From Pyrinomonadaceae bacterium (GTDB lineage Bacteria > Acidobacteriota > Blastocatellia > Pyrinomonadales > Pyrinomonadaceae): a stretch of 64,000 bases of DNA. Where the stretch lies: positions 1-64,000 of the forward strand of contig JAVEDP010000021.1 in the NCBI GenBank assembly GCA_030841085.1, read 5' to 3'. The notes beneath the pieces were generated by a model. The model made no database searches and was not told the origin of the DNA. It saw only the letters and a program-made list of their open reading frames with translations. Within the stretch, counting starts at the first letter, position 1; every line of letters begins with the position of its first letter. Of this stretch, positions 1 through 64,000 are shown piece after piece. A program made the translations under genes and the position numbers.

Positions 1-76
1 CTTGCCCCCGCTCATCGTGGTTAACAGCATGCGCCTAAGGACCAAAAGAGCGGGGGCAAGCCCGCCTTCCCGCCCC
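1..76. repeat. REP-like palindrome, GC-rich family, copy 1
   Basis: Arms CTTGCCCCCGCTC (1-13) and GAGCGGGGGCAAG (48-60) are perfect reverse complements separated by 34 bases. The right arm continues into CCCGCCTTCCCGCCCC. The core AGCGGGGGCAAGCC followed by CCTTCCCG recurs at 2236-2285, 62562-62582 and 63936-63964, so this is one member of a dispersed family. It lies upstream of uvrC. The left edge of the element may lie outside the window. Confidence 0.7.
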
Positions 77-176
77 GAGCTTTTCTGAGTTGGCTCTAGA
101 CGATACAGCCTCGTGGTTTTCAACGGATCGGTGCGTTAGAATGTCATTTGTAAATACTTCAGAGTAACAACAAGCA

Positions 177-2039
177 GTGACATTAGCTGAAAAACTAAAG
201 GAAATACCAGTTTCCGCCGGCGTCTATCTTTACAAGGACAGCGCCGGCAAAATCATCTACATCGGCAAGGCCAAGCGTCTGCGCAGCCGTGTGCGGTCCT
301 ACTTTCAGGCGCGCCCTTTCGATCGCAAGACGGACGCACTGGTCCGGCAAATCGCCGACGTCGAGTTCATCGTCACTGACAGTGAAGCCGAGGCCCTGAT
401 CCTCGAAGCCACGCTCACCAAAAAACATAAGCCGCGTTACAACGTCAATCTAAAGGACGACAAGTCGTATCCGCATCTGAAACTGACGATCAATGAACCG
501 TTTCCCAAAGCGGTAATCACGCGTCGCATTCAGAAAGATGGCGCGCTTTATTTCGGCCCGTTTCTGCCGGCCAGCATGGCACGTAAGACCATTGACGTTA
601 TTAATCGCACTTTTCAACTACGCACCTGCGATATTGAAATCGACGGCAAGGCGCCGCGCCCTTGTCTCGAATATCACATCAAACGTTGCCTTGGTCCATG
701 TGTTAAGGGATTGTGCACCGCTGATCAATATCAAGAGGCCGTGCGCGACGTGCGCCTGTTGTTGGAAGGTCGAAATACTGAACTCGCCAACACGCTTGAA
801 GCGCGCATGGACCAGGCCAGCGAAGAGATGCGCTATGAGATGGCCGCCAAGTATCGCGATCTGCGCAAGACCGTAGTCAAGCTTTCCGAACAACAGAAAA
901 TGGCAACCACCAGCGATCGCGACGTGGACATTTTTGCTTATTACCGCGAAGACCGGCGACTGGCGCTGCAACTATTTACCATGCGCGAGGGAAACATCGT
1001 CGGCCGTCGCGAATTTTTCTGGGAAGACCTGCCGGAAGATGATTTCGATCCGGGCTCGTTTCTCGGCGAAGTGCTGGCGCAATACTACGCGACCGACTAT
1101 GTGCCGAAAGAGATTCACGTTCCCGTCGATTTCAAAGATCGCGAACTGCTCGAACAGGCGCTGACTAAACGAAAAGGGCGGCGCGTGAAGATTCACTACA
1201 CGCAGCGCGGCGAGAAACGTGACTTGATCGATCTGGGTGAGAAGAATGCGAAGCTGGCCTTCGAACAGCGTTTTCGCGTGCTCAAACCTGACATGAAACG
1301 CGTGTTGGAAGAGTTGCAGGAAACGCTCGAGCTGCCGCGCTTTCCCGCCCGTATCGAGTCGTTTGATATCTCGCACATTCAGGGCGCCGAGAACGTCGCC
1401 GGCATGGTCGTTTGCGATAACGGCAAAATGAACCGCTCGGAGTATCGCAAGTTTCGTATTCGCGACGTGGTAGGCGCGAACGATTTTGCATCTATGCATG
1501 AAGCGGTGCTGAGACGTTACCGGCGCCTGCTGGCTGAAGGAAAGCCTCTGCCGGATCTGATCATGATTGACGGCGGCAAGGGCCAACTGGCCGCGGCTGG
1601 AGAAGCAATGCGCGAACTTGATTTGGAAGCGATCGCCATGGTCGGCGTCGTAAAGCCGCCGCTTAAACATAATCAGGTTTCTTATTTGTTAGTCAAAGGC
1701 CGCGAGCACGAACCTATTTTTCTCGACCCGCATTCACTGATTCTGCGTTTGCTGCAGATGATACGCGACGAAACGCATCGCTATGCTTTGAGTTATCACC
1801 GCAAGCGCCGCGAGCTGCGGGATTTCACTTCCGAACTTTCGGAGATTCCCGGCGTGGGCGAGAAACGCAAAGGCCGCTTGCTGAGACACTTTGGTTCCAT
1901 CCAGCGGATAGCCGCGGCTTCGGCAATGGAATTGACGCCCTTTGTCGGCAAAAAAACGGCGCTGGAAATTGAAGACCACTTCGCGCGCCAGCGCCGTCTG
2001 GCTGAAAGCGCTGCGATTACTACTGAAGCAACGCTCTGA
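177..2039 (+). CDS. uvrC: Excinuclease ABC subunit C
   Basis: UvrC makes the dual incisions on either side of a lesion in nucleotide excision repair after UvrA and UvrB have loaded. The 620-residue protein has the normal family length and domain order. An N-terminal GIY-YIG nuclease has GVY at residues 15-17 and YIG at 28-30. A Cys-rich element follows near 150-180 (RPCLEYHIKRC, GPC). A UVR helical hairpin that contacts UvrB lies near 200-235. The RNase H-like second nuclease has FDISH near 395 and IDGGKGQL near 465. The C-terminus carries tandem helix-hairpin-helix motifs (IPGVGEKRKGRLLRHFG). The start is GTG at 177. The gene stands alone, flanked by REP-like palindromes on both sides. Confidence 0.97.
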   Translation: MTLAEKLKEIPVSAGVYLYKDSAGKIIYIGKAKRLRSRVRSYFQARPFDRKTDALVRQIADVEFIVTDSEAEALILEATLTKKHKPRYNVNLKDDKSYPHLKLTINEPFPKAVITRRIQKDGALYFGPFLPASMARKTIDVINRTFQLRTCDIEIDGKAPRPCLEYHIKRCLGPCVKGLCTADQYQEAVRDVRLLLEGRNTELANTLEARMDQASEEMRYEMAAKYRDLRKTVVKLSEQQKMATTSDRDVDIFAYYREDRRLALQLFTMREGNIVGRREFFWEDLPEDDFDPGSFLGEVLAQYYATDYVPKEIHVPVDFKDRELLEQALTKRKGRRVKIHYTQRGEKRDLIDLGEKNAKLAFEQRFRVLKPDMKRVLEELQETLELPRFPARIESFDISHIQGAENVAGMVVCDNGKMNRSEYRKFRIRDVVGANDFASMHEAVLRRYRRLLAEGKPLPDLIMIDGGKGQLAAAGEAMRELDLEAIAMVGVVKPPLKHNQVSYLLVKGREHEPIFLDPHSLILRLLQMIRDETHRYALSYHRKRRELRDFTSELSEIPGVGEKRKGRLLRHFGSIQRIAAASAMELTPFVGKKTALEIEDHFARQRRLAESAAITTEATL

Positions 2040-2117
2040 GGCTGGGAACACTTATCGATCCCAACTTTGCGCGGAGCGATGAAATCGTCCGGCGCCAATT
2101 AGCTTCCGATTGAAGCC

Positions 2118-2285
2118 ACCTCGGTTAAATATCAGGTCGGGAAGGGTGGCTTGCCCCCGCTCGAGCGTTAACGGCGCGACGACTAGTTGGCAAATATCTC
2201 AAGTTGAGAGTGCTGTAACCACTCACGCCGTCGGGGCTCGAGCGGGGGCAAGCCACCCTTCCCGACCTGACATTTAAACCGAGGT
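2118..2285. repeat. Long inverted repeat, GC-rich REP family, copy 2
   Basis: Arms of about 49 bases (2118-2166 and 2236-2285) are near-perfect reverse complements, differing by one indel and one mismatch. They start with ACCTCGGTT and reach CCCCCGCTCGAGC before an unrelated 69-base centre. Paired REPs pointing at each other like this resemble a BIME or a small non-autonomous element. It may also fold as a terminator for uvrC. The core is shared with positions 48-76, 62562-62582 and 63936-63964. Confidence 0.85.
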
Positions 2286-2415
2286 AGCAGCTATAACCTC
2301 AAACTTCTTCTCCTCCAGCAAGCCTTGACGCTTCCCGCGAGCAGGAACAGAATGACGGTCGTTTAGTTTGGTGACTCTTGCGATTCTCTTTCTTTCCCAA
2401 AAGGAGGAACTCCCC

Positions 2416-2904
2416 ATGGCAAGCAAGGCCAGCATCGGCGGACATCCGGTTCATCCGATTCTAATTCCATTCCCAATCGCGCTGTGGTCCACGTCGTTTG
2501 CCTGCGACGTGATTTTTTATTTTCAGCGCAATCCCAGTCTTAACCTGATTGCAAAATTCCTGCTGGCCGCCGGTTGTCTTGGTGCTGTCGCTGCTGCCAT
2601 CCCCGGAATCATCGATTGGCTGACCATTAAAGACGGCGGCGTAAAACGAATCGCGAATTGGCACGCGCGACTGAACGTCATCGCCTTGATCGTATTTGCC
2701 ATCAGCCTTTACTTCCGCATGCGGATAGGCGCGCACTGGGTTAACTACTATCTGCGCATTCCGTTCCTGCTGTCGTTGCTGGGTGTGCTGCTGATTTCGA
2801 TATCGGGCTGGCTAGGCGGCGAGCTTGCTTACAAACATGGTGTGGGAGTTGCGCCGCAGCACGATTCGCCTGAGGAAGAAGCCGCGAAAGTTAGGTTTGA
2901 GTAA
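2416..2904 (+). CDS. DUF2231 family membrane protein
   Basis: This is a predicted inner-membrane protein of 162 residues. The start is ATG 2416, which has a perfect AAGGAGG at 2401-2407; an upstream in-frame GTG lacks a ribosome site. The N-terminus has the family signature GGHPVHPILIPFPIALW. About four hydrophobic helices follow, near residues 12-35, 48-70, 84-98 and 110-132. The C-terminal tail is hydrophilic and acidic (SPEEEAAKV). DUF2231 proteins have no established biochemical role; some members have been linked to haem or redox functions, but no such motif is visible beyond the conserved HP and H residues. It is a single gene between two inverted repeats. Confidence 0.85.
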   Translation: MASKASIGGHPVHPILIPFPIALWSTSFACDVIFYFQRNPSLNLIAKFLLAAGCLGAVAAAIPGIIDWLTIKDGGVKRIANWHARLNVIALIVFAISLYFRMRIGAHWVNYYLRIPFLLSLLGVLLISISGWLGGELAYKHGVGVAPQHDSPEEEAAKVRFE

Positions 2905-2906
2905 CT

Positions 2907-3055
2907 ACTGGGACCGCGGGCGTCTCGCCCGCAATGAGCGCAACGCGCGACCGTAACTTTTTCCCATCGTTTTTGTCATGCAAAGTTGTCTAGTTGGGTA
3001 GCGTTTTTTTTTCGCGCTTTGCGCTCATTGCGGGCGGGACGCCCGCGGTCCCAGT
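2907..3055. repeat. Inverted repeat with 37-bp arms (ACTGGGACCGCGGGCG family)
   Basis: Arms 2907-2943 and 3019-3055 are reverse complements over 37 bases with a single mismatch, separated by 75 bases that include a run of nine T. The arm tip GCGCTCATTGCGGGCG recurs alone at 5776-5791. The element fills the gap between two convergent genes and could terminate transcription from both sides. The centre has no open frame. Confidence 0.85.
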
Positions 3056-3066
3056 AACAAAGCGGC

Positions 3067-3819
3067 TCAGGTCGCCGGCACTTGCCCCTTCTCACCAGCG
3101 AAATCGTAAGTGATATGCAAACGCAGCGTCCCGTCCTGCACTTCCGAGTGCACCTCTCTCACATGCGCTTTCACCGTTCCATTACTTCCCTTTACCGGAA
3201 TCAGCAGTTGCAACTGTGATGGATGCAGCAGCACCAGCGGATTGATTCGCTGGTCAATCGCGGTGCGCACAAAAACTGTCACAAAGCTGTTGGCAAAAGG
3301 AGCAACGCCTTCCAGGTTGACACCTTCAACGTTCACCCGGCCGTAAAGCGTCTGCGCTGCTTGATCAAAACTCAATTGAATTGTTGTTTGCGCCCAACCC
3401 TTAAACTGCATGCAGTTTCCCATCAGGCTATAGCTGCCGCTAAAAACGAGCGGCGCCGAGATATTGCCGTTGGCAAACTGCACTGCCGTCTTGACTCCTG
3501 CTCCTTCAGCGGCAAGCGTCACGCTATTGGCGCAGCCGTTTTGAAACGCCACGTTTTCGATGTTTGCAAAAGAAGAAGGCGAAGTTTTTTGTGAAAGGTT
3601 GAATGTCGGTGGTCCAAGATCGCGGAACAGCGATGCCAGCATCTCATCTACCAGGCCGCTACTCACCGACATGACCACGGTGCTCGGCGGATCACCGCCG
3701 GCATTAGGCGCTTGCACCTTCGTGCCGGGGATAGCTTTCGCGCGCGGACTGCCCAGAAAAAATATGGTGGCCGCGCCGCCGACCACCAAACCAAGAAGCA
3801 AAATTAATAGGTATCTCAT
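3067..3819 (-). CDS. Membrane-anchored extracytoplasmic protein, unknown function
   Basis: The 250-residue protein begins with a hydrophobic segment (LLILLLGLVVGGAATIFFLG, residues 4-23) that acts as a signal anchor. The rest is soluble and presumably faces the periplasm. The body is beta-rich with alternating hydrophobic residues and no Cys pair or catalytic motif I recognise. Its general look (a VSSGLVDEML helix followed by long amphipathic strands) recalls lipid-binding proteins of the LmeA/DUF2993 or AsmA type, but that is inference only. It starts eight bases downstream of the preceding lipoprotein gene, with TAGGACG ahead of the ATG, so the two are probably one transcript and work together at the envelope. 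Confidence 0.75.
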   Translation of the reverse strand: MRYLLILLLGLVVGGAATIFFLGSPRAKAIPGTKVQAPNAGGDPPSTVVMSVSSGLVDEMLASLFRDLGPPTFNLSQKTSPSSFANIENVAFQNGCANSVTLAAEGAGVKTAVQFANGNISAPLVFSGSYSLMGNCMQFKGWAQTTIQLSFDQAAQTLYGRVNVEGVNLEGVAPFANSFVTVFVRTAIDQRINPLVLLHPSQLQLLIPVKGSNGTVKAHVREVHSEVQDGTLRLHITYDFAGEKGQVPAT

Positions 3820-3827
3820 TGTTCGTC

Positions 3828-4760
3828 CTAATAGGTTGCTTTCACTGATGGCGAAACTGAAGGCGAAGCCATCATCGTTGGCGACGCAGAGTTGGACGCG
3901 CCCTGTGGCGCCATGTTGCTTAGCAACGCTTTGACCAGCGCGGCCACGGTGCCGGTAAACGCATCGATCTGCGCGCGCACCTGCTCGGGTGGAACTTTGT
4001 TAAGGCCGGCTGGAACCTGGAACAGGGTGGGATCAATGGTAGCGGTAGTGATATCTCGCATCTCGGCGACAATCTTTGCGCCTTTCACACCCTGAACATT
4101 CCCACTCGCTTCGGTGTACAACTCCGAACGTAACGGCAGTCCTGTTTCCTTGTCGACATAAACAAATGCTTCAGTATTGAGCTGGCCCGCTGAGGTCGAT
4201 GTATTGGTTGTGTTTGCGTAACGATATTTATCGGCGGTGCGTCCGTTGATCGTATCGTCGCCCACACGTTCAACGCCGCGCAATTTTTCCAGATAGGAAA
4301 CGAGCTGTCCCGGCGTCATCAGTTTTTGTAACTGAAAACCGGTGGCTTCGGGAGTCAGCTCAGCATATTGTTTGCGGCCCGGCGCCAACACAATGTGCTT
4401 GTCGCCCTGTTCCAGGTAGATCAAATCCGATCCGTCGGGAAGTTTGAAAGCGACGCGGCGATCGGCGCCGCTACGGGCCACGTCCACCGACAACGTGGGA
4501 ATGCCGACCGTCTTCTGTCCACCTTCAGTTTCAGCGCTGAATACCAGGGTCGCACGGTATTGATCCGGCTCGCGCGCCGCGATGCCCACAGTCGTGTCCG
4601 GAGACAAATTCGCGTTGGCATTCGTCGCTGTGTTCGTGTTCACGGTCAGGTTAGTGTTGGCATTTGTATCGGCGCGTTGACAGCCGCTGCCGATGAGGAT
4701 CGATAGGCCAACTACAAAAAGACAGAATGATGTCGATGCTTTCAAGTTCACGGTTTCCAT
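3828..4760 (-). CDS. Lipoprotein with DUF4412/LolA-like domain
   Basis: The 310-residue product has a lipoprotein signal (SILIGSGC, Cys near residue 27) followed by a Thr/Asn-rich linker of repeated TNTNTNANANL character. The folded part (about residues 60-265) carries antiperspirant-free beta strands and the pattern VYVDKETGLPLRSELY, then a near C-terminal DPTLFQVPAGLNKV segment. That last motif is typical of DUF4412-like and LolA-fold lipoproteins. The C-terminus is again low-complexity (Ser, Pro, Met). The ATG has GGAG seven bases upstream. It leads a two-gene unit with the following anchored protein. The function is unknown; binding of a hydrophobic ligand is an inference from the fold. 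Confidence 0.75.
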   Translation of the reverse strand: METVNLKASTSFCLFVVGLSILIGSGCQRADTNANTNLTVNTNTATNANANLSPDTTVGIAAREPDQYRATLVFSAETEGGQKTVGIPTLSVDVARSGADRRVAFKLPDGSDLIYLEQGDKHIVLAPGRKQYAELTPEATGFQLQKLMTPGQLVSYLEKLRGVERVGDDTINGRTADKYRYANTTNTSTSAGQLNTEAFVYVDKETGLPLRSELYTEASGNVQGVKGAKIVAEMRDITTATIDPTLFQVPAGLNKVPPEQVRAQIDAFTGTVAALVKALLSNMAPQGASNSASPTMMASPSVSPSVKATY

Positions 4761-4892
4761 AGAATTCTCCGAAGCTGCGAGCGCCTGCTCGGTTTATTCA
4801 GGGGGCTGTTGAGGGAAGCCGTAGGATAGCACGCGGCGCTCGGGATTTGTAATGGAAAGTGTTTTAGTGATAGTGCTCGGTTTAGCATGTTA

Positions 4893-5675
4893 CTAAAAAT
4901 GATAGAAGGCTGACATGACAGCTCTGATACTGAAATCGTGTCTGTTGGTAACGGGAAACCCGACGCCAGCCCCAAGCTGCCAGTGCTCGCTATGTAGTGG
5001 TCGGAACTTGATACCCGGGGAAAGATTTACGACCGTATTGCCACGTTCCAACCCGCTGAGTCCGGTCTGACCGTCAAGTTCGATAACGGGTTGGACAGTT
5101 AGATTCGGCTTGAATAGAAATGAAAGCTGATAGCCAAGCGCCGTCGCGTCCTCATCGCCTACCCGCTTGTTCGTAGGCACGCTTACGGAAGTGAAAGCCA
5201 CAACCTCGACCTTTTCTCTTTTCAATCCAGCGCCAAAATAGGGCGCTACTTCCACAAGGTGACTACTGCCTATGCCCTTTGAATCGGTACCTGTAGGTAA
5301 GCCAACCTCGACGCCGTAAACCAATAGCACATGATGCTCTTTGAATACTGAGCTAGTCAGCTTTACGGCAACGTCCATGCTGTCAGTGTGGCTAATAGTC
5401 GGCTGGCCTTCAGTTCTGAGAAACGTGTACGGGAGATTGACCTCAACACTGAATGAGGGTCTGAAGGCGTACTCAAACTCCACGCGTGCCGAGTGCTCAC
5501 TTGTTCTATCGGAACGGAATCTTCGATAGAAATAATCAAATCGGATCTTAGTGTCCGGCGACGGAGATTCGGCGATCAAAGGGTGGGAAAAATGAAGCTC
5601 CTCGTCGTGATGATGTTGGGCTTGAATTGTGGTTATAAGAACGACGGTTAGAAGTAAGACGGACAAATGACGCAA
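4893..5675 (-). CDS. Predicted outer-membrane beta-barrel protein
   Basis: The 260-residue product starts with a signal peptide (residues 1-19, cut near IQAQ) followed by a His-rich stretch HHHDEELHFSH. The body is a series of short amphipathic strands with turn residues (VEFEYAFRPSFSVEVNLPY, LVYGVEVGLPTGT). The last residue is Phe (SAFYHF), the usual signature for BAM-dependent barrel insertion. It resembles the transporter-like barrel families such as MetA-pathway phenol proteins, but the ligand cannot be read. The His cluster just after the signal might bind a metal; this is inference. The start is TTG 5675 with only a weak ribosome site, so a slightly different start is possible. Confidence 0.75.
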   Translation of the reverse strand: MRHLSVLLLTVVLITTIQAQHHHDEELHFSHPLIAESPSPDTKIRFDYFYRRFRSDRTSEHSARVEFEYAFRPSFSVEVNLPYTFLRTEGQPTISHTDSMDVAVKLTSSVFKEHHVLLVYGVEVGLPTGTDSKGIGSSHLVEVAPYFGAGLKREKVEVVAFTSVSVPTNKRVGDEDATALGYQLSFLFKPNLTVQPVIELDGQTGLSGLERGNTVVNLSPGIKFRPLHSEHWQLGAGVGFPVTNRHDFSIRAVMSAFYHF

Positions 5676-5775
5676 GGGATCTTGCTCTCTCTCATGTTGT
5701 TTAGCTGGAACTTAGGAATTAAACCATAACGCACGCAGGAAACTTAAATCCTCAATCTGCGATTTTATGGCGTAC

Positions 5776-5791
5776 GCGCTCATTGCGGGCG
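5776..5791. repeat. Fragment of the 2907-3055 inverted repeat
   Basis: GCGCTCATTGCGGGCG at 5776-5791 matches the inner part of the right arm at 3021-3036 exactly. It stands alone in the gap between divergent genes and looks like the remnant of a decayed copy. Confidence 0.5.
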
Positions 5792-5872
5792 TGCAGTAAA
5801 CGATTGACTTAAGGGTCAGTTTTGCAATAGAAGCTGTCTGCTCTTCTAACTCCTTCCCGGTGAGTGTGGCCC

Positions 5873-6499
5873 ATGAAACAGATTCCGACCATTCTTGTGC
5901 TTGGCTTTGCGTTGTCGTTATGCAACCTCGGTAACAAACTAAAAACTTCCAATTCGGGCGGCTCCGGCTCGGAAAAGTCTTCGTCGAGTTCCAGCGGTGA
6001 AGCTGAGAAAGGAACGCCGACCGCCGCGCAAACTCAAGCGCTGGCCGGTGGTAAGGAAGTTAAGTGGGACCGGCAGGGGATGTCATGGACAGCACCGCCA
6101 AACTGGAAGCAAGACAGCAGCGAATTCCAAGAGCTTGTTTGGAGCTCACCTGGCGGGGATGAAGCTGCGCACTTGATAGTCAGCATCTCGCCGATGGATG
6201 ACAGTTTTCCTACCGACTCAGCCATCCAAGCGTCTTACGACCAGGCGCAAACGCGCATGAAGCATTTTGAGGTTGATGAGGTAAAGTGGGTGGAAATTGA
6301 CGGTTTGAAAGGCGTGCAGTTTCGCGAATCAAATCCGGAGAAGCCTGATGGCTTTCGCAGACTACAGTGGCTTGCCTACCGAAAATATGCAGGGCAAGTG
6401 CAGGGGATCAATATCATGCTGTCGAGTAACGGCAGCGGCTTCCCCAAACATCAGGACGAGATGTACGGCGTGCTTTACTCGACGAAGGTGGCGCACTGA
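5873..6499 (+). CDS. Putative lipoprotein, unknown function
   Basis: The product of 208 residues has a lipoprotein signal ending in ALSLC (Cys near residue 18). A Gly/Ser linker (residues about 28-46) leads to a soluble domain beginning WDRQGMSWTAPPNWK. The domain resembles DcrB/PsbP-type alpha-beta modules (LVWSSPGG, VKWVEIDGLKGVQFRES), but this is a weak resemblance without catalytic residues. ATG 5873 is preferred to GTG 5864 because it puts the charged residue directly before the hydrophobic core. The stop codon at 6497-6499 overlaps the left arm of a repeat of the AGTCTGTG family. Confidence 0.7.
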   Translation: MKQIPTILVLGFALSLCNLGNKLKTSNSGGSGSEKSSSSSSGEAEKGTPTAAQTQALAGGKEVKWDRQGMSWTAPPNWKQDSSEFQELVWSSPGGDEAAHLIVSISPMDDSFPTDSAIQASYDQAQTRMKHFEVDEVKWVEIDGLKGVQFRESNPEKPDGFRRLQWLAYRKYAGQVQGINIMLSSNGSGFPKHQDEMYGVLYSTKVAH

Positions 6500-6613
6500 A
6501 GTAGCACAGACTTTAGTCGGTGCTGCGTTCGCAAGACTCAACCATCGATCGTAAACATTTCCAGATGGCACAGACTTCAACGTGAAACCACAGACTGAAG
6601 TCTGTGCCACTTT
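6498..6613. repeat. Inverted repeat, GTAGCACAGACTTTAGTC family, copy 1
   Basis: The left arm GAAGTAGCACAGACTTTAGT (from 6498) and right arm CAGACTGAAGTCTGTGCCAC (6591-6610) are imperfect reverse complements. A third partial unit, GGCACAGACTTCAACG, lies at 6567-6582. Related units occur at 59266-59327 and, as a single unit, inside mutS2 at 52314-52343. The element sits between two convergent genes and may also act as a terminator. Confidence 0.75.
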
Positions 6614-6620
6614 CGGACGG

Positions 6621-7673
6621 CTAGTTCTTCTTGATGTAATTGCGGTGCACCCAAGCGCCTTTCTGGGCCTCATCCCGCGTTTCAAAGAAGACGTTCTTGT
6701 CATCTTCGCGCGTCACAACTTTCACTCGCGTCGTCACGTCTTTTTCAGCAGATGGTTGCGGCTTCTCTGCCTCAGTCAGAAATGCCTTTGCACGATCGGT
6801 TGAAGCCGGCTTGAACGTTTCCTTTTGCAACTGCGCAATCGCCTCGACGGTATTTGCTTTGAGCAGCTTGGGCCAAAGCTTGCGGAAAAGCGCGTTTGAG
6901 GAATAGACGTCGGCACTGTTTACGTTTCCATTAATCGCGAATACGTACCCAATCACATCGTCGTTCCGGTTCACAATGTTCCCCAGGGCTTTGATATAAC
7001 TGTCAGCAGTCGCCTGCACTCGAGTATTTTCGACCGCAAGTTGCAAGCTGGATGCTGATACGTTCGAGTTAACGCGTGTTCCCAGGTTCCGGCTCAACTG
7101 GTCCTGGGCCAACCTCACGTTTTCCCATACCGCGCCCTGCGAGTTTGAACTTTTCGCCGCCAGCTTGATCTCCCGAGTCACTACCGCATCCGCTGAACTG
7201 CTGAAGACACCAGCACGTTCGTTGCCGCGCCCACTCCAGCGGCCGTGCTCCACGCAAAACGCTGCGATTGGCATGCGTCCGGATTTTGGCGGCACGATGA
7301 AATCAAGCGCCATCATGCGATCCTGTTTCCCGCCTTTAACGATGTCGCCCGATTGAACGTAAACGTCTTCATTCGATAGATTCTCAATCGCCAACTCATT
7401 AACGCTCTGCGTTTCGTAAACGACGACTTTCCTTTGTTCGAGTGCTTCCTGCAAGGTCAGGAACGATCTTGTTTTGGTAGTGGTTGTCTTGCTGTGAATA
7501 AGAAAGATAGAAAGGTTTTTGTGCGTGTACGGTCCGGAGAGGCGATAGTCATTCGCCTTCGTCTCCGGCTGTTTCTGCAGGTTGGAGTTTTTTGTCTGAC
7601 CACTGATTAGAATTCCCCCGCAAACGATCAGGAGGATTGCCCCAAGAATTAACGCAAGCTTGTTGTTGTTCAT
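6621..7673 (-). CDS. ARPP-1 (DUF6569) domain protein
   Basis: The 350-residue product has an N-terminal signal or anchor (residues 6-25, IVCGGILISGQ) and a central ARPP-1/DUF6569 domain at about residues 45-250. Signature segments are NLSNEDVYVQSGDIVKGGKQ, the hydrophobic run DFIVPPKSGRMPI and FCVEHGRWSGRG, with a conserved Cys, Glu and Trp. The C-terminal 80 residues are Lys/Glu-rich and end in a short SH3-like FFETRDEAQKGAWVHRNY motif. The family is widespread in environmental bacteria and its activity is not known. GGAG lies nine bases before the ATG. The gene stands alone; the 270 bases upstream show no second gene. Confidence 0.8.
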   Translation of the reverse strand: MNNNKLALILGAILLIVCGGILISGQTKNSNLQKQPETKANDYRLSGPYTHKNLSIFLIHSKTTTTKTRSFLTLQEALEQRKVVVYETQSVNELAIENLSNEDVYVQSGDIVKGGKQDRMMALDFIVPPKSGRMPIAAFCVEHGRWSGRGNERAGVFSSSADAVVTREIKLAAKSSNSQGAVWENVRLAQDQLSRNLGTRVNSNVSASSLQLAVENTRVQATADSYIKALGNIVNRNDDVIGYVFAINGNVNSADVYSSNALFRKLWPKLLKANTVEAIAQLQKETFKPASTDRAKAFLTEAEKPQPSAEKDVTTRVKVVTREDDKNVFFETRDEAQKGAWVHRNYIKKN

Positions 7674-7946
7674 TGTCTTGTCTCCATTTCAAAGGCTTTG
7701 GCATTCGAGCAGAATCCGCGAGTCTTACCGCTAGTTACCATTTCACGTTTCGCGATGGCTTATGCGCGCACACGGATCCAATCTCCAGCATTCAAAGCCG
7801 GAAAGAAAAATCTTTCGGGAAGACGATTGCGGGGAGTGCCTTGATGGTTCCCTCGAGTTTCGAGGAAACGTCAGTCAGTAGAAAAACCTAACTGGTTGGT
7901 AGAACGGAGATGAGAAGACTTCTTGCGCGGTTGGACGAGATGATGG

Positions 7947-8108
7947 TTAAAACGATGTCAGCCAAATTCCGGAACCGCTTTCTTTGGACACTTTCGTGAG
8001 AACTGACATTGATCCTGGACTAGGAACTATAGGCGAACCCTGCGCCTTCGCTTCCACGCATGCGAGTGAAATCAGCAACAGGACAAAACCAAGCTTTGGT
8101 GTACTCAT
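7947..8108 (-). CDS. Small secreted peptide, 53 residues
   Basis: This short frame is supported by AAGGAG six bases before ATG 8108, the best ribosome site in the neighbourhood. It encodes a classic signal peptide (MSTPKLGFVLLLISLACVEA, probable cut after KAQG) and a mature part of about 30 residues rich in Ser, Gly and Pro (SPIVPSPGSMSVLTKV, then SGSGIWLTSF), ending at TAA 7947-7949. The Cys at residue 17 lies inside the signal, so a lipoprotein reading (ISLAC) is also possible. It lies 145 bases downstream of the anti-sigma gene on the same strand. I do not recognise a family. It could be the secreted output or signal of the sigma/CHAT cluster, or the truncated remnant of a longer gene. Confidence 0.55.
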   Translation of the reverse strand: MSTPKLGFVLLLISLACVEAKAQGSPIVPSPGSMSVLTKVSKESGSGIWLTSF

Positions 8109-8253
8109 GAGGTTCTCCTTGAAGAAAACGGATTTGACCGCGCGAGGGAAGGGCGTAAGTCGCTTGCTGCAATTCGCGCGTGTCCCTGCTTTGGACCGGC
8201 ACGCTGAATGTTCGTCTCGCTCTAATTACAAACCTTCTCAACCAGCTTTCGGG

Positions 8254-9357
8254 TTACTGCTTCACTGCCCTGAAATAGTAGCTCCCGATTGGTTCAGAAC
8301 GGCCATCGCGGGTTGCCCCAATCAGCCGCAACTGAAATTCGCCCGGTGAGATCGCGCCTGCTGGAACCGTGAACACAACAACTCTTTGACCATTGATTTC
8401 GCGCGGCTTGAGATTGTTTCTGGTCTGGATGGTTTGTCCGGAATCAGTGATAAGACTGGCCCGGTACCTCTGATATTTGTCATCATCAACTCGAAAGGGA
8501 ATACTCACCACTCCAGTCCCTTTCGGAATAGATACTTCCCGTAGTGCACTCGTTTCACTTCTAACGCCACCAAGCGCGAGCACCGGAGTCATGAAGCTTC
8601 TTCCGGAAATGCTCCCACCCGGAGTTTGGCGCTCTTTTTCTTTTTCCAAGCGAGCGAGATCCGCTTCGAGCTGTTGGCGTTGTTGCTGCGCGCGTTGTAA
8701 GTCCGCGTTCAGTTGCGCGTTCCGCTGGCTCTCCAAAGCTAACCGTTGTTGCGCTTCCTTATCGGTCTGTGAATCTGACGCTTTAGTGGAGTTGGTGTTT
8801 TCAGTTCGCAGTTCTTCCAACTGCCGTTGCAGATTGCGATCTCTGATGAAAAGCAAGCCGGCAAATACGGCAAACAATAACGCAGCTGCCAACGAGAAAG
8901 CGGTGGCCATGTTGCTCGCCCGTAACGAGAACTTGAGCGATTGAAACCAGGAGGGACTTTGATCTGCTTTACTCTCGCCTAAGGAATCCAGCGATGAATT
9001 GGACTCGAGGTACTTCCTGAAGGTCTGTGCAAATCTAAGCTTTTCTCCTCGTTCCGGAGTGGACAAGAAATGGCGGCGAAAACTATCGCGCTCCTGCGCC
9101 GACAGCTTATTTCCCAAATATTCATCAATCAGCTCGTCCTCAGCTATCAACACATTTTCCAAATATGAGTCGTCAGCGAGCAGACGTTGCTCGACCTCCT
9201 CCTGTTTCGTCAGCGCCAGTCGGCCCAGCAAGTATTCTTTTATCGCCAGGGTATCTTCTGTTTCGTTCAATTTCTTATTTGGCCTTTCCGGTACAAGCAC
9301 CTCAACTGTTATGCCTGGAAAGGCTAAATCCTTTCGAACTGTTTTCGCTCGAGACAA
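8254..9357 (-). CDS. Membrane anti-sigma factor with coiled coil
   Basis: The product of up to 367 residues has a cytoplasmic anti-sigma-like N-terminus with the repeated pattern EYLLGRLALTKQEEVEQRLL and EDELIDEYLGNKLSAQERDSF. One membrane helix follows near residues 150-172. A long Gln/Leu/Glu coiled coil (about 175-245) comes next, then a beta-rich extracytoplasmic domain ending GSYYFRAVKQ. This architecture is common for anti-sigma factors paired with ECF sigma genes in Acidobacteriota and Cyanobacteria. No zinc-binding HxxxCxxC is present. The listed TTG start overlaps the sigma gene by 34 bases; GTG 9300, giving 348 residues and no overlap, is equally plausible. Coupled translation with the sigma gene fits a sigma/anti-sigma pair. 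Confidence 0.8.
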   Translation of the reverse strand: MSRAKTVRKDLAFPGITVEVLVPERPNKKLNETEDTLAIKEYLLGRLALTKQEEVEQRLLADDSYLENVLIAEDELIDEYLGNKLSAQERDSFRRHFLSTPERGEKLRFAQTFRKYLESNSSLDSLGESKADQSPSWFQSLKFSLRASNMATAFSLAAALLFAVFAGLLFIRDRNLQRQLEELRTENTNSTKASDSQTDKEAQQRLALESQRNAQLNADLQRAQQQRQQLEADLARLEKEKERQTPGGSISGRSFMTPVLALGGVRSETSALREVSIPKGTGVVSIPFRVDDDKYQRYRASLITDSGQTIQTRNNLKPREINGQRVVVFTVPAGAISPGEFQLRLIGATRDGRSEPIGSYYFRAVKQ

Positions 9358-9902
9358 GCGTGGACACAGCCCTGAAGCGTAGCCCGAATGCGGTAAGCCC
9401 TGATGCGCAAGGCATTAACAGCTATTCCCAAGCGCAGCGCCATCTCTTTTCGGTGGTCAATCTTCGCCTTTTTTTCCTCATGGTAATACTGCAGAACTAG
9501 GTTGCGACTGTCTGGAGGCAACTCTTCCAGGCATTTATTGAGACATTCATATTCGTGTTCCGACTCTTCGTCGGTCTGGGGGATGGGTTCCGGAGCGGGG
9601 GCGGGTCTTCTAAGATATTCCTGGTGAATGTGGCGGGCTACACCGTAGAAATAGAGAGCAGGATCGCCCTCGTAGGTATTAACGATCTGCGGCAACTTTT
9701 TTGCGACGCGATTAATGCATTCATCAGCCAGGTCTTCAGATTCCGCGCATCCGCGACAGGCAAATAGCTTGATAAGCCGAGTCCTGATTCCCTCATATTT
9801 TCTTCCGGAAATTTCGCGGTCTGGATCGAGCCAGCCGAGCAGTTGATCAAACGATTCCTGCGTCAGGGTCCAATCTTTGTTTCTGACAGGTGAGTTCTCC
9901 AA
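9324..9902 (-). CDS. ECF-type sigma-70 family factor
   Basis: The 192-residue protein directs RNA polymerase to a specific promoter set. Region 2 is seen at about residues 40-100 (DLADECINRVAKKLP, then ALYFYGVARHIHQEYLRR). A Pro-rich linker follows, and region 4 with its helix-turn-helix spans about 125-180 (ECLNKCLEELPPDSRNLVL, MALRLGIAVNALRIRAYRIR). The Cys pair in FACRGC is seen in many members of this acidobacterial/cyanobacterial group. The start appears to be TTG 9902 with GGGAAAG upstream. It lies 68 bases after the CHAT gene and overlaps the anti-sigma gene, so all three are likely co-transcribed. Confidence 0.88.
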   Translation of the reverse strand: MENSPVRNKDWTLTQESFDQLLGWLDPDREISGRKYEGIRTRLIKLFACRGCAESEDLADECINRVAKKLPQIVNTYEGDPALYFYGVARHIHQEYLRRPAPAPEPIPQTDEESEHEYECLNKCLEELPPDSRNLVLQYYHEEKKAKIDHRKEMALRLGIAVNALRIRAYRIRATLQGCVHACLERKQFERI

Positions 9903-9970
9903 AGACTAATCTTTCCCAGGACAGTCTCAGTAGCGGCTGAAAACAATTGCAGCCTACCATGCGGCAATTA

Positions 9971-12900
9971 TTAGCGCCATTCGCCTTGAATAATAAATGC
10001 TCCCCAGAAGTATGGAGAACGGTCCGGCGCTTGTTTCCAAAGATCAATTTGAGCAGCTCTTAACGCGGCGGCTGCAGTCATACGCTCTTTGAGCATGTGC
10101 CGGTAAAAACGGCCCATTAATTCCGCAGTCGACGCGTCGTCCGCCTGCCATAAACTGGAGACCACGCGAGTCGCTCCGGCATACATGAATCCCCGCGTCA
10201 ATCCGATCAGTCCCTCGCCATTGATTCGTTTTCCGAGAGCCGTATTACAGGCGCTAAGTACGACCAGATCCGCGGGAAGATTCAAATTATAGATATCGTG
10301 CAATCGAAGAAATCCATTGGCCTGCCGTTGTCCGAGTTTATCGAACTGTGACAACGCTATGCCGGACAGGTCTGGAAATTCGTCGTCTAATATTCCATGC
10401 GTCGCAAAGTGGATGATTCGGTATTCCTTTAGTTTTGAGCTCAGGGCGGTTGAACGTGTCGCCGCAAAGCCGGTAGCCAGAAACCGTTGACCCGACGGAA
10501 CTAAGGACATAATTTCCCGTGCCTCCTGCGCCGATGACAACAAACGTCCGAGCCTGATTCCCTGATCTCGAATCGCAGGATTGGATCTTTGAATCATGCC
10601 GTTATTTCTGGCCGAGGCTTGAGCAGTGTTTGACGTCACCGATGTGAAACGGGAATCTGCCAATTCAAAGACCGGGTCCGCAAAAATTGCGACAGCTTTG
10701 GGGGCAGGCTTTCGTCGGAGCGATTCTCTATGTAAGGCAACCAGGGTCGAAGCCGACGGCAGATTTACAATCTCATGGTCCACCATCAGCGGCACTGTCG
10801 CATCTGGCGCGGAGCGTTGCTGCCCGAAACCAGCTTTGGCGACCGTCGAACTCGAAGGATCAGGCGCAGGCAATGCGGCGAAAGGCAAATATTGTAATTC
10901 TCCATCCGCCACGATCAGTAGTCGCTTGTGACCGAGCTCGGCCTGAGCCGGATCAAGAATTAGTTTGCTCAACTCCCTTGCTCGAGACCAGTAATCACTG
11001 TCGGCGGCATTAGCGCGGCGCAGTCGTTGTTGCTGTTCTGCGTCGGTCTCCCCGGCCACAGCTTGTCTGGCCGTCAGCAATTGTTTTAGCAATATAATTT
11101 GCTTATCGAGCTCGCGTCGCGGAGGCAGAACAAACGTCTGCAAGCTGCGATTTGCGGATACGACCCAAAGATAACTTTGCTCTTCGCCCAACGAGTACTC
11201 CAGCAAGATCGTGTTGTCGTCGAGAAGCTTTTGAATGTCATTGAGAGAAATCGATTGAGGTTGAATCAAAGCCGAATACGCGGAGCTTTGCCTGCTGATT
11301 GTGGATTGCAGGCGGTCATACTTCGTCATCAGCTCCTGAATTTGTTTCGATAAGAAAGTAGAGTCGGCCGTTCTTCCGGAGCTGCGTGCATGAATAAGGC
11401 TTTCCGCTTTGTCATCCAGCTCGTCTGCCAGCGTTTGTTCCTCCTCGACGAGCGTATGGTTTACTCCTTGACGGATATCAGAACGTGTGGCTTCGAGCAT
11501 GTCGACAAGATCACGTGCTCGAGCGCGCTCGCTGATCACCATCGCGGTCGCATCGTTGCCGTCTTGAGGTTTCAGGCGATGCAGCTTCATTCTGAGTTCA
11601 ATATCGAGATGGTAATAATCTTGTTTGGTTGCAAAATAGATTAGCCTAAGTTTTTGATTCGTGACAGTAGTGCGTAGCGACTCCACGATCTGGATCGCGT
11701 CTTCGACATGACGCATCGCTGTATCCAGGTTTCCCTGCGCGCTCTCGACATTCGCGAGGCCGAAAAGCGCCATCGCTTCGCCCGGCTGATCTGCGGATGA
11801 ATGAAACAGTGAATTAGCCCGATTGTATGATTCAAAGGCTTTGGACAAGTCTCCAGTTGATAGATATGTTTGTCCGATCCTATTCAGTGCGATCGCTTGA
11901 CCTCGAAGATTCGCTGACTTTTGATTAAGGGCCAGAGCTCTCTGAAAATATTCGAGGGCCTTTTGTGGCGATTGCAGATCCATGAAAACGCGGCCCAGAC
12001 TCGTGAGGGTGGTAGAGAGACCAGCACTGTCCTCCATTTGCTCGCGCAGCTTGCGCGCCTCCTCAAAATTCTCGAGCGCCTTTTGAAATTCCCCGAGCAG
12101 TGAGTATGCAAACCCCAGGTTTTGTCGCGTGATGGCAATTGCCCGCGGGAGTTTCACTTCTTCGCTCAGAGGAAGTGCGGCGTTAAAGAACTGCAAAGCA
12201 GTTTGCGGATCTCCTCGGGTGGCATAAAGCATCCCTATGTTGTCGAGTGTCAGGGCTTCGCCATTTTCGTCCTTCACGTTCCTGTAGAGATCCAATGCCG
12301 TTTCATACGACTCCTGCGCTTTTTGAAAATCACCTTGCGTGTCGTAAATCTTTCCGCGGTTGTTTGCGATCAAAGCCTGCAAGCCCTTATTGCCTGCTTG
12401 TTCGATGAAGCCCAGCGCCAGACTATAATTCTCGAGCGCATTTTTTATGTCCCCTAACTCATCCAATGCTCCCGCGAGATTATTCCGGGAAATAGCCTCC
12501 TGGCGACGATCCTCAATCCTTACAACGATCGCAATCGCCTGCGTGTAATAGTCCGTGGCTTCCCGAAAACTTCCAGTACGCGCGTAGATAAGCCCGATAT
12601 TGCTGAGCACCTGAGCTTCGCCTGATTGATTATTGATTTCGCGCCGCAGCACGAGTGCTTGATTGTAAGAAAGAAGCGCGTCAGCCGGTTTGCCAAACTC
12701 GCGGTATGAAGCCCCCATTTCATTTAGCACGAATGCCTGTTCTTCTTTTTTTCCGGACTCGCGCCAAATTGAAAGTGCCTGTTCCAAGTAGTTAATCGAC
12801 TTCAAAAGATCCCTGGCGCTTCTGTATACGCGGCCGAGGTTACAAAGCGTGTAGCCTCTCCCGTAGATGTCGTTCAAATTCGTCCAGAGCTTTAATGCAT

Positions 12901-13489
12901 CCTTATAGTCCTCAGCAGCCTTAAGAGGAGAATCCTTGCCGCCTTTCGCAAGTAGACCATTCGCCGATGCAAAGTATTGCTCGGCTTGCGCTCGCATTGA
13001 GTCTTCCTTCGTAGCCTCGCGTATTTCTTCGAGATTAATCTCGTAATTTCCCACTGCTGCGAGCGGATCTCCAACCCGGACCTCGACCTTGTAATCGCCG
13101 GCCACGGTCGCGACAACAGAAACCGATTCCGGACCAGACTTGTGGCTAGGCGAATCCATTGTCAGGATTTCTTTGTCCTCGGGATCAATCAACGCGACAG
13201 TTACGTCAATTCCGAGTTGCTGAACGACAGCATGAAGATATTGCCCGTGCAGAAGGGATACACGAAACGTATGGACCTCCCTGCCTGCAATGCTGGTTCG
13301 GAAAGATTCGCCGGATCTAAGCCATCGCGGATTGTCGCGAGTCGGCTTTTCATTTGATCCTTGAAGTGCGGCTAATAAGATCGATGATTTAGCGAGCGCC
13401 TTCGTGTTTGGCAAGGACGGCAAAGCGCATATAGCCACGGCGCACGCCATGGCCAAAAGGATGAACGGAACTTTGCTTCTTATCGGCAC
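9971..13489 (-). CDS. Secreted TPR-CHAT protease-like protein
   Basis: The 1172-residue protein begins with a signal peptide (residues 8-33). A PPC-like beta domain spans about 55-155 (HTFRVSLLHGQYLHAVV, AGDYKVEVRVG). About eleven TPR units cover 165-625. A helical linker follows, then a C-terminal CHAT domain from about 750. CHAT is a caspase/gingipain-type Cys protease fold. The catalytic His is in HFATHG (about H1031) and the Cys in VVLSACNT (about C1081); both are intact, with the usual AGATRVVSSLW after them. The signal peptide suggests a periplasmic or surface location. The gene heads the sigma/anti-sigma operon. The GTG start has no clear ribosome site, so the N-terminus is slightly uncertain. 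The substrate is unknown. Confidence 0.9.
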   Translation of the reverse strand: MPIRSKVPFILLAMACAVAICALPSLPNTKALAKSSILLAALQGSNEKPTRDNPRWLRSGESFRTSIAGREVHTFRVSLLHGQYLHAVVQQLGIDVTVALIDPEDKEILTMDSPSHKSGPESVSVVATVAGDYKVEVRVGDPLAAVGNYEINLEEIREATKEDSMRAQAEQYFASANGLLAKGGKDSPLKAAEDYKDALKLWTNLNDIYGRGYTLCNLGRVYRSARDLLKSINYLEQALSIWRESGKKEEQAFVLNEMGASYREFGKPADALLSYNQALVLRREINNQSGEAQVLSNIGLIYARTGSFREATDYYTQAIAIVVRIEDRRQEAISRNNLAGALDELGDIKNALENYSLALGFIEQAGNKGLQALIANNRGKIYDTQGDFQKAQESYETALDLYRNVKDENGEALTLDNIGMLYATRGDPQTALQFFNAALPLSEEVKLPRAIAITRQNLGFAYSLLGEFQKALENFEEARKLREQMEDSAGLSTTLTSLGRVFMDLQSPQKALEYFQRALALNQKSANLRGQAIALNRIGQTYLSTGDLSKAFESYNRANSLFHSSADQPGEAMALFGLANVESAQGNLDTAMRHVEDAIQIVESLRTTVTNQKLRLIYFATKQDYYHLDIELRMKLHRLKPQDGNDATAMVISERARARDLVDMLEATRSDIRQGVNHTLVEEEQTLADELDDKAESLIHARSSGRTADSTFLSKQIQELMTKYDRLQSTISRQSSAYSALIQPQSISLNDIQKLLDDNTILLEYSLGEEQSYLWVVSANRSLQTFVLPPRRELDKQIILLKQLLTARQAVAGETDAEQQQRLRRANAADSDYWSRARELSKLILDPAQAELGHKRLLIVADGELQYLPFAALPAPDPSSSTVAKAGFGQQRSAPDATVPLMVDHEIVNLPSASTLVALHRESLRRKPAPKAVAIFADPVFELADSRFTSVTSNTAQASARNNGMIQRSNPAIRDQGIRLGRLLSSAQEAREIMSLVPSGQRFLATGFAATRSTALSSKLKEYRIIHFATHGILDDEFPDLSGIALSQFDKLGQRQANGFLRLHDIYNLNLPADLVVLSACNTALGKRINGEGLIGLTRGFMYAGATRVVSSLWQADDASTAELMGRFYRHMLKERMTAAAALRAAQIDLWKQAPDRSPYFWGAFIIQGEWR

Positions 13490-13842
13490 AAGAATCGGAT
13501 GGACCTGGAAGTCGCCAAATGAAAACAGGCGAAATGAAATGGAGATCCGACTGTTGGGTCCCCGGTGGTTTGGAACCAGTCGTTAGGCGAGGAATTCTAA
13601 TGAGAAGATTCAAACCAAGTCAATGGCTTTGGCGCTCACAAAACCGACTGACCTTACGGCCGTCAATCGCCAGACAGACAAGGCCATGAGTGTAAAAATG
13701 ATTGGGTGGGGCGCATTTCCGCGCAAAGAAAGTTAGACAAATGAAGAATTTGGTAAGAAGTGGCCCACGCCAGTTTCCGAGCATGGGCCACAATCGAACA
13801 TATGCGGATACACGCGACCAGCGCATAAATAAGAGAGGAATC
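13490..13842. other. Gap without gene between the CHAT gene and the Gly-rich gene
   Basis: These 353 bases hold only frames shorter than about 70 codons without ribosome sites or protein-like composition. No strong palindrome is visible. The stretch adjoining 13490 probably carries the promoter of the CHAT-sigma-anti-sigma genes, but I cannot point to a clear -35/-10 pair. Confidence 0.5.
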
Positions 13843-14286
13843 TTACTTCGGCTCCTCGCTCCTGTATTTCTTACCGTTTTGATCGTCTGCCTGACCGCCG
13901 CCTTCGCCCACTAGACCACCACCACCGCCCCCCTGGCTCGCTTCCCACGTTCCCGAGTCTCCGGGATCCGGAGGTCCGTTGGTCACAAAGTATATCCCTT
14001 TAATCTCGTTGTTACCGAGTACTCCATGGTAGTGGTAAATTTCGCCCGTGCCTGTGCGCAGGAAACTGATAGCCGTGGTACCCGCTCCGCTTTGGCAGCT
14101 TGTGTGATGTAAGGCTTGAGAAGGTTTCGGATCTCCCGCCTTGTCACGGTGACCTGTAAAAGAACTTCCCGCATGGGTATCGATAGTAATTACTCCATCG
14201 ACGATTGGCTCGGGAGTGACAGGTCCATTCTTGTTTCTGAGCTTGGTCAATTTTGATTTCCAAGCACCGCTGCATTCGTTTGCCAT
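13843..14286 (-). CDS. Small Gly-rich protein beside the CHAT gene, unknown
   Basis: The 147-residue protein has no signal peptide and a very good ribosome site (AAGGAG, six bases before ATG 14286). Residues 4-115 look like a compact antiparallel beta fold (GVITIDTHAGSSFTGHRD, TGEIYHYHGVLGNNEIKGIY, then GTWEAS). The spacing of W, TG and GTW elements recalls avidin- or lipocalin-like calycin barrels, which is inference. A flexible tail with six Gly in a row (near residues 119-124) and a charged end KKYRSEEPK follows. It faces the subtilase gene across a shared 357-base regulatory region and lies upstream of the CHAT gene. The flexible tail could be a protease-accessible segment, so a substrate or inhibitor role is conceivable but untested. 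Confidence 0.7.
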   Translation of the reverse strand: MANECSGAWKSKLTKLRNKNGPVTPEPIVDGVITIDTHAGSSFTGHRDKAGDPKPSQALHHTSCQSGAGTTAISFLRTGTGEIYHYHGVLGNNEIKGIYFVTNGPPDPGDSGTWEASQGGGGGGLVGEGGGQADDQNGKKYRSEEPK

Positions 14287-14643
14287 GCTTTCTCCTTATA
14301 TTGAAAACTCGAGTGTGAAAAATAGAACTTGTAGCTACCGGGAGGTAAGATGAAGTCCTACGCCGGGTGTTGCGAGACGGGAATTCGCGCGTAGACTATC
14401 AAAAAAATCTCGATCATCCCAAGCTCTTTTCACCTGATGCGAATAATTCTATCTCCACCCGGTTTGGATTGTTCGCTCAACTTGAAATGCACAAAACCTC
14501 GGAAATGTTTCCAAACATCGGAAAGTTAGCGATGAAATGGGTCGTGTTCTTTTCGCATCTACCTATGAAGGGCCAGGACGCTTAGCTGAACTTGTAAGGC
14601 AGAATCTCGCTTTAGCAGGAAAGCTCAACGAAGGAGAAACCCG
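14287..14643. promoter_or_regulatory. Divergent control region with palindrome
   Basis: This 357-base gap lies between two divergent genes that have near-identical ribosome sites (AAGGAGAAAGC and AAGGAGAAACCCG). It contains the perfect inverted repeat ATGTTT-CC-AAACAT at 14505-14518, a possible dimer operator. Frames at 14367-14585 and 14537-14737 lack ribosome sites and look spurious. No confident promoter hexamers were identified. Confidence 0.4.
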
Positions 14644-16197
14644 ATGGCAGATAGCAATGATGGAACGGACTACGAAGAAGTTGAGCCTGGCGGACGACCA
14701 ACCGAGAAGCTGGCAGAACACGGGTCACGATTCCTAAGTAAAGAACTCGTCGCTTCTTCTTTATCGCGATTGACGCCCGGTGTCGTCGAAGTTCAATTCG
14801 TCGAAGGGGTGCGACCGGACTTTATTAGAACTGATACCAACTCTTTCCGGCTGGCATTCGGCGCCGATGTCGAGCCGCTGGGAGAAAAGTTTTTTGCAAG
14901 CAACACCGAACGAATTGAAACGCTCCTGCAAAAGAATCAGGTCGTAAATGTTGAGCGAACGTTTCGAACGCCACCCAGCGAAGCCTTCGAAACCTGGTTC
15001 GCCGCCAGAGAACGCGCGTTGATTTCGCCGGACTTAAGCAGCTATTTCACGCTTCACTTCGCGCCCGACGCAGACACCAAAGTCATTGCGAAGGAATTCG
15101 CCGCGCAACCGCTTGTCGTAAGAGCGGCCGCGCTGCCGCGAACTGCCCCAGCCAACAGTCAGCCTTCTGATCCGCTGCTCGGCATGGGCCACAAATTAGC
15201 GGCTGTTTCAAGAAAAGGTCTCGAGAACCAATGGTATATCTTTCGTTGTCACGCGGATGCTGCGTGGAAAAGGGGATTCACCGGCAGGTACGTGGTGGTT
15301 GCAGATTTAGATTGGGGTTTTTTTACAAGTCACCTGGATATTCAAAAAAACCTTAACCTGGAACAAGCTTACAACTCTTCGGACGAGAGCCCTTCCGTTT
15401 CCCAAGGCGGATCCATCGATCACGGCACGGCCGTATTGGGTCTAATAGGCGCCAGCGCGGATGATTTCGGAATGGTCGGCTTTGCGCCGGATGCGGAACT
15501 GTGGCCCATCCAGGTAAATCAGGGATCGATTACCGACATCGATCCCACATCTTGGGCGCGAGCTATCGAGCACGTTATTTTTCTCGACGCCAAAGAGAAG
15601 CAAGGCGGAGGCAAAGTCAAAAGAAAGATCATTCTTCTGGAAGGTCAAACGCTGGCCGGTGGAAATATCGAAAGTATTATCTCGATCCATGGCGCCATTC
15701 AGAAAGCGTTGTCCGAGAATCTGGTGGTGTGTATAGCGGCCGGAAACGGTGGCGTTGATGCAACGTTGGATGACGATGGCGTCCCATTTACCCCAAGCGG
15801 CGCAATTATTATAGGCGGAACAAACTACGACGAGAATGAAAACCTTCCGGGAAAAGCCGACAATTGGGAAACAAATTGGGGCTCCTCCGTGGTGATATCT
15901 GCACCTGCTGATGAAATGCACGACCTTACCTGTAGCGATAAGGGTAAAGACCGTTATCGTAACAGTTTCGGCGGAACGTCAGGCGCTGCAGCTAAAGTTG
16001 CTGGAGCAGTGGCACTCATGCTGGAGGCGAGTCCCACCTTGCACCATTCTCAAATACGAGAAATTTTGGCCAGTACCGGCAGTAGGATAATCACTGATCC
16101 ACTCAAGCCAATCGGAAGTTTTTTAGACATCGAAGCAGCAATTAATAAGGCGATTCAACATGCCGCGAGTATCAACGCTCCGAACATGCATGACTAG
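14644..16197 (+). CDS. Subtilisin-like serine protease (S8), no signal peptide
   Basis: The 517-residue protease has a complete S8 catalytic set. The Asp is D223 in ADLDWGFFTSH, where DWG replaces the usual D(S/T)G and is followed seven residues later by the conserved H230. The His is H260 in DHGTAVLGLIGA, the oxyanion Asn is N368 in AAGNGG, and the Ser is S446 in GGTSGAAAKVAGAVAL. Residues 1-195 form an N-terminal region with no signal or membrane helix, possibly an inhibitory prodomain (VVEVQFVEGVRPDF). The protease is therefore probably cytoplasmic or exported unusually. ATG 14644 has AAGGAG at 14631. It is divergent from the Gly-rich and CHAT genes and is followed by a terminator, so it is a single transcription unit. 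Confidence 0.9.
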   Translation: MADSNDGTDYEEVEPGGRPTEKLAEHGSRFLSKELVASSLSRLTPGVVEVQFVEGVRPDFIRTDTNSFRLAFGADVEPLGEKFFASNTERIETLLQKNQVVNVERTFRTPPSEAFETWFAARERALISPDLSSYFTLHFAPDADTKVIAKEFAAQPLVVRAAALPRTAPANSQPSDPLLGMGHKLAAVSRKGLENQWYIFRCHADAAWKRGFTGRYVVVADLDWGFFTSHLDIQKNLNLEQAYNSSDESPSVSQGGSIDHGTAVLGLIGASADDFGMVGFAPDAELWPIQVNQGSITDIDPTSWARAIEHVIFLDAKEKQGGGKVKRKIILLEGQTLAGGNIESIISIHGAIQKALSENLVVCIAAGNGGVDATLDDDGVPFTPSGAIIIGGTNYDENENLPGKADNWETNWGSSVVISAPADEMHDLTCSDKGKDRYRNSFGGTSGAAAKVAGAVALMLEASPTLHHSQIREILASTGSRIITDPLKPIGSFLDIEAAINKAIQHAASINAPNMHD

Positions 16198-16207
16198 AAA
16201 GTTAAGG

Positions 16208-16235
16208 AAGCCTGAGGCAGACCCTCCTCAGGCTT
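16208..16235 (+). terminator. Hairpin terminator after the subtilase gene
   Basis: AAGCCTGAGG (16208-16217) pairs perfectly with CCTCAGGCTT (16226-16235) around an eight-base loop, ten bases after the subtilase stop. The 3' tract GCGCCTCTTTCCC is only weakly T-rich, so termination strength is uncertain. Confidence 0.65.
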
Positions 16236-16398
16236 GCGCCTCTTTCCCTGCGAAAGACACTCCCAAAAAAAATTTCGACTCTTCGAAATGAGCCATACCA
16301 TAAGGCGCGCCAATTCTTAGAAACGACGACAGTCGTCATTCTTTGATTGTTTGTCGCCAGACTCGCTTTGCGTTCGCGGCATTGCATTCAAAACCCCT

Positions 16399-16783
16399 TC
16401 AGCGAATCTCAATGTTCACTCGCCTTTTCAAAGCAGAAATGTTTTGACCCGTCGAAGCATTAGTGTTTGAAAGCCGAGTTGGCCAGTTCAAAGATCGAGG
16501 CACGACAACTAGCCAGAGATCAGTGCCGAGGAAAAGATGAATTCCTTGCCCCGCATGCTGACGCTCGTTAAGCCTCAGAACTTCGGCGAGCGTCAGCCCT
16601 TTCGCCCAATCCCAGGCCGATGTTGGATTGTTTGAGCATTGACTGAAGCAAGAATGGCGGCTGTGGTGTGCCGGGCAGTTGGGATGGAACCAGAACTATC
16701 GACAACTGATTGATGGAGGAAACTGATTGTGCGCTGGAGCTTTCGGTATCCGAATAGCCGGCGCTTTGAACTGGCCCCGTGAT
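16399..16783 (-). pseudogene. Decayed gene remnant, unknown family
   Basis: Read from 16783 on the minus strand, an open stretch without a start codon gives protein-like sequence (SINQLSIVLVPSQLPGTPQP, FLLQSMLKQSNIGLGLGE). Near 16600-16612 the sensible reading moves to another frame, KGLTLAEVLRLNERQHAGQG, continuing LFLGTDLWLVVVPRSLNWP and ending NISALKRRVNIEIR at TGA 16399-16401. The net frame offset is one base, at an AAAGGG run. The upstream end is cut by an in-frame TGA at 16784-16786 with no start. I do not recognise the family. A perfect 10-bp hairpin (16558-16567 with 16587-16596) lies inside. It could be the 3' end of an older member of the adjoining protease cluster; that is speculation. 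Confidence 0.4.
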
Positions 16784-16820
16784 TCAGTCGCGCGGCCAGC
16801 TTTTTGTGAGCCCGAATAAT

Positions 16821-17444
16821 CTACTCGGTATCTACTGTCGGTGCATCGGCGTGCGGAACGAAGCAGTTGCGACAGCGCGCCTCGTACATGCCCTCGCCGC
16901 CAACGGCGACTCGCTCTTCCGATTCAAAAGTTCGCTGCGTATAGTTTGCGGCCTGGCCACACTTCATGCAGATGGCGTGCGTCTTGGTAATATACTCGGC
17001 GATGGCGAGCAATTGCGGCATTGGTTCCCACGGCTTGCCGGTGTAATCCTGGTCCAGGCCGGCGATGATCACGCGCACGCCGCGGCGGGCCAACTCGTTT
17101 GCTACGCTCACCAATTCGTTGTCAAAAAACTGGCCTTCATCAATGCCAACTACTTCGGTGTCCGCGTCAACTTTTGCCAGCACTTCGGCGGCGCTGCGGC
17201 TGTTTGCCGATTCATGTCGCATTTCGGAATGCGAAACGATGTGATCGTTCGAGAAGCGCGAATCGACTTCGGGCTTGAATACCTGCACCTTCTGCCGCGC
17301 AATCTTGGCGCGGCGTAAGCGGCGAATCAGCTCTTCCGACTTTCCCGAAAACATCGAACCGGCAATCACTTCGATCCAGCCCGTGGAGACACGCGAGTGG
17401 TGTGTCGGCTCCCCGTCATTAACTTGTGCAATCAGTTCATCCAT
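16821..17444 (-). CDS. tdk: Thymidine kinase
   Basis: It phosphorylates thymidine to dTMP with ATP in the pyrimidine salvage pathway. The 207-residue protein is a type II kinase. The Walker A loop is [11 protein letters not shown] at residues 29-39 and the lid/catalytic region is GIDEGQFF near 98-105, with Glu as the base. The structural zinc site has CMKC near 160 and CRNC near 195. The thymidine-binding segment is present (YEARCRNCF). The ATG is preceded by a GAGGG-like site about a dozen bases upstream. It lies 69 bases after the yjjX-like gene on the same strand, so the two nucleotide-handling genes may share a transcript. Confidence 0.95.
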
Positions 17445-17513
17445 ATTTGCTGATAACCCTCGTTTAGATGCGCGCGCCGCTTGACCAAATCCGGCAACAG
17501 CGACGATGTCAGA

Positions 17514-18116
17514 CTAAACGCTTTCCGAATAGAGCTTCTGATTATAGAACGGCGCCAGCGCGGCGATTAATGCGACTTCGAAACTCATCGAACGCGTCAC
17601 CAGATCGCGAGAGAGAATGCCCCAGGCGCCTTGCCGGCTGCGCACATCTGTAACGCCCGCGACTTCATCGATCACCAAGCCGAGTTCGCGCCGGCCTTCG
17701 ATAACTTTTTTCGCGAGCGACGCGGGCACGCTAATCGACGGTGTCGCCCCGAACGTCCCATTCTTTCCATCAGTCGCAAACGCCCAGCCGCGCAAAAATG
17801 TATGCCAGTCGCCTTCGATTGAGATGGAATGAAAACCACCTTCGAGACCGACATAAACGTCTGCGGAGCGGCGCTGCGCCTGAAGTAAATCACGCACGGC
17901 CAGCGCTCGTTCGCGCGCGCCCTGCATCAACTCCCAATCGTTCAGCGGCATCGCCGGCACGTTCGTTTCAACTTTGCGCGCAATGATATTCGCGTCCGCC
18001 CATGCCGGATCGATTTCGGCTATCCGCGCCAGGCTCGCCCGCACGGCCATAATCTTGGCGGCGCGATCAGAACCTAAAGCGATCGTTTTGGCTTCAACCT
18101 GAGTTTGCGGATTCAA
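17514..18116 (-). CDS. yjjX: Inosine/xanthosine triphosphatase, YjjX family (DUF84)
   Basis: This house-cleaning enzyme hydrolyses non-canonical purine nucleoside triphosphates such as ITP and XTP so that they are not built into nucleic acid. The 200-residue product has the N-terminal nucleotide-binding start TIALGSDRAAKIMAVRASL and an acidic cluster. The family-typical segments DVYVGLEGG, GTFGATPSISVP and the C-terminal GAWGILSRDLVTRSMSFEVAL are also present. Length and motif order are standard. The start is TTG 18116; no ATG fits better before the first strand. It lies upstream of tdk and divergent from the isopropylmalate-synthase-like gene. Confidence 0.88.
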   Translation of the reverse strand: MNPQTQVEAKTIALGSDRAAKIMAVRASLARIAEIDPAWADANIIARKVETNVPAMPLNDWELMQGARERALAVRDLLQAQRRSADVYVGLEGGFHSISIEGDWHTFLRGWAFATDGKNGTFGATPSISVPASLAKKVIEGRRELGLVIDEVAGVTDVRSRQGAWGILSRDLVTRSMSFEVALIAALAPFYNQKLYSESV

Positions 18117-18361
18117 AGTTGTCAGTTGAGACGAAGCACAGCCGGATGAACGCGTCAGAGGCTATAACAGAGCAGCGCTTTCGGTCAAAAGCAGCGCGCA
18201 AGATACACCGCTTGACATTGACTGTTGGCGATTGCTGTAATCGAATTTCTCTCTCGCAGGCAGTTTAGAGTCCAGGCATTAGCTGGTTGCGCACGAGAGA
18301 CAATCTGAAGGTTAGACTGTGAACTGCTTGAATTTCGACGAACGTTCCGGAGGTTTCGCGA

Positions 18362-19576
18362 GTGTCGCTCGAAGAATTAGTTTACGACTGGAATACGATC
18401 GATCCGGCGCTGCTGCCACCGAACCGTCACATCGGCTTTGACGATGAGACGCTGCGCGACGGTCTGCAGTCTCCTTCCGTTTGCGAACCGTCGGTCGAGA
18501 AAAAGATCGAGTTAGTTCATTTAATGAACGCGCTTGGAATCGACACTGTAGACATCGGCCTGCCCGGCGCCGGCGGCACACATGCTGCGGGCGTCGAATT
18601 GATGGCGCGCGAAATTGCGGAAAAGAAACTGAAGATCCGCCCAAATTGCGCGGCGCGAACTCATCGTAACGACATCATTCCAATCGTCGAGATTTCCCAG
18701 CGTGCCGGCATTCCTATAGAAGCGTGCACCTTCATTGGCTCGTCGGCGATACGCTTCTTCGCCGAGGACTGGACGCTGGATAAGTTGCTGAAATTGACGG
18801 AGGACGCGGTCACGTTTGCCGTCGGTGAAGGCGTGCCCGTGATGTACGTGACCGAGGATACGACGCGCGCTAATCCGGAAACGCTTCGCGCTTTGTACAC
18901 CACCGCTATTCGATGTGGAGCAAAAGCGGTTTGCGTTTGCGACACCGTGGGCCATTCAACTCCCGATGGCGCGCACGCTGTCGTTAAGTTTGTAAAAAGC
19001 ATCATCGAAGAACAGGGCGGCGGCATCCGGCTTGACTGGCATGGACATCAGGATCGCGGCTTGGGTGTCATCAATTCCATCGCCGCAATTCAGGGCGGCG
19101 CTGATCAGGTTCACGGCTCGGCGTTGGGGATGGGCGAGCGCGTCGGTAACACGCCGATGGACCAGTTGCTGGTCAATCTAAAACTGATGGGTTGGATTGC
19201 AAACGATTTGTCACGGTTGGGTGAATATTGCGCGCTGGCTTCGCGCGCCTGCGAATGGACCATCCCGCACAACTATCCTGTTTTTGGGCGCGACGCCTTT
19301 CGCACCGCTACCGGAGTGCATGCCGCCGCCGTGATAAAAAGCTATCGAAAAGGCGATAAGGAACTCGCCGATCTGGTTTATTCCGGCGTGCCGGCGGGTC
19401 AATTTGGATTGGAGCAGGTAGTTGACATCGGGCCGATGAGCGGCAAATCAAACGTGATTTACTGGCTCGAGAAACGCGGCATTGAGCCGAGCGAAGATCG
19501 CATCACGCGCATCTATGAACATGCAAAACAAGCATCTGCTGTTCTGGCCGAAGATGAAATAATGCGGCTGGTTTGA
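18362..19576 (+). CDS. 2-isopropylmalate/homocitrate synthase-like enzyme
   Basis: This is an HMGL-like TIM-barrel acyl transferase that condenses acetyl-CoA with a 2-oxo acid. The 404-residue protein shows the first metal/substrate motif DETLRDGLQSPS (residues 23-34), a helical barrel and the HxH metal site in LDWHGHQDRGLG (near 223-234). GSALGMGERVGNTPMDQL follows as the synthase fingerprint. Residues beyond about 330 are a short accessory helical region. The LeuA allosteric regulatory domain is absent, so feedback control by leucine is unlikely. The exact 2-oxo acid cannot be read. GTG 18362 has CCGGAGG at 18347-18353. A heptamer repeat array begins at the base after the stop. Confidence 0.85.
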   Translation: MSLEELVYDWNTIDPALLPPNRHIGFDDETLRDGLQSPSVCEPSVEKKIELVHLMNALGIDTVDIGLPGAGGTHAAGVELMAREIAEKKLKIRPNCAARTHRNDIIPIVEISQRAGIPIEACTFIGSSAIRFFAEDWTLDKLLKLTEDAVTFAVGEGVPVMYVTEDTTRANPETLRALYTTAIRCGAKAVCVCDTVGHSTPDGAHAVVKFVKSIIEEQGGGIRLDWHGHQDRGLGVINSIAAIQGGADQVHGSALGMGERVGNTPMDQLLVNLKLMGWIANDLSRLGEYCALASRACEWTIPHNYPVFGRDAFRTATGVHAAAVIKSYRKGDKELADLVYSGVPAGQFGLEQVVDIGPMSGKSNVIYWLEKRGIEPSEDRITRIYEHAKQASAVLAEDEIMRLV

Positions 19577-19713
19577 ATTCGTGAATCGTGAATCGTAAAT
19601 CGTAAATCGTCAGAACACGCGGCTCGCAAAGACGATGCTGAGGAATGACTAACGGAAGATTCCAATGATTCACGATTCACGATTTACGAATTCACGATTC
19701 ACGAATCACGAAT
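19577..19713. repeat. Heptamer tandem/inverted array 1 (GTGAATC/GTAAATC)
   Basis: Right after a stop codon, 19577-19610 holds a run of seven-base units (GTGAATC, GTGAATC, GTAAATC, GTAAATC). The region 19667-19713 holds the reverse complement in several units (GATTCAC, GATTTAC, GATTCAC). The 56-base centre is unrelated. The array can form one large hairpin. It ends six bases before the start of the M20 peptidase reading frame. It resembles the heptanucleotide STRR arrays known from Cyanobacteria. Confidence 0.85.
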
Positions 19714-19718
19714 AAGCA

Positions 19719-20946
19719 ATGTCTACCATTTTGCCATCGGTGGCTGACCAAAGAATCGAGGGCTTGCTCGATACGCCCACTGTTCAGCAGGCCTTCTCAT
19801 ATTTCGATTCGCACGCCGAGGCCATCACTGAAGAACAAGTTCAAATCAATTCCATTCCGGCGCCGCCGTTCGGCGAATCGGAACGAGCCGAATATCTGCG
19901 CCAGAAATTTGCCGCGGCCGGTCTCACCAGTGCACGCCTGGATGACGAAGGAAATTGTATCGCGCTGCGGCAAGGAGCTTCAGACACGCCGCTGCTAGTT
20001 GTCAGCGCACATCTCGATACAGTTTTTCCGGTTGACACTGATTTAACTCTGCGACGCGTGGGCGCGAAGTTGTTCGCGCCCGGCATAGCCGACGATGCTT
20101 GCGGGTTAGTGGCCTTAGTCGCTATCGCAAACGCGTTGCAAGCGTGCGAAATTGAAACGGCTGGATCGATCTTGTTTGTTGGGACGGTGGGCGAAGAAGG
20201 CAAAGGAAACCTACGCGGCGTCAGGCATCTGTTTACAAAAGGCGAATGGGCCGGGCGCATTAAAGCATTTATTAGTCTTGACGGGGCGGGCCTGGATCGC
20301 ATTACAAATGGCGCGCTAGGTTCTCGGCGCTACCGTGTGGAGTTTCGTGGCCCCGGCGGACATTCCTGGAGTGATTTCGGTACCGCGCCCGGTTCATGCC
20401 TTGGCTCGTGCCGTTGCCCGGCTGGCGTCGTATCCTGCGCCGGCGGATCCTCGCACCACATTCAATGTCGGCCGCATCGAAGGCGGGCAGGGCGTCAATG
20501 CTATTCCGCGCGAAGCCGCCATTGATGTCGATCTGCGTTCAGCAAACGCCGATGAGTTGCTAAAAATCGATGCGTTTTTCCGTCGTTCGGTTCGCGAGGC
20601 GGCAGATGAGGAGAATGTCGGACGAAGCACGGGAACAGAACCGTTGACCGTGCTGACTGAAATGATCGGGGAACGGCCAGGCGGCGAGACACCGGCGGAA
20701 GATCCACTCGTGCAGTTGGCCTGGGCTGCAACGGAATCAGTAGGCGGCAAAGCGTCGCTCGATCAAGCATCAACCGATTCCAACCTGCCAATCTCTTTAG
20801 GCGTTCCCGCAATTACCTTAGGAGGCGGAGGCGCATCGGCAAACTCACACACTCCCGCTGAATGGTACGACCCGAGAAATCGCGCAGCCGCTCTCAAGCG
20901 AGCCGTATTGGTGATATTGGGTGTGGTCGGCCTCGAGATTAAATAG
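19719..20946 (+). pseudogene. M20 family metallopeptidase, frameshifted
   Basis: Two overlapping frames together make one M20 (peptidase T/carboxypeptidase G2-like) protein. The first part has the zinc ligands SAHLDTVFP, GIADDACGL and the catalytic pair TVGEEGKGN. The second part has the dimerisation region FNVGRIEGGQGVNAIPREAA and the last ligand in NSHTPAEWYD. The break lies at about 20380: the first frame reads to GGHSWSDFG and the sensible continuation VPRPVHALARAVA is in another frame. Loss of one GT from an ancestral GGTGTACC, leaving GGTACC, would explain it. All catalytic residues are otherwise kept, so decay is recent, or this is an assembly error. Heptamer arrays adjoin both ends. 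Confidence 0.8.
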
Positions 20947-21090
20947 TAAAAAGTGCTGAGTGCTGAGTGCTGAGTGCTGAGTAAAAAACTCTTCTACTCG
21001 CAACTATCAGCACTCATCACTCATCACTCATCACTCATCACTCATCGCTCATTACTCAGCACTCAGCACTCAGTACTCAGCACTTTTTTT
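20947..21090. repeat. Heptamer tandem/inverted array 2 (GTGCTGA/CTCATCA)
   Basis: The left side (20947-20990) is four GTGCTGA units between A-rich ends. The right side (21008-21090) is about five CTCATCA units and then CTCAGCA/CTCAGTA units ending in CACTTTTTTT. The ends are complementary (AAAAAGTGCTGAG against CTCAGCACTTTTT), so the array folds into a long hairpin with a T tail, a possible bidirectional terminator. It starts at the base after the peptidase stop and overlaps the stop codon of the convergent gene by two bases. Confidence 0.85.
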
Positions 21091-22045
21091 AATTAATTGG
21101 AATCGTAATCGTCGTCGAGCCGGCTTTCCCGGCTGGGAATCGTTTTTGTCGCGCTATGCGCACTGCGGTAGCATCGCCACCCGAGGCCTGAGTCACGCGA
21201 CCGGATTCATCATAGCTCACAGTCACCGCAACTTTTTTCGGTCCTGGCTTACTCACTTCCGGCGCAGCGCTGACTGGCGCAGCCGGCACGGAAGTCGCCG
21301 GTGACTTGCTAAGCAACGCGGCAGCCTTTTCTTCACGCAGCTTTGCTTTGTCTTTCTCATGTTGTCGTTTGGCCGCGAGTGCCGCCTCGTTATTCTGATC
21401 CGTTGGCTCTGACACTACAGGCGCAGGCTCAGAAACGGCGGGCGAGGATGCTTGTGGCGCTGGCGTCGTGTTTACTTCGCTGCTCGCGACCACTGCTTTC
21501 GATCGGTTATACCAACCGGCGGGAACACCGATAACAGCAACGCTGGCTATCAAGGCAAAAGCGACTGCACCGCCGATTAATGCTTTCCGTTTGCCCAGCG
21601 CCTCTGGGCTCGCGAAAGATAAAAACGCCGGCACGCGCATACTCGCCAACTCTCTAAATGAATCCCTATCGGCGTGGTCCTCTTCTTCCGTAATTGCCTG
21701 CGGCGCGTCGTCAACCGAAAAGCCCGAAGTAGGAACAACACCCTCATCCAATCGCCGCAAGCCTTCCAGCACGACTTGGGTCCAGGGTTGATTGATGGTG
21801 CGCTCAGTCGCTTCAACTGAACCGCTGAACTCAAATTTAGCGTTCGGTAAAGTTAAGGCGAAATAGACCGCGTCAATGCCGCGCAAGACGCCAACGCGCG
21901 CGTCGACCACCGAACCCTGCTGCAGATAGAACTGGCCGGGCCCTTGCGGATAAAGCACTTTGAGCAAACCCGTCTTTCGTTGATTGCAGAAAAATTCGAT
22001 CAATTCGGAAAGCGAAAGATCGCTGAGGTGCCCGGTTAGTGCCAT
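21089..22045 (-). CDS. DUF4388 protein with membrane helix and TonB-like tail
   Basis: The product has 318 residues. Residues 1-100 are a DUF4388 domain (MALTGHLSDLSLSELIEFF, RKTGLLKV, GSVVDARVG), a module common in delta-proteobacterial and acidobacterial signalling. A membrane helix lies near residues 158-180 (AFALIASVAVIGVPAGW). A Pro/Ala/Glu- and Lys-rich linker (about 185-265) would span the periplasm. The C-terminus (about 270-318, VAVTVSYDESGRVTQASGG) resembles a TonB C-terminal fold. ATG 22045 has GGAGC nine bases upstream and matches the domain start; a start 66 bases earlier lacks this. It follows a TonB-family gene on the same strand and probably links cytoplasmic signalling to the envelope. 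Confidence 0.8.
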   Translation of the reverse strand: MALTGHLSDLSLSELIEFFCNQRKTGLLKVLYPQGPGQFYLQQGSVVDARVGVLRGIDAVYFALTLPNAKFEFSGSVEATERTINQPWTQVVLEGLRRLDEGVVPTSGFSVDDAPQAITEEEDHADRDSFRELASMRVPAFLSFASPEALGKRKALIGGAVAFALIASVAVIGVPAGWYNRSKAVVASSEVNTTPAPQASSPAVSEPAPVVSEPTDQNNEAALAAKRQHEKDKAKLREEKAAALLSKSPATSVPAAPVSAAPEVSKPGPKKVAVTVSYDESGRVTQASGGDATAVRIARQKRFPAGKAGSTTITIPIN

Positions 22046-22126
22046 GGGTATTTGCTCCTGTATTAAATGATTTCCTTGAGGATCCAGGCGCGGAAGTAAA
22101 TGCCGCGCCACCTGCGGGAGAGAAAA

Positions 22127-23227
22127 CTATTGGGAGAGTGAAAACTTGTAGTTGATAAGGCCGGATACTTTCACCGGTTGTCCGGAAAGTTTTGTCGGGG
22201 AGAAGCGCGCTCTCAAAGCGGCTTGCACCGCTACGTCGCGAAGCACGGCAGGCCCGCCGGTGGCCTCGGCGGAAATTACTTTGCCGGTCTCGTCAACAAT
22301 GACTTGAACAGTGACGATACCCGCCACTCTCATTCGTTTTGCGGCTTCGGGATAGGTGGGCGGCGGCAAGTTAACAGCGGTTCCGTTAAGTACGCCACCC
22401 GAGACTGGTCGCAACATTGGCTTGGGAGCTGGCGGCGGTGGTTCGGAATCAAGGTTCACGCTGACGGGTTGCGCACCTGCGTCCACATGATTATTTGCGA
22501 GCTCGAGCGAGCCGCCATTTTTCAACTTGTCCGCACTCATTGCAACTGGTAAAGACGCCACGCTCTTTGCTGGGTTTACCGGATTGTTGGTCAACGAATT
22601 CTGCGAAGCTGAAACAGGTTTGTTGTCTGCAGTGACTTGAGGGGCGCCAGGCGCTGCTGCCGATTGGGACATGCGCAGCATATTGGCGTCGAGGTAATAC
22701 ATGATCGATCGGTACGTCACTTCCGTTTGCTCAAACGATAGTCGGCCGCCTTCGACCACGGCGACTGACGTCGTCATCTTGTTCCAGTTACCGGCGAAGT
22801 CAAATTCGTATTTGTAGATTTCCTTGCTCAACAACGAACCATCAGAATTCACTAAAGTCATCTCGCTGATGTTTCCCTTGTCGTCATATTTATAGGTTTC
22901 CTTGCCGGTGAGATTCGCGCCCGCGATCGGGAAGTACTGGTTCTCGACCTTATTGCCACTAAGGTCATAGGCGATAACCTCGAGCACCGCGTGTTTCGCC
23001 TCAGTTACTTTGCCGTTCTCATTTAGCAGTTTCGCAATTTCCGTCCGCACGCGGCGAACTGGTCCAACGAGTCCGTCTCTCACACGATCGCTCTCGGGAA
23101 CGACGGCCGCCGGCATCGGCTGAGGCACAGTTGCCTTTGCCGTTAAGTTTGTCTGCGCGAAAGTGCTGGAGGCTACAAGCGCTAAGGTGCCTGCAACGAA
23201 AACCAAAGTTCCGATCCGTCTTAACAT
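22127..23227 (-). CDS. TonB-family protein with C-terminal energy-transducer domain
   Basis: The 366-residue product has a cleavable signal (residues 1-24, TFAQT) rather than a TonB anchor. Residues 45-180 contain beta-hairpin segments of the form YKYDDKGNISEMTLVNSDGS, like YD/RHS-type wall repeats. Residues 180-270 are disordered and Pro-rich. The last 95 residues are a complete TonB C-terminal domain (PPTYPEAAKRMRVAGIVTVQ, VIVDETGKVISAEATGG, ALRARFSPTKLSGQPVKVSG). Soluble TonB-domain proteins like this are frequent in Acidobacteriota; whether they energise receptors is unclear. The gene lies 81 bases upstream of the DUF4388 gene and is probably in the same transcript. Confidence 0.82.
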   Translation of the reverse strand: MLRRIGTLVFVAGTLALVASSTFAQTNLTAKATVPQPMPAAVVPESDRVRDGLVGPVRRVRTEIAKLLNENGKVTEAKHAVLEVIAYDLSGNKVENQYFPIAGANLTGKETYKYDDKGNISEMTLVNSDGSLLSKEIYKYEFDFAGNWNKMTTSVAVVEGGRLSFEQTEVTYRSIMYYLDANMLRMSQSAAAPGAPQVTADNKPVSASQNSLTNNPVNPAKSVASLPVAMSADKLKNGGSLELANNHVDAGAQPVSVNLDSEPPPPAPKPMLRPVSGGVLNGTAVNLPPPTYPEAAKRMRVAGIVTVQVIVDETGKVISAEATGGPAVLRDVAVQAALRARFSPTKLSGQPVKVSGLINYKFSLSQ

Positions 23228-23386
23228 TTGATTCGCTCCTGAATTGACGGGGATAGGTCGTCTAAAACGAGTTATGAGGCGGTTACACTGCGGTTGAATT
23301 TCCGAGCCGCAGCAGGCGGCACAGCAATAATACGCAGTTCAACCATGTTTGTCTAGGGGTAACATTGGCTGCTCAAAGCGGTTTTC

Positions 23387-25009
23387 CTAATGTTTCGGAA
23401 GCTTTTCCCGTGGCGATGAGGACGGATCGGCGATAAGACCGACGATTTGATCGATAAGCTGAGTGCTGGAGTTTCGCCCGGTTTGGTCGTTGCACATGAT
23501 GGAAAACGCAAGCTGCTCACCTTTTGCCGTGGCCAGGTAACCTGACAGGGAGTTGTCGTAGGTAAGCGATCCCGTCTTTGCCCAAACGCGTTCAGACAAA
23601 TTTCCCAACCGTCCCGCCAGGGTGCCATCGCGTCCCGCTATCGGAAGCGAGTCTTTGAAAACCCCGGCCGCGCCAGTCCTGGACACTGCTATGAGCAAGC
23701 GCGCACTACTTTCAGGCGTCACTAAATCGAGGCGCGACAAACCGGAACCATCATGCAGCGCAATATGAGATGAGGGCACTGCGGCACGCGACAGCCAGAC
23801 GCGCATGACAGCGAGACCCGTCTCATCATCTCCGCGTTCTCTACCGGCAGGCTCAGGGCCCGCAGTCATCTCTCCGCGCTCCCGGCCAAGCGTGCGCAAG
23901 ATAAGTTCAGCATTGAGATTGATACTTTCCTTGTTTGTTTTTTTCGCAATCTCGCTCAGTGGTCGACTGGTTACAAAAGCGAGCTCGCTCGCCTTCGTAG
24001 GATCGAACCTCATCTTTTGCGGCGCGCGCGAATTGCGCGATTGAGCTTCACCACCAACAACAATGCCGCGGACTTTAAGTGCGTCGATAAAAAGTCGCGC
24101 CGCCCACAACGCCGGGTTATTGACTGCAAGCCGGGCGCCAAAGCCTTTGCTTGCGGGCGTGAATTCACCCCACACTTCAAGATTGTTATCAGAAAGACCG
24201 CGGTGTAATCCGACCGTCGGACGTCCTTCTTTGTCAGCCAGACCCATGCGGTTTTGTATTACAACATTTGCCTGCGCGTTGCTGACTTTTACAGCCGGCT
24301 GCGTTGACCCTTTTTCGGGAGGCAGAACATTTACATCAACCTGGTTGCCGTTGATCGAAAGCGCGCTCGCTTCCGCAGCGAAGTACCATTGCAGATCTGT
24401 CCACTGCCAACCATCCCCAAGCGGGTCGCCGCGAAAATAACTTTCGTCTCCGATAACATTGCCCTCAACGCGCCGGATTCCCTTTTGATAAAGCATGTCA
24501 GCGAGACTCGCCAGCGATCCGCCGCCGCTGTCGTTGCTGTTGGTCACCAGGTCGGGAGCGCCCCGTCCATACAAAATCAGATCGCCATGAATTTGTCCGC
24601 CGCTATCGGGTTGCGCACCTGCATAGACCGATGTGCGCCAGCGATAGTCCGCGCCCAACAGATCGAGCGCCACGCCCGTGGTGTAGATTTTCATATTCGA
24701 AGCCGGGGTAAAAAGCTTGTCGGCATCGCGCTGATAAACTACCGCACCGTTCGCAAGAGAAATCACACAGATGCCCCAGCGCGCGTAAGAAAGCTCGCTA
24801 CTGTCGATCGCCTTGTCAATCTCCTGTGCCAGTTCGTTTGGCCCAACCACATTGGATTTGGCTTCACCCGAAGCTGCCTTTGGCGGTTGCGCATTCGAAT
24901 CCTTCGCGCCGGTCAAGATCGGCCGCGCAAGCATTAACACCGTGATGGCGACGAGAAGACCGAAAAGACCCTTTGCCAGCAGCGTCTGGTTTTTTGAAAT
25001 GCGGTTCAT
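23387..25009 (-). CDS. dacB: D-Ala-D-Ala carboxypeptidase/endopeptidase, S13 (PBP4) family
   Basis: It trims or cuts peptidoglycan peptides in the periplasm. The 540-residue protein has an N-terminal anchor or signal (residues 14-34). The acylation motif SNMK is at residues 104-107, after the typical KLFTPAS lead. A large inserted domain covers about 165-330, and the second motif region is DGSGLSRLDLVTP. The KTG motif is in WAKTGSLTYDNSLSGY near the C-terminus. The mature protein has all three penicillin-binding motifs, so it should be active. It is preceded by a heptosyltransferase-like gene on the same strand (44 bases), another cell-envelope enzyme. Confidence 0.92.
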   Translation of the reverse strand: MNRISKNQTLLAKGLFGLLVAITVLMLARPILTGAKDSNAQPPKAASGEAKSNVVGPNELAQEIDKAIDSSELSYARWGICVISLANGAVVYQRDADKLFTPASNMKIYTTGVALDLLGADYRWRTSVYAGAQPDSGGQIHGDLILYGRGAPDLVTNSNDSGGGSLASLADMLYQKGIRRVEGNVIGDESYFRGDPLGDGWQWTDLQWYFAAEASALSINGNQVDVNVLPPEKGSTQPAVKVSNAQANVVIQNRMGLADKEGRPTVGLHRGLSDNNLEVWGEFTPASKGFGARLAVNNPALWAARLFIDALKVRGIVVGGEAQSRNSRAPQKMRFDPTKASELAFVTSRPLSEIAKKTNKESINLNAELILRTLGRERGEMTAGPEPAGRERGDDETGLAVMRVWLSRAAVPSSHIALHDGSGLSRLDLVTPESSARLLIAVSRTGAAGVFKDSLPIAGRDGTLAGRLGNLSERVWAKTGSLTYDNSLSGYLATAKGEQLAFSIMCNDQTGRNSSTQLIDQIVGLIADPSSSPREKLPKH

Positions 25010-25053
25010 TTGATTTCTCAGCTAGGAAAGAAATTGACTGGGGGCTGGAAGCA

Positions 25054-26085
25054 CTAGCGCGCAAAAAGAGCGCTTGTTCTGGCGGAAGCGAGAACCGATC
25101 GCGTCGCCACATAAACCTCATCAACAGAAATATCGCTGATGATGTTGTTGTAGATGACGCGATGGTGATCGCCCTGCGGCAGATAACTCGTGGGGGCTCG
25201 TTTGTCCAACAATAGCACTACTGGCGTTCCAACTGCAGATGCAACGTGCATCGGGCCCGTGTCGTTGGAAACAAAGGCCGCCAGCCGAGTCGCGGCTGCG
25301 GCAAGCTGTGGCAGCGTCAGTTGATCGAGCAGTAATGCTGACGAGGGAAACAACCGGCGCATGTCTTTAACGAACGGTTGTTCTTCAGGGCCAACAAATA
25401 CCAGAACTTTGACCCCGTCGTTTCTGATCAAGTAATCAGCCAATTCGGCAAATTGCTCCAATGGCCACCGGCGACTGGAATGTCCGGCACCCGGAAACAA
25501 CCCAATCAGCGGCACACCTGCGTCTGCTTTTGCTTTTCTGAGTAATTTCTCAACGGCCGCGTCGTCCCCGGCTCGGGTCTTTAGTTTAGGAAAGCGCGCG
25601 GCCGTTTTTATTTCCAGCGGAACCAGGACATCGAGATAGCGATCAATCAAATGGCGCTGGCGATGGTCGGTTTCGAGCGGCGGCGGCGGGCGAAAATTTG
25701 CGAGGTAGTCCAACGATCTTCCCGGCCGGCGCGCATAGAGTCGCTTAGGCGCACCAGAAAGAAAGCCGAGCAGATTTGTTTCTGAGAGACTGTGAAGATC
25801 GATGACGAAATCAAACTTTCGTCGCCGGACATCTTTGACCAGACCGAAGACCCGAACGACGGAAAGCGGTTTGAAGCCGTCACGCAAACCGACGCGGTCA
25901 ACCACCAGCGTCTGGTTTGCGTATCCGGACATGTCCACAATTTCCGCTCCTGGCTTTCCGACTGCGACGGTGATTCGCGCGGCCGGGAAACGTTTTCGGA
26001 TTGCCTGCAAAGCCGGCAAGCTCAACACGACATCGCCGAGCTGACCAAAATCAATAACTAAAATATTGCGCGGATCAAACACCAT
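25054..26085 (-). CDS. Glycosyltransferase family 9 (ADP-heptose:LPS heptosyltransferase-like)
   Basis: The product of 343 residues is a GT-B enzyme of family 9, which adds heptose to the lipopolysaccharide core at the inner membrane face. The N-terminal Rossmann domain begins ILVIDFGQLGDVVLSLPAL with the conserved D and G residues. The hinge carries HRQRHLIDRYLDVL. The C-terminal domain has IGLFPGAGHSSRRWPLEQFAELA and the nucleotide-sugar site VSNDTGPMHVASAVGTPVV. The sugar acceptor cannot be assigned. ATG 26085 is preferred over TTG 26088. It lies upstream of the dacB-like gene, consistent with an envelope unit. Confidence 0.88.
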   Translation of the reverse strand: MVFDPRNILVIDFGQLGDVVLSLPALQAIRKRFPAARITVAVGKPGAEIVDMSGYANQTLVVDRVGLRDGFKPLSVVRVFGLVKDVRRRKFDFVIDLHSLSETNLLGFLSGAPKRLYARRPGRSLDYLANFRPPPPLETDHRQRHLIDRYLDVLVPLEIKTAARFPKLKTRAGDDAAVEKLLRKAKADAGVPLIGLFPGAGHSSRRWPLEQFAELADYLIRNDGVKVLVFVGPEEQPFVKDMRRLFPSSALLLDQLTLPQLAAAATRLAAFVSNDTGPMHVASAVGTPVVLLLDKRAPTSYLPQGDHHRVIYNNIISDISVDEVYVATRSVLASARTSALFAR

Positions 26086-26118
26086 CAAAACTCGAGCTCA
26101 CAGGAAAAACCTAAATGT

Positions 26119-26373
26119 CTAATTGTAGATGTCTCGTCTGTTGCCTATGTCCAATACCGTCACAGTTCGATTAGGATCGTCAACTTCGTAGATAACTCGA
26201 TAATCGCCTACTCGAATTCGCCACCCGGCACGTCCAGTCAGTTTGAGACAGCCTTTCGGTCGTGGATTGTCGGCAAGAGTAGCGATTGAGCGTTTAACCC
26301 GCTCATAATCTTTCAAAGGAAGGTCAGCCAGCTGCTTCGAGGCACGACGACGAATGAGAATTTCATACGTCAT
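26119..26373 (-). CDS. RelE/ParE-family toxin
   Basis: The 84-residue product has the full RelE fold: YEILIRRRASKQLADLP at the N-terminus, the helix pair YERVKRSIATLADNPRPKGC, then LTGRAGWRIRVGDYRVIYEV and VTVLDIGNRRDIY. Basic residues in GWRIRVGDYR and the last-strand R are those used by ribosome-dependent mRNA interferases, so cleavage activity is likely. Its ATG overlaps the antitoxin stop in an ATGA arrangement, giving translational coupling. The pair sits between gpmI and the heptosyltransferase-like gene without other mobile features. Confidence 0.9.
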   Translation of the reverse strand: MTYEILIRRRASKQLADLPLKDYERVKRSIATLADNPRPKGCLKLTGRAGWRIRVGDYRVIYEVDDPNRTVTVLDIGNRRDIYN

Positions 26374-26570
26374 TGACGCTGCTGTTCAATCTCATCCGTA
26401 GCTTGATTGAAGGAAATGGTTTCATCATCAGAAGCTTTTGCTTCGTCGTAAGTTCTGATTGCTTCTATTTCCTCCAGCGCCGCCACTAACTCGTGGTAGT
26501 ACTGGACATCGACCAGGACCGCGGTGCGTTTCCCGGTTTCATCTACGACGTATTGTTCTTTGGTAACCAT
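26370..26570 (-). CDS. Type II antitoxin, Phd/YefM or RelB-like
   Basis: The 66-residue acidic protein precedes the RelE-type toxin and overlaps it by four bases. It begins MVTKEQYVVDETGKRTAVLV, a short beta strand followed by LVDVQYYHELVAALEEIEAI, as in small prevent-host-death antitoxins. The acidic C-terminus (ASDDETISFNQATDEIEQQR) would wrap and block the toxin. GGAGG lies before the ATG (TACCTCC on the plus strand near 26575). It probably represses its own promoter with the toxin as co-repressor, as in the family. Confidence 0.85.
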   Translation of the reverse strand: MVTKEQYVVDETGKRTAVLVDVQYYHELVAALEEIEAIRTYDEAKASDDETISFNQATDEIEQQRQ

Positions 26571-26626
26571 CTTTACCTCCAGTGCAAGTCTACCCTAGCT
26601 ATTCGCACTCGCACTAGTAGCGCGTG

Positions 26627-28171
26627 CTAAGGCTCGCGCAAATCGCGGCCCGTCATCTCCTGCGGCTTTTCCGCTCCCAGCAAACTCAGCATCGTGGGCG
26701 CCACATCTTCGAGCGCGCCTTCCTCGCGCAGTTTCAGGCCTCTTGATTCTTCGTCAATCAAGTGAAATGGAACTGGATTGGTCGTGTGCGCCGTGTGCGG
26801 GCCGCCTGTTTTCGGATCGATCATCAACTCTGCGTTGCCGTGATCGGCCGTTATCAGGCTGATGCCACGCTTCGCTTGAATTGCTTCAGTAATTTTTCCG
26901 AGGCAGGTATCAACATACTGACACGCCTCAATTGTTTTCTCGAGCATGCCCGTGTGGCCCACCATGTCGGGGTTCGCAAAATTCACGATGAACACGTCGG
27001 TTTCATCTTCTGCAATAGCATTCAATAGTTTGTCAGTGACTTTGAATGCCGACATTTCGGGAGCCAGATCGTAGGTTGAGACTTTTGGCGACGGCACCAG
27101 CAACCGTCTCTCATAGGGAAACTCGCGCTCGCTGCCGCCGTTGAAAAAGTAAGTGACGTGCGCATATTTTTCCGTCTCGGCCATGCGATAGTTGCGAATA
27201 CCCAAACTCGCAAACACGTCGGCAAGGATATTGACGGGTTGGTCCGGAGGAAACGCCACCGGCAAGGGATAGTTCTTGTCGTAAACGGCAAAGCACACGA
27301 AATGCACCTGCGGACGATTGCTTACCGGAAACCCGTCAAAGCCGGGTACAGCAAGCGCGCTAGTGATCTGGCGCGCGCGATCGGCACGAAAGTTAAAGAA
27401 GATGACTGAGTCACCGTCTTCAATGGTCGCAATCGGTTCACCACTTTCGCGCGTCACAACAAGCGGTTCGACGAATTCATCTGTAATTTCGTGCTCGTAG
27501 GATCGTCTGATCCCAGCTAATGGATCCGAAGTGCGCACGCCTTCGCCTTTCACCAACAAGTTAAAAGCGCGTTCGGTGCGCTCCCAACGTTTGTCGCGGT
27601 CCATCGCATAGTAGCGCCCGACCAGTGTCGCAATTTCGCCAGTGCCAATCTCGTTCAGTTTGTCCTGCAGCGCGGCAACGTATTTTTCAGCCGAGGATGG
27701 CGGCGTGTCTCGTCCATCCAAAAAACAGTGAACAAAAACTCGCCGTACTTCACGTTGTTTCGCCAGCCTCAAAAGCGCATAAGCGTGCTCTTGTGAAGAA
27801 TGAACCAAACCATCTGAAAGCAAGCCCATCAGGTGCAGCGCGCGATCGTGTTTTACCGCATTGTCAATCGCCGCGTTCAACGCCAGATTATTATTGAAGT
27901 GGCCGGATTTGATTTCATAATTGATGCGTTCGACGTCGGTTCGCAGAACGCGGCCGGCGCCGAGACACAGATGGCCCACGTTCGAATTTCCCATCACTCC
28001 GGACGGCAGGCCCACGCATTCACCTGATGCTTGGATCAGCGTGTGCGGATAATTTTCAGTCAGCTCGCGGTAGTGCGGCATCGCGGCAAGCGCAATTGCA
28101 TTGCCCTCGCGTTCCACGCGATAACCAAAGCCGTCAAGCACGATCAGCGCAAGTGGCCCTCTCTTATTCAA
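26627..28171 (-). CDS. gpmI: 2,3-bisphosphoglycerate-independent phosphoglycerate mutase
   Basis: It interconverts 3- and 2-phosphoglycerate in glycolysis and gluconeogenesis using two Mn ions. The 514-residue length is standard. The alkaline-phosphatase-type domain starts [20 protein letters not shown] with the first metal Asp. The phosphorylated Ser lies in [16 protein letters not shown]. The inserted phosphotransferase domain contains the conserved [15 protein letters not shown] and [14 protein letters not shown]. The last metal ligands are in [14 protein letters not shown] and [11 protein letters not shown]. The start appears to be TTG 28171 with GGAG eight bases upstream. Enolase, the next glycolytic step, lies 1 kb away on the same strand, with two unrelated genes between. 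Confidence 0.96.
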
Positions 28172-28192
28172 CGGTTAGCTCCATCACACGCT

Positions 28193-28666
28193 TCAATTTT
28201 CAGTCTTTGGTTTCCAATAATCCGGACTCTCGCGCATGTTCGGATCGGGGCGTTCCATCCAGCGTTCAGGCCGATGAAGTGGAATGAAACCAAATTGCTC
28301 ATACAAGCTGTGCGCATCTTTTGTCGCCAGCACCCAGCGGCGAAAACCCTGCAACTCGGAATGCGCCAGTATCACTTCCATTAACCATTTCGCCAAACCG
28401 CGGCCACGATGTTCCGGAACTACAAACACATCGGCGAGCCAGGCAAAGGTTGCAAAGTCTGTGACCACGCGAGCGAAACCGATCTGGTCAGTTTCTCGGT
28501 AGATGCCGAAACAGAATGAGTTATCAATCGAGCGTTGCACAACTTGAATGCTACGACCGACCGCCCAGTAAGTCTGTGTTGAGAGAAAATTATGAATGAA
28601 GGCGACGTCGAGCCGCGAGCGGTCGGTAGTGATTAGATACTCGCCGCGCTGCCAGGATTCGGTCAT
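28193..28666 (-). CDS. GNAT family N-acetyltransferase
   Basis: The 157-residue product has the complete GNAT fold. The beta-4/alpha-3 acetyl-CoA loop is VFVVPEHRGRGLAKWLMEVI with the Q/RxxGxG/A pattern. The N-terminal part (STQTYWAVGRSIQVVQRSI) and the C-terminal WVLATKDAHSLYEQFGFIPL are typical of the YjdJ/Eis-like branch seen in many genomes. The substrate cannot be predicted. ATG 28666 starts the domain correctly; the longer frame to 28744 runs into the preceding DinB gene and has no ribosome site. It lies 16 bases after the DinB gene and 21 before gpmI, so the three probably share an mRNA. Confidence 0.85.
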   Translation of the reverse strand: MTESWQRGEYLITTDRSRLDVAFIHNFLSTQTYWAVGRSIQVVQRSIDNSFCFGIYRETDQIGFARVVTDFATFAWLADVFVVPEHRGRGLAKWLMEVILAHSELQGFRRWVLATKDAHSLYEQFGFIPLHRPERWMERPDPNMRESPDYWKPKTEN

Positions 28667-28682
28667 ATTCTTGGATGGATGG

Positions 28683-30501
<1,819 letters not shown>

Positions 30502-31875
30502 CTAAGGATTAGCATTGTCACCCTGCGGCGCGCGCACCTTCGACAGTGGTGCGGCTGCAGATTCAGTTTCGGCGGCGGGCATTTCCAGGCGCACGCTGAT
30601 CACGCGACGCCGCTCGACGCGATCGATTTCAAACAGTAAGCCGTTGTATGCAATTTTTTCGCCGGGCTTAAGGACATGACCAGCTTCGGTCATCAGGAAA
30701 CCGGCGATGGTTGTGTAAGCTTCCGATTCGAGCAGATTCAATTTCAGCCTGCGATTTAGATCTCGCACCGCGAGGCCGCCTGAGAGAATGTATTTACCTT
30801 CTCCAGCCGGAGTGATTTGCTCGTTGACTTCTTCGTCATGCTCGTCAGAAATATCGCCAACAATTTCTTCCAGTAAATCTTCAAGCGTAATCACGCCTTC
30901 GAGGCCGCCGTGCTCGTCGACGACGAAACCAAAATGTGCTTTGGCTTTTTGCATCTGACGGAGAACGTCTTCCAGTCGCGCTGTGTCGACCACGTACAAC
31001 GGCGGTTGCAGCACATCCTCGAGGCGAAACTTTTCCGGGCTGAGCAAGTAAGGCATCACGTCTTTGCTATGAATAAAGCCAATCACGTCATCGAGTGATT
31101 CGCGATAAACAGGCAAACGCGAGTAACGATATTGCTCGAAAGCTTTGGTTATCTGCGCGAGCGAGCAATCGCTGGAGATGGCAGCCATCTCCGTGCGCGG
31201 TACCATCGCCTCGCGCACCAGCGTGTCAGAGAATTCGAAGACACGATGAATCAATCGTCTTTCTTCCGCACGCAGGTACCCACTCTCGCGCGCTACATCC
31301 ACCAGTTGCCGCAATTCTGTTTCGGTATAGACTGACGCGTGATCCAAACTTGACTTGAGGCCAATCAATCTCCCCAATTTGCTGCCGACGGCATTGAACA
31401 ACCAAAGCGGCGCGCTGAAGATCCGCGCAAACAACTCCAGCGGTCCAGCCGTAAACAACGCCACTGGTTCGGCGCGTTCTAAGGCAATCATCTTGGGCAT
31501 CAACTCGCCAAGCACGATATGCAGGAAACTGATGATCGAGAAGGCAATCACAATTGCCATGATATGCGCCACGTAACCCGCGCGCCCTTCCGACGCGATG
31601 GTCGAAGCCAACGGGTGAAGCAAATCGGCAATGGTAGGTTCGCCAATCCAGCCGAGGGCGAGTGAGGCGAGCGTGATTCCAAACTGTACGGCTGAGATAA
31701 AGGTGGTCGGATTGTTCAGCAGGCGCAACGCTGCTCTGGCATTCTTGCTGCCCGCCGCGGCACGTGCCTCAACGCGCGCGCGCCGGACCGAGACGAGGGA
31801 AAACTCGGAAGCCACAAAAAAGCCGTTCGTCGCCACCAGCAATACGACGCCGACCAGTTTTAGAAAAATCATCAT
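30502..31875 (-). CDS. Hemolysin-like CNNM/CorC-HlyC membrane protein
   Basis: The 457-residue product has an N-terminal DUF21 membrane domain with about four helices (residues 1-190; VLLVATNGFFVASEFSLVSV and GITLASLALGWIGEP). Two CBS domains follow at about 205-330 (MVPRTEMAAISSDCSLAQI and VLQPPLYVVDTARLEDVLRQ). A CorC_HlyC domain ends the protein (GLAVRDLNRRLKLNLLESEAY). Members transport or regulate Mg and other divalent ions; they are not true hemolysins. The gene lies 16 bases upstream of eno, which needs Mg for activity, but a functional link is only inference. Confidence 0.9.
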   Translation of the reverse strand: MMIFLKLVGVVLLVATNGFFVASEFSLVSVRRARVEARAAAGSKNARAALRLLNNPTTFISAVQFGITLASLALGWIGEPTIADLLHPLASTIASEGRAGYVAHIMAIVIAFSIISFLHIVLGELMPKMIALERAEPVALFTAGPLELFARIFSAPLWLFNAVGSKLGRLIGLKSSLDHASVYTETELRQLVDVARESGYLRAEERRLIHRVFEFSDTLVREAMVPRTEMAAISSDCSLAQITKAFEQYRYSRLPVYRESLDDVIGFIHSKDVMPYLLSPEKFRLEDVLQPPLYVVDTARLEDVLRQMQKAKAHFGFVVDEHGGLEGVITLEDLLEEIVGDISDEHDEEVNEQITPAGEGKYILSGGLAVRDLNRRLKLNLLESEAYTTIAGFLMTEAGHVLKPGEKIAYNGLLFEIDRVERRRVISVRLEMPAAETESAAAPLSKVRAPQGDNANP

Positions 31876-32084
31876 AGAAGCAGCGCGGGTGGTAAAACTT
31901 TCCGCTGAAAATTACAGGTGAGATTACTGCCAGGTGTGTCCATTGATAAAGGCGGAGCTGATTCGATATGGAAGTATAACACGTGCGCCGGGACGGGAAG
32001 ATCAACGTTTCAGATGGCCTTAGCGCAACTATACGAGAGGCCTGATTTTATTGACCTTGATGCGGTTTTAAACAAGACGCGCTG

Positions 32085-32630
32085 TCAGTGGCCGGCGGTT
32101 GCGGCAGCGGCGCGGACGCGCGCTGGGCGGCGATCGTGTTTCGCACAAGCACGTGTCAAGGCTTCTTCCACGCGCGGTTCGATGTTGCATTCGGGTTGGC
32201 GGCAAACCGCGGCAAGTTCGGAAATCACCAGATAGCGTGAGCGCTCGAGCATGCGTTGTTCACGAAATGAAAGTGGCTTGAGATGGTTGAGGTAGGTCAG
32301 ATGCTTTAACACGTCGGCGGCTTCGAAGACATCGCCGGTTCTCATCTTCTCTGAGAACTCTTTGAAGCGATCTTTCCAGTCGTTGGCCGGAAAAGAGAAA
32401 TCGTCCGCCAACAACTTGAAAAGCATTTCGCATTGGCCCGAAGAAATGGGCGAGCGCAAACCGACTTCAGAAGCATTTGAAACAGGCACGAGCACCAAGG
32501 AATTGTTCGCTGCGAGTCGCAGCGTATAGAAAGGAAGTGTGCTGGCGCCTATTTGCTTCTGTTCAATCTGCTCAATGGTTCCGATTCCGTGGTTCGGGTA
32601 AACGACTTTCTGTCCGACTTTGAAGCCCAC
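32085..32630 (-). CDS. carD: CarD-family transcription regulator
   Basis: The 181-residue protein has the CarD/TRCF RNA-polymerase interaction domain at residues 1-60 (KVGQKVVYPNHGIGTIEQIE). A helical C-terminal DNA-contact domain follows (DWKDRFKEFSEKMRTGDVFE, LSFREQRMLERSRYLVISEL). CarD binds the polymerase beta subunit and stabilises the open complex, mainly at housekeeping and rRNA promoters. The last 20 residues (Arg/Ala-rich) are unusual for the family. GTG 32630 is preceded by GGAGG at good spacing. It stands alone, with 208 bases without genes or clear motifs downstream. Confidence 0.92.
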   Translation of the reverse strand: MGFKVGQKVVYPNHGIGTIEQIEQKQIGASTLPFYTLRLAANNSLVLVPVSNASEVGLRSPISSGQCEMLFKLLADDFSFPANDWKDRFKEFSEKMRTGDVFEAADVLKHLTYLNHLKPLSFREQRMLERSRYLVISELAAVCRQPECNIEPRVEEALTRACAKHDRRPARVRAAAATAGH

Positions 32631-32816
32631 CGCAACACCTCCATTGATTTAGAAAAATCAGACTGCGCCGCACGCGCGGGTCTGGGGGAATCCGAGCGAC
32701 GCAGTAACAGCGCCGGGCCCTATTTGGTAAGTGGTTCGAGTCTAGCAAGCGGTCTTGCGCAGCGTCAAGCCAATCCCGGATCATCTTCGAATTGAAAAGC
32801 GGAACAAACTCCGCTG

Positions 32817-34595
32817 CTAATCTTTCAGCAACGCAGGCGAGAGCGGCAACTGATAGTCACCCACATTCTGGCACGGCTTAAATTCAACCAGAAGTTTTCC
32901 AGCTTCCGCCGCGCGACGTAGCTGCGCGCGCGTCTCCGCCTCTGCCAGCGACCGCAGTTTGATCTCAGACTGTGTTTCTTTATCCGGTGTGACTTGCCCC
33001 AGGACCCAATAACGGCCCGGCGGCAAATTGTTCAATGCAAACATTGCATCCGATCCAACTTCGCTTGCAAAAAACCTCAACACATCTTCCGCGTTCTCTT
33101 TTTCTGCCGGCACCAGATACACAAGAAACTTTGGTGGTACGCTCTGTCCCGTTTCAAGTTTGACACTGCCATGAAGCGAAGCGGCTCCTTCGGCAAGGTT
33201 GACCCTGACCCGTGAAATATTTTCGCCGAACTTAAGCGCGACACCATTTCTGGCAAGATCGGTTTGGTTGTTGACAGCGGCAGGTTTTGCCGGCGTCACT
33301 GTTGCACCGGTTTCCTGGACGATAGATTTGAGGTACCAGTATCTTGCGAAGAACCGAGCACCAAAGTTGTATTCGCCGGGCGCGAGACTTCTAATCTGAA
33401 AGTCTCCGATTTGGTTGGGCACACCTTGTGGGCCATAGAAATTCATTACACTTAGCGCGTCCGGAGTCTTTTGTTTTTCGCTGCGACGAACTGCAATCAT
33501 CATCTCGGAAAACAATGGTTCTCGTTTGTTTTTGCATTCAGCAACTTCCGATTTTGCCAACACCACATGGCCGCTTATGGAACCGAGTGGTCTAAGGTTC
33601 AACTCGATGCCCGTAACGTCTGCGCCTTTCACAGTAATATGCCTGGTTTCTGAGACGCTGCTATCGCCGGGGGCCGACATTGATTGGGCCGTCAGATCAT
33701 ATTCACCGTCCGCCACTCCATAGACTGCAAATGTCCTTGCGCTGGGCAGTGCAAAGGAGAAGACAGTGTTTATCGGGGCGCCCTTATCGAATTGCATTAA
33801 AGAGATGTTGGTCCCGGAACCAACATTCCCATCCGCTGTTCCTGTCAAGGTGCCGCTGACCGCGTGTCCCGCTTCCCCGCGATACTTGATGTCAACGTTG
33901 GTTTCATCTCCACTCATGACTGAAATCTGTGCCGCGGTGTCGCGTGTTGAAGATGGAGCATAGGTTGGTGCGTCTTCGTCATAAGCGCCATTGCCGCCAA
34001 AAGAATTTCGCCCACCCGCTGATACAACATAAGTGCCTGGTGCAAGACCGTAGAGTCGATAGATGCCCCGATCATCAGTCGCACGCGCCATTTGAAAGCC
34101 GAGCGATTTTGCGGCCTTACCGTTAGCGTCACGGACAAGCGTAGCGCGCACGGGCACTTGGACCACCGGCTCGCCGGAAGACGACAAAACTGTTCCGGTG
34201 ATAACTCCGCCCTTGATCAAATTCAATGAAATGGATTCATTGAGTCGATAGTAAACGGCGTTGGCGTCAGGGTCGCGCGTCGGCATAACGTAACCCGGTG
34301 CGGCTGCAGAAAACAGGTAAAGCGCAGAATCGAGGCCGTCAAACCTAAAATTTCCTTCGCTGTCAGTCGCAGTTGCGCGCTGAGTAAACGTCAGCGATGG
34401 ACGCGCGTAAACCATCGCATTCGGAATTCCCTGCCCGCTCTCGTTGACGACTCGGCCGTTGATAGATCCGGTAATCGGCTCCGGCTTAGCGTTGGGAGAA
34501 GCAGTTTGCGCTTGCAAACTGAGCGAACACGCGATGGCCCAAGTCAGCATGAGCATTACTAAGCGAGTTGTGGAAGGCGTTTCACTGGCGAACAT
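32817..34595 (-). CDS. Secreted carboxypeptidase-regulatory-like protein 1
   Basis: The 592-residue protein has a signal peptide (residues 8-30, cut near LQAQT) and a series of Ig-like carboxypeptidase-regulatory-like modules. The first is at about 42-115 (GSINGRVVNESGQGIPNAMV, GNFRFDGLDSALYLFSAAAP), the second near 130-215 (GVITGTVLSSSGEPVVQVPV, GIYRLYGLAPGTYVVSAGG) and others follow to about 560. Such modules are protein- or sugar-binding beta sandwiches and are greatly expanded in Acidobacteriota, often on receptors. No TonB plug or barrel is present, so this is a free secreted protein. It lies 24 bases downstream of a sister gene of the same build. Confidence 0.85.
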   Translation of the reverse strand: MFASETPSTTRLVMLMLTWAIACSLSLQAQTASPNAKPEPITGSINGRVVNESGQGIPNAMVYARPSLTFTQRATATDSEGNFRFDGLDSALYLFSAAAPGYVMPTRDPDANAVYYRLNESISLNLIKGGVITGTVLSSSGEPVVQVPVRATLVRDANGKAAKSLGFQMARATDDRGIYRLYGLAPGTYVVSAGGRNSFGGNGAYDEDAPTYAPSSTRDTAAQISVMSGDETNVDIKYRGEAGHAVSGTLTGTADGNVGSGTNISLMQFDKGAPINTVFSFALPSARTFAVYGVADGEYDLTAQSMSAPGDSSVSETRHITVKGADVTGIELNLRPLGSISGHVVLAKSEVAECKNKREPLFSEMMIAVRRSEKQKTPDALSVMNFYGPQGVPNQIGDFQIRSLAPGEYNFGARFFARYWYLKSIVQETGATVTPAKPAAVNNQTDLARNGVALKFGENISRVRVNLAEGAASLHGSVKLETGQSVPPKFLVYLVPAEKENAEDVLRFFASEVGSDAMFALNNLPPGRYWVLGQVTPDKETQSEIKLRSLAEAETRAQLRRAAEAGKLLVEFKPCQNVGDYQLPLSPALLKD

Positions 34596-34619
34596 TTTGA
34601 GTTTCCTGGAAAAGAATCT

Positions 34620-36272
34620 CTAAGGGCTATGGGCCAGATCGATTGAAATGACTACCTCGGTAACTGTGCCGTCCGTAACCGTGATTGATTGCGTGGCTGC
34701 CAGGTTTCGGTCGCGAGTGCCGGGAATGAAGGCATTCACGGACAGATCATATGTCCCGGGCGACACCCCCTCGATCAGGAAGCGTCCTCGAGCGTCAACT
34801 TCCCTCTGCTGAAATCGAGCCTCGTTGTCTCCCGGTTTGCTAAGTCTAGCGAAGAAGCGTAGGCCCGGCGCGGCAGGCCCATTCTCGAAGTTAACAGTTC
34901 CGCGAATCGAACCAGTGCCGTAACTGAATACTATTTTGACGCCCGAAATTTGCTCACCGGCCTTGACGTCAAACGCGCCGCGCGGTACCACAACCCCATC
35001 CCGTTCAATGCGCGAAATGACCAGGCCCGTCTGCTGGCTGTAATCCAGCGCTGCAACCTCGAAGTTCGCGATCCCCGCCGGCAAGCCAGCGATACTGAAA
35101 CTTCCGTCGGCTGAAATCAGCGAGGGTCGTGCTCCGCCGCTGTTTTCGGCAGCTTGCACCCACGCGTAAATTCGCAGTTGACGCAGCTTGGTCATGACAG
35201 CCGGGTCATTCGTGCCTTCCACTACGACGGTGCCGGAGATAGTCGCACCGCGGGCAGTGCGTACCACAAGTCCGGCAACCTCCTGATCAACCACCTGAAA
35301 CTCCAATGGTTCGGCGCGCAGGGCGGAGTCTAACTGTGCCACAAGAGAAATCGAATACGTTCCCGGCGGGATGTTTTCGAGTCGGAATTCTCCCTTCTGG
35401 TTGGAGTGACCCGTCATCGGAAAGTAGGAATGGCGACCGTCGTTCTTCTTTTGGAGAATAACGTACGCATTATTGACTGGTTGGTTCGTCTCTCCATTAA
35501 CAATCCTGCCGGTGACAGCGAAACCGGGCAAGACTCGCGAAACGACGATATCGATATTGGTCGCTTGATCGCCTTCGGCAAGCTCAACAATTTTCGCTTG
35601 ATCCGCGCTCGTAGCATTCGGATAAAAAGCGGTTTGGTACCCAGGTCGAGACGCAGCCGAGCTGCTGACGAAACCGTCATCAGTCTGGCCAACGGCAACT
35701 TTGTAGCGACCGGCACGCAATCCAAATATCCGGTAAACGCCGCGATCGTCCGTCTGAAAAATCGCTCGAGTTGAGAAAAAGGGCGGTTGGTTTGGTTGGT
35801 CCACGGAAACAACACTTACGCGCTGCTCTATGACGGCTCGACCGTCGGCCTCGGTGACCTTCCCGGTAATTACGCAACTACGCGCCATCGTAAAGTTGAT
35901 GTCGTCCACACTCTCGCCTTCTGACAAAAGCAGAGTCGTGCCCATTTGACTAATGGGATTCGCATCCGTCGGGACAAGCAGCGGCGACATCGGTGCGACG
36001 TAGTAAGTGCCGGGCGGGACGTTAACGATGCGATAATTGCCGTCAGAGTCGGTCACAGCTTTATGAGGAGGCGCAGCGATGGAGGAGAAATTGTTGGTTC
36101 GCAATCCCACAAAAATCCCGCCTCTTCCCTTGCCCGCCACCGTTACGCGTCCGGAAACGCTAGCCGTTGATGTCTTCTTTGCGGTTTTTGTTTGTGAGTA
36201 TGAAAGCGACGGCAGGCCGGCACAACAAGAGAGCACTACCAAAAGGATCGTATTTCGAGTGAGGAACTTCAT
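34620..36272 (-). CDS. Secreted carboxypeptidase-regulatory-like protein 2
   Basis: The 550-residue product has a signal peptide (residues 8-28, LSYSQT) and about five carboxypeptidase-regulatory-like beta modules. Examples are ASVSGRVTVAGKGRGGIFVG with DSDGNYRIVNVPPGTYYVAP, and CVITGKVTEADGRAVIEQRV with DDRGVYRIFGLRAGRYKVAV. The terminal one ends GRFLIEGVSPGTYDLSVNAF. The repeated GxYxIxxVPPGxY motif is the family mark. It heads a two-gene unit with the following gene; both probably act on the cell surface or outside it. The functional target is unknown. Confidence 0.85.
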   Translation of the reverse strand: MKFLTRNTILLVVLSCCAGLPSLSYSQTKTAKKTSTASVSGRVTVAGKGRGGIFVGLRTNNFSSIAAPPHKAVTDSDGNYRIVNVPPGTYYVAPMSPLLVPTDANPISQMGTTLLLSEGESVDDINFTMARSCVITGKVTEADGRAVIEQRVSVVSVDQPNQPPFFSTRAIFQTDDRGVYRIFGLRAGRYKVAVGQTDDGFVSSSAASRPGYQTAFYPNATSADQAKIVELAEGDQATNIDIVVSRVLPGFAVTGRIVNGETNQPVNNAYVILQKKNDGRHSYFPMTGHSNQKGEFRLENIPPGTYSISLVAQLDSALRAEPLEFQVVDQEVAGLVVRTARGATISGTVVVEGTNDPAVMTKLRQLRIYAWVQAAENSGGARPSLISADGSFSIAGLPAGIANFEVAALDYSQQTGLVISRIERDGVVVPRGAFDVKAGEQISGVKIVFSYGTGSIRGTVNFENGPAAPGLRFFARLSKPGDNEARFQQREVDARGRFLIEGVSPGTYDLSVNAFIPGTRDRNLAATQSITVTDGTVTEVVISIDLAHSP

Positions 36273-36481
36273 AGGACTACTCTTGCCGGTTTGTCACTCG
36301 CGCGAAGGCCTGCAGTATACGCGAATAAGGCAACCCATGTCTGCAACCAAACAATGCAGTTGTCACTTTACAGATCATCCTGCTAGGATCGCTTGCCGAA
36401 CCGATACCAAATGTCCGCGTCATCATACGGCCAGGCATTCGCATAACTGACAGTTCTTCCCAGGCTTCGCTTTCATACGTC

Positions 36482-38170
36482 ATGGCCTTCCTGAAAATTA
36501 CCGATGCAAGCGGCAGACAGTGGCAATACGATTTTGTGCCATCGACTGTGTGCTCGATTGGCCGTGCGCCCGACAACACAGTCGTGTTGGATGACCCGCG
36601 CGCGTCGCGTTATCACGCGCATATCAAATCGGGCGACGATGGTTCGCTTACGGTGATTGACGGGGCAGTCATCAATGGACAGTTGCGACGCAGTGCCAAT
36701 AAAGTTTTTGTCAACGGCGGAGCGCACCTCGAGCACCAACTGAAGAACGGCGATCGTATAACTATCGGCGCCAGCACTCTGCGCTTTGAACAGCAAGCAG
36801 AAGAGCGCACCACCGATGTGCGTTATGACGACAAGCCGCTCGGGCACACGCAGCTTCTAATCTCTGCCAATGACGTAATGCACACCGTGCTTCATGGGAA
36901 GACTGAGATTCCGTCTACTTCGCAGGCTCCGACCTCACCGGAACGTGACAAAGTGTTGGAGGCGTTACAGCGAAAGGCAAACATCCTGAGCGCGCTGTAC
37001 GAGATGAGCAAGACGCTCGGATCAGTTTTCGATCTGGAAACGATCTTTGCTAAAGCGACTGACATCATATTTCGCTCAACTCCGGCGGATCGCGTCGTTG
37101 CGCTACTTGCTGAAGGGACGGGCAAAGAAAATCCCGAAGATGTAGTGTTGAACCCGATAGCGACGAGGGCGCGCGACGAGAGTTTGAATAATCACGCGCG
37201 CAAGCTGACCATCGGCCGCACCATCACCAGAAAAGTAATGAAGGACCGGGTCGCTTTGCTTTCCCAGGACGCGGCCTCTGACGAACAATTTGCCGGCGTC
37301 GATTCCATCGTGTCCCAGGGCGTCCGTTCCACCATCTGCGCGCCGCTGGTCGGGGAATCACGCGTCCATGGCGCTATCTACGCGGACCGGTTGGATCCGT
37401 TTGCAGCTTTCAAACCCGATGATCTGGAACTGATCAGCGCGGTCGCCGCGCAGACCGCAATCGCCGTCGAAAATGCACGAGCGCACGAACGCCTGGCCCG
37501 CGAAGAAGTTGCCCGCGCAAACTACAGTCGGTTTCTGCCTGAGTACGTCGTGAAGCAGATGCTCGAAAATCCCGAGTCCTTCAAACTCGGCGGCGTCAAC
37601 CAAACGATCACGATTTTGTTTGCCGACATTCGCGGTTTCACGCGCATCTCGGAACACGCGCCGCCGGAAAAAATTGTCAACCTGCTCAACCGTTATTTTT
37701 CCGCGATGACCGATATCATCTTTGCGCACGGCGGCACGCTCGATAAATATTTGGGTGATGGGTTGATGTCACTTTTCGGCGCTCCGACCACAACGCCGGA
37801 AGACGCGTCGAATGCTCTCAACGCCGCGGTCGCAATGCAGCGGCGCATTCTCGGCATCAATATGGAGCTGCGACAAGAGGGGTTACATGAAATCGGAGTC
37901 GGCATTGGCTTGCATACCGGCGAAGTAACGGTCGGTTACATCGGCTCTGAACGTCGGTCTGAGTACACCGCAATAGGCGATGCCGTGAACACTGCTTCCC
38001 GTTTGGAATCGAACGCTAAGGGCGGCGAGATTTTGGTCAGCGACGCCACCGCGAAAGCCGCGCGTAGTCGATATAAACTAAAACCTCGCGAGCCCATCAA
38101 CGTTAAGAATCGCCAGCAGCCTGTCATTTTGTGGGAAGTTGATTGGCAAAAGGCGAGCGGCGCTTTCTAA
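36482..38170 (+). CDS. FHA-GAF class III adenylate/guanylate cyclase
   Basis: The 562-residue signal protein has an FHA phosphothreonine-binding domain (about 20-105; SIGRAPDNTVVLDDPRASRY), a GAF domain (about 165-335; LSALYEMSKTLGSVFDLETI) and a class III cyclase domain (about 370-560). The metal-binding Asp residues are D382 in FADIRGFTRIS and D426 in YLGDGLMSLFG. The base-recognition Lys precedes in LDKYLGDG and the transition-state Asn and Arg are in DAVNTASRLE, so it should be active. Nucleotide choice (cAMP or cGMP) is not certain. FHA plus GAF inputs suggest control by a Ser/Thr kinase and a small ligand. No ribosome site is obvious. The M50 gene follows 16 bases later. Confidence 0.93.
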   Translation: MAFLKITDASGRQWQYDFVPSTVCSIGRAPDNTVVLDDPRASRYHAHIKSGDDGSLTVIDGAVINGQLRRSANKVFVNGGAHLEHQLKNGDRITIGASTLRFEQQAEERTTDVRYDDKPLGHTQLLISANDVMHTVLHGKTEIPSTSQAPTSPERDKVLEALQRKANILSALYEMSKTLGSVFDLETIFAKATDIIFRSTPADRVVALLAEGTGKENPEDVVLNPIATRARDESLNNHARKLTIGRTITRKVMKDRVALLSQDAASDEQFAGVDSIVSQGVRSTICAPLVGESRVHGAIYADRLDPFAAFKPDDLELISAVAAQTAIAVENARAHERLAREEVARANYSRFLPEYVVKQMLENPESFKLGGVNQTITILFADIRGFTRISEHAPPEKIVNLLNRYFSAMTDIIFAHGGTLDKYLGDGLMSLFGAPTTTPEDASNALNAAVAMQRRILGINMELRQEGLHEIGVGIGLHTGEVTVGYIGSERRSEYTAIGDAVNTASRLESNAKGGEILVSDATAKAARSRYKLKPREPINVKNRQQPVILWEVDWQKASGAF

Positions 38171-38186
38171 CTTTGTCTCACCCGTT

Positions 38187-39365
38187 ATGCCGCTCGGTCA
38201 GTTATTCACCCGCCGCATCACGATAGCTCGCATCTACGACATTCCGGTGCGCATCGATTACCGCTGGTTTGCAGTGGTGGCATTAAGCATTTGGCTCATT
38301 GCCGGCAATTTGCAAAATCACATAATCCAACTAGGCAACGTTCGCTTGCCGCCGCTTGAGCCGGTAACTGCCTGGATTCTCGGCTTTATTACCACTGCCG
38401 GACTGTTTCTTTCTGTCTTCGGCCACGAACTTTCACACGCACTAATGGCGCGCGCCGAAGGCATCGAGATTGAAGAGATCGTACTGCATCCCTTTGGTGG
38501 TTTAGCACGGCTGAAAACTGAGCCGCAGAGTCCTGGCGCCGAATTACGGATTGCGGTTGCTGGACCAGCCGCCAGTTTTGTTTTTGCTCTACTCGCTTTT
38601 GCCGCAACGAAGATCGCGGCGTTGGGAAACTACAATGCGACAGTCGTAGTTTTCTTTTTGATCGCCTGGGGAAACCTGCTGCTGGCTGTCTTCAATCTTT
38701 TTCCCGGATATCCGCTGGATGGAGGTCGCGTGTTGCGCGCGCTGTTGTGGCGCCGAAGCGGCAGCATCAAGGAAGCGACGCGCATGGCGGGAATCTGCGG
38801 CATTCTAATCGGTGGCACGTTGATTCTGTTCGGCATTTACATCGTGATTGCGCCGAGCTGGCGACCCTCGCAACCCTACTTCATGGGCGGGTGGTCCATT
38901 CTCGTCGGCTTGTTTCTGCTCGACACCGCCGCGAAGGTCGTTAAGGGCTCGCAAAACACGCGGCTGTTAACGGCCGGTGATGTAATGTCACCAGCCATCG
39001 TCATCGATCCGGCAATGACTGTTACGAAACTGATTGACGACGTGTTGCCGCTGCACCGACAGACCAGTTTTCCTGTCGCGGTCCAGGGACGCGCACACGG
39101 AATCCTGGCCCTTGAAGATCTAAAACCGTTGCCGAAAGAAAAGTGGCACACGACGCGCGTGAAAGATGTAATGCGCACTATCAGCCCGCAGTTATTCGTC
39201 GACACTTCGACGACATTCGAGTCTGCAAAAGAAATGATGAAGCACAACGGCACGGGTTCACTGGCGGTGGTAAACAGTCAAGGCCAACTGGTGGGCTTTC
39301 TGCAAAGCGGGAAAGTTACCAAGCGGTCTAAGAAAAGTCTCAATAACAACGCAAATCGTTCTTGA
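38187..39365 (+). CDS. Site-2 protease (M50) with two CBS domains
   Basis: The 392-residue intramembrane metalloprotease has HELSH at residues 80-84 in the helix GLFLSVFGHELSHALMARA. The second metal site NLFPGYPLDGGRVLRALLW follows in a later helix. Six or so membrane helices lie at 25-230 and a tandem CBS pair at 265-385 (VMSPAIVIDPAMTVTKLIDD, VMRTISPQLFVDTSTTFESA). CBS-fused rhomboid-independent S2P enzymes cut membrane anti-sigma factors or similar proteins, with the CBS pair sensing adenine nucleotides. ATG 38187 is chosen; the longer start at 38139 lies inside the cyclase gene. Co-transcription with the cyclase is likely. Confidence 0.9.
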   Translation: MPLGQLFTRRITIARIYDIPVRIDYRWFAVVALSIWLIAGNLQNHIIQLGNVRLPPLEPVTAWILGFITTAGLFLSVFGHELSHALMARAEGIEIEEIVLHPFGGLARLKTEPQSPGAELRIAVAGPAASFVFALLAFAATKIAALGNYNATVVVFFLIAWGNLLLAVFNLFPGYPLDGGRVLRALLWRRSGSIKEATRMAGICGILIGGTLILFGIYIVIAPSWRPSQPYFMGGWSILVGLFLLDTAAKVVKGSQNTRLLTAGDVMSPAIVIDPAMTVTKLIDDVLPLHRQTSFPVAVQGRAHGILALEDLKPLPKEKWHTTRVKDVMRTISPQLFVDTSTTFESAKEMMKHNGTGSLAVVNSQGQLVGFLQSGKVTKRSKKSLNNNANRS

Positions 39366-39524
39366 GCGCGCTGCCTTCCTCGGCTGCTCATCCGCTTGCT
39401 CGTTAGATCAATACATTCGCAGTTTCATTGGCGCGAATTCGCAACCGAACCGCCATTGCCACGCCTCTGCTTTTTCGCGATAATCCAACGGAGCTATATT
39501 ATTTCATAGCTGAAGGAATCATCG

Positions 39525-40475
39525 ATGCTGGCAGTAGTTGGAGCGCTCTTTGCAAATGCGCTGATTGCGGTTATGAAGCTCGCGGCGGCCTTCGTCACCG
39601 GCTCGTCGGGGATGATGGCTGAGGCGCTACATTCCATAGCCGACACGACCAATCAAGTTTTTCTGTTGCTTGGATTGCGCTTTTACCAGCGGCCGGCTTC
39701 AAAGAAACATCCTTTTGGCTACGGTAAGGAACGTTTTTTCTGGTCATTCATCGCGGCGATCTTCATTTTTGGCGTGGGTTCGACTTATGCCATTTATGAA
39801 GGCGTGGTGAAACTGAAACACCCGCACGCCCCCGAGAACCTGTTTTGGGCGTATTTGGTGCTGGGCCTTTCGTTCTTGTTGGAAGCGGGCTCGATAAGTC
39901 TGGCGATATATCAGGAAATGAAAGAGGCGCGCGCCGAAGGCTTATCGTTCGTTCAATATTTGCGCGAGTCGAAAGATCCGACTGCCAAGACAGTGCTCTT
40001 TGAAGATTCTGCGGCCTTGCTCGGTATCGTGATTGCCGCTACTGGCTTGTATTTGACTGAGCATCATGCAGGACCAGGCGCAGGATCATATTGGGACGGA
40101 CTGGCGTCAATTCTGATCGGTGTCGTGCTGGCAATCGTGGCTTTTGCATTGGCCCGCACCTCGCGTGCTTTGTTGCTGGGTGAGGCCGCGAGCGCGAAAA
40201 CTGTTAAAGCGATTAGGGCGGCAATCGAAAGTCATCCGAATGTAGTTAAGGTGGTCGAGATCTTGACGATGCATCTCGCTCCCAAACAGATCTTAATCAA
40301 CGCGCATGTGAACTTGCGCAATGATCTGGTGACCGACGACATCGAAAGAACTAATGAAGAGATCGAAAGTCTAATCATGAAAGCCGAGCCTAAGGTAGCA
40401 CTGATCTTTCTCGAGACAGCGCGAAAAGGTCATAAGATTGGTGCAAAGAGAAAAGTCGTTCCTGAGCATGCCTAG
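39525..40475 (+). CDS. Cation diffusion facilitator (zinc/cobalt efflux) transporter
   Basis: The 316-residue product has the six-helix CDF membrane domain. Helix 2 carries GMMAEALHSIADTTNQVFLL (HxxxD metal site) and helix 5 carries the second site in FEDSAALLGIVIAATGLYL. An internal soluble loop (EMKEARAEGLSFVQYLRESK) is longer than in YiiP. The cytoplasmic beta-alpha domain is at about 225-300 (IESHPNVVKVVEILTMHLAP). It exports divalent cations such as Zn in exchange for protons. The start ATG 39525 has GAAGGAA eight bases upstream. It lies 72 bases before cdaA. Confidence 0.9.
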   Translation: MLAVVGALFANALIAVMKLAAAFVTGSSGMMAEALHSIADTTNQVFLLLGLRFYQRPASKKHPFGYGKERFFWSFIAAIFIFGVGSTYAIYEGVVKLKHPHAPENLFWAYLVLGLSFLLEAGSISLAIYQEMKEARAEGLSFVQYLRESKDPTAKTVLFEDSAALLGIVIAATGLYLTEHHAGPGAGSYWDGLASILIGVVLAIVAFALARTSRALLLGEAASAKTVKAIRAAIESHPNVVKVVEILTMHLAPKQILINAHVNLRNDLVTDDIERTNEEIESLIMKAEPKVALIFLETARKGHKIGAKRKVVPEHA

Positions 40476-40559
40476 ATTTAGGATTTAGATTCGGGTTTGG
40501 TGAAACTAAATTGTCCTTGCTGAATCGTAAAGATCAAATCCGGAGTTTTGAACCGAGCA

Positions 40560-41420
40560 ATGCTGTTACTACTGCCATACACGGAGTATCTGGGAAGACT
40601 CGGTGAGCCGCGCAACATCGTGGACATCGTGCTTGTCTTCTTGCTTGTGTATGCAGTCTTAAAGCTCGTTCGTGGAACTCGTGCCGCCCCCATGGCCGCC
40701 GCCCTTGCTGCCTTTGCCATCCTCTACTGGCTCGCTGTTAAAGAAGATCTGGCAACCCTGGAATTTGTGCTGCGCGGTGGCTTGCTTTACATCGGCGTGG
40801 CCATCATCGTGCTCTTCCAGGCGGAAATCCGGCAGGCGTTGATTTCTTTTGGCAATCGTTTTCGCATGCCCTTCAGCCAAAGGCATCTGGGCCAATTTGG
40901 CGAAGGCGTCTACGATGAGATTATTCTGGCGGCAACGACACTTGCTTCCACCAAGACCGGCGCTCTAATCGTAATTGAACGTAATGTTGGACTGAAGAAC
41001 ATCATCGATGGCGGCGTGAAGCTCGACGCTGAACTCAGCTACGATCTGCTTATCAGTATCTTTCATACTGAATCGCCGCTGCACGATGGCGCCGTTATTG
41101 TGCGCCGGCATCGCGTAGCGGCTGCTTCCTGCTTTCTGCCGCTGACACTTAATCCGCGTCTCTCGCGCGACCTGGGCACGCGTCATCGCGCGGCGCTCGG
41201 CGTCACGGAAGATACAGATGCCGTGGCCGTAGTTGTTTCAGAAGAGTCGGGGCTGATTTCATTCGTGCAGCACGGTGAAATCAAGCGTGGTCTGGATGCG
41301 CCAAAACTGCGCGCTGCCATTTCGCAGGCGCTCGAAATATCGCGGAAACGCGAGAAGCCGCGAGAGCCGAACAAATCGCCAAGCGCGGATTCTGAAACTG
41401 AAGAAGTGCCGTTAGTTTGA
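40560..41420 (+). CDS. cdaA: Diadenylate cyclase, membrane CdaA type
   Basis: It makes cyclic di-AMP from two ATP. The product of about 286 residues has three N-terminal membrane helices (about 14-90; NIVDIVLVFLLVYAVLKLV) and a DAC domain at about 100-260. The two active-site motifs are intact: DGA in SPLHDGAVIVRRHR and RHR in LGTRHRAALGVTE. The C-terminal tail is charged and disordered. ATG 40560 is listed; TTG 40548 is closer to a CGGAG but spaced too tightly. It leads the cdaA-cdaR-glmM order found in Firmicutes, where c-di-AMP controls potassium and osmotic balance and links to cell-wall precursor synthesis. Confidence 0.95.
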   Translation: MLLLLPYTEYLGRLGEPRNIVDIVLVFLLVYAVLKLVRGTRAAPMAAALAAFAILYWLAVKEDLATLEFVLRGGLLYIGVAIIVLFQAEIRQALISFGNRFRMPFSQRHLGQFGEGVYDEIILAATTLASTKTGALIVIERNVGLKNIIDGGVKLDAELSYDLLISIFHTESPLHDGAVIVRRHRVAAASCFLPLTLNPRLSRDLGTRHRAALGVTEDTDAVAVVVSEESGLISFVQHGEIKRGLDAPKLRAAISQALEISRKREKPREPNKSPSADSETEEVPLV

Positions 41421-41534
41421 TCTCGCGATCGAACAAATCGCCGACAAACTTTAGTTGTCCCGGCGTTACGACAAGCTAAAGCTTATCGGACATGAAACTG
41501 ACATCACCAAACTTCGCAATCCGAAAATTTAGTT

Positions 41535-42344
41535 ATGCCTTTTCAGGACATTGACGACGAAGTCGAAGTAACTCCGGCCCCAAGGACGCCGTCGGCCTTT
41601 GAGAAAGGTTTGCGCAAAGCGTTTTTTGAGGACTGGGGCCTGAAACTGTTGGCGCTGGTCATCACGCTCGCGCTTTGGCTGGCCGTCACGGGGCAGAACA
41701 AGCCCGTCACGCTGCGTGTTTCCGGTGTGCAACTGAATTTCCTAAGACACGAGGGTTTGGAAATTAGTAACGAACTGCCCTCGACAATCGAGGTTGTGTT
41801 GACGGGCAGTCCGGGCAAGCTTGATCGTATTGGGCCACGCGATTTGGTGGCGACTGTCGACATCAGCGATCAGAAACCGGGGGAACGAATCGTGCGCCTG
41901 TCGCGGGATCGTGTCCAGATGGATTTGCCCGAAGGCGTCACGCTTCAGGGATTTCATCCGGCCACAATTCCAATTCGGCTCGAGCCACGCGTCGAGGCGC
42001 AACTTGAGGTGGAGGTCAAATTCGAGGGAACCTTGCCGGAAGGCTACGAACTCCGGAACGTCACGGCGAGTCCCGCCAGGGTTCGGCTGCGCGGGCCGGC
42101 CGATCGAGTAAACGCACTGCACAAGGCGATGACTGAAACAGTTTGGCTGGACGGAAAAAAAGAGAGCTTCAACCAGTCGAACGTGGCAATAAATATTCCC
42201 GACCCGAGGGTTGACGTGCTCGATCCAACAGTCGACATCCGCGTGGAAGTCTTCGAGAAAAAACGTAGCGACGCTCATCTCACCTTTCTGACCGCATCCG
42301 AAGGTGTTTCCTGGCCCAGTTCGCTGCGGCCACTCAGCAATTAG
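41535..42344 (+). CDS. cdaR: CdaA regulator, YbbR-domain protein
   Basis: The 269-residue protein has a cytoplasmic N-terminus, one membrane helix (residues about 32-55; LKLLALVITLALWLAVTGQN) and two or three YbbR beta repeats outside (about 60-260; IEVVLTGSPGKLDRIGPRDL, LEVEVKFEGTLPEGYELRN). YbbR/CdaR proteins bind CdaA and tune its activity in Gram-positive bacteria. Position between cdaA and glmM makes the assignment firm. The start ATG 41535 has no strong ribosome site. The gap from cdaA is 114 bases and contains no clear terminator, and glmM begins 31 bases after the stop. Confidence 0.92.
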   Translation: MPFQDIDDEVEVTPAPRTPSAFEKGLRKAFFEDWGLKLLALVITLALWLAVTGQNKPVTLRVSGVQLNFLRHEGLEISNELPSTIEVVLTGSPGKLDRIGPRDLVATVDISDQKPGERIVRLSRDRVQMDLPEGVTLQGFHPATIPIRLEPRVEAQLEVEVKFEGTLPEGYELRNVTASPARVRLRGPADRVNALHKAMTETVWLDGKKESFNQSNVAINIPDPRVDVLDPTVDIRVEVFEKKRSDAHLTFLTASEGVSWPSSLRPLSN

Positions 42345-42375
42345 TCTCACGATCATTCTTCTCATTCAGCAATTG

Positions 42376-43746
42376 ATGAAAAAACTTTTTGGCACTGACG
42401 GCATGCGCGGCGAAGCCGGAAAGTTTCCACTCGATGCTGCCACCATTGAAATTGTGGGCGCCTCGCTCGCGAACCATTTGCGAGAAAAACTGGGCCGCGC
42501 GCCGTTGATCGTTGTCGGACGTGACACGCGCGAGTCGGGACCGTGGCTGGAGCAGGCGCTCGCCCGCGGCGCGACTTCGGCGGGTGCCGAGTTGCAATCG
42601 GGAGGCGTGATTACGACGCCTGGGGTTGCCTATCTGGCGCGTTCACTTTCGGCCGACGCCGGGGTGGTGATTAGCGCGTCACACAATCCTTATCAGGACA
42701 ACGGCCTGAAAGTATTTGCGCCCGGCGGGAAAAAGCTAGACGAAGAGACTGAGCGGCTGATCGAGACAGATATTTTTGCGCAAACAGAAACGCCCGGTGC
42801 CGCAACCGTTAAAGGTTCCGAATCAACGCAAGTTTCTACGAATACAATTGAGACCAGTCCCTTGCAGTTACGTTATCTCGACTACCTCGCGGACGAAATT
42901 GGTCGCGGCCTTTCGCTCGCAGGGATCAAACTGGTAGTTGACTGCGCTAACGGCGCGGCTTCTGCGCTTGCGCCCGCGCTACTCGAACGACTTGGCGCCA
43001 CTGTCATCGCCATTAACAACGGGCCGGATGGGCGCAACATAAACTTGAACTGCGGATCGCTTCACACGGAGCAGTTGCAATCCGAAGTGCTGAAGCAGCA
43101 AGCCGATTTAGGAGTGGCTTTTGACGGCGACGCAGATCGCTCGCTGTTTGTTGATGCAAAAGGCCAACTGGTTAACGGTGACGGCAGTTTGTGGGTCCTC
43201 GCAAAATATTTGCACGAGCGCAATGAGCTAACCCACAAGACTGTCGTCGCCACCGTCATGAGTAACGTTGGTTTGGAGCTGGCGTTGAAATCGCGGGGTT
43301 TGACCTTGGTGCGAACAGACGTTGGCGACAAGTATGTCCTGGACGAACTATTGCGAAGTGGAGCGACGTTGGGTGGCGAACAGTCGGGACATATCATCCT
43401 GCCAAAACTAAGCCTCGCCGGCGACGGACTAATCACCACACTTTCGGTTCTGCGCGTGATCGTCGAAGAAAACAAATCTTTGCATCAACTGACCGAAGGC
43501 TTTGAGGTGTTTCCACAAGTGCTCGTCAACGTAAAAGTGGCGCAGAAACGTCCGTTCGCTGAGCTTCCCTCAATCAATAAGGTCGCCCGCGAGATCGAAA
43601 ACGAAATCGGCACGCGGGGACGTTTGCTGTTGCGTTACTCTGGAACTGAATCACTGGCACGCGTAATGATTGAAGGCGAGAGCCAGTCGCAAATTGAAGG
43701 TTTCGCGAACCGGCTTGCGGCGGCGATTAAAGAAACTCTGGGCTAA
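42376..43746 (+). CDS. glmM: Phosphoglucosamine mutase
   Basis: It converts glucosamine-6-phosphate to glucosamine-1-phosphate on the path to UDP-GlcNAc for peptidoglycan and lipopolysaccharide. The 456-residue protein starts MKKLFGTDGMRGEAGKFPLD. It has the phosphorylated Ser in VVISASHNPYQDNG, the metal loop in DGDADRSLFVD, the sugar loop GGEQSGHIILPKL and the phosphate loop RYSGTESLARVMIEGE. All are intact. ATG 42376 matches the family start; a longer frame overlaps cdaR. It is the third gene of the cdaA-cdaR-glmM unit. GlmM is known to bind CdaA and inhibit it in Gram-positive bacteria. Confidence 0.97.
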   Translation: MKKLFGTDGMRGEAGKFPLDAATIEIVGASLANHLREKLGRAPLIVVGRDTRESGPWLEQALARGATSAGAELQSGGVITTPGVAYLARSLSADAGVVISASHNPYQDNGLKVFAPGGKKLDEETERLIETDIFAQTETPGAATVKGSESTQVSTNTIETSPLQLRYLDYLADEIGRGLSLAGIKLVVDCANGAASALAPALLERLGATVIAINNGPDGRNINLNCGSLHTEQLQSEVLKQQADLGVAFDGDADRSLFVDAKGQLVNGDGSLWVLAKYLHERNELTHKTVVATVMSNVGLELALKSRGLTLVRTDVGDKYVLDELLRSGATLGGEQSGHIILPKLSLAGDGLITTLSVLRVIVEENKSLHQLTEGFEVFPQVLVNVKVAQKRPFAELPSINKVAREIENEIGTRGRLLLRYSGTESLARVMIEGESQSQIEGFANRLAAAIKETLG

Positions 43747-43920
43747 CTTCCACGCGTTTGATCGTACAAATTTTACTCACAAACCCTGCAACAATTACAT
43801 TCTCGACAGACTGAGCTTACGTCGCTTTTTTGTCGGTTTTCCTAAGAATTATCAGATTCTCTGCAAATCGGCGCCTACCATTTTTTCTTGGATAACTTTC
43901 TTGCACGGCATGCATGTTGC

Positions 43921-44051
43921 GATGTATATTGTGGGGCAAGAGAGACGGTTGGTGAATCCTCCGTCTCAAGTGGTTGCTGGGGTGAGGACAGTGACCACGA
44001 ATATGGATGGGCGCGACGTACTCCCACGTTTGTCGCGCCCATTCGCTTTTT
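43921..44051 (+). ncRNA. Candidate structured leader RNA before aroB
   Basis: A chain of base-paired elements fills the gap before aroB. ATATTGTGG (43926-43934) can pair with CCACGAATAT (43995-44004). A perfect seven-base stem GAGACGG/CCGTCTC is at 43942-43948 and 43961-43967. A broken stem GTGGT..CTG/CAG..ACCAC is at 43970-43979 and 43989-43998. The third and first stems compete for the same CCAC, as in a switch, and a strong terminator follows at 44007. This looks like a riboswitch or attenuator, or a small RNA with its own terminator. It does not match 4.5S, TPP, SAM, glycine or c-di-GMP patterns I know. The GGTTGGTGA of the second stem loop recalls 6S RNA, but the fit is weak. Confidence 0.45.
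44007..44051 (+). terminator. Strong intrinsic terminator upstream of aroB
   Basis: ATGGGCGCGAC (44007-44017) and GTCGCGCCCAT (44032-44042) are perfect reverse complements with an inner ACGT/ACGT pair. The tract TCGCTTTTTG follows (44043-44052). It ends either glmM read-through or the upstream structured RNA. If the RNA is a leader, this hairpin is its expression platform for aroB, which starts 104 bases later. Confidence 0.8.
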
Positions 44052-44154
44052 GATTCGCCCTTTTCCAAAAAACTTTCCAACAAAAGCTGCGTGCTAGAAT
44101 GCACAGTTCCAATTGCGCGCTGGTCCATACGGAACCGGCGACAGGAGTTTGGCA

Positions 44155-45294
44155 TTGCAGCGATTCCAGGTAAGCGTCCCGGCGCAACCCTCTAAATGCG
44201 AAATTGTGATCGGCCGGGGAATTCTCTCCGCCGCTGGAAGAGAAATCCGGCGCCGCCTTGGACCTCGGGCTCAACGTCTCGCGCTCATCTCGAACAAAAA
44301 AGTTTTCAAACTCTACGGCGCGCCGGTTGTCGAAAGCCTCGAAGCGGGCAGGTTTCAGGTCTCTCATTGGTTGATGGGTGATGGCGAGCGGTACAAATCA
44401 CTCAAGACAGCGGAAACAGCATTACAGTTTTTTAGTGAGCATGGCATTGAACGCACGGATGCAGTGGTCAGTTTAGGTGGAGGAGTGACCGGCGATCTCG
44501 CCGGTTTTGCTGCTTCGATTTACTTGCGCGGCGTCGCTTTCGTGCAAATTCCGACCACGCTCGTAGCTCAAATCGATGCTTCTATCGGCGGCAAAGTGGG
44601 CGTCAATCTCTCCAGCGGAAAAAATCGCGCCGGCGCGTTTCACCAACCAGGAATTGTCATTGCCGACCTCGAAACCCTTAACTCGCTGCCTGCTCGCGAG
44701 CTAACGGCAGGCTGGTGTGAATGCATAAAACAGGGTGCGACGGCCGGCCGGAAACTTTTCCAACAAACGACAGCCTATCTGTCGAACACCACGGGCAAGC
44801 AAGTGGCAATCACTTCGCAGCTCGAAAATCTGATCGCGGCGCACGCTGCGTTTAAGGCTTCAATTGTCAGCTCCGATATGCGAGAAGACCCTGAACGGAA
44901 CGATCCGCGTTCACGACGAATTCTAAATTTCGGGCACACGGTTGGACATGCGTTGGAGGAATTGACTGACTATCGGCGCTTTCGTCATGGCGAAGCGGTG
45001 GGATGGGGAATGTTAGTGGCCGGCGAACTTTCAAAAAATCTGGGCCTGCTCGATCAATCAGAGTTAGAATCGCTGCAAGCCGGCATTCGCCTTTGTGGCC
45101 AACTGCCCGCAGCCAGGGATATTGGTACCGACGCAATTCTCAGCGCGGTCAGACGCGACAAGAAAAGTGCTCGCGGCCAGGTGCAATGGGTTCTGCTGGA
45201 GCGAATCGGAAAGCCGCGAATTGTCAGTGGCGAGGAAATCGATGTCACCAGCCTAAAGACATCCATTCGAGACGCACTGAAACAGAGGAACTAG
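44155..45294 (+). CDS. aroB: 3-dehydroquinate synthase
   Basis: It closes DAHP to 3-dehydroquinate, the second step of the shikimate pathway, using NAD and Zn. The 379-residue product has the NAD-binding region with SLGGGVTGDLAGFAASIYLR and FVQIPTTLVAQIDASIGGKV. Substrate and metal residues follow in GIVIADLETLNSLPARELTA, LNFGHTVGHALEEL and FRHGEAVGWGM, carrying the two zinc His. The start TTG 44155 has AGGAG at 44143-44147 with good spacing; an earlier TTG is too close to it. A small membrane-protein gene begins two bases after the stop. A structured RNA and terminator lie upstream. Confidence 0.96.
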   Translation: MQRFQVSVPAQPSKCEIVIGRGILSAAGREIRRRLGPRAQRLALISNKKVFKLYGAPVVESLEAGRFQVSHWLMGDGERYKSLKTAETALQFFSEHGIERTDAVVSLGGGVTGDLAGFAASIYLRGVAFVQIPTTLVAQIDASIGGKVGVNLSSGKNRAGAFHQPGIVIADLETLNSLPARELTAGWCECIKQGATAGRKLFQQTTAYLSNTTGKQVAITSQLENLIAAHAAFKASIVSSDMREDPERNDPRSRRILNFGHTVGHALEELTDYRRFRHGEAVGWGMLVAGELSKNLGLLDQSELESLQAGIRLCGQLPAARDIGTDAILSAVRRDKKSARGQVQWVLLERIGKPRIVSGEEIDVTSLKTSIRDALKQRN

Positions 45295-45296
45295 AA

Positions 45297-45680
45297 ATGA
45301 ATACTAACGGGAGATCAAGCGAGCGCGGCGGTGCGCGGTTAAAGTTTATTATCGTCATCACGATCATTGGCGTCGTGGCATATATCGGTTACATGTTTCT
45401 TCCCGTGCTCTACCAGGCATATTTATTCAAGGACTTGATGCAGCACAACGTCGACGTCGCGTCTTCGCAAGGCTATCCGGCAACCTGGGTAAAAGATCAG
45501 TTGCAGAAAAGCGCGCCGGAATTTGGCGTGCCTGCAGATGCAGTGATTAATCCCGTGCAACGCGATAATCGCATCGAAGTCAGCGTTCAATATGTGATTC
45601 CAATTGAGTTCCCCGGCTATACCTACCAGTACAATTTCGATCATACCGTCAAGAGCACGGCGTTTCTTACGATTAAGTAA
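45297..45680 (+). CDS. Small single-pass membrane protein, unknown
   Basis: The 127-residue product has a basic N-terminus (RSSERGGARLK), one membrane helix at about residues 16-38 (FIIVITIIGVVAYIGYMFLP) and an extracytoplasmic domain ending in alternating strands (RIEVSVQYVIPIEFPGYTYQ, HTVKSTAFLTIK). It looks like the DUF4845-type or pilin-minor proteins that follow housekeeping genes in Acidobacteriota, but I cannot name the family with certainty. ATG 45297 lies two bases after the aroB stop with AGAGGAA inside the aroB end, so the two genes are translationally close and share an mRNA. Confidence 0.75.
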   Translation: MNTNGRSSERGGARLKFIIVITIIGVVAYIGYMFLPVLYQAYLFKDLMQHNVDVASSQGYPATWVKDQLQKSAPEFGVPADAVINPVQRDNRIEVSVQYVIPIEFPGYTYQYNFDHTVKSTAFLTIK

Positions 45681-45685
45681 CCTTA

Positions 45686-45860
45686 AATTTCGGACTGCGG
45701 CGGCTCGACGACGCTTTGGACTGCGGCGGCTTGATGCCGCTTTGGAGCGCGGCGGCTTGATGCCGCTTTTCGTTTTCCCGCTAACAATTTCAATAGTTCA
45801 ACTAAAGTTAGTTCTGGCTAAAGCTTGAAAAGCGGTGTCAAGCCACCGCACTCCAAATTT
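45686..45860. repeat. 26-bp tandem units plus inverted copy (GCGGCGGCTTGATGCCGC)
   Basis: Three direct units of 26 bases are at 45692-45717, 45718-45743 and 45744-45769. Each is GGACTGCGGCGGCTTGATGC with small changes, followed by CGCTTT. An inverted related unit is at 45828-45860 (AAAGCGGTGTCAAGCCACCG, then CACTCC). AAATTT flanks the array at both ends (45686-45691 and 45855-45860), so the whole is an imperfect palindrome. Each unit contains its own GC-rich stem with a T run, so it can also terminate transcription from aroB and rpoD, which converge here. Confidence 0.8.
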
Positions 45861-45896
45861 AGCGACCAACTCCTTTCGCTTTCGTATTCCACGAAA

Positions 45897-47624
45897 TTAA
45901 AGTTGGGTATGTTCCAGGAACGCTTTGAGTTTGCGCGAACGTGAGGGGTGGCGCAGCTTGCGCAGGGCTTTGGCTTCAATCTGCCGGATGCGTTCGCGCG
46001 TCACGGCAAAGTGCTGGCCCACTTCCTCGAGCGTGTGTTCGGAGCCGGTAGTGCCTAAACCAAAACGCATCTTGATAACTTTTTCTTCGCGCGGTGTTAG
46101 GGTGGCCAGAACTTCGTCGGTAATCTCGCGCAGGTTCGAAGCAACCACCGCGTCGGCCGGATTCAAAATCGATTTGTCTTCGATGAAGTCTCCGAGATGC
46201 GAGTCTTCTTCTTCGCCTATCGGTGTTTCAAGCGAGATGGGCTCCTGGGCAATCTTCAAAACCTTGCGGACTTTCGCGACCGGAATATCCATCTTGAAGG
46301 CGATCTCTTCGCTCGTCGGTTCGTGGCCCAGTTCCTGAACGAGGGCGCGCGACGTCCGGATCAGCTTATTAATCGTTTCAATCATGTGCACCGGGATGCG
46401 AATGGTGCGCGCCTGATCGGCAATGGCGCGGGTGATGGCCTGTCGAATCCACCAGGTTGCGTAGGTCGAAAATTTATAGCCACGACGCCATTCAAATTTA
46501 TCGACAGCCTTCATCAAGCCGATGTTGCCCTCTTGAATGAGGTCGAGAAACTGCAGGCCTCGATTCGTGTACTTTTTGGCTATGGACACAACCAGCCGCA
46601 GGTTCGCTTCCACCAGTTCGCGCTTCGCCTGACCGGTTCGTTGTTCACCGCTAACGATCGACTGCAAGGCCCGTTTGATTTCAACCGGACTAACGTTGTG
46701 CGCGCTTTCAATCTGCTGCAAATGTTTCTTTGCGGAGCTTATCCGGCGCTTAAACTCTTTTTGATCGTCGGCTTTGAGGCGCTTGCGATTTAGTTTCTCC
46801 GTAAAGCTTTCGATCTCACGTTCGGCGTCACGCACTTCTTTGTGGACAGCGCGAATACTATTGATCAAACGCTGGCGAGCACGCTCGGTAACGTTGAGGC
46901 GTCCTATTTCCTGGGCAATCTCTAATCGCATGCGCGCGACCTTGCGCCGCAACCGCGTTACCTTTTTACTTTTCTTGCCGCGCGTCGCCTTCTGTTCTTC
47001 GCGCAGCTTGTCCCAATCTTTCAAGCCTTGCTGAAAAACCCTGCGAATGTTTTCAATTCCTTCAATCGTCCAGGCTTTGTATTCTTCCCCCTTGTCTTCA
47101 TCGCCGGTCAGTTCCGCCTGTTCCGAGAAAATTACAAGCTCGCGAATGTTGGCAGCGTCGGACTGAAGCTCTTCGCCGATCTTCAAAAGTTCTTTGACGG
47201 CGATCGGTGAACGAGTAATTGCCTTTCGAGTTTTTAACTGGCCGCGCTCAATTCTCTTAGCGATGGCCACCTCGCCTTCACGAGTCAACAGCGCGACCAC
47301 TCCCATTTCCCGCAAGTACAAGCGAACGGGATCGTTCGTTTTCTCGAGCGAGCCCGCGGAAAGGTCGAGTTCCACATCTTGATCGGCAGCATCTTCGTCA
47401 TCGGTCGCGGCGGCGGCCGCTTGTTCAAGCAACCTTTGGTCTGAATCGCCGACGGGAATATTTGAGCCTTCGAGTTTCTGCAGGACGTCTTCAATGTCGT
47501 CGGGAGAAACGACATTGTCGGGCAGTTCACGATTGAGATCGTCGAAAGTGAGATATTTTTTGTCGCCGCCCAGTTCGAGCAGACGCTCCATTACATCATC
47601 ACGATCTTTTTCTTCAGTACTCAA
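45897..47624 (-). CDS. rpoD: Primary sigma factor, sigma-70
   Basis: The housekeeping sigma factor recognises -10 and -35 elements for most promoters. The 575-residue protein has region 1.1 ([20 protein letters not shown]), region 1.2 ([20 protein letters not shown]) and a non-conserved, charged helical insert at about 185-315. Region 2 has [40 protein letters not shown] and [14 protein letters not shown]. Regions 3 and 4 follow ([40 protein letters not shown]). The start is TTG 47624 and may be slightly different. It follows dnaG by 101 bases on the same strand, the order of the classical macromolecular-synthesis operon. Confidence 0.96.
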
Positions 47625-47725
47625 GGTCTAACCCCGGGAATAAAATACCTGCGTGGTTTGTGAGAAAAGTCCTGCGTTCCATAAACCATCAATAACGAGC
47701 GTCTGAACGGGGCGCTCTGCGAAAT

Positions 47726-49549
47726 CTATTGTCCCGTTTGTACTGCCTGGGCCTGCGGCAACAACGTGCTGCGCCGTCGTGCCAACTCAAGACGCTCAGT
47801 CGAAAGTTTGTCCAGCAGCTCGTTGGCGCCGTTGCGCTCCGCCGCCGCCATCTCTGCCATCAAATCGCTGATGCGCCTGTCGACTTGCATCAGGCGCAGA
47901 GCATCAATGCATTTTTGCGCACTCGACTCGCGTGTCTCTGTCTGTTCCGTCTCTGCATCGTCCGTCGTACTCATCAACAGCGCCGGCAAAAAGTCAGCGA
48001 TCGGATCTCCTTCGGTGCTCTTGCTCAGAAAATCAAAATCAACTTCCTTTCCCGATCGTTCACTCTCGATCAAGGCTCGGAAGATAGCGGCAGTCGGCAG
48101 GTCATCGTAGTCTGCCGGCTCCATGCGGGGAAGAAATTTGTGACGCAGATTTTCATCCGCAAGCAACAGTTCCAACAGCTGCTCTTCCGCAACCGTCGGC
48201 TTGACCTGAGTCCGCTTGCCGATATTCTGCTGGGTGCGCGCACTGTCTGGTCCAAGCCTCAACGAATGCCACAACTCGCGCCGCAGTGCCAAGTCTGAAA
48301 TTCGCAGCGAGTCCATCGCAATGTCAAAATACTCGCGCTTCTGAATGCGGCTATGAACAGCGCGAATGTAAGGAAGCACTTCCTCGACAGCATCAGCTTT
48401 CTCAGCCGGCCGATGAAGATTCCGATTACGCACGGCCTGATCGATCACAAATTGAATATGTGATTGGGCCTCGGCGCGCTGCCGTTGATATTCAGTCAGG
48501 CCAAACTTTCTCAGGAACTCATCCGGATCGGCATCGTCCGGAAGCACCAACACCTTCACTTCCAAATCTTGCGCCAGGAGTATTTCGATCGCTTTTTTTG
48601 CTGCCTGGACCCCAGCGGAATCGCCATCATAATTAACGACAACTTTCCCGGCAAACCGCGCTAACAATTTCGCCTGATCTGACGTTAGCGCCGTTCCCAA
48701 ACTCGCCACCACGTTCCGAATACCGAACTGGTAAGGCACGACAAGATCCAAAAAACCCTCAACCAGAATTGCGAAACCCTGGCGCCGGATCTCCTCGCGC
48801 GTCAGGTTTAGTCCAAACAGGTTTCGACCTTTTACATAGGCTGAGGTTTCCGGGGAGTTGATGTATTTCGCATCTTCATCTTTCAGCGTACGCCCGCCGA
48901 AAGCGATGGGCCGTCCCTGAATATCCATTACCGGAAAAATTAGCCGGCCGCGGAAACGATCGTAAGAACCACCTTCTTCTTTTTTCACGACCAGACCGCT
49001 CTTGTCGATCTGTTCCTGCGAAGCACCCTTCTGCCGCAAGTAAATCGAGAGCGCATCCCAACTGTCAGGCGCGTAAGCAAGGCGAAATGTTTGTCGTGTT
49101 TCGTCGGTGATTTCGCGGCGCTTGAGATAGTCGCGCGCGATCCTGGCTTCGGCGCTCGACTCGAGCTGTTTTTCCCACCATTCGAGCGCCCATTTGTTTA
49201 ATTCAATAACCTGATCCGATTCCGCCTTCTTCGCTTCGAAGCGGCTGTCGTCGATCAATTTGGGCAGCGGCATGCCGCTTTTCTCGGCAACGATCTTAAT
49301 CGCTTCCGGAAACGCGACGCGTTCCATCTCCATCACAAAGTTGAAGACCGATCCGCCCTTATGACAACCAAAACAATAAAAAATTTCCTTGGCGGGACTG
49401 ACGGAAAACGAGGGTGTCTTTTCTTTATGAAAGGGACAGCAAGCCATCCAGTTTGCGCCCTTCTTCTTTAGCTGGACGTAATCCTGGACGACGCGAACGA
49501 TGTCGGCCTGGCGCTTGAGATCGTCAATGAATGTTTGGGGGTAGCGCAT
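47726..49549 (-). CDS. dnaG: DNA primase
   Basis: It makes RNA primers for replication with DnaB. The 607-residue protein has the CHC2 zinc finger at about 36-66 (MACCPFHKEKTPSFSVSPAK, then YCFGCHKGGS). The catalytic core includes YLKRREITDETRQTFRLAYA and the TOPRIM motifs ILVEGFLDLVVPYQFG and VVNYDGDSAGVQAAKKA. A C-terminal helicase-binding region spans about 440-600. ATG 49549 overlaps the stop of the DUF433 gene (TAATG), so the small gene and primase are translationally coupled. rpoD follows. Normal length and complete active site. Confidence 0.96.
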   Translation of the reverse strand: MRYPQTFIDDLKRQADIVRVVQDYVQLKKKGANWMACCPFHKEKTPSFSVSPAKEIFYCFGCHKGGSVFNFVMEMERVAFPEAIKIVAEKSGMPLPKLIDDSRFEAKKAESDQVIELNKWALEWWEKQLESSAEARIARDYLKRREITDETRQTFRLAYAPDSWDALSIYLRQKGASQEQIDKSGLVVKKEEGGSYDRFRGRLIFPVMDIQGRPIAFGGRTLKDEDAKYINSPETSAYVKGRNLFGLNLTREEIRRQGFAILVEGFLDLVVPYQFGIRNVVASLGTALTSDQAKLLARFAGKVVVNYDGDSAGVQAAKKAIEILLAQDLEVKVLVLPDDADPDEFLRKFGLTEYQRQRAEAQSHIQFVIDQAVRNRNLHRPAEKADAVEEVLPYIRAVHSRIQKREYFDIAMDSLRISDLALRRELWHSLRLGPDSARTQQNIGKRTQVKPTVAEEQLLELLLADENLRHKFLPRMEPADYDDLPTAAIFRALIESERSGKEVDFDFLSKSTEGDPIADFLPALLMSTTDDAETEQTETRESSAQKCIDALRLMQVDRRISDLMAEMAAAERNGANELLDKLSTERLELARRRSTLLPQAQAVQTGQ

Positions 49550-49770
49550 TACGGAGCGTAGGCGACTGCGGCCTGAACATCTTTCTCAGTCAGCGGTGGA
49601 TAGTGCTCAATAATCTGTTCCGGAGTGAGGCCTTCCACGAGAGAGTCAAGGATTACCGCGACGTGAATTCGCGTACCTCGAATACAAGGTTCACCACCAC
49701 AGACTTTGGGATCGCTCACCACGCGTTTAAGCAGCTTGTTATAGGCATCATCAGTCATGGCCGAACTCAC
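49549..49770 (-). CDS. DUF433 small protein coupled to dnaG
   Basis: The product of 73 residues (or 69 from ATG 49758) is a DUF433 domain: VSDPKVCGGEPCIRGTRIHV, then LDSLVEGLTPEQIIEHYPPL and KDVQAAVAYA. DUF433 is a winged-helix-like DNA-binding module found in VapB/antitoxin-like proteins, often paired with a PIN toxin (DUF5615). No toxin gene is visible here. Its stop shares a base with the dnaG start, so its main effect may be on dnaG translation, or it is an orphan left from a lost toxin pair. Confidence 0.88.
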   Translation of the reverse strand: MSSAMTDDAYNKLLKRVVSDPKVCGGEPCIRGTRIHVAVILDSLVEGLTPEQIIEHYPPLTEKDVQAAVAYAP

Positions 49771-49877
49771 TTAAAATAATCTTACTCTAACCAAAGCACG
49801 TGCGCACAATATTCGCCTGGCGCTTCAGAAGTCGGAATATTTGGGGCTTAAACATCTTTCGAGACGAATGAAGAAAA

Positions 49878-50660
49878 CTATAAAAGATCGTAAGGCGTAA
49901 GAATACCAATCAATCGGTTAGAACTGGATTCGACCAGAATTGGAATGCCATCCCAGTCCTTAAGAACATCTTTCACCAGAGCGGTCCCTTTATACCGTTT
50001 TGGCTCGCAGCACTTGATTTGGTCGGAATCAATGAGATCACCAAGAGATTCCGCAAGACGCTTTTCACAGAGCTGAGATTCTTGTCTTAAATAGTGAGCG
50101 AGTGCCATATCGCTAATGAGCCCTACCGCCTCATCGTTGTAGCCAGACAACACTGGAAGATATGAAAACGAATTTACTAACATAGTCTGTCTGACAAAAC
50201 TCAGGGGTTGCCAAGAGAAGCAACAAATCGGGTTTCTCACCATGTAATCGCTGATTTGATCACAGTCGCGCATCAGAGCATCCTCCAAAGTAATCGACAA
50301 CTCAATTGCATGAACTGTCAGATGACGCGCAAAGGCGCCCTCGTGCATCGCATCATTTCTAGCTTCCCTTACCAATCGATGAAGGGTCTCAAAAGACGTG
50401 TGTAAATCGGAGAACCCTGATGGTATTTTGATCGCCAAGGGTGAATCTTCAGCTAACTTAATATTATGCTCTTCTTTGTGAGCGAGTCCCGATGGTGGCG
50501 TCTTTCCTTTTTTTCTAACAGAGCAATCCTGGTTACAAAGATAACCACCAAGGCGCTCAAGCACGAAAACAATTTCGTGAAAAGCTTCGGCGTCTCGCAA
50601 TGCAAGTGCTCGCGCTTCACGCAGCTGATCTCGAAAGTACAACGTGGTATCAGCGTTCAT
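49878..50660 (-). CDS. CBS-pair protein with HEPN-like N-terminal helical domain
   Basis: The 260-residue product has a helical region at residues 1-130 with RNDAMH at 101-106 in the segment LVREARNDAMHEGAFARHL. This fits the Rx4-6H motif of HEPN ribonucleases, and helices around it (MNADTTLYFRDQLREARALA; HAIELSITLEDALM) fit a HEPN fold. Residues 135-260 are a CBS pair (QISDYMVRNPICCFSWQPLS; LIDSDQIKCCEPKRYKGTAL; ILVESSSNRLIGILTPYDLL). That suggests a ligand-gated ribonuclease, which is inference. It lies 18 bases downstream of mutS2 and is probably co-transcribed. Its base and amino-acid use differ somewhat from neighbours (more Cys, Ser, Tyr). Confidence 0.7.
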   Translation of the reverse strand: MNADTTLYFRDQLREARALALRDAEAFHEIVFVLERLGGYLCNQDCSVRKKGKTPPSGLAHKEEHNIKLAEDSPLAIKIPSGFSDLHTSFETLHRLVREARNDAMHEGAFARHLTVHAIELSITLEDALMRDCDQISDYMVRNPICCFSWQPLSFVRQTMLVNSFSYLPVLSGYNDEAVGLISDMALAHYLRQESQLCEKRLAESLGDLIDSDQIKCCEPKRYKGTALVKDVLKDWDGIPILVESSSNRLIGILTPYDLL

Positions 50661-50678
50661 CAGTGCTTGCTCAACCTA

Positions 50679-53222
50679 TTACTGTCTTAACTCGACGAGC
50701 GTTGCTCCGGATCCACCTTGCTCCTGCGGCGCGGCGGTGAAGCGCGCGACGTGCGGATGATCTTTCAGCAATTCCGTGATTACGCGGCGCAGAGCGCCCG
50801 TGCCGTGCCCGTGAATTATCCGCACCTGGCTCAAACTTGCAAGCGAAGCTTCGTCCAAAAATTTATCAACCGCATCAACCGCTTCGTCCGTAGTTCGCCC
50901 AATGACGTTGAGCTCTGAGCGGCCGTTTTCCTGCGCCGCTTTTAGGTGTAGTTCAGTGCCGGCCGACTGGCGCAGGCTCGCAAACTTTTCGGTTTTCGAT
51001 TTCGCCGGCGATGAGAGCTCGACGCGTTCAAGATTCTCCAGCTTCTCGCGGAAGCGAAGAGACTTCACGCGCACTTCCGCTTCGTCACCTTTAAGACTGT
51101 CGACAATTCCTATCGAACCAAACGAACGCAGCTTCACTTTGTCGCCCACCGCAATTTGGCCCTGCGCCGCCGGCTTATATTCGTCTTCGGTAGTAGGAAC
51201 TTCCTCAAACTCTTTCTCTTTTTTAACGACCAGACCATCGCGCATTACACGCACGCCGCGCCCGCTGGTGCTGGCTGCTGCACCAGACAACGCTTCCCTT
51301 TTGTCGCCCGCACTGGTCGCGCGTTGGGCTTCGCGCTTCAATTCCGATACGCGCCGCTGGGCCTCACGGTCGACCTTTAAACGCTCCGAGCGATCCTGGA
51401 TGGTGGCGACGAACTCGCGCGACCGCTTTTCAAATTCGCGAACGGTTGTATCCAAAGCCTTTTGAAAAACTTCCTGCCGCTCGCGCTCATGCCGTTCAGC
51501 TGTTTTGTCGAGCGTGGCAAATTTTTCAGCCACCGCCGCGCGCTCTTCTTCGAGCGCCGCGCGTAAACTTTCTGCCTCTTCCGCCTCGCGTTTGATACGG
51601 CGCAAATACTCGACTGCCTGGCGCGTCGCATCTTTCACTGACTCCAAAGCCAAATCAATAACCTTATTCGGAATACCAAAACGCCGCGCAATCTCGAGTC
51701 CTGAAGATGAACCCGCAACACCGACTATCAAACGATACGTGGGCTGCAACGTCTTTTCGTCAAACTCAACGCTCGCGTTCAGCACACCCGCCTCGTTGCC
51801 GGCATACATTTTCAAGCCGCTGTAATGTGTGGTCGCCATTACCTGCGCGCCACAAGCTTTGCGAAAATGATCGACGACGGCGACACCGAGCGCGGATCCT
51901 TCTTCGGGATCAGTTCCAGTTCCGACTTCATCCAACAGAACGAGCGCAGGTGCTTTGCACAGTCCAATCATGCGCGAAATGTTGGCGATATGCGATGTGA
52001 AGGTTGAAAGGTTTGCGGCCAACGATTGATGGTCGCCGATGTCCGCCAGCACCGAGCGGTAGAACGGTACTCGCGCTTCGCGTGCAGGCACAGCCAAACC
52101 GGACAGCGCCATCAACGAAAGCAGTCCCGCAGTTTTTAGGACGACCGTTTTGCCGCCGGCATTGGCGCCGGAAATGACCATGGTGTTGTTTTCGTCATCG
52201 AGAGAAAACGAAACCGGGACAACGGCGCCGCCCACTGCGCGGAGATTTTCTTCAAGTAAGGGATGACGCGCGTCGGCAAGTAAAAGTTTTGAAGTGGCTT
52301 GGTCTCTAGCCTGCGAAGCACCGACTGAAGTCTGTGCTACTTCGATCTCCGGAATCACACAAGCAAACCTTTGCTGAAAGATTGCTTTCGCGTTTATGAA
52401 ATCAAGCTCGGTGATCGCTGTCGCGGCTGCCGCAATTCCCGGGAGCTGGGCTCGCAGTTCTTCCGTCAGCGCAAACAGAATTTTCGCAATCTCGCGCGCT
52501 TCTTCTTCATGCAGCGCCTGCAGTTCGTTGTTTGCGTCAATGGTTTCCAGCGGCTCGACGAAAGCGGTCGCCCCCGAAGAGGAATAACCATGGGCGACGC
52601 CGGCCACGCGCGCGCGATGATCGGATTTGACCGGGATGACAAAGCGATCGTTGCGCAACGTCACCAGTTCATCCTGAATTGCCTCGCCAGACCGGCGCAT
52701 CACGTTTTCCAGCGTGCGCGCGATGCGTGAACGCAGGATCGTAATCTCATGCCGGATGCGACTCAACTCAGGACTGGCGCGATCGTCTATTTCGCCACTC
52801 GGCAAAATCTTGTTGGCGATATGCGCGTTGAGGCGGTTTAACTCAGTAGGGATTTTCTCGACCAGAGTCCAGAGCACTGGCGAGGCATCGCGTTCAGCGA
52901 GAATTGAAGCCCGCGCGGACATCGCCTGTTCGCACAAAACGGAAAGCGCGAGTATCGCCGACGGCTCAAGCCCAACGCCTTCTATTCGCAATAAAGCAAT
53001 TCGTTGCGCCGGATCTTCCAGCTCGCTGAAGGTCCAGACCACGCCGCGTTTTCTAAGTTGAATGCATTCCGTTAAAGCTTCCAGAGCTTTCCGCAGTAAC
53101 GCGATATCGTCTAGCGGGCTCAATGCTTCCGCACGCGCCCTGCCCATCGGCGTTTGCGCACCGCGTTTGACCAGCGCCAGCAGCGCTGGATACTCCAGAA
53201 TGGTGAATGCTTGATCGTGCAT
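50679..53222 (-). CDS. mutS2: MutS2 family ATPase/endonuclease
   Basis: MutS2 proteins act on branched recombination intermediates or on stalled ribosomes, depending on the species. The 847-residue protein has the N-terminal core/lever region (residues about 1-310), the ABC ATPase with Walker A GANAGGKTVVLKTAGLLSLM and Walker B LVLLDEVGTGTDPEEGSAL, a long coiled-coil and KOW-like linker, and a C-terminal Smr nuclease domain (VRIIHGHGTGALRRVITELL). It is 50-60 residues longer than the usual 780-790. Part of the excess is a short in-frame segment near residues 294-303 that comes from a dispersed repeat (see 52314-52343). ATG 53222. Confidence 0.95.
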   Translation of the reverse strand: MHDQAFTILEYPALLALVKRGAQTPMGRARAEALSPLDDIALLRKALEALTECIQLRKRGVVWTFSELEDPAQRIALLRIEGVGLEPSAILALSVLCEQAMSARASILAERDASPVLWTLVEKIPTELNRLNAHIANKILPSGEIDDRASPELSRIRHEITILRSRIARTLENVMRRSGEAIQDELVTLRNDRFVIPVKSDHRARVAGVAHGYSSSGATAFVEPLETIDANNELQALHEEEAREIAKILFALTEELRAQLPGIAAAATAITELDFINAKAIFQQRFACVIPEIEVAQTSVGASQARDQATSKLLLADARHPLLEENLRAVGGAVVPVSFSLDDENNTMVISGANAGGKTVVLKTAGLLSLMALSGLAVPAREARVPFYRSVLADIGDHQSLAANLSTFTSHIANISRMIGLCKAPALVLLDEVGTGTDPEEGSALGVAVVDHFRKACGAQVMATTHYSGLKMYAGNEAGVLNASVEFDEKTLQPTYRLIVGVAGSSSGLEIARRFGIPNKVIDLALESVKDATRQAVEYLRRIKREAEEAESLRAALEEERAAVAEKFATLDKTAERHERERQEVFQKALDTTVREFEKRSREFVATIQDRSERLKVDREAQRRVSELKREAQRATSAGDKREALSGAAASTSGRGVRVMRDGLVVKKEKEFEEVPTTEDEYKPAAQGQIAVGDKVKLRSFGSIGIVDSLKGDEAEVRVKSLRFREKLENLERVELSSPAKSKTEKFASLRQSAGTELHLKAAQENGRSELNVIGRTTDEAVDAVDKFLDEASLASLSQVRIIHGHGTGALRRVITELLKDHPHVARFTAAPQEQGGSGATLVELRQ
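52314..52343. repeat. Single repeat unit (GTAGCACAGACTTCAGTC family) inside mutS2
   Basis: Read on the minus strand the stretch GAAGTAGCACAGACTTCAGT, then CGGTGCTTCG, matches the intergenic unit at 6498-6527 except at two positions. It is in frame in mutS2, coding for EVAQTSVGAS, and does not introduce a stop. It is the only copy of this family in the window that is inside a gene. Confidence 0.7.
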
Positions 53223-53360
53223 CTCAATTACGAAAAGGGGATACGTGCTGACTCGCGTGTAAGCAAATCAAGGCTTAGGCGCATCAGCAAACTCGCTAAA
53301 TATTTTTGCGATTTACGATTCTAGCACTCGGGCAGGATTTTCACATTCAAGCGGATATTT

Positions 53361-53455
53361 GGCCGCGGATTCACGCGGATAAGCGCGGATCAGATCAAAA
53401 TGCAGTCAGGCTGTTATGCCTTTTCAGATTCGTGGAATCCGCGTTAATCCGCGGC
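53361..53455. repeat. Inverted repeat, GCCGCGGATTNACGCGGAT family, copy 1
   Basis: The left part (53361-53391, GGCCGCGGATTCACGCGGAT, then AAGCGCGGATCAG) and right part (53429-53455, GAATCCGCGTTAATCCGCGG) are imperfect reverse complements around 37 bases. A second element of the same family is at 54489-54643. This copy lies between the mutS2 start and the CheW-like stop, so it cannot be needed by either coding frame and may terminate the latter. Confidence 0.8.
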
Positions 53456-53469
53456 TGATGGTTCTGGAG

Positions 53470-53931
53470 CTAGAAGCGGCGGCGGCGGCGTTCGCGGCCC
53501 TGAATGGCGGTTGGGAAAATTTCTTTTACGTTGAGAATTTTTATTTCATCGCCGTTGCGGTTGATCACTTCGGCAATCAATTTGCCTGCGGTGTCCGGTA
53601 CCTCTTTGGCCTCGGCACTGGCATTCGCAGAGTCAATTGTGATCGTTTCGCCGACGCTATCTATCGCCAGTGCGAGTTGCTCGTCACCGTTCAAAGCTAG
53701 AAGGTGCGATGGACTGTCGGCGCGTTGTTGTGATTCCAGCAATTGCGATAGATCCAATACAGTCAACATTCGTCCGCGGATACTTACAACGCCGAGGACT
53801 GAAGCGGGTGAATGCGGCAGCACTGCCGGTTCGCGCCATTCAGCGATAGTCATCACCTCCTCGGCGAACACGGCAAACTGCTCTCCCCCAGAACTGAATA
53901 ACTGTAACGTTCGCGGTTGTTGTTCTATCAC
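53470..53931 (-). CDS. CheW-domain protein
   Basis: The 153-residue product has a complete CheW-like beta fold: LQLFSSGGEQFAVFAEEVMT, then VLGVVSIRGRMLTVLDLSQL and LALAIDSVGETITIDSANAS. CheW links chemoreceptors to the CheA kinase at the inner membrane. No other chemotaxis gene is in the window, so it may serve a distant receptor cluster or another kinase. The C-terminus ends in an unusual run of Arg (RERRRRRF). The start is GTG 53931. A GCGGATT-type repeat lies just past its stop. Confidence 0.85.
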   Translation of the reverse strand: MIEQQPRTLQLFSSGGEQFAVFAEEVMTIAEWREPAVLPHSPASVLGVVSIRGRMLTVLDLSQLLESQQRADSPSHLLALNGDEQLALAIDSVGETITIDSANASAEAKEVPDTAGKLIAEVINRNGDEIKILNVKEIFPTAIQGRERRRRRF

Positions 53932-54117
53932 GTCAGCATTATAGCGTTAGGATTTGAAATCGGCCCATTTTCACCCGAGCGCAGCCGGAGAAACCCTTCC
54001 GCTCGTGGCAGGCAACTTAACCGCAGGATACAATGATCGAGAAGCTCTTTATCCAATTCTTTTTCCAACCACACTGCGCGCCAAAGCGGAAGCACGCAGT
54101 AAACGAAAGGCTTTTCG

Positions 54118-54480
54118 ATGGATGAATTCGATCGTTATCGAGCCGACATGAATGAAAAGTTGCTCGGCAGCAATCACCTGGGCATCAAGCGATTTTTCGC
54201 GCTCGACACGCAGGCCTACGAAGACGGCGCGCTGGACAAGCGCACCAAAGAGCTGCTCGGCCTGGTCGCTTCAATCGTTTTACGTTGCGACGATTGCGTT
54301 ACCTACCACATCAAACAATGCGTCGCGGCTGGCGTTACGCGGCCGGAGTTTTTGGACACCTTCAACGTCGCGCTGGTAGTTGGCGGCTCGATTACCATTC
54401 CGCATTTGCGCCGCGCAATCGATCGTCTGGATCAGGCTCTTGCCGGGCCGATCGACGCGCAGCCGCACACGCATGAATGA
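54118..54480 (+). CDS. Carboxymuconolactone decarboxylase/AhpD-like protein
   Basis: The 120-residue all-helical protein has the CMD signature KELLGLVASIVLRCDDCVTY followed by HIKQCVAAGVTRPEFLDTF. The CxxC (RCDDC) and nearby His are the redox and proton-relay residues of AhpD-type alkylhydroperoxidases, so a thiol peroxidase role is more likely than lactone decarboxylation. It is 120 residues long, one standard domain. The ATG 54118 has AAAGG about 12 bases upstream. A thioredoxin-like gene follows 172 bases later, which fits a redox link, but a repeat element separates them. Confidence 0.88.
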   Translation: MDEFDRYRADMNEKLLGSNHLGIKRFFALDTQAYEDGALDKRTKELLGLVASIVLRCDDCVTYHIKQCVAAGVTRPEFLDTFNVALVVGGSITIPHLRRAIDRLDQALAGPIDAQPHTHE

Positions 54481-54488
54481 GTTTTTTT

Positions 54489-54643
54489 GCCGCGGATTAA
54501 CGAGGATTAAGCAGGGATCTGGAAAAGAAAGCGGCAACGGGAACGGAGGTAGTGGTTCGGAAATCAAGCAGCGAATGCAAAAGTGGCGGAAACTTTTTAG
54601 TCCAGTATTTCTGATCCGCGCTTATCCGCGAAAATCCGCGGCC
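54489..54643. repeat. Inverted repeat, GCCGCGGATTNACGCGGAT family, copy 2
   Basis: The left part is GCCGCGGATTAACGAGGATT at 54489-54508 and the right part is ATCCGCGCTTATCCGCGAAA at 54614-54633, continuing ATCCGCGGCC to 54643. They are imperfect reverse complements around about 100 bases. The element ends ten bases before the TTG start of the thioredoxin-NHL gene, so the longer open frame that runs through it is not the real N-terminus. Confidence 0.8.
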
Positions 54644-54652
54644 AAATTAATT

Positions 54653-56713
54653 TTGAAAACTAATTCTTACTACAGGCGTTTGATTTGGGCGATGGCGGCG
54701 GTAACTTTGTCACTGTCGTTTCTTGCAAACACAAACGTCACGAAAGGTCAGGATATGTCGGCACAGGAAACGACGCGTGTGCGCGCGCCGGAAATTACCG
54801 GCGGCCGCGGTTGGTTGAATACGGACAAACCGCTTTCGCTCGCAGCGCTCAAAGGCAAAGTCGTGCTGTTGGACTTTTGGACCTATGGTTGCATCAACTG
54901 CATTCACATCATTCCGGATCTCAAAAAGCTCGAACATAAATACGCGAATCAACTCGTAGTGATCGGCGTTCACTCGGCAAAATTTGAAAACGAAAAGGAT
55001 ACCGAGAACATCCGCAGAATTATTTTGCGTTACGAGATCGAGCATCCGGTTTACAACGATGCTGAATTCAAGGTTTGGCAAAGCTACGCCGTGCGCGCCT
55101 GGCCCACCCAATACCTAATTGACCCGTCGGGCTATGTGATTGGAAAGGTTGAAGGCGAAGGCAATGCCGATATTTTGGATCAAACGATCGCAAAGACCGT
55201 CGCCGATTTTCGAAAGCGCGGCGAGCTGAATGAAGAGCCGTTAAAGTTGACGCTCGAACGCGCTAAGGTTGGCGACTTGCCGCTGGCCTTTCCCGGAAAA
55301 ATTCTGGCCGACGCCAAAAATGATCGCCTGTTCATTGCCGACTCAAATCACAATCGCATCGTCATTACAAAACTGGACGGCACCTTGCTGGAAACCGTTG
55401 GCACTGGTGAACGCGGTGCGGCCGATGGCGCTTTCGACAAAGCCACGTTCTACCGGCCGCAGGGTTTGGCGCTTGATGGCGACAACCTTTACGTGGCCGA
55501 CACCGAGAATCACCTGATCAGATTGATAAATCTCAAAACGAAGACGGTTCAAACTGCGGCGGGCACGGGTCAACAGTCGCGTGACTACTTTCTAAAAGGA
55601 CCGGCGCGCACTATCAGCCTGAGTTCACCGTGGGATTTGCAACTGCTCGATCGTCAGCTTTTCATTACCATGGCGGGCATGCATCAGATTTGGAAATTGG
55701 ATCTTGATAAGAATGAGGTTTCAACTTTTGCGGGCTCGGGCCGCGAAGCACGCCTGGATGGACCACTTGCCGACGCCGGTTTTGCGCAGCCTTCGGGTAT
55801 CACAACTGATGGCGAGAAACTTTACATTGCCGATAGCGAATCAAACATCATTCGCGCGATTGATCCCATTGCGGGCGCGGTCGAGACTTTGGTCGGCGGC
55901 GACTTGTTTGAATTTGGCGACGTCGATGGCCGCGGCGATCACGTGCGACTGCAGCATCCGCTAGGCGTCGTTGCTTATGACGGCAAAGTGCTCATTGCCG
56001 ATACTTACAATCACAAAATCAAGGAACTCGATCCGCAAGCGCGCACAGTTAAGAGTTTTCTTGGAACTGGTAAGCCCGGACAGAAGGATGGTTCGACTGC
56101 CGCCTTTTATGAACCTGGCGGCTTGAGCGTGGCCCATGACAAACTTTACATCGCGGACACAAACAATCAGGCCGTCCGCGTTGTTGACTTGAAGACAAAA
56201 CAAACTTCGACGTTGAACATCAAGGGGCTGCAACCGCCAGCTGCGATTGCGGCGAATGGATCGAACGAAAGTGAAGCGGCGCCAAACGCTGAAGAGACGA
56301 AATTGCGGACGCAAACTTTGCGCGCCGCCAGCGATGGCGCGCTCTTGATCTCCGTTGAATTACCGCCCGGCTATCATCTCAATCCGGCGGCGCCGCAACG
56401 TTATCGTGTTTCAGTTGAAAACGGGGAAAAGCAACTGGGACTTATATCCGAATCGCAACTCGGCGCAATTGGTCGTGAAAAAGTTGTAAGCGTTTCCGCT
56501 AAGTCGCTGACGCTGCCTTTGCGAATTCCCTTTCGCACTTATGAACCGGGCGCGGCTGCGTTGCGCGTTCAGCTGACACTCTTTTATTGTCGAGAAGACA
56601 ACACCGGCGTCTGCCGGATTAAGACGCTGGTGTGGCGCGTTCCGGTTGAAGTCGCAAACAATTCAAGTGGCCCGAACGAGATCAGACTGCAAGGCAAGTT
56701 GCTTTCAGAATGA
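54653..56713 (+). CDS. Secreted thioredoxin-NHL repeat protein
   Basis: The product of 686 residues has a signal peptide (MKTNSYYRRLIWAMAAVTLS; cut near VTKGQ). A thioredoxin-like TlpA domain follows at about 45-180, with the redox motif in WTYGCINCIHIIPDLKKLE. NHL beta-propeller repeats are at about 205-510 (ILADAKNDRLFIADSNHNRI; LALDGDNLYVADTENHLIRL; GVVAYDGKVLIADTYNHKIK). A DsbD-alpha-like C-terminal domain ends it (LISVELPPGYHLNPAAP). This matches NHLRC2-like proteins. TTG 54653 gives a basic n-region and is preferred; ATG 54692 is the alternative. Redox substrates are unknown. Confidence 0.88.
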   Translation: MKTNSYYRRLIWAMAAVTLSLSFLANTNVTKGQDMSAQETTRVRAPEITGGRGWLNTDKPLSLAALKGKVVLLDFWTYGCINCIHIIPDLKKLEHKYANQLVVIGVHSAKFENEKDTENIRRIILRYEIEHPVYNDAEFKVWQSYAVRAWPTQYLIDPSGYVIGKVEGEGNADILDQTIAKTVADFRKRGELNEEPLKLTLERAKVGDLPLAFPGKILADAKNDRLFIADSNHNRIVITKLDGTLLETVGTGERGAADGAFDKATFYRPQGLALDGDNLYVADTENHLIRLINLKTKTVQTAAGTGQQSRDYFLKGPARTISLSSPWDLQLLDRQLFITMAGMHQIWKLDLDKNEVSTFAGSGREARLDGPLADAGFAQPSGITTDGEKLYIADSESNIIRAIDPIAGAVETLVGGDLFEFGDVDGRGDHVRLQHPLGVVAYDGKVLIADTYNHKIKELDPQARTVKSFLGTGKPGQKDGSTAAFYEPGGLSVAHDKLYIADTNNQAVRVVDLKTKQTSTLNIKGLQPPAAIAANGSNESEAAPNAEETKLRTQTLRAASDGALLISVELPPGYHLNPAAPQRYRVSVENGEKQLGLISESQLGAIGREKVVSVSAKSLTLPLRIPFRTYEPGAAALRVQLTLFYCREDNTGVCRIKTLVWRVPVEVANNSSGPNEIRLQGKLLSE

Positions 56714-56726
56714 GGCCATTGAACTC

Positions 56727-57038
56727 TTAGTCCGGCGCTTCATCGTTGGCCAAGCGATGTCGCCAATAACCTGGTTCGCGGCTGCAATGCATTACTGCAA
56801 CGATGAGTACGTAGTCCGACTCAATTGTATAAAGGATTCCGTAAGGAAAGACATGGGTGAGGCAGCGATGTACGTCTTCTTCAATTATTGTCCAGCGCTC
56901 AGGGGTTTGCGAGGCTTTTGAAATCGCTTGCTCAATGGCATTTACGAATCGAAAAGACAATGCCGGCCCGCGCTGAGAGTACCAATTTGCAGCCTCCTGA
57001 TAATCTTCAAGCGCCTCTGGATGGAATTTGTATCGCAT
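56727..57038 (-). CDS. ParE/RelE-family toxin 2
   Basis: The 103-residue product has the ParE-type start MRYKFHPEALEDYQEAANWY, the second helix FVNAIEQAISKASQTPERW and the beta region CLTHVFPYGILYTIESDYVL, with IVAVMHCSREPGYWRHRL. It lacks the Arg-rich pattern of RelE mRNA interferases and fits the ParE gyrase-poison branch better. It follows a 76-residue antitoxin on the same strand by 59 bases; this is a larger gap than usual. The target was not tested by sequence alone. Confidence 0.88.
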   Translation of the reverse strand: MRYKFHPEALEDYQEAANWYSQRGPALSFRFVNAIEQAISKASQTPERWTIIEEDVHRCLTHVFPYGILYTIESDYVLIVAVMHCSREPGYWRHRLANDEAPD

Positions 57039-57097
57039 GCTGGCGGGAGATTAGCAGGAATTGAAGATTAAATATGAGGGCTGTGGCCGGCCGGAAA

Positions 57098-57328
57098 TTA
57101 ACGGAGCGAGTCCCGCACTTTGCGAAGGGCTTCCTTGCCGTCGATAGCCTCAACTTTGCCTGAGCGGACCTCATCGCGCCTGCGAATGGCTTCAGTAACC
57201 CAAAGGCGGTCAATCGCACTCAATTCGTCGGCGGCCAGACTCTCCACTAGTCGATCTGCCAGCCTCGCTCTCGATTCGCTCGGCAAGTCCATTGCTTGTT
57301 CGGCGAGTTGTTCCCAATTGGTTGCCAT
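57098..57328 (-). CDS. Addiction-module antitoxin (TIGR02574 type)
   Basis: The 76-residue product matches the putative addiction module component family: MATNWEQLAEQAMDLPSESR, RLADRLVESLAADELSAIDR and WVTEAIRRRDEVRSGKVEAI. The C-terminal DGKEALRKVRDSL is the usual end of this family and probably contacts the toxin. ATG 57328 fits the family; a longer frame to 57370 lacks a ribosome site. With the downstream ParE-like gene it forms the second toxin-antitoxin pair of the window. Confidence 0.88.
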   Translation of the reverse strand: MATNWEQLAEQAMDLPSESRARLADRLVESLAADELSAIDRLWVTEAIRRRDEVRSGKVEAIDGKEALRKVRDSLR

Positions 57329-57476
57329 GTATTGAAGAGTATCGCAAGCACCGGATGGCATCAAGAGCAAGTATCCCTTTGCACATTACCAAGCCTGGTC
57401 CTCGCTTGCTCCTCCTGCCGTGTCACGAGTACCATCAGCTTTCACCCGAAATTCGAATCTCAAAGGAGTCAAAGCC

Positions 57477-58043
57477 GTGGCTGATCAATCAGGAGCACAG
57501 GCCGTGCCTAACAAACCCTTTCTTACTGACATCAAAACGCTCCGCGAACGCGCGCGCAAGCATATCGAACAAGGCGCAGTCACCGAGGGTTATAGCGCGG
57601 ACCGCGACACCGTCGTAAAAATATTGAATGAAGCGCTGGCGACAGAAATCGTTTGCGTGCTGCGCTACAAGCGTCACTATTTCATGGCTTCGGGAATCAA
57701 CGCTGAGAGTGTGGCAACCGAATTTCTGCAACACGCGAATGAAGAGCAGGGACATGCGGATTTGATCGCGCAGCGCATTGTGCAACTCGGCGGCGCGCCT
57801 AACTTCAATCCCGATGGCCTGACAACGCGAAGCCACGCCGAATATGTTGAAGGCGAAACGTTGATAGACATGATCAAGGAAGACCTGGTCGCCGAGCGCA
57901 TCGCCATCGACAGTTATCGAGAGATGATCAACTACGTGAACACCGACGATCCGACCACCCGTCGCATGCTGGAAGGAATTCTGGCGATGGAAGAAGAGCA
58001 TGCCGACGATTTGAACAATCTGCTGGAAAAGATCGGAACCTAG
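57477..58043 (+). CDS. Ferritin-like (bacterioferritin/DPS-type) protein
   Basis: The 188-residue protein is a ferritin-like four-helix bundle. The di-iron Glu and His residues lie in LNEALATEIVCVLRYKRHYF, HANEEQGHADLIAQRIVQLG, EDLVAERIAIDSYREMINYV and AMEEEHADDLNNLLEKIG, in the order E, ExxH, E, ExxH. It should oxidise and store iron or consume peroxide. The start GTG 57477 has AAAGGAG at 57462-57468. The N-terminal 35 residues are a polar extension. It is followed by a terminator-like hairpin and stands alone. Confidence 0.88.
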   Translation: MADQSGAQAVPNKPFLTDIKTLRERARKHIEQGAVTEGYSADRDTVVKILNEALATEIVCVLRYKRHYFMASGINAESVATEFLQHANEEQGHADLIAQRIVQLGGAPNFNPDGLTTRSHAEYVEGETLIDMIKEDLVAERIAIDSYREMINYVNTDDPTTRRMLEGILAMEEEHADDLNNLLEKIGT

Positions 58044-58080
58044 TTTCCCTAATTTGCTTCACTCTAATTGCGAGACCAAC

Positions 58081-58113
58081 GAATCGGCAGGACCATCCAG
58101 GACTTGCCGATTC
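58081..58113 (+). terminator. Hairpin after the ferritin-like gene
   Basis: GAATCGGCA (58081-58089) pairs with TGCCGATTC (58105-58113), 38 bases after the stop. The loop is 15 bases and the 3' side continues TCTGTTTCACAG, so the T tract is poor. The rest of the 296-base gap to the nuclease gene holds no other gene. Confidence 0.5.
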
Positions 58114-58339
58114 TCTGTTTCACAGTATTAGTTTTTCGTGGCAGTGTGTCGCGAGCTGTGATATAGATCCTGCGTCTTTTGCCGCCAAGTTACAAACGTG
58201 CAGGCGATCTCAACGCCGATCGTTTTGATCCTGAAATCAACAGGCTCAGTTCCCAACATGTCCGGCGCCGCCGTCCGACGCTTCCCACGATGCAAGCAGG
58301 CGATGCGGCGTCGCTCATTCACCCTCGAAGGAGAATCTG

Positions 58340-59242
58340 ATGAAAAATGAACGCAGGTTTGAGTTAAGCAAATTCCGAATCGCCGTGGGTTTGCTGGCCC
58401 TGATGCTCTGTGTGCCGTCGCTTTCGCTGGGTTGGGGCGCAGGCGGACATATGATGGTTGCGTCGATCGCCTATAAACGACCTAACCCCAGAGCCAGAGC
58501 TCAGGCTATGGCCCTGCTGGCGCGTGCTATAAACCCTGCTGCCGTTTCCGTAAAGAGTAAGGACTTCGTCAACGCGGCACACTGGGCGGATGATCTGCGG
58601 CCGTTTCCAGAGTTTGATTCCTTTAAGCCGCTGCATTTCATCGATATCCCTTTCGCTACCGACGGCACGATCTTGCCAGCCGGAGTGCCCGAGCCCGACA
58701 ACATCGTCAAAGCGCTGGAAGACAATGTAAATATACTCAAGACCAGCACCGACAAGGATGCGCAAGCTCAGGCGTTTCGTTTGATCATTCACTTCGTCGG
58801 CGATATTCATCAACCGCTTCACTGCTCGACGCGGGTAAGCGCCGCCAATCCGCAAGGCGATCGTGGCGGCAATCTGGTGGCTATCACAGTTGCGGGTAAA
58901 CGAACCAACCTCCACAGCTATTGGGACGGCGGCATCGGAAAGTTCCCCAAGACTGGTCCAAACTTTGCGCCGCCTCCACTGAGCACGATTCCCGCCGCAA
59001 TAGCGCAGGCAAGATTCCGTAACCCAGCCACTGATCCCAGACTGAAGTTGAACGATCCGTTTAACTTTCAAGCGTGGGCTGATGAGAGCTTCGCCCTGGC
59101 CAGGAGCACTGCCTATGACGACATTAGTAACGGCGGGACGCCAACTGCGGCTTACAACCTTAAGGCGTTGAAAGTGGCCCGGCAGCGAGTGGCATGGGGA
59201 GGATATCGACTCGCCGCGCTCTTGAACGCAATTTGGCCGTGA
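58340..59242 (+). CDS. S1/P1-type nuclease, secreted
   Basis: The 300-residue enzyme has a signal peptide (residues 13-31) and the complete trinuclear zinc site of P1-type single-strand nucleases. The mature N-terminal Trp is in LGWGAGGHMMVASIAYK. The ligands follow in NAAHWADDLR, LIIHFVGDIHQPLHCSTRV and GNLVAITVAGKRTNLHSYWD. It cuts single-stranded DNA or RNA at phosphodiester bonds outside the cytoplasm, giving phosphate and nucleosides. GAAGGAGAATCTG precedes ATG 58340. It is a single gene. Confidence 0.93.
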   Translation: MKNERRFELSKFRIAVGLLALMLCVPSLSLGWGAGGHMMVASIAYKRPNPRARAQAMALLARAINPAAVSVKSKDFVNAAHWADDLRPFPEFDSFKPLHFIDIPFATDGTILPAGVPEPDNIVKALEDNVNILKTSTDKDAQAQAFRLIIHFVGDIHQPLHCSTRVSAANPQGDRGGNLVAITVAGKRTNLHSYWDGGIGKFPKTGPNFAPPPLSTIPAAIAQARFRNPATDPRLKLNDPFNFQAWADESFALARSTAYDDISNGGTPTAAYNLKALKVARQRVAWGGYRLAALLNAIWP

Positions 59243-59265
59243 CAATGATTGAGTTGCAAAACAGG

Positions 59266-59327
59266 GTAGTGGAGCAGACTTCAGTCTGTGATTTGCTGGC
59301 AGCCACAGACTAAAGTCTGTGCCACTC
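59266..59327. repeat. Inverted repeat, GTAGCACAGACTTTAGTC family, copy 2
   Basis: GTAGTGGAGCAGACTTCAGT (59266-59285) faces CACAGACTAAAGTCTGTGCC (59304-59323). The arms are imperfect reverse complements over about 24 bases with a short centre. It shares its core with 6498-6613 and with the unit in mutS2 (52314-52343). It begins 24 bases after the nuclease stop. Confidence 0.8.
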
Positions 59328-59430
59328 ATCTGAAGCTAGAAGCAACTCGTTCAATCGCTCGTTATCGGCTTCTTATAACTTCGGTGTAGAATCTGACCAG
59401 TTCACTTCCAAAGTTCTAAAACAATATTGG

Positions 59431-59460
59431 GCGTGATGCTTCTATCAAAAAGCATCACGC
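59431..59460 (+). other. Perfect 11-bp hairpin upstream of the rhomboid gene
   Basis: GCGTGATGCTT (59431-59441) pairs with AAGCATCACGC (59450-59460) around eight bases. It lies 20 bases before the TTG start and has no T run, so it could be a leader structure or weak operator rather than a terminator. Confidence 0.45.
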
Positions 59461-59479
59461 TCGTTAGCGTAAAGACTCT

Positions 59480-60805
59480 TTGCTCAAGAAAACAGACAAC
59501 GGAAATTCAGGACGGCCCACGCTTTGTCGTAACTGCGGAGCAATTGTCGGCGCCGGACAGCAACAGTGCGCTGTTTGTGGGGCTTCGGTAACTCAAGCGC
59601 CCACCCGCCACACGAGTGCAGCTCCGGATAACGAGACGATGCGATTTGCCAGAGCAGTTCTCGATCGACCTTACAAGTTCACCATCATTCTGCTGGTTGC
59701 GAATCTTTTCGTTTTCCTTTTGATGTGGCAATCAAGCGGATTGACGTCGCAGGCTTTGTGGGAGTTTCCCGAGCCGGTGCTGCTGGCTTATGGCGCGAAA
59801 CTAAATAGTCTTATAAACGAACAACATCAATGGTGGCGCTTTGTGACGCCGATGTTTGTGCACGTCAACCTTCCGCACGTCCTAATTAACATGTACAGCT
59901 TGTGGGTGGTTGGTCCATACGTGGAAAAACTTTACGGCTCGGCAAAGTTCATTGTGTTCTGGGTCCTGACTGGAATTGCGGGCGTGGTTGCCAGCTACCT
60001 GACTGTCCGCCCGGCGCTGGCGGTCGGTCCGGGACGTTTCTTATTCAAGAGTTCCGATGTTTTATCCGCGGGCGCGTCCGGCGCGCTGTTTGGTTTGGTA
60101 GGCGTACTGTTTGTTTTTGGCATCAAGTTTCGTCGTGAGTTGCCCGAGGGATTCAAGCGCGCCTTCGGCACGGGCATGCTGCCCATCATCATGATCAATC
60201 TGTTCATCGGTTATCTGGGACGGGGGTTCATCGACAACGCCGCGCATCTCGGCGGCCTGGCGTCCGGAGCGATTCTGGCCCTGGCCGTCGATTATCGCCG
60301 GCCCGGCGAGCAATCGGTGGTTGCAACTGCGTGGCGCATTTTGCAGGTCGCGGCAATCGCACTCGTCGCAGTTAGTTTTCTAAAAACCGTGCAGCACTTC
60401 CCAAATGCGTTGCCCGCGTCGGTGGTCCACAACGAGGCTCCTGCGGTTGATGAGCGGGGGACCAAATACGTCTCTTTCGCGAAGGCAATGAATGACGGTC
60501 AGGACGCTTTCTATTCGGCGTTAAAGGACCATAAGGTCGATCCTATCGATCCAGCTGTGAAGCAATTGGAGACCGCGCCTTCGCTGGATCCAATAGCAGA
60601 TCAAATAAGGGACGGCCTGAAAGCGCTACTCGTCCGAGCGAAAGCCGCGGAAGCAAATGACGCAACTGCAAGAACGAAACAGGAACAACAAAACTTGCTG
60701 ACGCATGACTTCAGCGATTGGAGTAAGCAGTACAACGAGTGGCTCAAGACGACGGGACGCAGTTATGGAATCATTGAGGTGATGCAGTCGCCGTCGCCAA
60801 ATTAG
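59480..60805 (+). CDS. Rhomboid-family intramembrane serine protease with zinc ribbon
   Basis: The 441-residue product has an N-terminal zinc-ribbon (CRNCGAIVGAGQQQCAVCGA, Cys at about 16, 19, 30 and 33). A rhomboid membrane domain spans about 70-275 with the catalytic Ser in LSAGASGALFGLVGVLFVFG and the His in FIDNAAHLGGLASGAILALA. The L1 loop has WWRFVTPMFVHVNLPHVLIN, the usual WR motif. A further helix lies near 290-305 and a soluble C-terminal tail near 310-441. The substrates are unknown. The start is TTG 59480, with no strong ribosome site. Confidence 0.93.
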   Translation: MLKKTDNGNSGRPTLCRNCGAIVGAGQQQCAVCGASVTQAPTRHTSAAPDNETMRFARAVLDRPYKFTIILLVANLFVFLLMWQSSGLTSQALWEFPEPVLLAYGAKLNSLINEQHQWWRFVTPMFVHVNLPHVLINMYSLWVVGPYVEKLYGSAKFIVFWVLTGIAGVVASYLTVRPALAVGPGRFLFKSSDVLSAGASGALFGLVGVLFVFGIKFRRELPEGFKRAFGTGMLPIIMINLFIGYLGRGFIDNAAHLGGLASGAILALAVDYRRPGEQSVVATAWRILQVAAIALVAVSFLKTVQHFPNALPASVVHNEAPAVDERGTKYVSFAKAMNDGQDAFYSALKDHKVDPIDPAVKQLETAPSLDPIADQIRDGLKALLVRAKAAEANDATARTKQEQQNLLTHDFSDWSKQYNEWLKTTGRSYGIIEVMQSPSPN

Positions 60806-60856
60806 CTGTAAAGCAAACAGCAAGCGCCGAACTATTTCGTTGTCGTCGAAGCTCAT

Positions 60857-61576
60857 GTGAAGAGTCACTTGAGCGCGAGTACAAATAGAATGATTGCAAG
60901 AGTGAGCCAAAAGAAAATCGTCCACATCGTAACTATCACGATTGCCGCTGTTTGGATGCTGCAAACGGCGAACGGACAATCGATGGGCAAGGTGGCCGGC
61001 AGGGTAATAGATCCAAAGGGCGCAGTCGTAGTAAGCGCCATCGTCATCGTAAACAGCGAACAAATTAAACAGCGGACCGTCACTAACAACATAGGAGCGT
61101 ACGAGTTTCAGTTACCGCCTGGCCTCTATCACTTAACCACAGACATACCTGGTTATTATCCCTATCGACGATCAACTTTCCGTGTGCAGCCGGCTATCGT
61201 AACGACTATCAACATTGCTCCTGTGTTGCATGTGCTGTCGATTGGCATTGAGGTGACGTCCTCTGGATCCCGCGAACCGATTACTACGGCGCCGTCTGCT
61301 AAATATGAATCCTTTTCTCCATCAGCCTCAGCGCCGCTGGATCTGCTCGTGAGGTTCAACAAACGACGGAAACATCAGAACTGCATTGCGTACACCAGGG
61401 TAATGATCAGCTTTGATAGTCTTACGATCTATGCCGACAGAGCTCGTCTTTGCCCAAACACTCTGCGAGCTCAGGTACAAAATAACGTCGTCGTAGAAAA
61501 TGGTGAGGACTACGTTCGTGCGAACCTTGTGAATATTGAGTTCAAAGACAAAATGCATTTTGAGGTTATTCGCTAG
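60857..61576 (+). CDS. Secreted carboxypeptidase-regulatory-like protein with LptA-like tail
   Basis: The product of up to 239 residues has a signal sequence (HIVTITIAAVWMLQTANGQS). A carboxypeptidase-regulatory-like module follows at about 45-130 (GKVAGRVIDPKGAVVVSAIV, GAYEFQLPPGLYHLTTDIPG). The tail (about 180-239) has ISFDSLTIYADRARLCPNT, then VVVENGEDYVRANLVNIEF, resembling one repeat of an LptA/OstA-type jellyroll; this is inference. GTG 60857 is listed; ATG 60890 would remove 11 residues before the signal and is as likely. It is not similar enough to the two proteins near 34 kb to be a recent copy. Confidence 0.7.
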   Translation: MKSHLSASTNRMIARVSQKKIVHIVTITIAAVWMLQTANGQSMGKVAGRVIDPKGAVVVSAIVIVNSEQIKQRTVTNNIGAYEFQLPPGLYHLTTDIPGYYPYRRSTFRVQPAIVTTINIAPVLHVLSIGIEVTSSGSREPITTAPSAKYESFSPSASAPLDLLVRFNKRRKHQNCIAYTRVMISFDSLTIYADRARLCPNTLRAQVQNNVVVENGEDYVRANLVNIEFKDKMHFEVIR

Positions 61577-61661
61577 ATCGAATCTGCGCCGCGAGCAGGT
61601 GATTCGAAAGAGAGTTCGCAAAATAACAGTTTGCTTTACCAGGACAGGAGAATGAGAAGCG

Positions 61662-62552
61662 ATGGAAATTAAGAAAGTGGGAGTATTGGGTTGCGGCCTA
61701 ATGGGTTCCGGAATCGCGCAGACCGCGGCCGCCGCTGGATTTGAAACAATCGTGCGCGAAGTTTCTGACGATCTAATCGACAAAGGGTTTGGCGGCATCG
61801 AAAAATCGCTGGCCAAGTTTGCCGAGAAAGGCACTATCACGGCCGAGCAGCAAAAGGCGACTCGAGATCGCTTGTCGGGCACCACTTCGTTTAACGATCT
61901 TGCCGACTGCGACATCATTATCGAAGCGATCATCGAAAATATCGAACTGAAAAGAACGACCTACGCCCAGCTCGACGCGATTTGTAAACCGGAAACAATT
62001 TTCGCTTCGAATACGTCGTCAATCTCGATCACGGAAATGATGACTGCGACGTCGCCCGAGCGTCAGAAGCGTTTTGTTGGATTGCATTTCTTCAATCCGG
62101 TGCCGTTGATGAAGCTGGTCGAAGTGGTGCGCACGATTCTGACGGACGAGCAGATTTACGAGCAGGCGATCGAGTTTGGCAAAAAACTCGGCAAGGTGCC
62201 GGTGCGCGCCGGCGACCGGACCGGCTTCATCGTCAATCGGCTGCTGGTTCCGTACATGCTCGATGCCATTCGCGCGCTCGAAGAAGGCGTCGGCTCGATC
62301 GTCGACATTGATACTTCGATGAAGCTAGGTTTGGGTTATCCGATGGGACCGTTCACGCTGGGCGACTTTGTTGGCCTGGATACGACCTACTACATCGCTG
62401 AGATTATGTTTAATGAATTTCGCGAGAAGCGCTTTGCGCCGCCGCCGCTATTGAAACGAATGGTGATGGCGGGTTTGTATGGACGCAAGTCGGGCCGCGG
62501 CTTTTATGACTATGCCGATCCAAAGAATCCTGTTCCCATGAAATTGGTGTAA
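61662..62552 (+). CDS. 3-hydroxyacyl-CoA (3-hydroxybutyryl-CoA) dehydrogenase
   Basis: It oxidises or reduces 3-hydroxyacyl-CoA and acetoacetyl-CoA with NAD(P) in fatty-acid or butyrate-type metabolism. The 296-residue length is that of the single-function enzyme. The Rossmann start is KKVGVLGCGLMGSGIAQTAA. The catalytic region has ASNTSSISITEM and the active-site His/Glu pair in VGLHFFNPVPLMKLVEVVRT. The dimer domain contains TGFIVNRLLVPYMLDAIRAL and LGLGYPMGPFTLGDFVGLDT. The end GLYGRKSGRGFYDY is typical. GGAGAATGAGAAGCG leads the ATG. No other beta-oxidation gene is nearby. Confidence 0.95.
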   Translation: MEIKKVGVLGCGLMGSGIAQTAAAAGFETIVREVSDDLIDKGFGGIEKSLAKFAEKGTITAEQQKATRDRLSGTTSFNDLADCDIIIEAIIENIELKRTTYAQLDAICKPETIFASNTSSISITEMMTATSPERQKRFVGLHFFNPVPLMKLVEVVRTILTDEQIYEQAIEFGKKLGKVPVRAGDRTGFIVNRLLVPYMLDAIRALEEGVGSIVDIDTSMKLGLGYPMGPFTLGDFVGLDTTYYIAEIMFNEFREKRFAPPPLLKRMVMAGLYGRKSGRGFYDYADPKNPVPMKLV

Positions 62553-62561
62553 CCGGAAAGC

Positions 62562-62613
62562 AGCGGGGACATGCCCCCTTCCTGACCCTGAGGTTACCAA
62601 TAACCCTGAGGTT
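62562..62613. repeat. GC-rich REP family, copy 3, with a direct repeat
   Basis: AGCGGGGACATGCCCCCTTC at 62562-62581 matches the family core with an internal palindrome GGGGACATGCCCC. It is followed by the doubled ACCCTGAGGTT (62585-62595 and 62603-62613). It fills the gap between the dehydrogenase stop and the hutF start and may have removed the original hutF N-terminus. Confidence 0.7.
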
Positions 62614-62622
62614 CCCAACAAC

Positions 62623-63915
62623 TTGGATCTTTCTAATAGTAAAATTGGACTACTGACCCGTACCGGGAACCGCGCGACACTGCCCGGTCTGGTCAACGCT
62701 CACTCACACGCTTTTCAGCGCGTGATTCGCGGACGCACCGAATATCGCACCACGAACGACAAGGACAGTTTTTGGACCTGGCGCGAAATGATGTATAGCG
62801 CTGCGGCGCGGCTGACGGCAGAAGACATCTACGACGCATCGCGTATGGCGTTTCTCGAGATGGCGCTTAGCGGCATCACCGCAGTCGGCGAATTTCATTA
62901 CCTTAATCACGCGCCCGATGGCTCGCCTTACGACGACCCGAATCTGCTTGCGAAACAAGTTGTACGCGCGGCTAACGACGTCGGTCTGCGCATCGCCCTG
63001 TTGCGAGTGGCTTACGCGCGTGCCGGATTTGAAGCTGAGCCCAACCCGCGGCAAGCAAGATTTATTGAGAGCGACGCGGAACGATTTCTGGAAAACGTTA
63101 CTCAACTGCGAAAAGATCTGGCCGCCGAAAAGGCAATGGCGTGGGTTGGCGTCGCGCCTCACAGTGTTCGCGCGGTGCCGCTCGCTTACTTGAAACAGAT
63201 TATTGCCTTTGCCGATAACGAAGGGCTGCCTGTGCACATGCATGTCGCGGAACAGGCCGCGGAAGTTTCTGCCTGCATCAACGAGTATGGGCGCTCGCCG
63301 GTTGCACTGCTGTCGACCGAAGGCTTGCTCAGTGAAAGGTTCACTGCGGTGCATGCAATTCACGTAACGCCGAAAGTTGTGCGCATGCTGGCGGACGCGC
63401 GCGCGAACGTTTGCGCGTGCCCTACGACGGAACGAAATCTTGGCGATGGAATTGTTCCCATCGATGGATATTTCAAAGAAGGCGTGCGTGTCAGTTTGGG
63501 AACTGACAGTCAGGTGCAGATCGATTTGTTGGAGGATGCGCGCGAGCTTGAGTATCACTTGAGACTGCAAAAGATGCAGCGCGCAGTCTTGGCTGAAGGC
63601 GTTGATGCGAAGTCCGCGTTGGCTGCACGGCTGTTTGAATGCGCGACAGTTAATGGTGGCAAAAGTATTAATGGGGCCGCCGCTACGGATGAAACGGATG
63701 AACCAGCAGACTTCTTTACAGTTGACCTGAACGATCCTTCGCTGGCCGGTGCGGGTGAAGACGATCTGCTTGCGCACATTGTTTTTTCACTTTCGAAAAC
63801 GGCGGTAAAGGACGTGGTGGTGGGCGGCAAACGCATTGTTGAAGACGGCCATCATGCGCAGCAGGAAGAAATTGTTGAGCGCTTCAAAGCCTTGCAGAAA
63901 AAGTTGTGGGGCTAG
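62623..63915 (+). CDS. hutF: Formimidoylglutamate deiminase, short N-terminus
   Basis: It converts N-formimino-L-glutamate to N-formyl-L-glutamate and ammonia in the histidine degradation pathway. The 430-residue amidohydrolase has the metal ligands LPGLVNAHSHAFQRVIRG, the His in LPVHMHVAEQAAEVSA, the base His in AVHAIHVTPKVVRM and the Asp in SLGTDSQVQIDLLEDARELE. The usual protein starts with a 40-50-residue beta domain before LPG; here only about 20 residues precede it (TTG 62623). Directly upstream is a REP-like repeat, so the N-terminus may have been replaced. The enzyme may still work, since the active site is complete. No other hut gene is in view. Confidence 0.88.
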   Translation: MDLSNSKIGLLTRTGNRATLPGLVNAHSHAFQRVIRGRTEYRTTNDKDSFWTWREMMYSAAARLTAEDIYDASRMAFLEMALSGITAVGEFHYLNHAPDGSPYDDPNLLAKQVVRAANDVGLRIALLRVAYARAGFEAEPNPRQARFIESDAERFLENVTQLRKDLAAEKAMAWVGVAPHSVRAVPLAYLKQIIAFADNEGLPVHMHVAEQAAEVSACINEYGRSPVALLSTEGLLSERFTAVHAIHVTPKVVRMLADARANVCACPTTERNLGDGIVPIDGYFKEGVRVSLGTDSQVQIDLLEDARELEYHLRLQKMQRAVLAEGVDAKSALAARLFECATVNGGKSINGAAATDETDEPADFFTVDLNDPSLAGAGEDDLLAHIVFSLSKTAVKDVVVGGKRIVEDGHHAQQEEIVERFKALQKKLWG

Positions 63916-63935
63916 CCCGGGACCTCAAAACGAAA

Positions 63936-63964
63936 AGCGGGGGTATGCCCCCTTCCCAACCTGA
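63936..63964. repeat. GC-rich REP family, copy 4
   Basis: AGCGGGGGTATGCCCCCTTC, then CCAACCTGA at 63936-63964, is the family core with a palindrome GGGGGTATGCCCCC. It lies 21 bases after the hutF stop. The window ends shortly after, so a paired copy may lie beyond it. Confidence 0.75.
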
Positions 63965-64000
63965 GAGATGTTCTGAGAAGTTCGCTTAAGCTACCCTTGA

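Follow-up and report, generated by a model that had tools for sequence, protein, structure and literature searches.

What is the function of a gene that combines a putative ribonuclease motif with a nucleotide-binding domain and resides between mutS2 and dnaG? The window, a stretch of 64,000 nucleotides from a Pyrinomonadaceae bacterium, harbors a gene of this kind on the minus strand (49878..50660), an open reading frame of 260 aa with an ATG start and a TAG stop, which proved to be real and to belong to a family of 16 aligned members. The sequence-only reading had described its product as a possible ligand-gated ribonuclease comprising a helical N-terminal domain with the HEPN-type motif RNDAMH and a C-terminal CBS pair, and had linked the gene to information processing by virtue of its neighbors. 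The motif was indeed located at residues 101-106 (50343..50360, minus strand), followed by the CBS pair at residues 133-260 (49881..50264, minus strand). The neighbors are also placed as had been described, with genes that we take to be mutS2, a DUF433-like gene and dnaG from recognition of their sequences. We interpret the HEPN-CBS gene as a horizontally acquired, single-gene, nucleotide-gated HEPN RNase, which probably acts in abortive anti-phage defence, and assign to this interpretation a probability of roughly 0.6. Of the initial proposal, the gated ribonuclease is supported by the conserved R/H pair (16/16 homologues), the predicted helices and the CBS pair; the connection to information processing found no support.

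Taken by itself, the RNDAMH motif is weak and near chance level. Out of 52 stop-to-stop ORFs of at least 200 aa in this window, 41 exhibited an Rx4-6H pattern and six the pattern R[NDH]xxxH. The motif is lifted above chance because it is conserved across homologues. We aligned 16 of these, whose pairwise identity ranges from 25 to 73% and which were obtained from GTDB contigs (2), plasmids (14 records), IMG/VR (4 loci) and whole-genome searches; three further copies, all containing RND-x-x-H, and five plasmid records are not part of this count of 16. Conservation of R101 and H106 had been set beforehand as a check, and both residues were found in all aligned homologues at the spacing R101-x4-H106, which fits Rx4-6H. 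Within the N-terminal part, the residues R14, R17, E25, E35, R101, N102, D103, H106, G108, A111, R112 and E126 are identical in 16/16 sequences. Seven of the twelve invariant columns of residues 1-132 fall within residues 101-112 (hypergeometric P 4e-6, kinship ignored). Two candidates were rejected during the collection of homologues. A single locus retrieved by searching DNA for a degenerate version of the motif was spurious, a slightly relaxed pattern missing the window itself, and G833 was dropped from the family as a CBS-only protein.

Genes located next to the homologues give hints on the role of the family. A restriction- or defence-type gene directly adjoins HEPN-CBS in five of the 16 aligned loci. 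In Deinococcus QL22 (L009) the gene overlaps hsdR. In G207, which belongs to the same family as the organism of the window, a type III mod gene is situated 20 nt upstream, and GmrSD-type and res genes as well as an integrase lie further on (L013/L025). In L028 HEPN-CBS is flanked by a PD-Lambda-3_A-like gene on one side and an HNH gene on the other, while in L034, a locus within a prophage, an Mrr-type gene follows 10 nt downstream and then HSDR_N. The fifth case (L006) is weak, since the phospholipase-D-type neighbor disclosed only a weak DrmC match. At a sixth locus (L033) an HSDR_N gene resides a few genes away. The remaining ten aligned loci revealed no defence gene beyond weak matches; the window is one of these ten, and no defence gene was recognised beside its copy. 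For these analyses PADLOC was given twenty selected neighbors; the window protein itself obtained no PADLOC match. No match to it was found in phage records either, and the best PHROGs hit (E 0.04) was a match without function. According to an earlier study (PMC9122126), defence genes are known to be carried at prophage cargo sites.

The same ribonuclease might instead stabilize plasmids or other elements or cause dormancy under stress, similar to a toxin. In accordance with such a role, many members were found on large plasmids, a result that we do not count as enrichment because plasmid or viral membership reflects the places searched (a plasmid collection among them). HipA-family genes are located near L006, the DUF433-like gene adjoins the window copy, and PIN/antitoxin-like genes occupy the same junction in two relatives (G014 and G016). 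Against it stand the several members inside restriction-modification loci and the lack of a conserved antitoxin partner. No conserved partner gene of any kind was seen at the homologue loci, and for this reason HEPN-CBS is likely self-contained. We consider the toxin-like role rather unlikely and, with modest confidence, prefer anti-phage defence to any other role.

Some further peculiarities of the homologue loci are mentioned here. Downstream of HEPN-CBS in L033 (by 23 nt), positions 5765-6496 encode a 243-aa protein without a Pfam match that contains RNDFVH and may be a second HEPN-type protein. Two diverged HEPN-CBS copies lie approximately 4 kb apart on the plasmid p86s5p of Burkholderia glumae (L008; 58860-59636 and 54605-55384 of the record), and the genome G338 likewise possesses two copies. 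In the restriction element of G207, a 366-aa gene downstream of HEPN-CBS (L025, 7492-8592) gave neither a Pfam nor a PADLOC match. Directly upstream of HEPN-CBS in L003 (2185-4836), a Sel1-repeat-like protein with a protease-type C-terminus is encoded. According to the HEPN survey (PMC3710099), Sel1-repeat genes occur beside the HEPN family AbiU2.

The N-terminal domain (residues 3-129; 50274..50654, minus strand) was studied by means of structure prediction. When the window protein was folded alone, AlphaFold2 produced a useless model (pLDDT 34), whereas with seven sequences a confident full-length model with a mean pLDDT of 83.5 and a pTM of 0.75 was obtained. The model predicts main helices at residues 3-22, 24-44, 90-107 and 112-129. 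After helix 24-44 an insert (45-89) is present, which includes short helices between residues 46 and 77 and has pLDDT values below 50 at 79-85. Residues 101-106 lie at the end of helix 90-107, the third main helix of the model, and the domain around the motif is predicted to be helical, as had been postulated. According to the HEPN survey (PMC3710099), Rx4-6H lies where helix 3 ends or where the loop to helix 4 starts. The residue after R is described there as polar, mostly N, D or H; many families have a conserved acid in helix 2, and helices 2 and 3 are frequently separated by a variable insert. For this acid, the survey gives the form Ex3[KR] as typical in many families without being defining. 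As far as the model allows, the window protein matches this description in the place of the motif, the polar residue (N102 in 16/16), the acidic residues of helix 2 (E25 and E35, both within helix 24-44, in 16/16) and the insert. It deviates in Ex3[KR], as K or R occupies position 39 in 4/16 and position 29 in 0/16 sequences.

The profile evidence for this domain is weak. None of the 14 family members scanned matched a HEPN profile above the cut-off. The best result was PF18735 in a single member (E 0.0038; 17.6 versus a cut-off of 28.4 bits), and the same member weakly matched DUF4145 (PF13643; E 0.021, below cut-off), presumably a HEPN-like family. Two members of the anti-phage family DS-11 (see below), which served as a control, were likewise devoid of a HEPN match in Pfam. 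Because DS-11 contains mutation-tested HEPN residues and yet escapes these profiles, a missing match says little. A profile search of the PDB with the N-terminal alignment returned coiled-coil and designed chains at E values of 0.05 or worse and no HEPN chain. In fold searches of PDB and BFVD with the full-length model, the only strong rows were CBS proteins, and the listed PDB rows were filled by the CBS pair. That no HEPN protein was among the matches listed is not evidence of absence.

One might also suppose that the domain is a non-catalytic helical sensor or adaptor attached to the CBS pair, in which RNDxxHxGxxAR serves as a structural or ligand-contact motif. The absence of a HEPN profile match above cut-off would agree with this, as would the conserved residues G108, A111, R112 and E126, which suggest a structural constraint too. 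Against it speak the weak Pfam matches of one member, the best of which include two HEPN-type families, and the invariance of R, N and H at positions listed as catalytic in the HEPN survey (PMC3710099). We judge a non-catalytic domain to be clearly unlikely, and regard the N-terminal domain with good confidence as a predicted HEPN-type RNase.

The C-terminal half was identified as a CBS pair by profile and by fold. PF00571 was the one Pfam family that recognized the window protein, at an E value of 5.1e-8 (33.6 versus a gathering threshold of 24 bits). The fold comparison by VIA-align yielded a Z score of 15.6 to 9z6r (rmsd 2.7 A over 117 residues) and Z scores of 14.9-15.5 to AcuB chains with nucleotides (AMP, ADP, ATP, Ap4A), while a profile search against PDB sequences matched the CBS pair to 9zni and MJ1225. 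Two sub-threshold NCBIfam matches, DS-11 and SpxR, also cover the CBS part. The sequence G-x-x-[ST]-x-x-D is the nucleotide-site motif of CBS domains. In the second domain (CBS2), G252, S/T255 and D/E258 are each conserved in 16/16 homologues; CBS1 of the same sequences is without [ST]-x-x-D. Since CBS2 keeps the site motif and CBS1 does not, we expect each chain to have a single functional site for an adenine nucleotide, which would be located at CBS2. Pfam match, fold (Z about 15) and CBS2 motif place the CBS pair among those that bind adenine nucleotides, as had been suggested, and we think it probable that the protein is controlled by an adenine nucleotide.

The proposed mechanism combines these elements. 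Two HEPN domains would pair and create a metal-independent active site around R101/N102/D103/H106, to which E25 and/or E35 in helix 2 may contribute. The CBS pair would form a dimer and take up an adenine nucleotide, chiefly at CBS2 (G252-x-x-T255-x-x-D258). As long as the cell is resting, this CBS dimer might keep the HEPN pair inactive, until a nucleotide whose level rises or falls upon infection switches HEPN on. Cellular RNA would then be cut and growth would stop before the phage is released.

The closest known counterpart is DS-11 (NCBIfam NF053863), a CBS domain-containing anti-phage protein tested in 2026, whose defence was abolished by mutations of HEPN catalytic residues or of CBS Y157, according to that report (PMC13092281). 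Both proteins unite in one chain a CBS pair with a HEPN-type domain whose motif reads RN[DE]-x-MH. When their full-length profiles were compared by hhalign, the alignment ran through the CBS pair (probability 89%, E 2.6e-7). They differ in their order, as HEPN is N-terminal in the window family, while in the four DS-11 members above the cut-off it is C-terminal after the CBS pair and an extra N-terminal region is present. The window protein scored only 17.9 bits against the DS-11 cut-off of 260 bits, by its CBS part only, and hhalign detected no similarity between the N-terminal domain of the window family and the C-terminal HEPN part of DS-11. Above the cut-off, DS-11 occurred in 4/299 genomes searched, in each case with the HEPN domain at the C-terminus (RNDVMH or RNEIMH). 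By analogy, HEPN-CBS in all likelihood works like DS-11 without being a member of it.

Other systems share single features with the window family. The 2013 survey by Anantharaman et al. predicted a ligand-gated HEPN-CBS architecture class and lists HEPN-CBS and HEPN-CBS-HD fusions, alr3009 and Pelobacter gi 118580987 among them (PMC3710099). Likened by this description, they follow the same predicted principle, in which nucleotide sensing by CBS controls RNA cleavage; the HD domain of the HEPN-CBS-HD type is missing in the window family. The fetched members of HEPN_RiboL-PSP (PF18735) contain RN-x-x-x-H, but neither this profile nor DUF4145 (PF13643) includes a CBS pair, and all matches to them were below cut-off. 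PrrC and RloC are anticodon nucleases, i.e., HEPN RNases of restriction loci. The window family resembles them in the HEPN-type motif and the association with restriction-modification, but lacks their ATPase part, and control would be exerted by the CBS pair instead. AcuB, DarB and CbpB share the fold of the CBS pair (AcuB and DarB with Z 14-15.5, CbpB by Foldseek), and their entries (PDB 9s4v, 9s4y, 6yj7, 6zza) are complexes with AMP, ADP, ATP, Ap4A or c-di-AMP; the matched part is without an RNase domain. A description of the N-terminal HEPN-CBS family was not found in the literature on HEPN and CBS, as far as it was within reach.

CBS domains were a novelty in anti-phage defence when the DS-11 report described them in 2026, with one tested case whose ligand is unknown (PMC13092281). 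A second CBS and HEPN family that is built differently and has an invariant putative active site could serve as an independent source in the search for the activating nucleotide. It also allows testing CBS-gated RNases as a general principle of defence. As a tentative and more far-reaching idea, a fusion of HEPN and CBS that is independent of DS-11 and reversed in its order may have given rise to a distinct family of single-gene immune RNases, spread by transfer across at least three phyla (that of the window, Pseudomonadota and Deinococcota) and gated at CBS2 by an infection-induced adenine nucleotide. If this were true, nucleotide-gated HEPN nucleases would have arisen more than once, and CBS sensing would be a general anti-phage trigger.

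The distribution of HEPN-CBS and its insertion site were investigated by comparing relatives of the organism. The gene is present in one of 59 relatives searched, the genome of the window itself, and absent from the other 58. Within the phylum of the window 2/297 genomes have it, namely that of the window and G207; for the class of G338 the count was 1/369 (G338 itself), and the phylum of G339 gave 2/398 rows, G339 itself and one CBS-only protein. The base composition of HEPN-CBS (GC 45.6%, GC3 44%) is set apart from that of rpoD, dnaG and mutS2 (53-56% and 59-60%, respectively), and its codon use lies 7.7 standard deviations off these three genes (z -7.7). In G011, the closest relative compared (mutS2 91% identical), only four bases separate the stop of mutS2 from the start of dnaG. 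In the window, the genes recognised as mutS2 (50679..53222, minus strand) and dnaG (47726..49549, minus strand) flank a segment of approximately 1.1 kb (49550..50678) that contains HEPN-CBS and the DUF433-like ORF (73 aa; 49549..49770, minus strand). The gene begins 18 nt after mutS2 on the same strand and in line with dnaG and rpoD, as would befit a native regulatory partner of a mutS2-dnaG-rpoD operon acting in information processing, but its distribution, the absence of any insert from this junction in close relatives and its alien codon use largely refute this very improbable role, and we rejected it. Instead, HEPN-CBS, which is alien in composition, is most likely horizontally acquired cargo of the mutS2-dnaG junction. 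For this real and conserved protein family the mechanism proposed at the outset is the best explanation, while its genomic meaning moves from native information processing to cargo that was acquired by transfer and is probably defensive.

Traces of the insertion are visible in the segment itself. Between HEPN-CBS and the DUF433-like ORF, local alignment disclosed a degenerate copy of the 5′-end of dnaG (49802..49846, minus strand). Its score of 43 was reached by 0/500 shuffles (largest value 34), and two control stretches stayed inside the null range of the shuffles. For comparison, mutS2 was found in 33/35 relatives and 30 loci were examined at the junction. The cargo of other relatives at this site comprises a membrane-type protein, a DUF433-like gene that is 78% identical to that of the window (congener L040) and an antitoxin/PIN-like pair in G014. 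In G016 (L052), the mutS2 stop is directly followed by a copy of the start of dnaG, 57 bases in length, and then by an antitoxin-like gene and a PIN-like remnant; all of these cargo genes were named from recognition of their sequences. The copy of the dnaG end was absent from five junctions (L051, L059, L040, L055 and L060), L040 having been compared with the dnaG of the window. Where they occur beside inserted genes, the dnaG 5′ copies suggest insertion at the dnaG start accompanied by duplication, and we read the window segment as the putative outcome of at least two successive insertions at this point. A literature search revealed no description of the mutS2-dnaG junction as an insertion hotspot. 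The scar points to this junction as a small site for cargo that can be recognised in the genus of the window and its relatives. It is empty in many close relatives and filled in some (L040, L051, L052, L059, L060), and its contents include toxin-antitoxin-like, DUF433-like, hydrolase-like and other genes.
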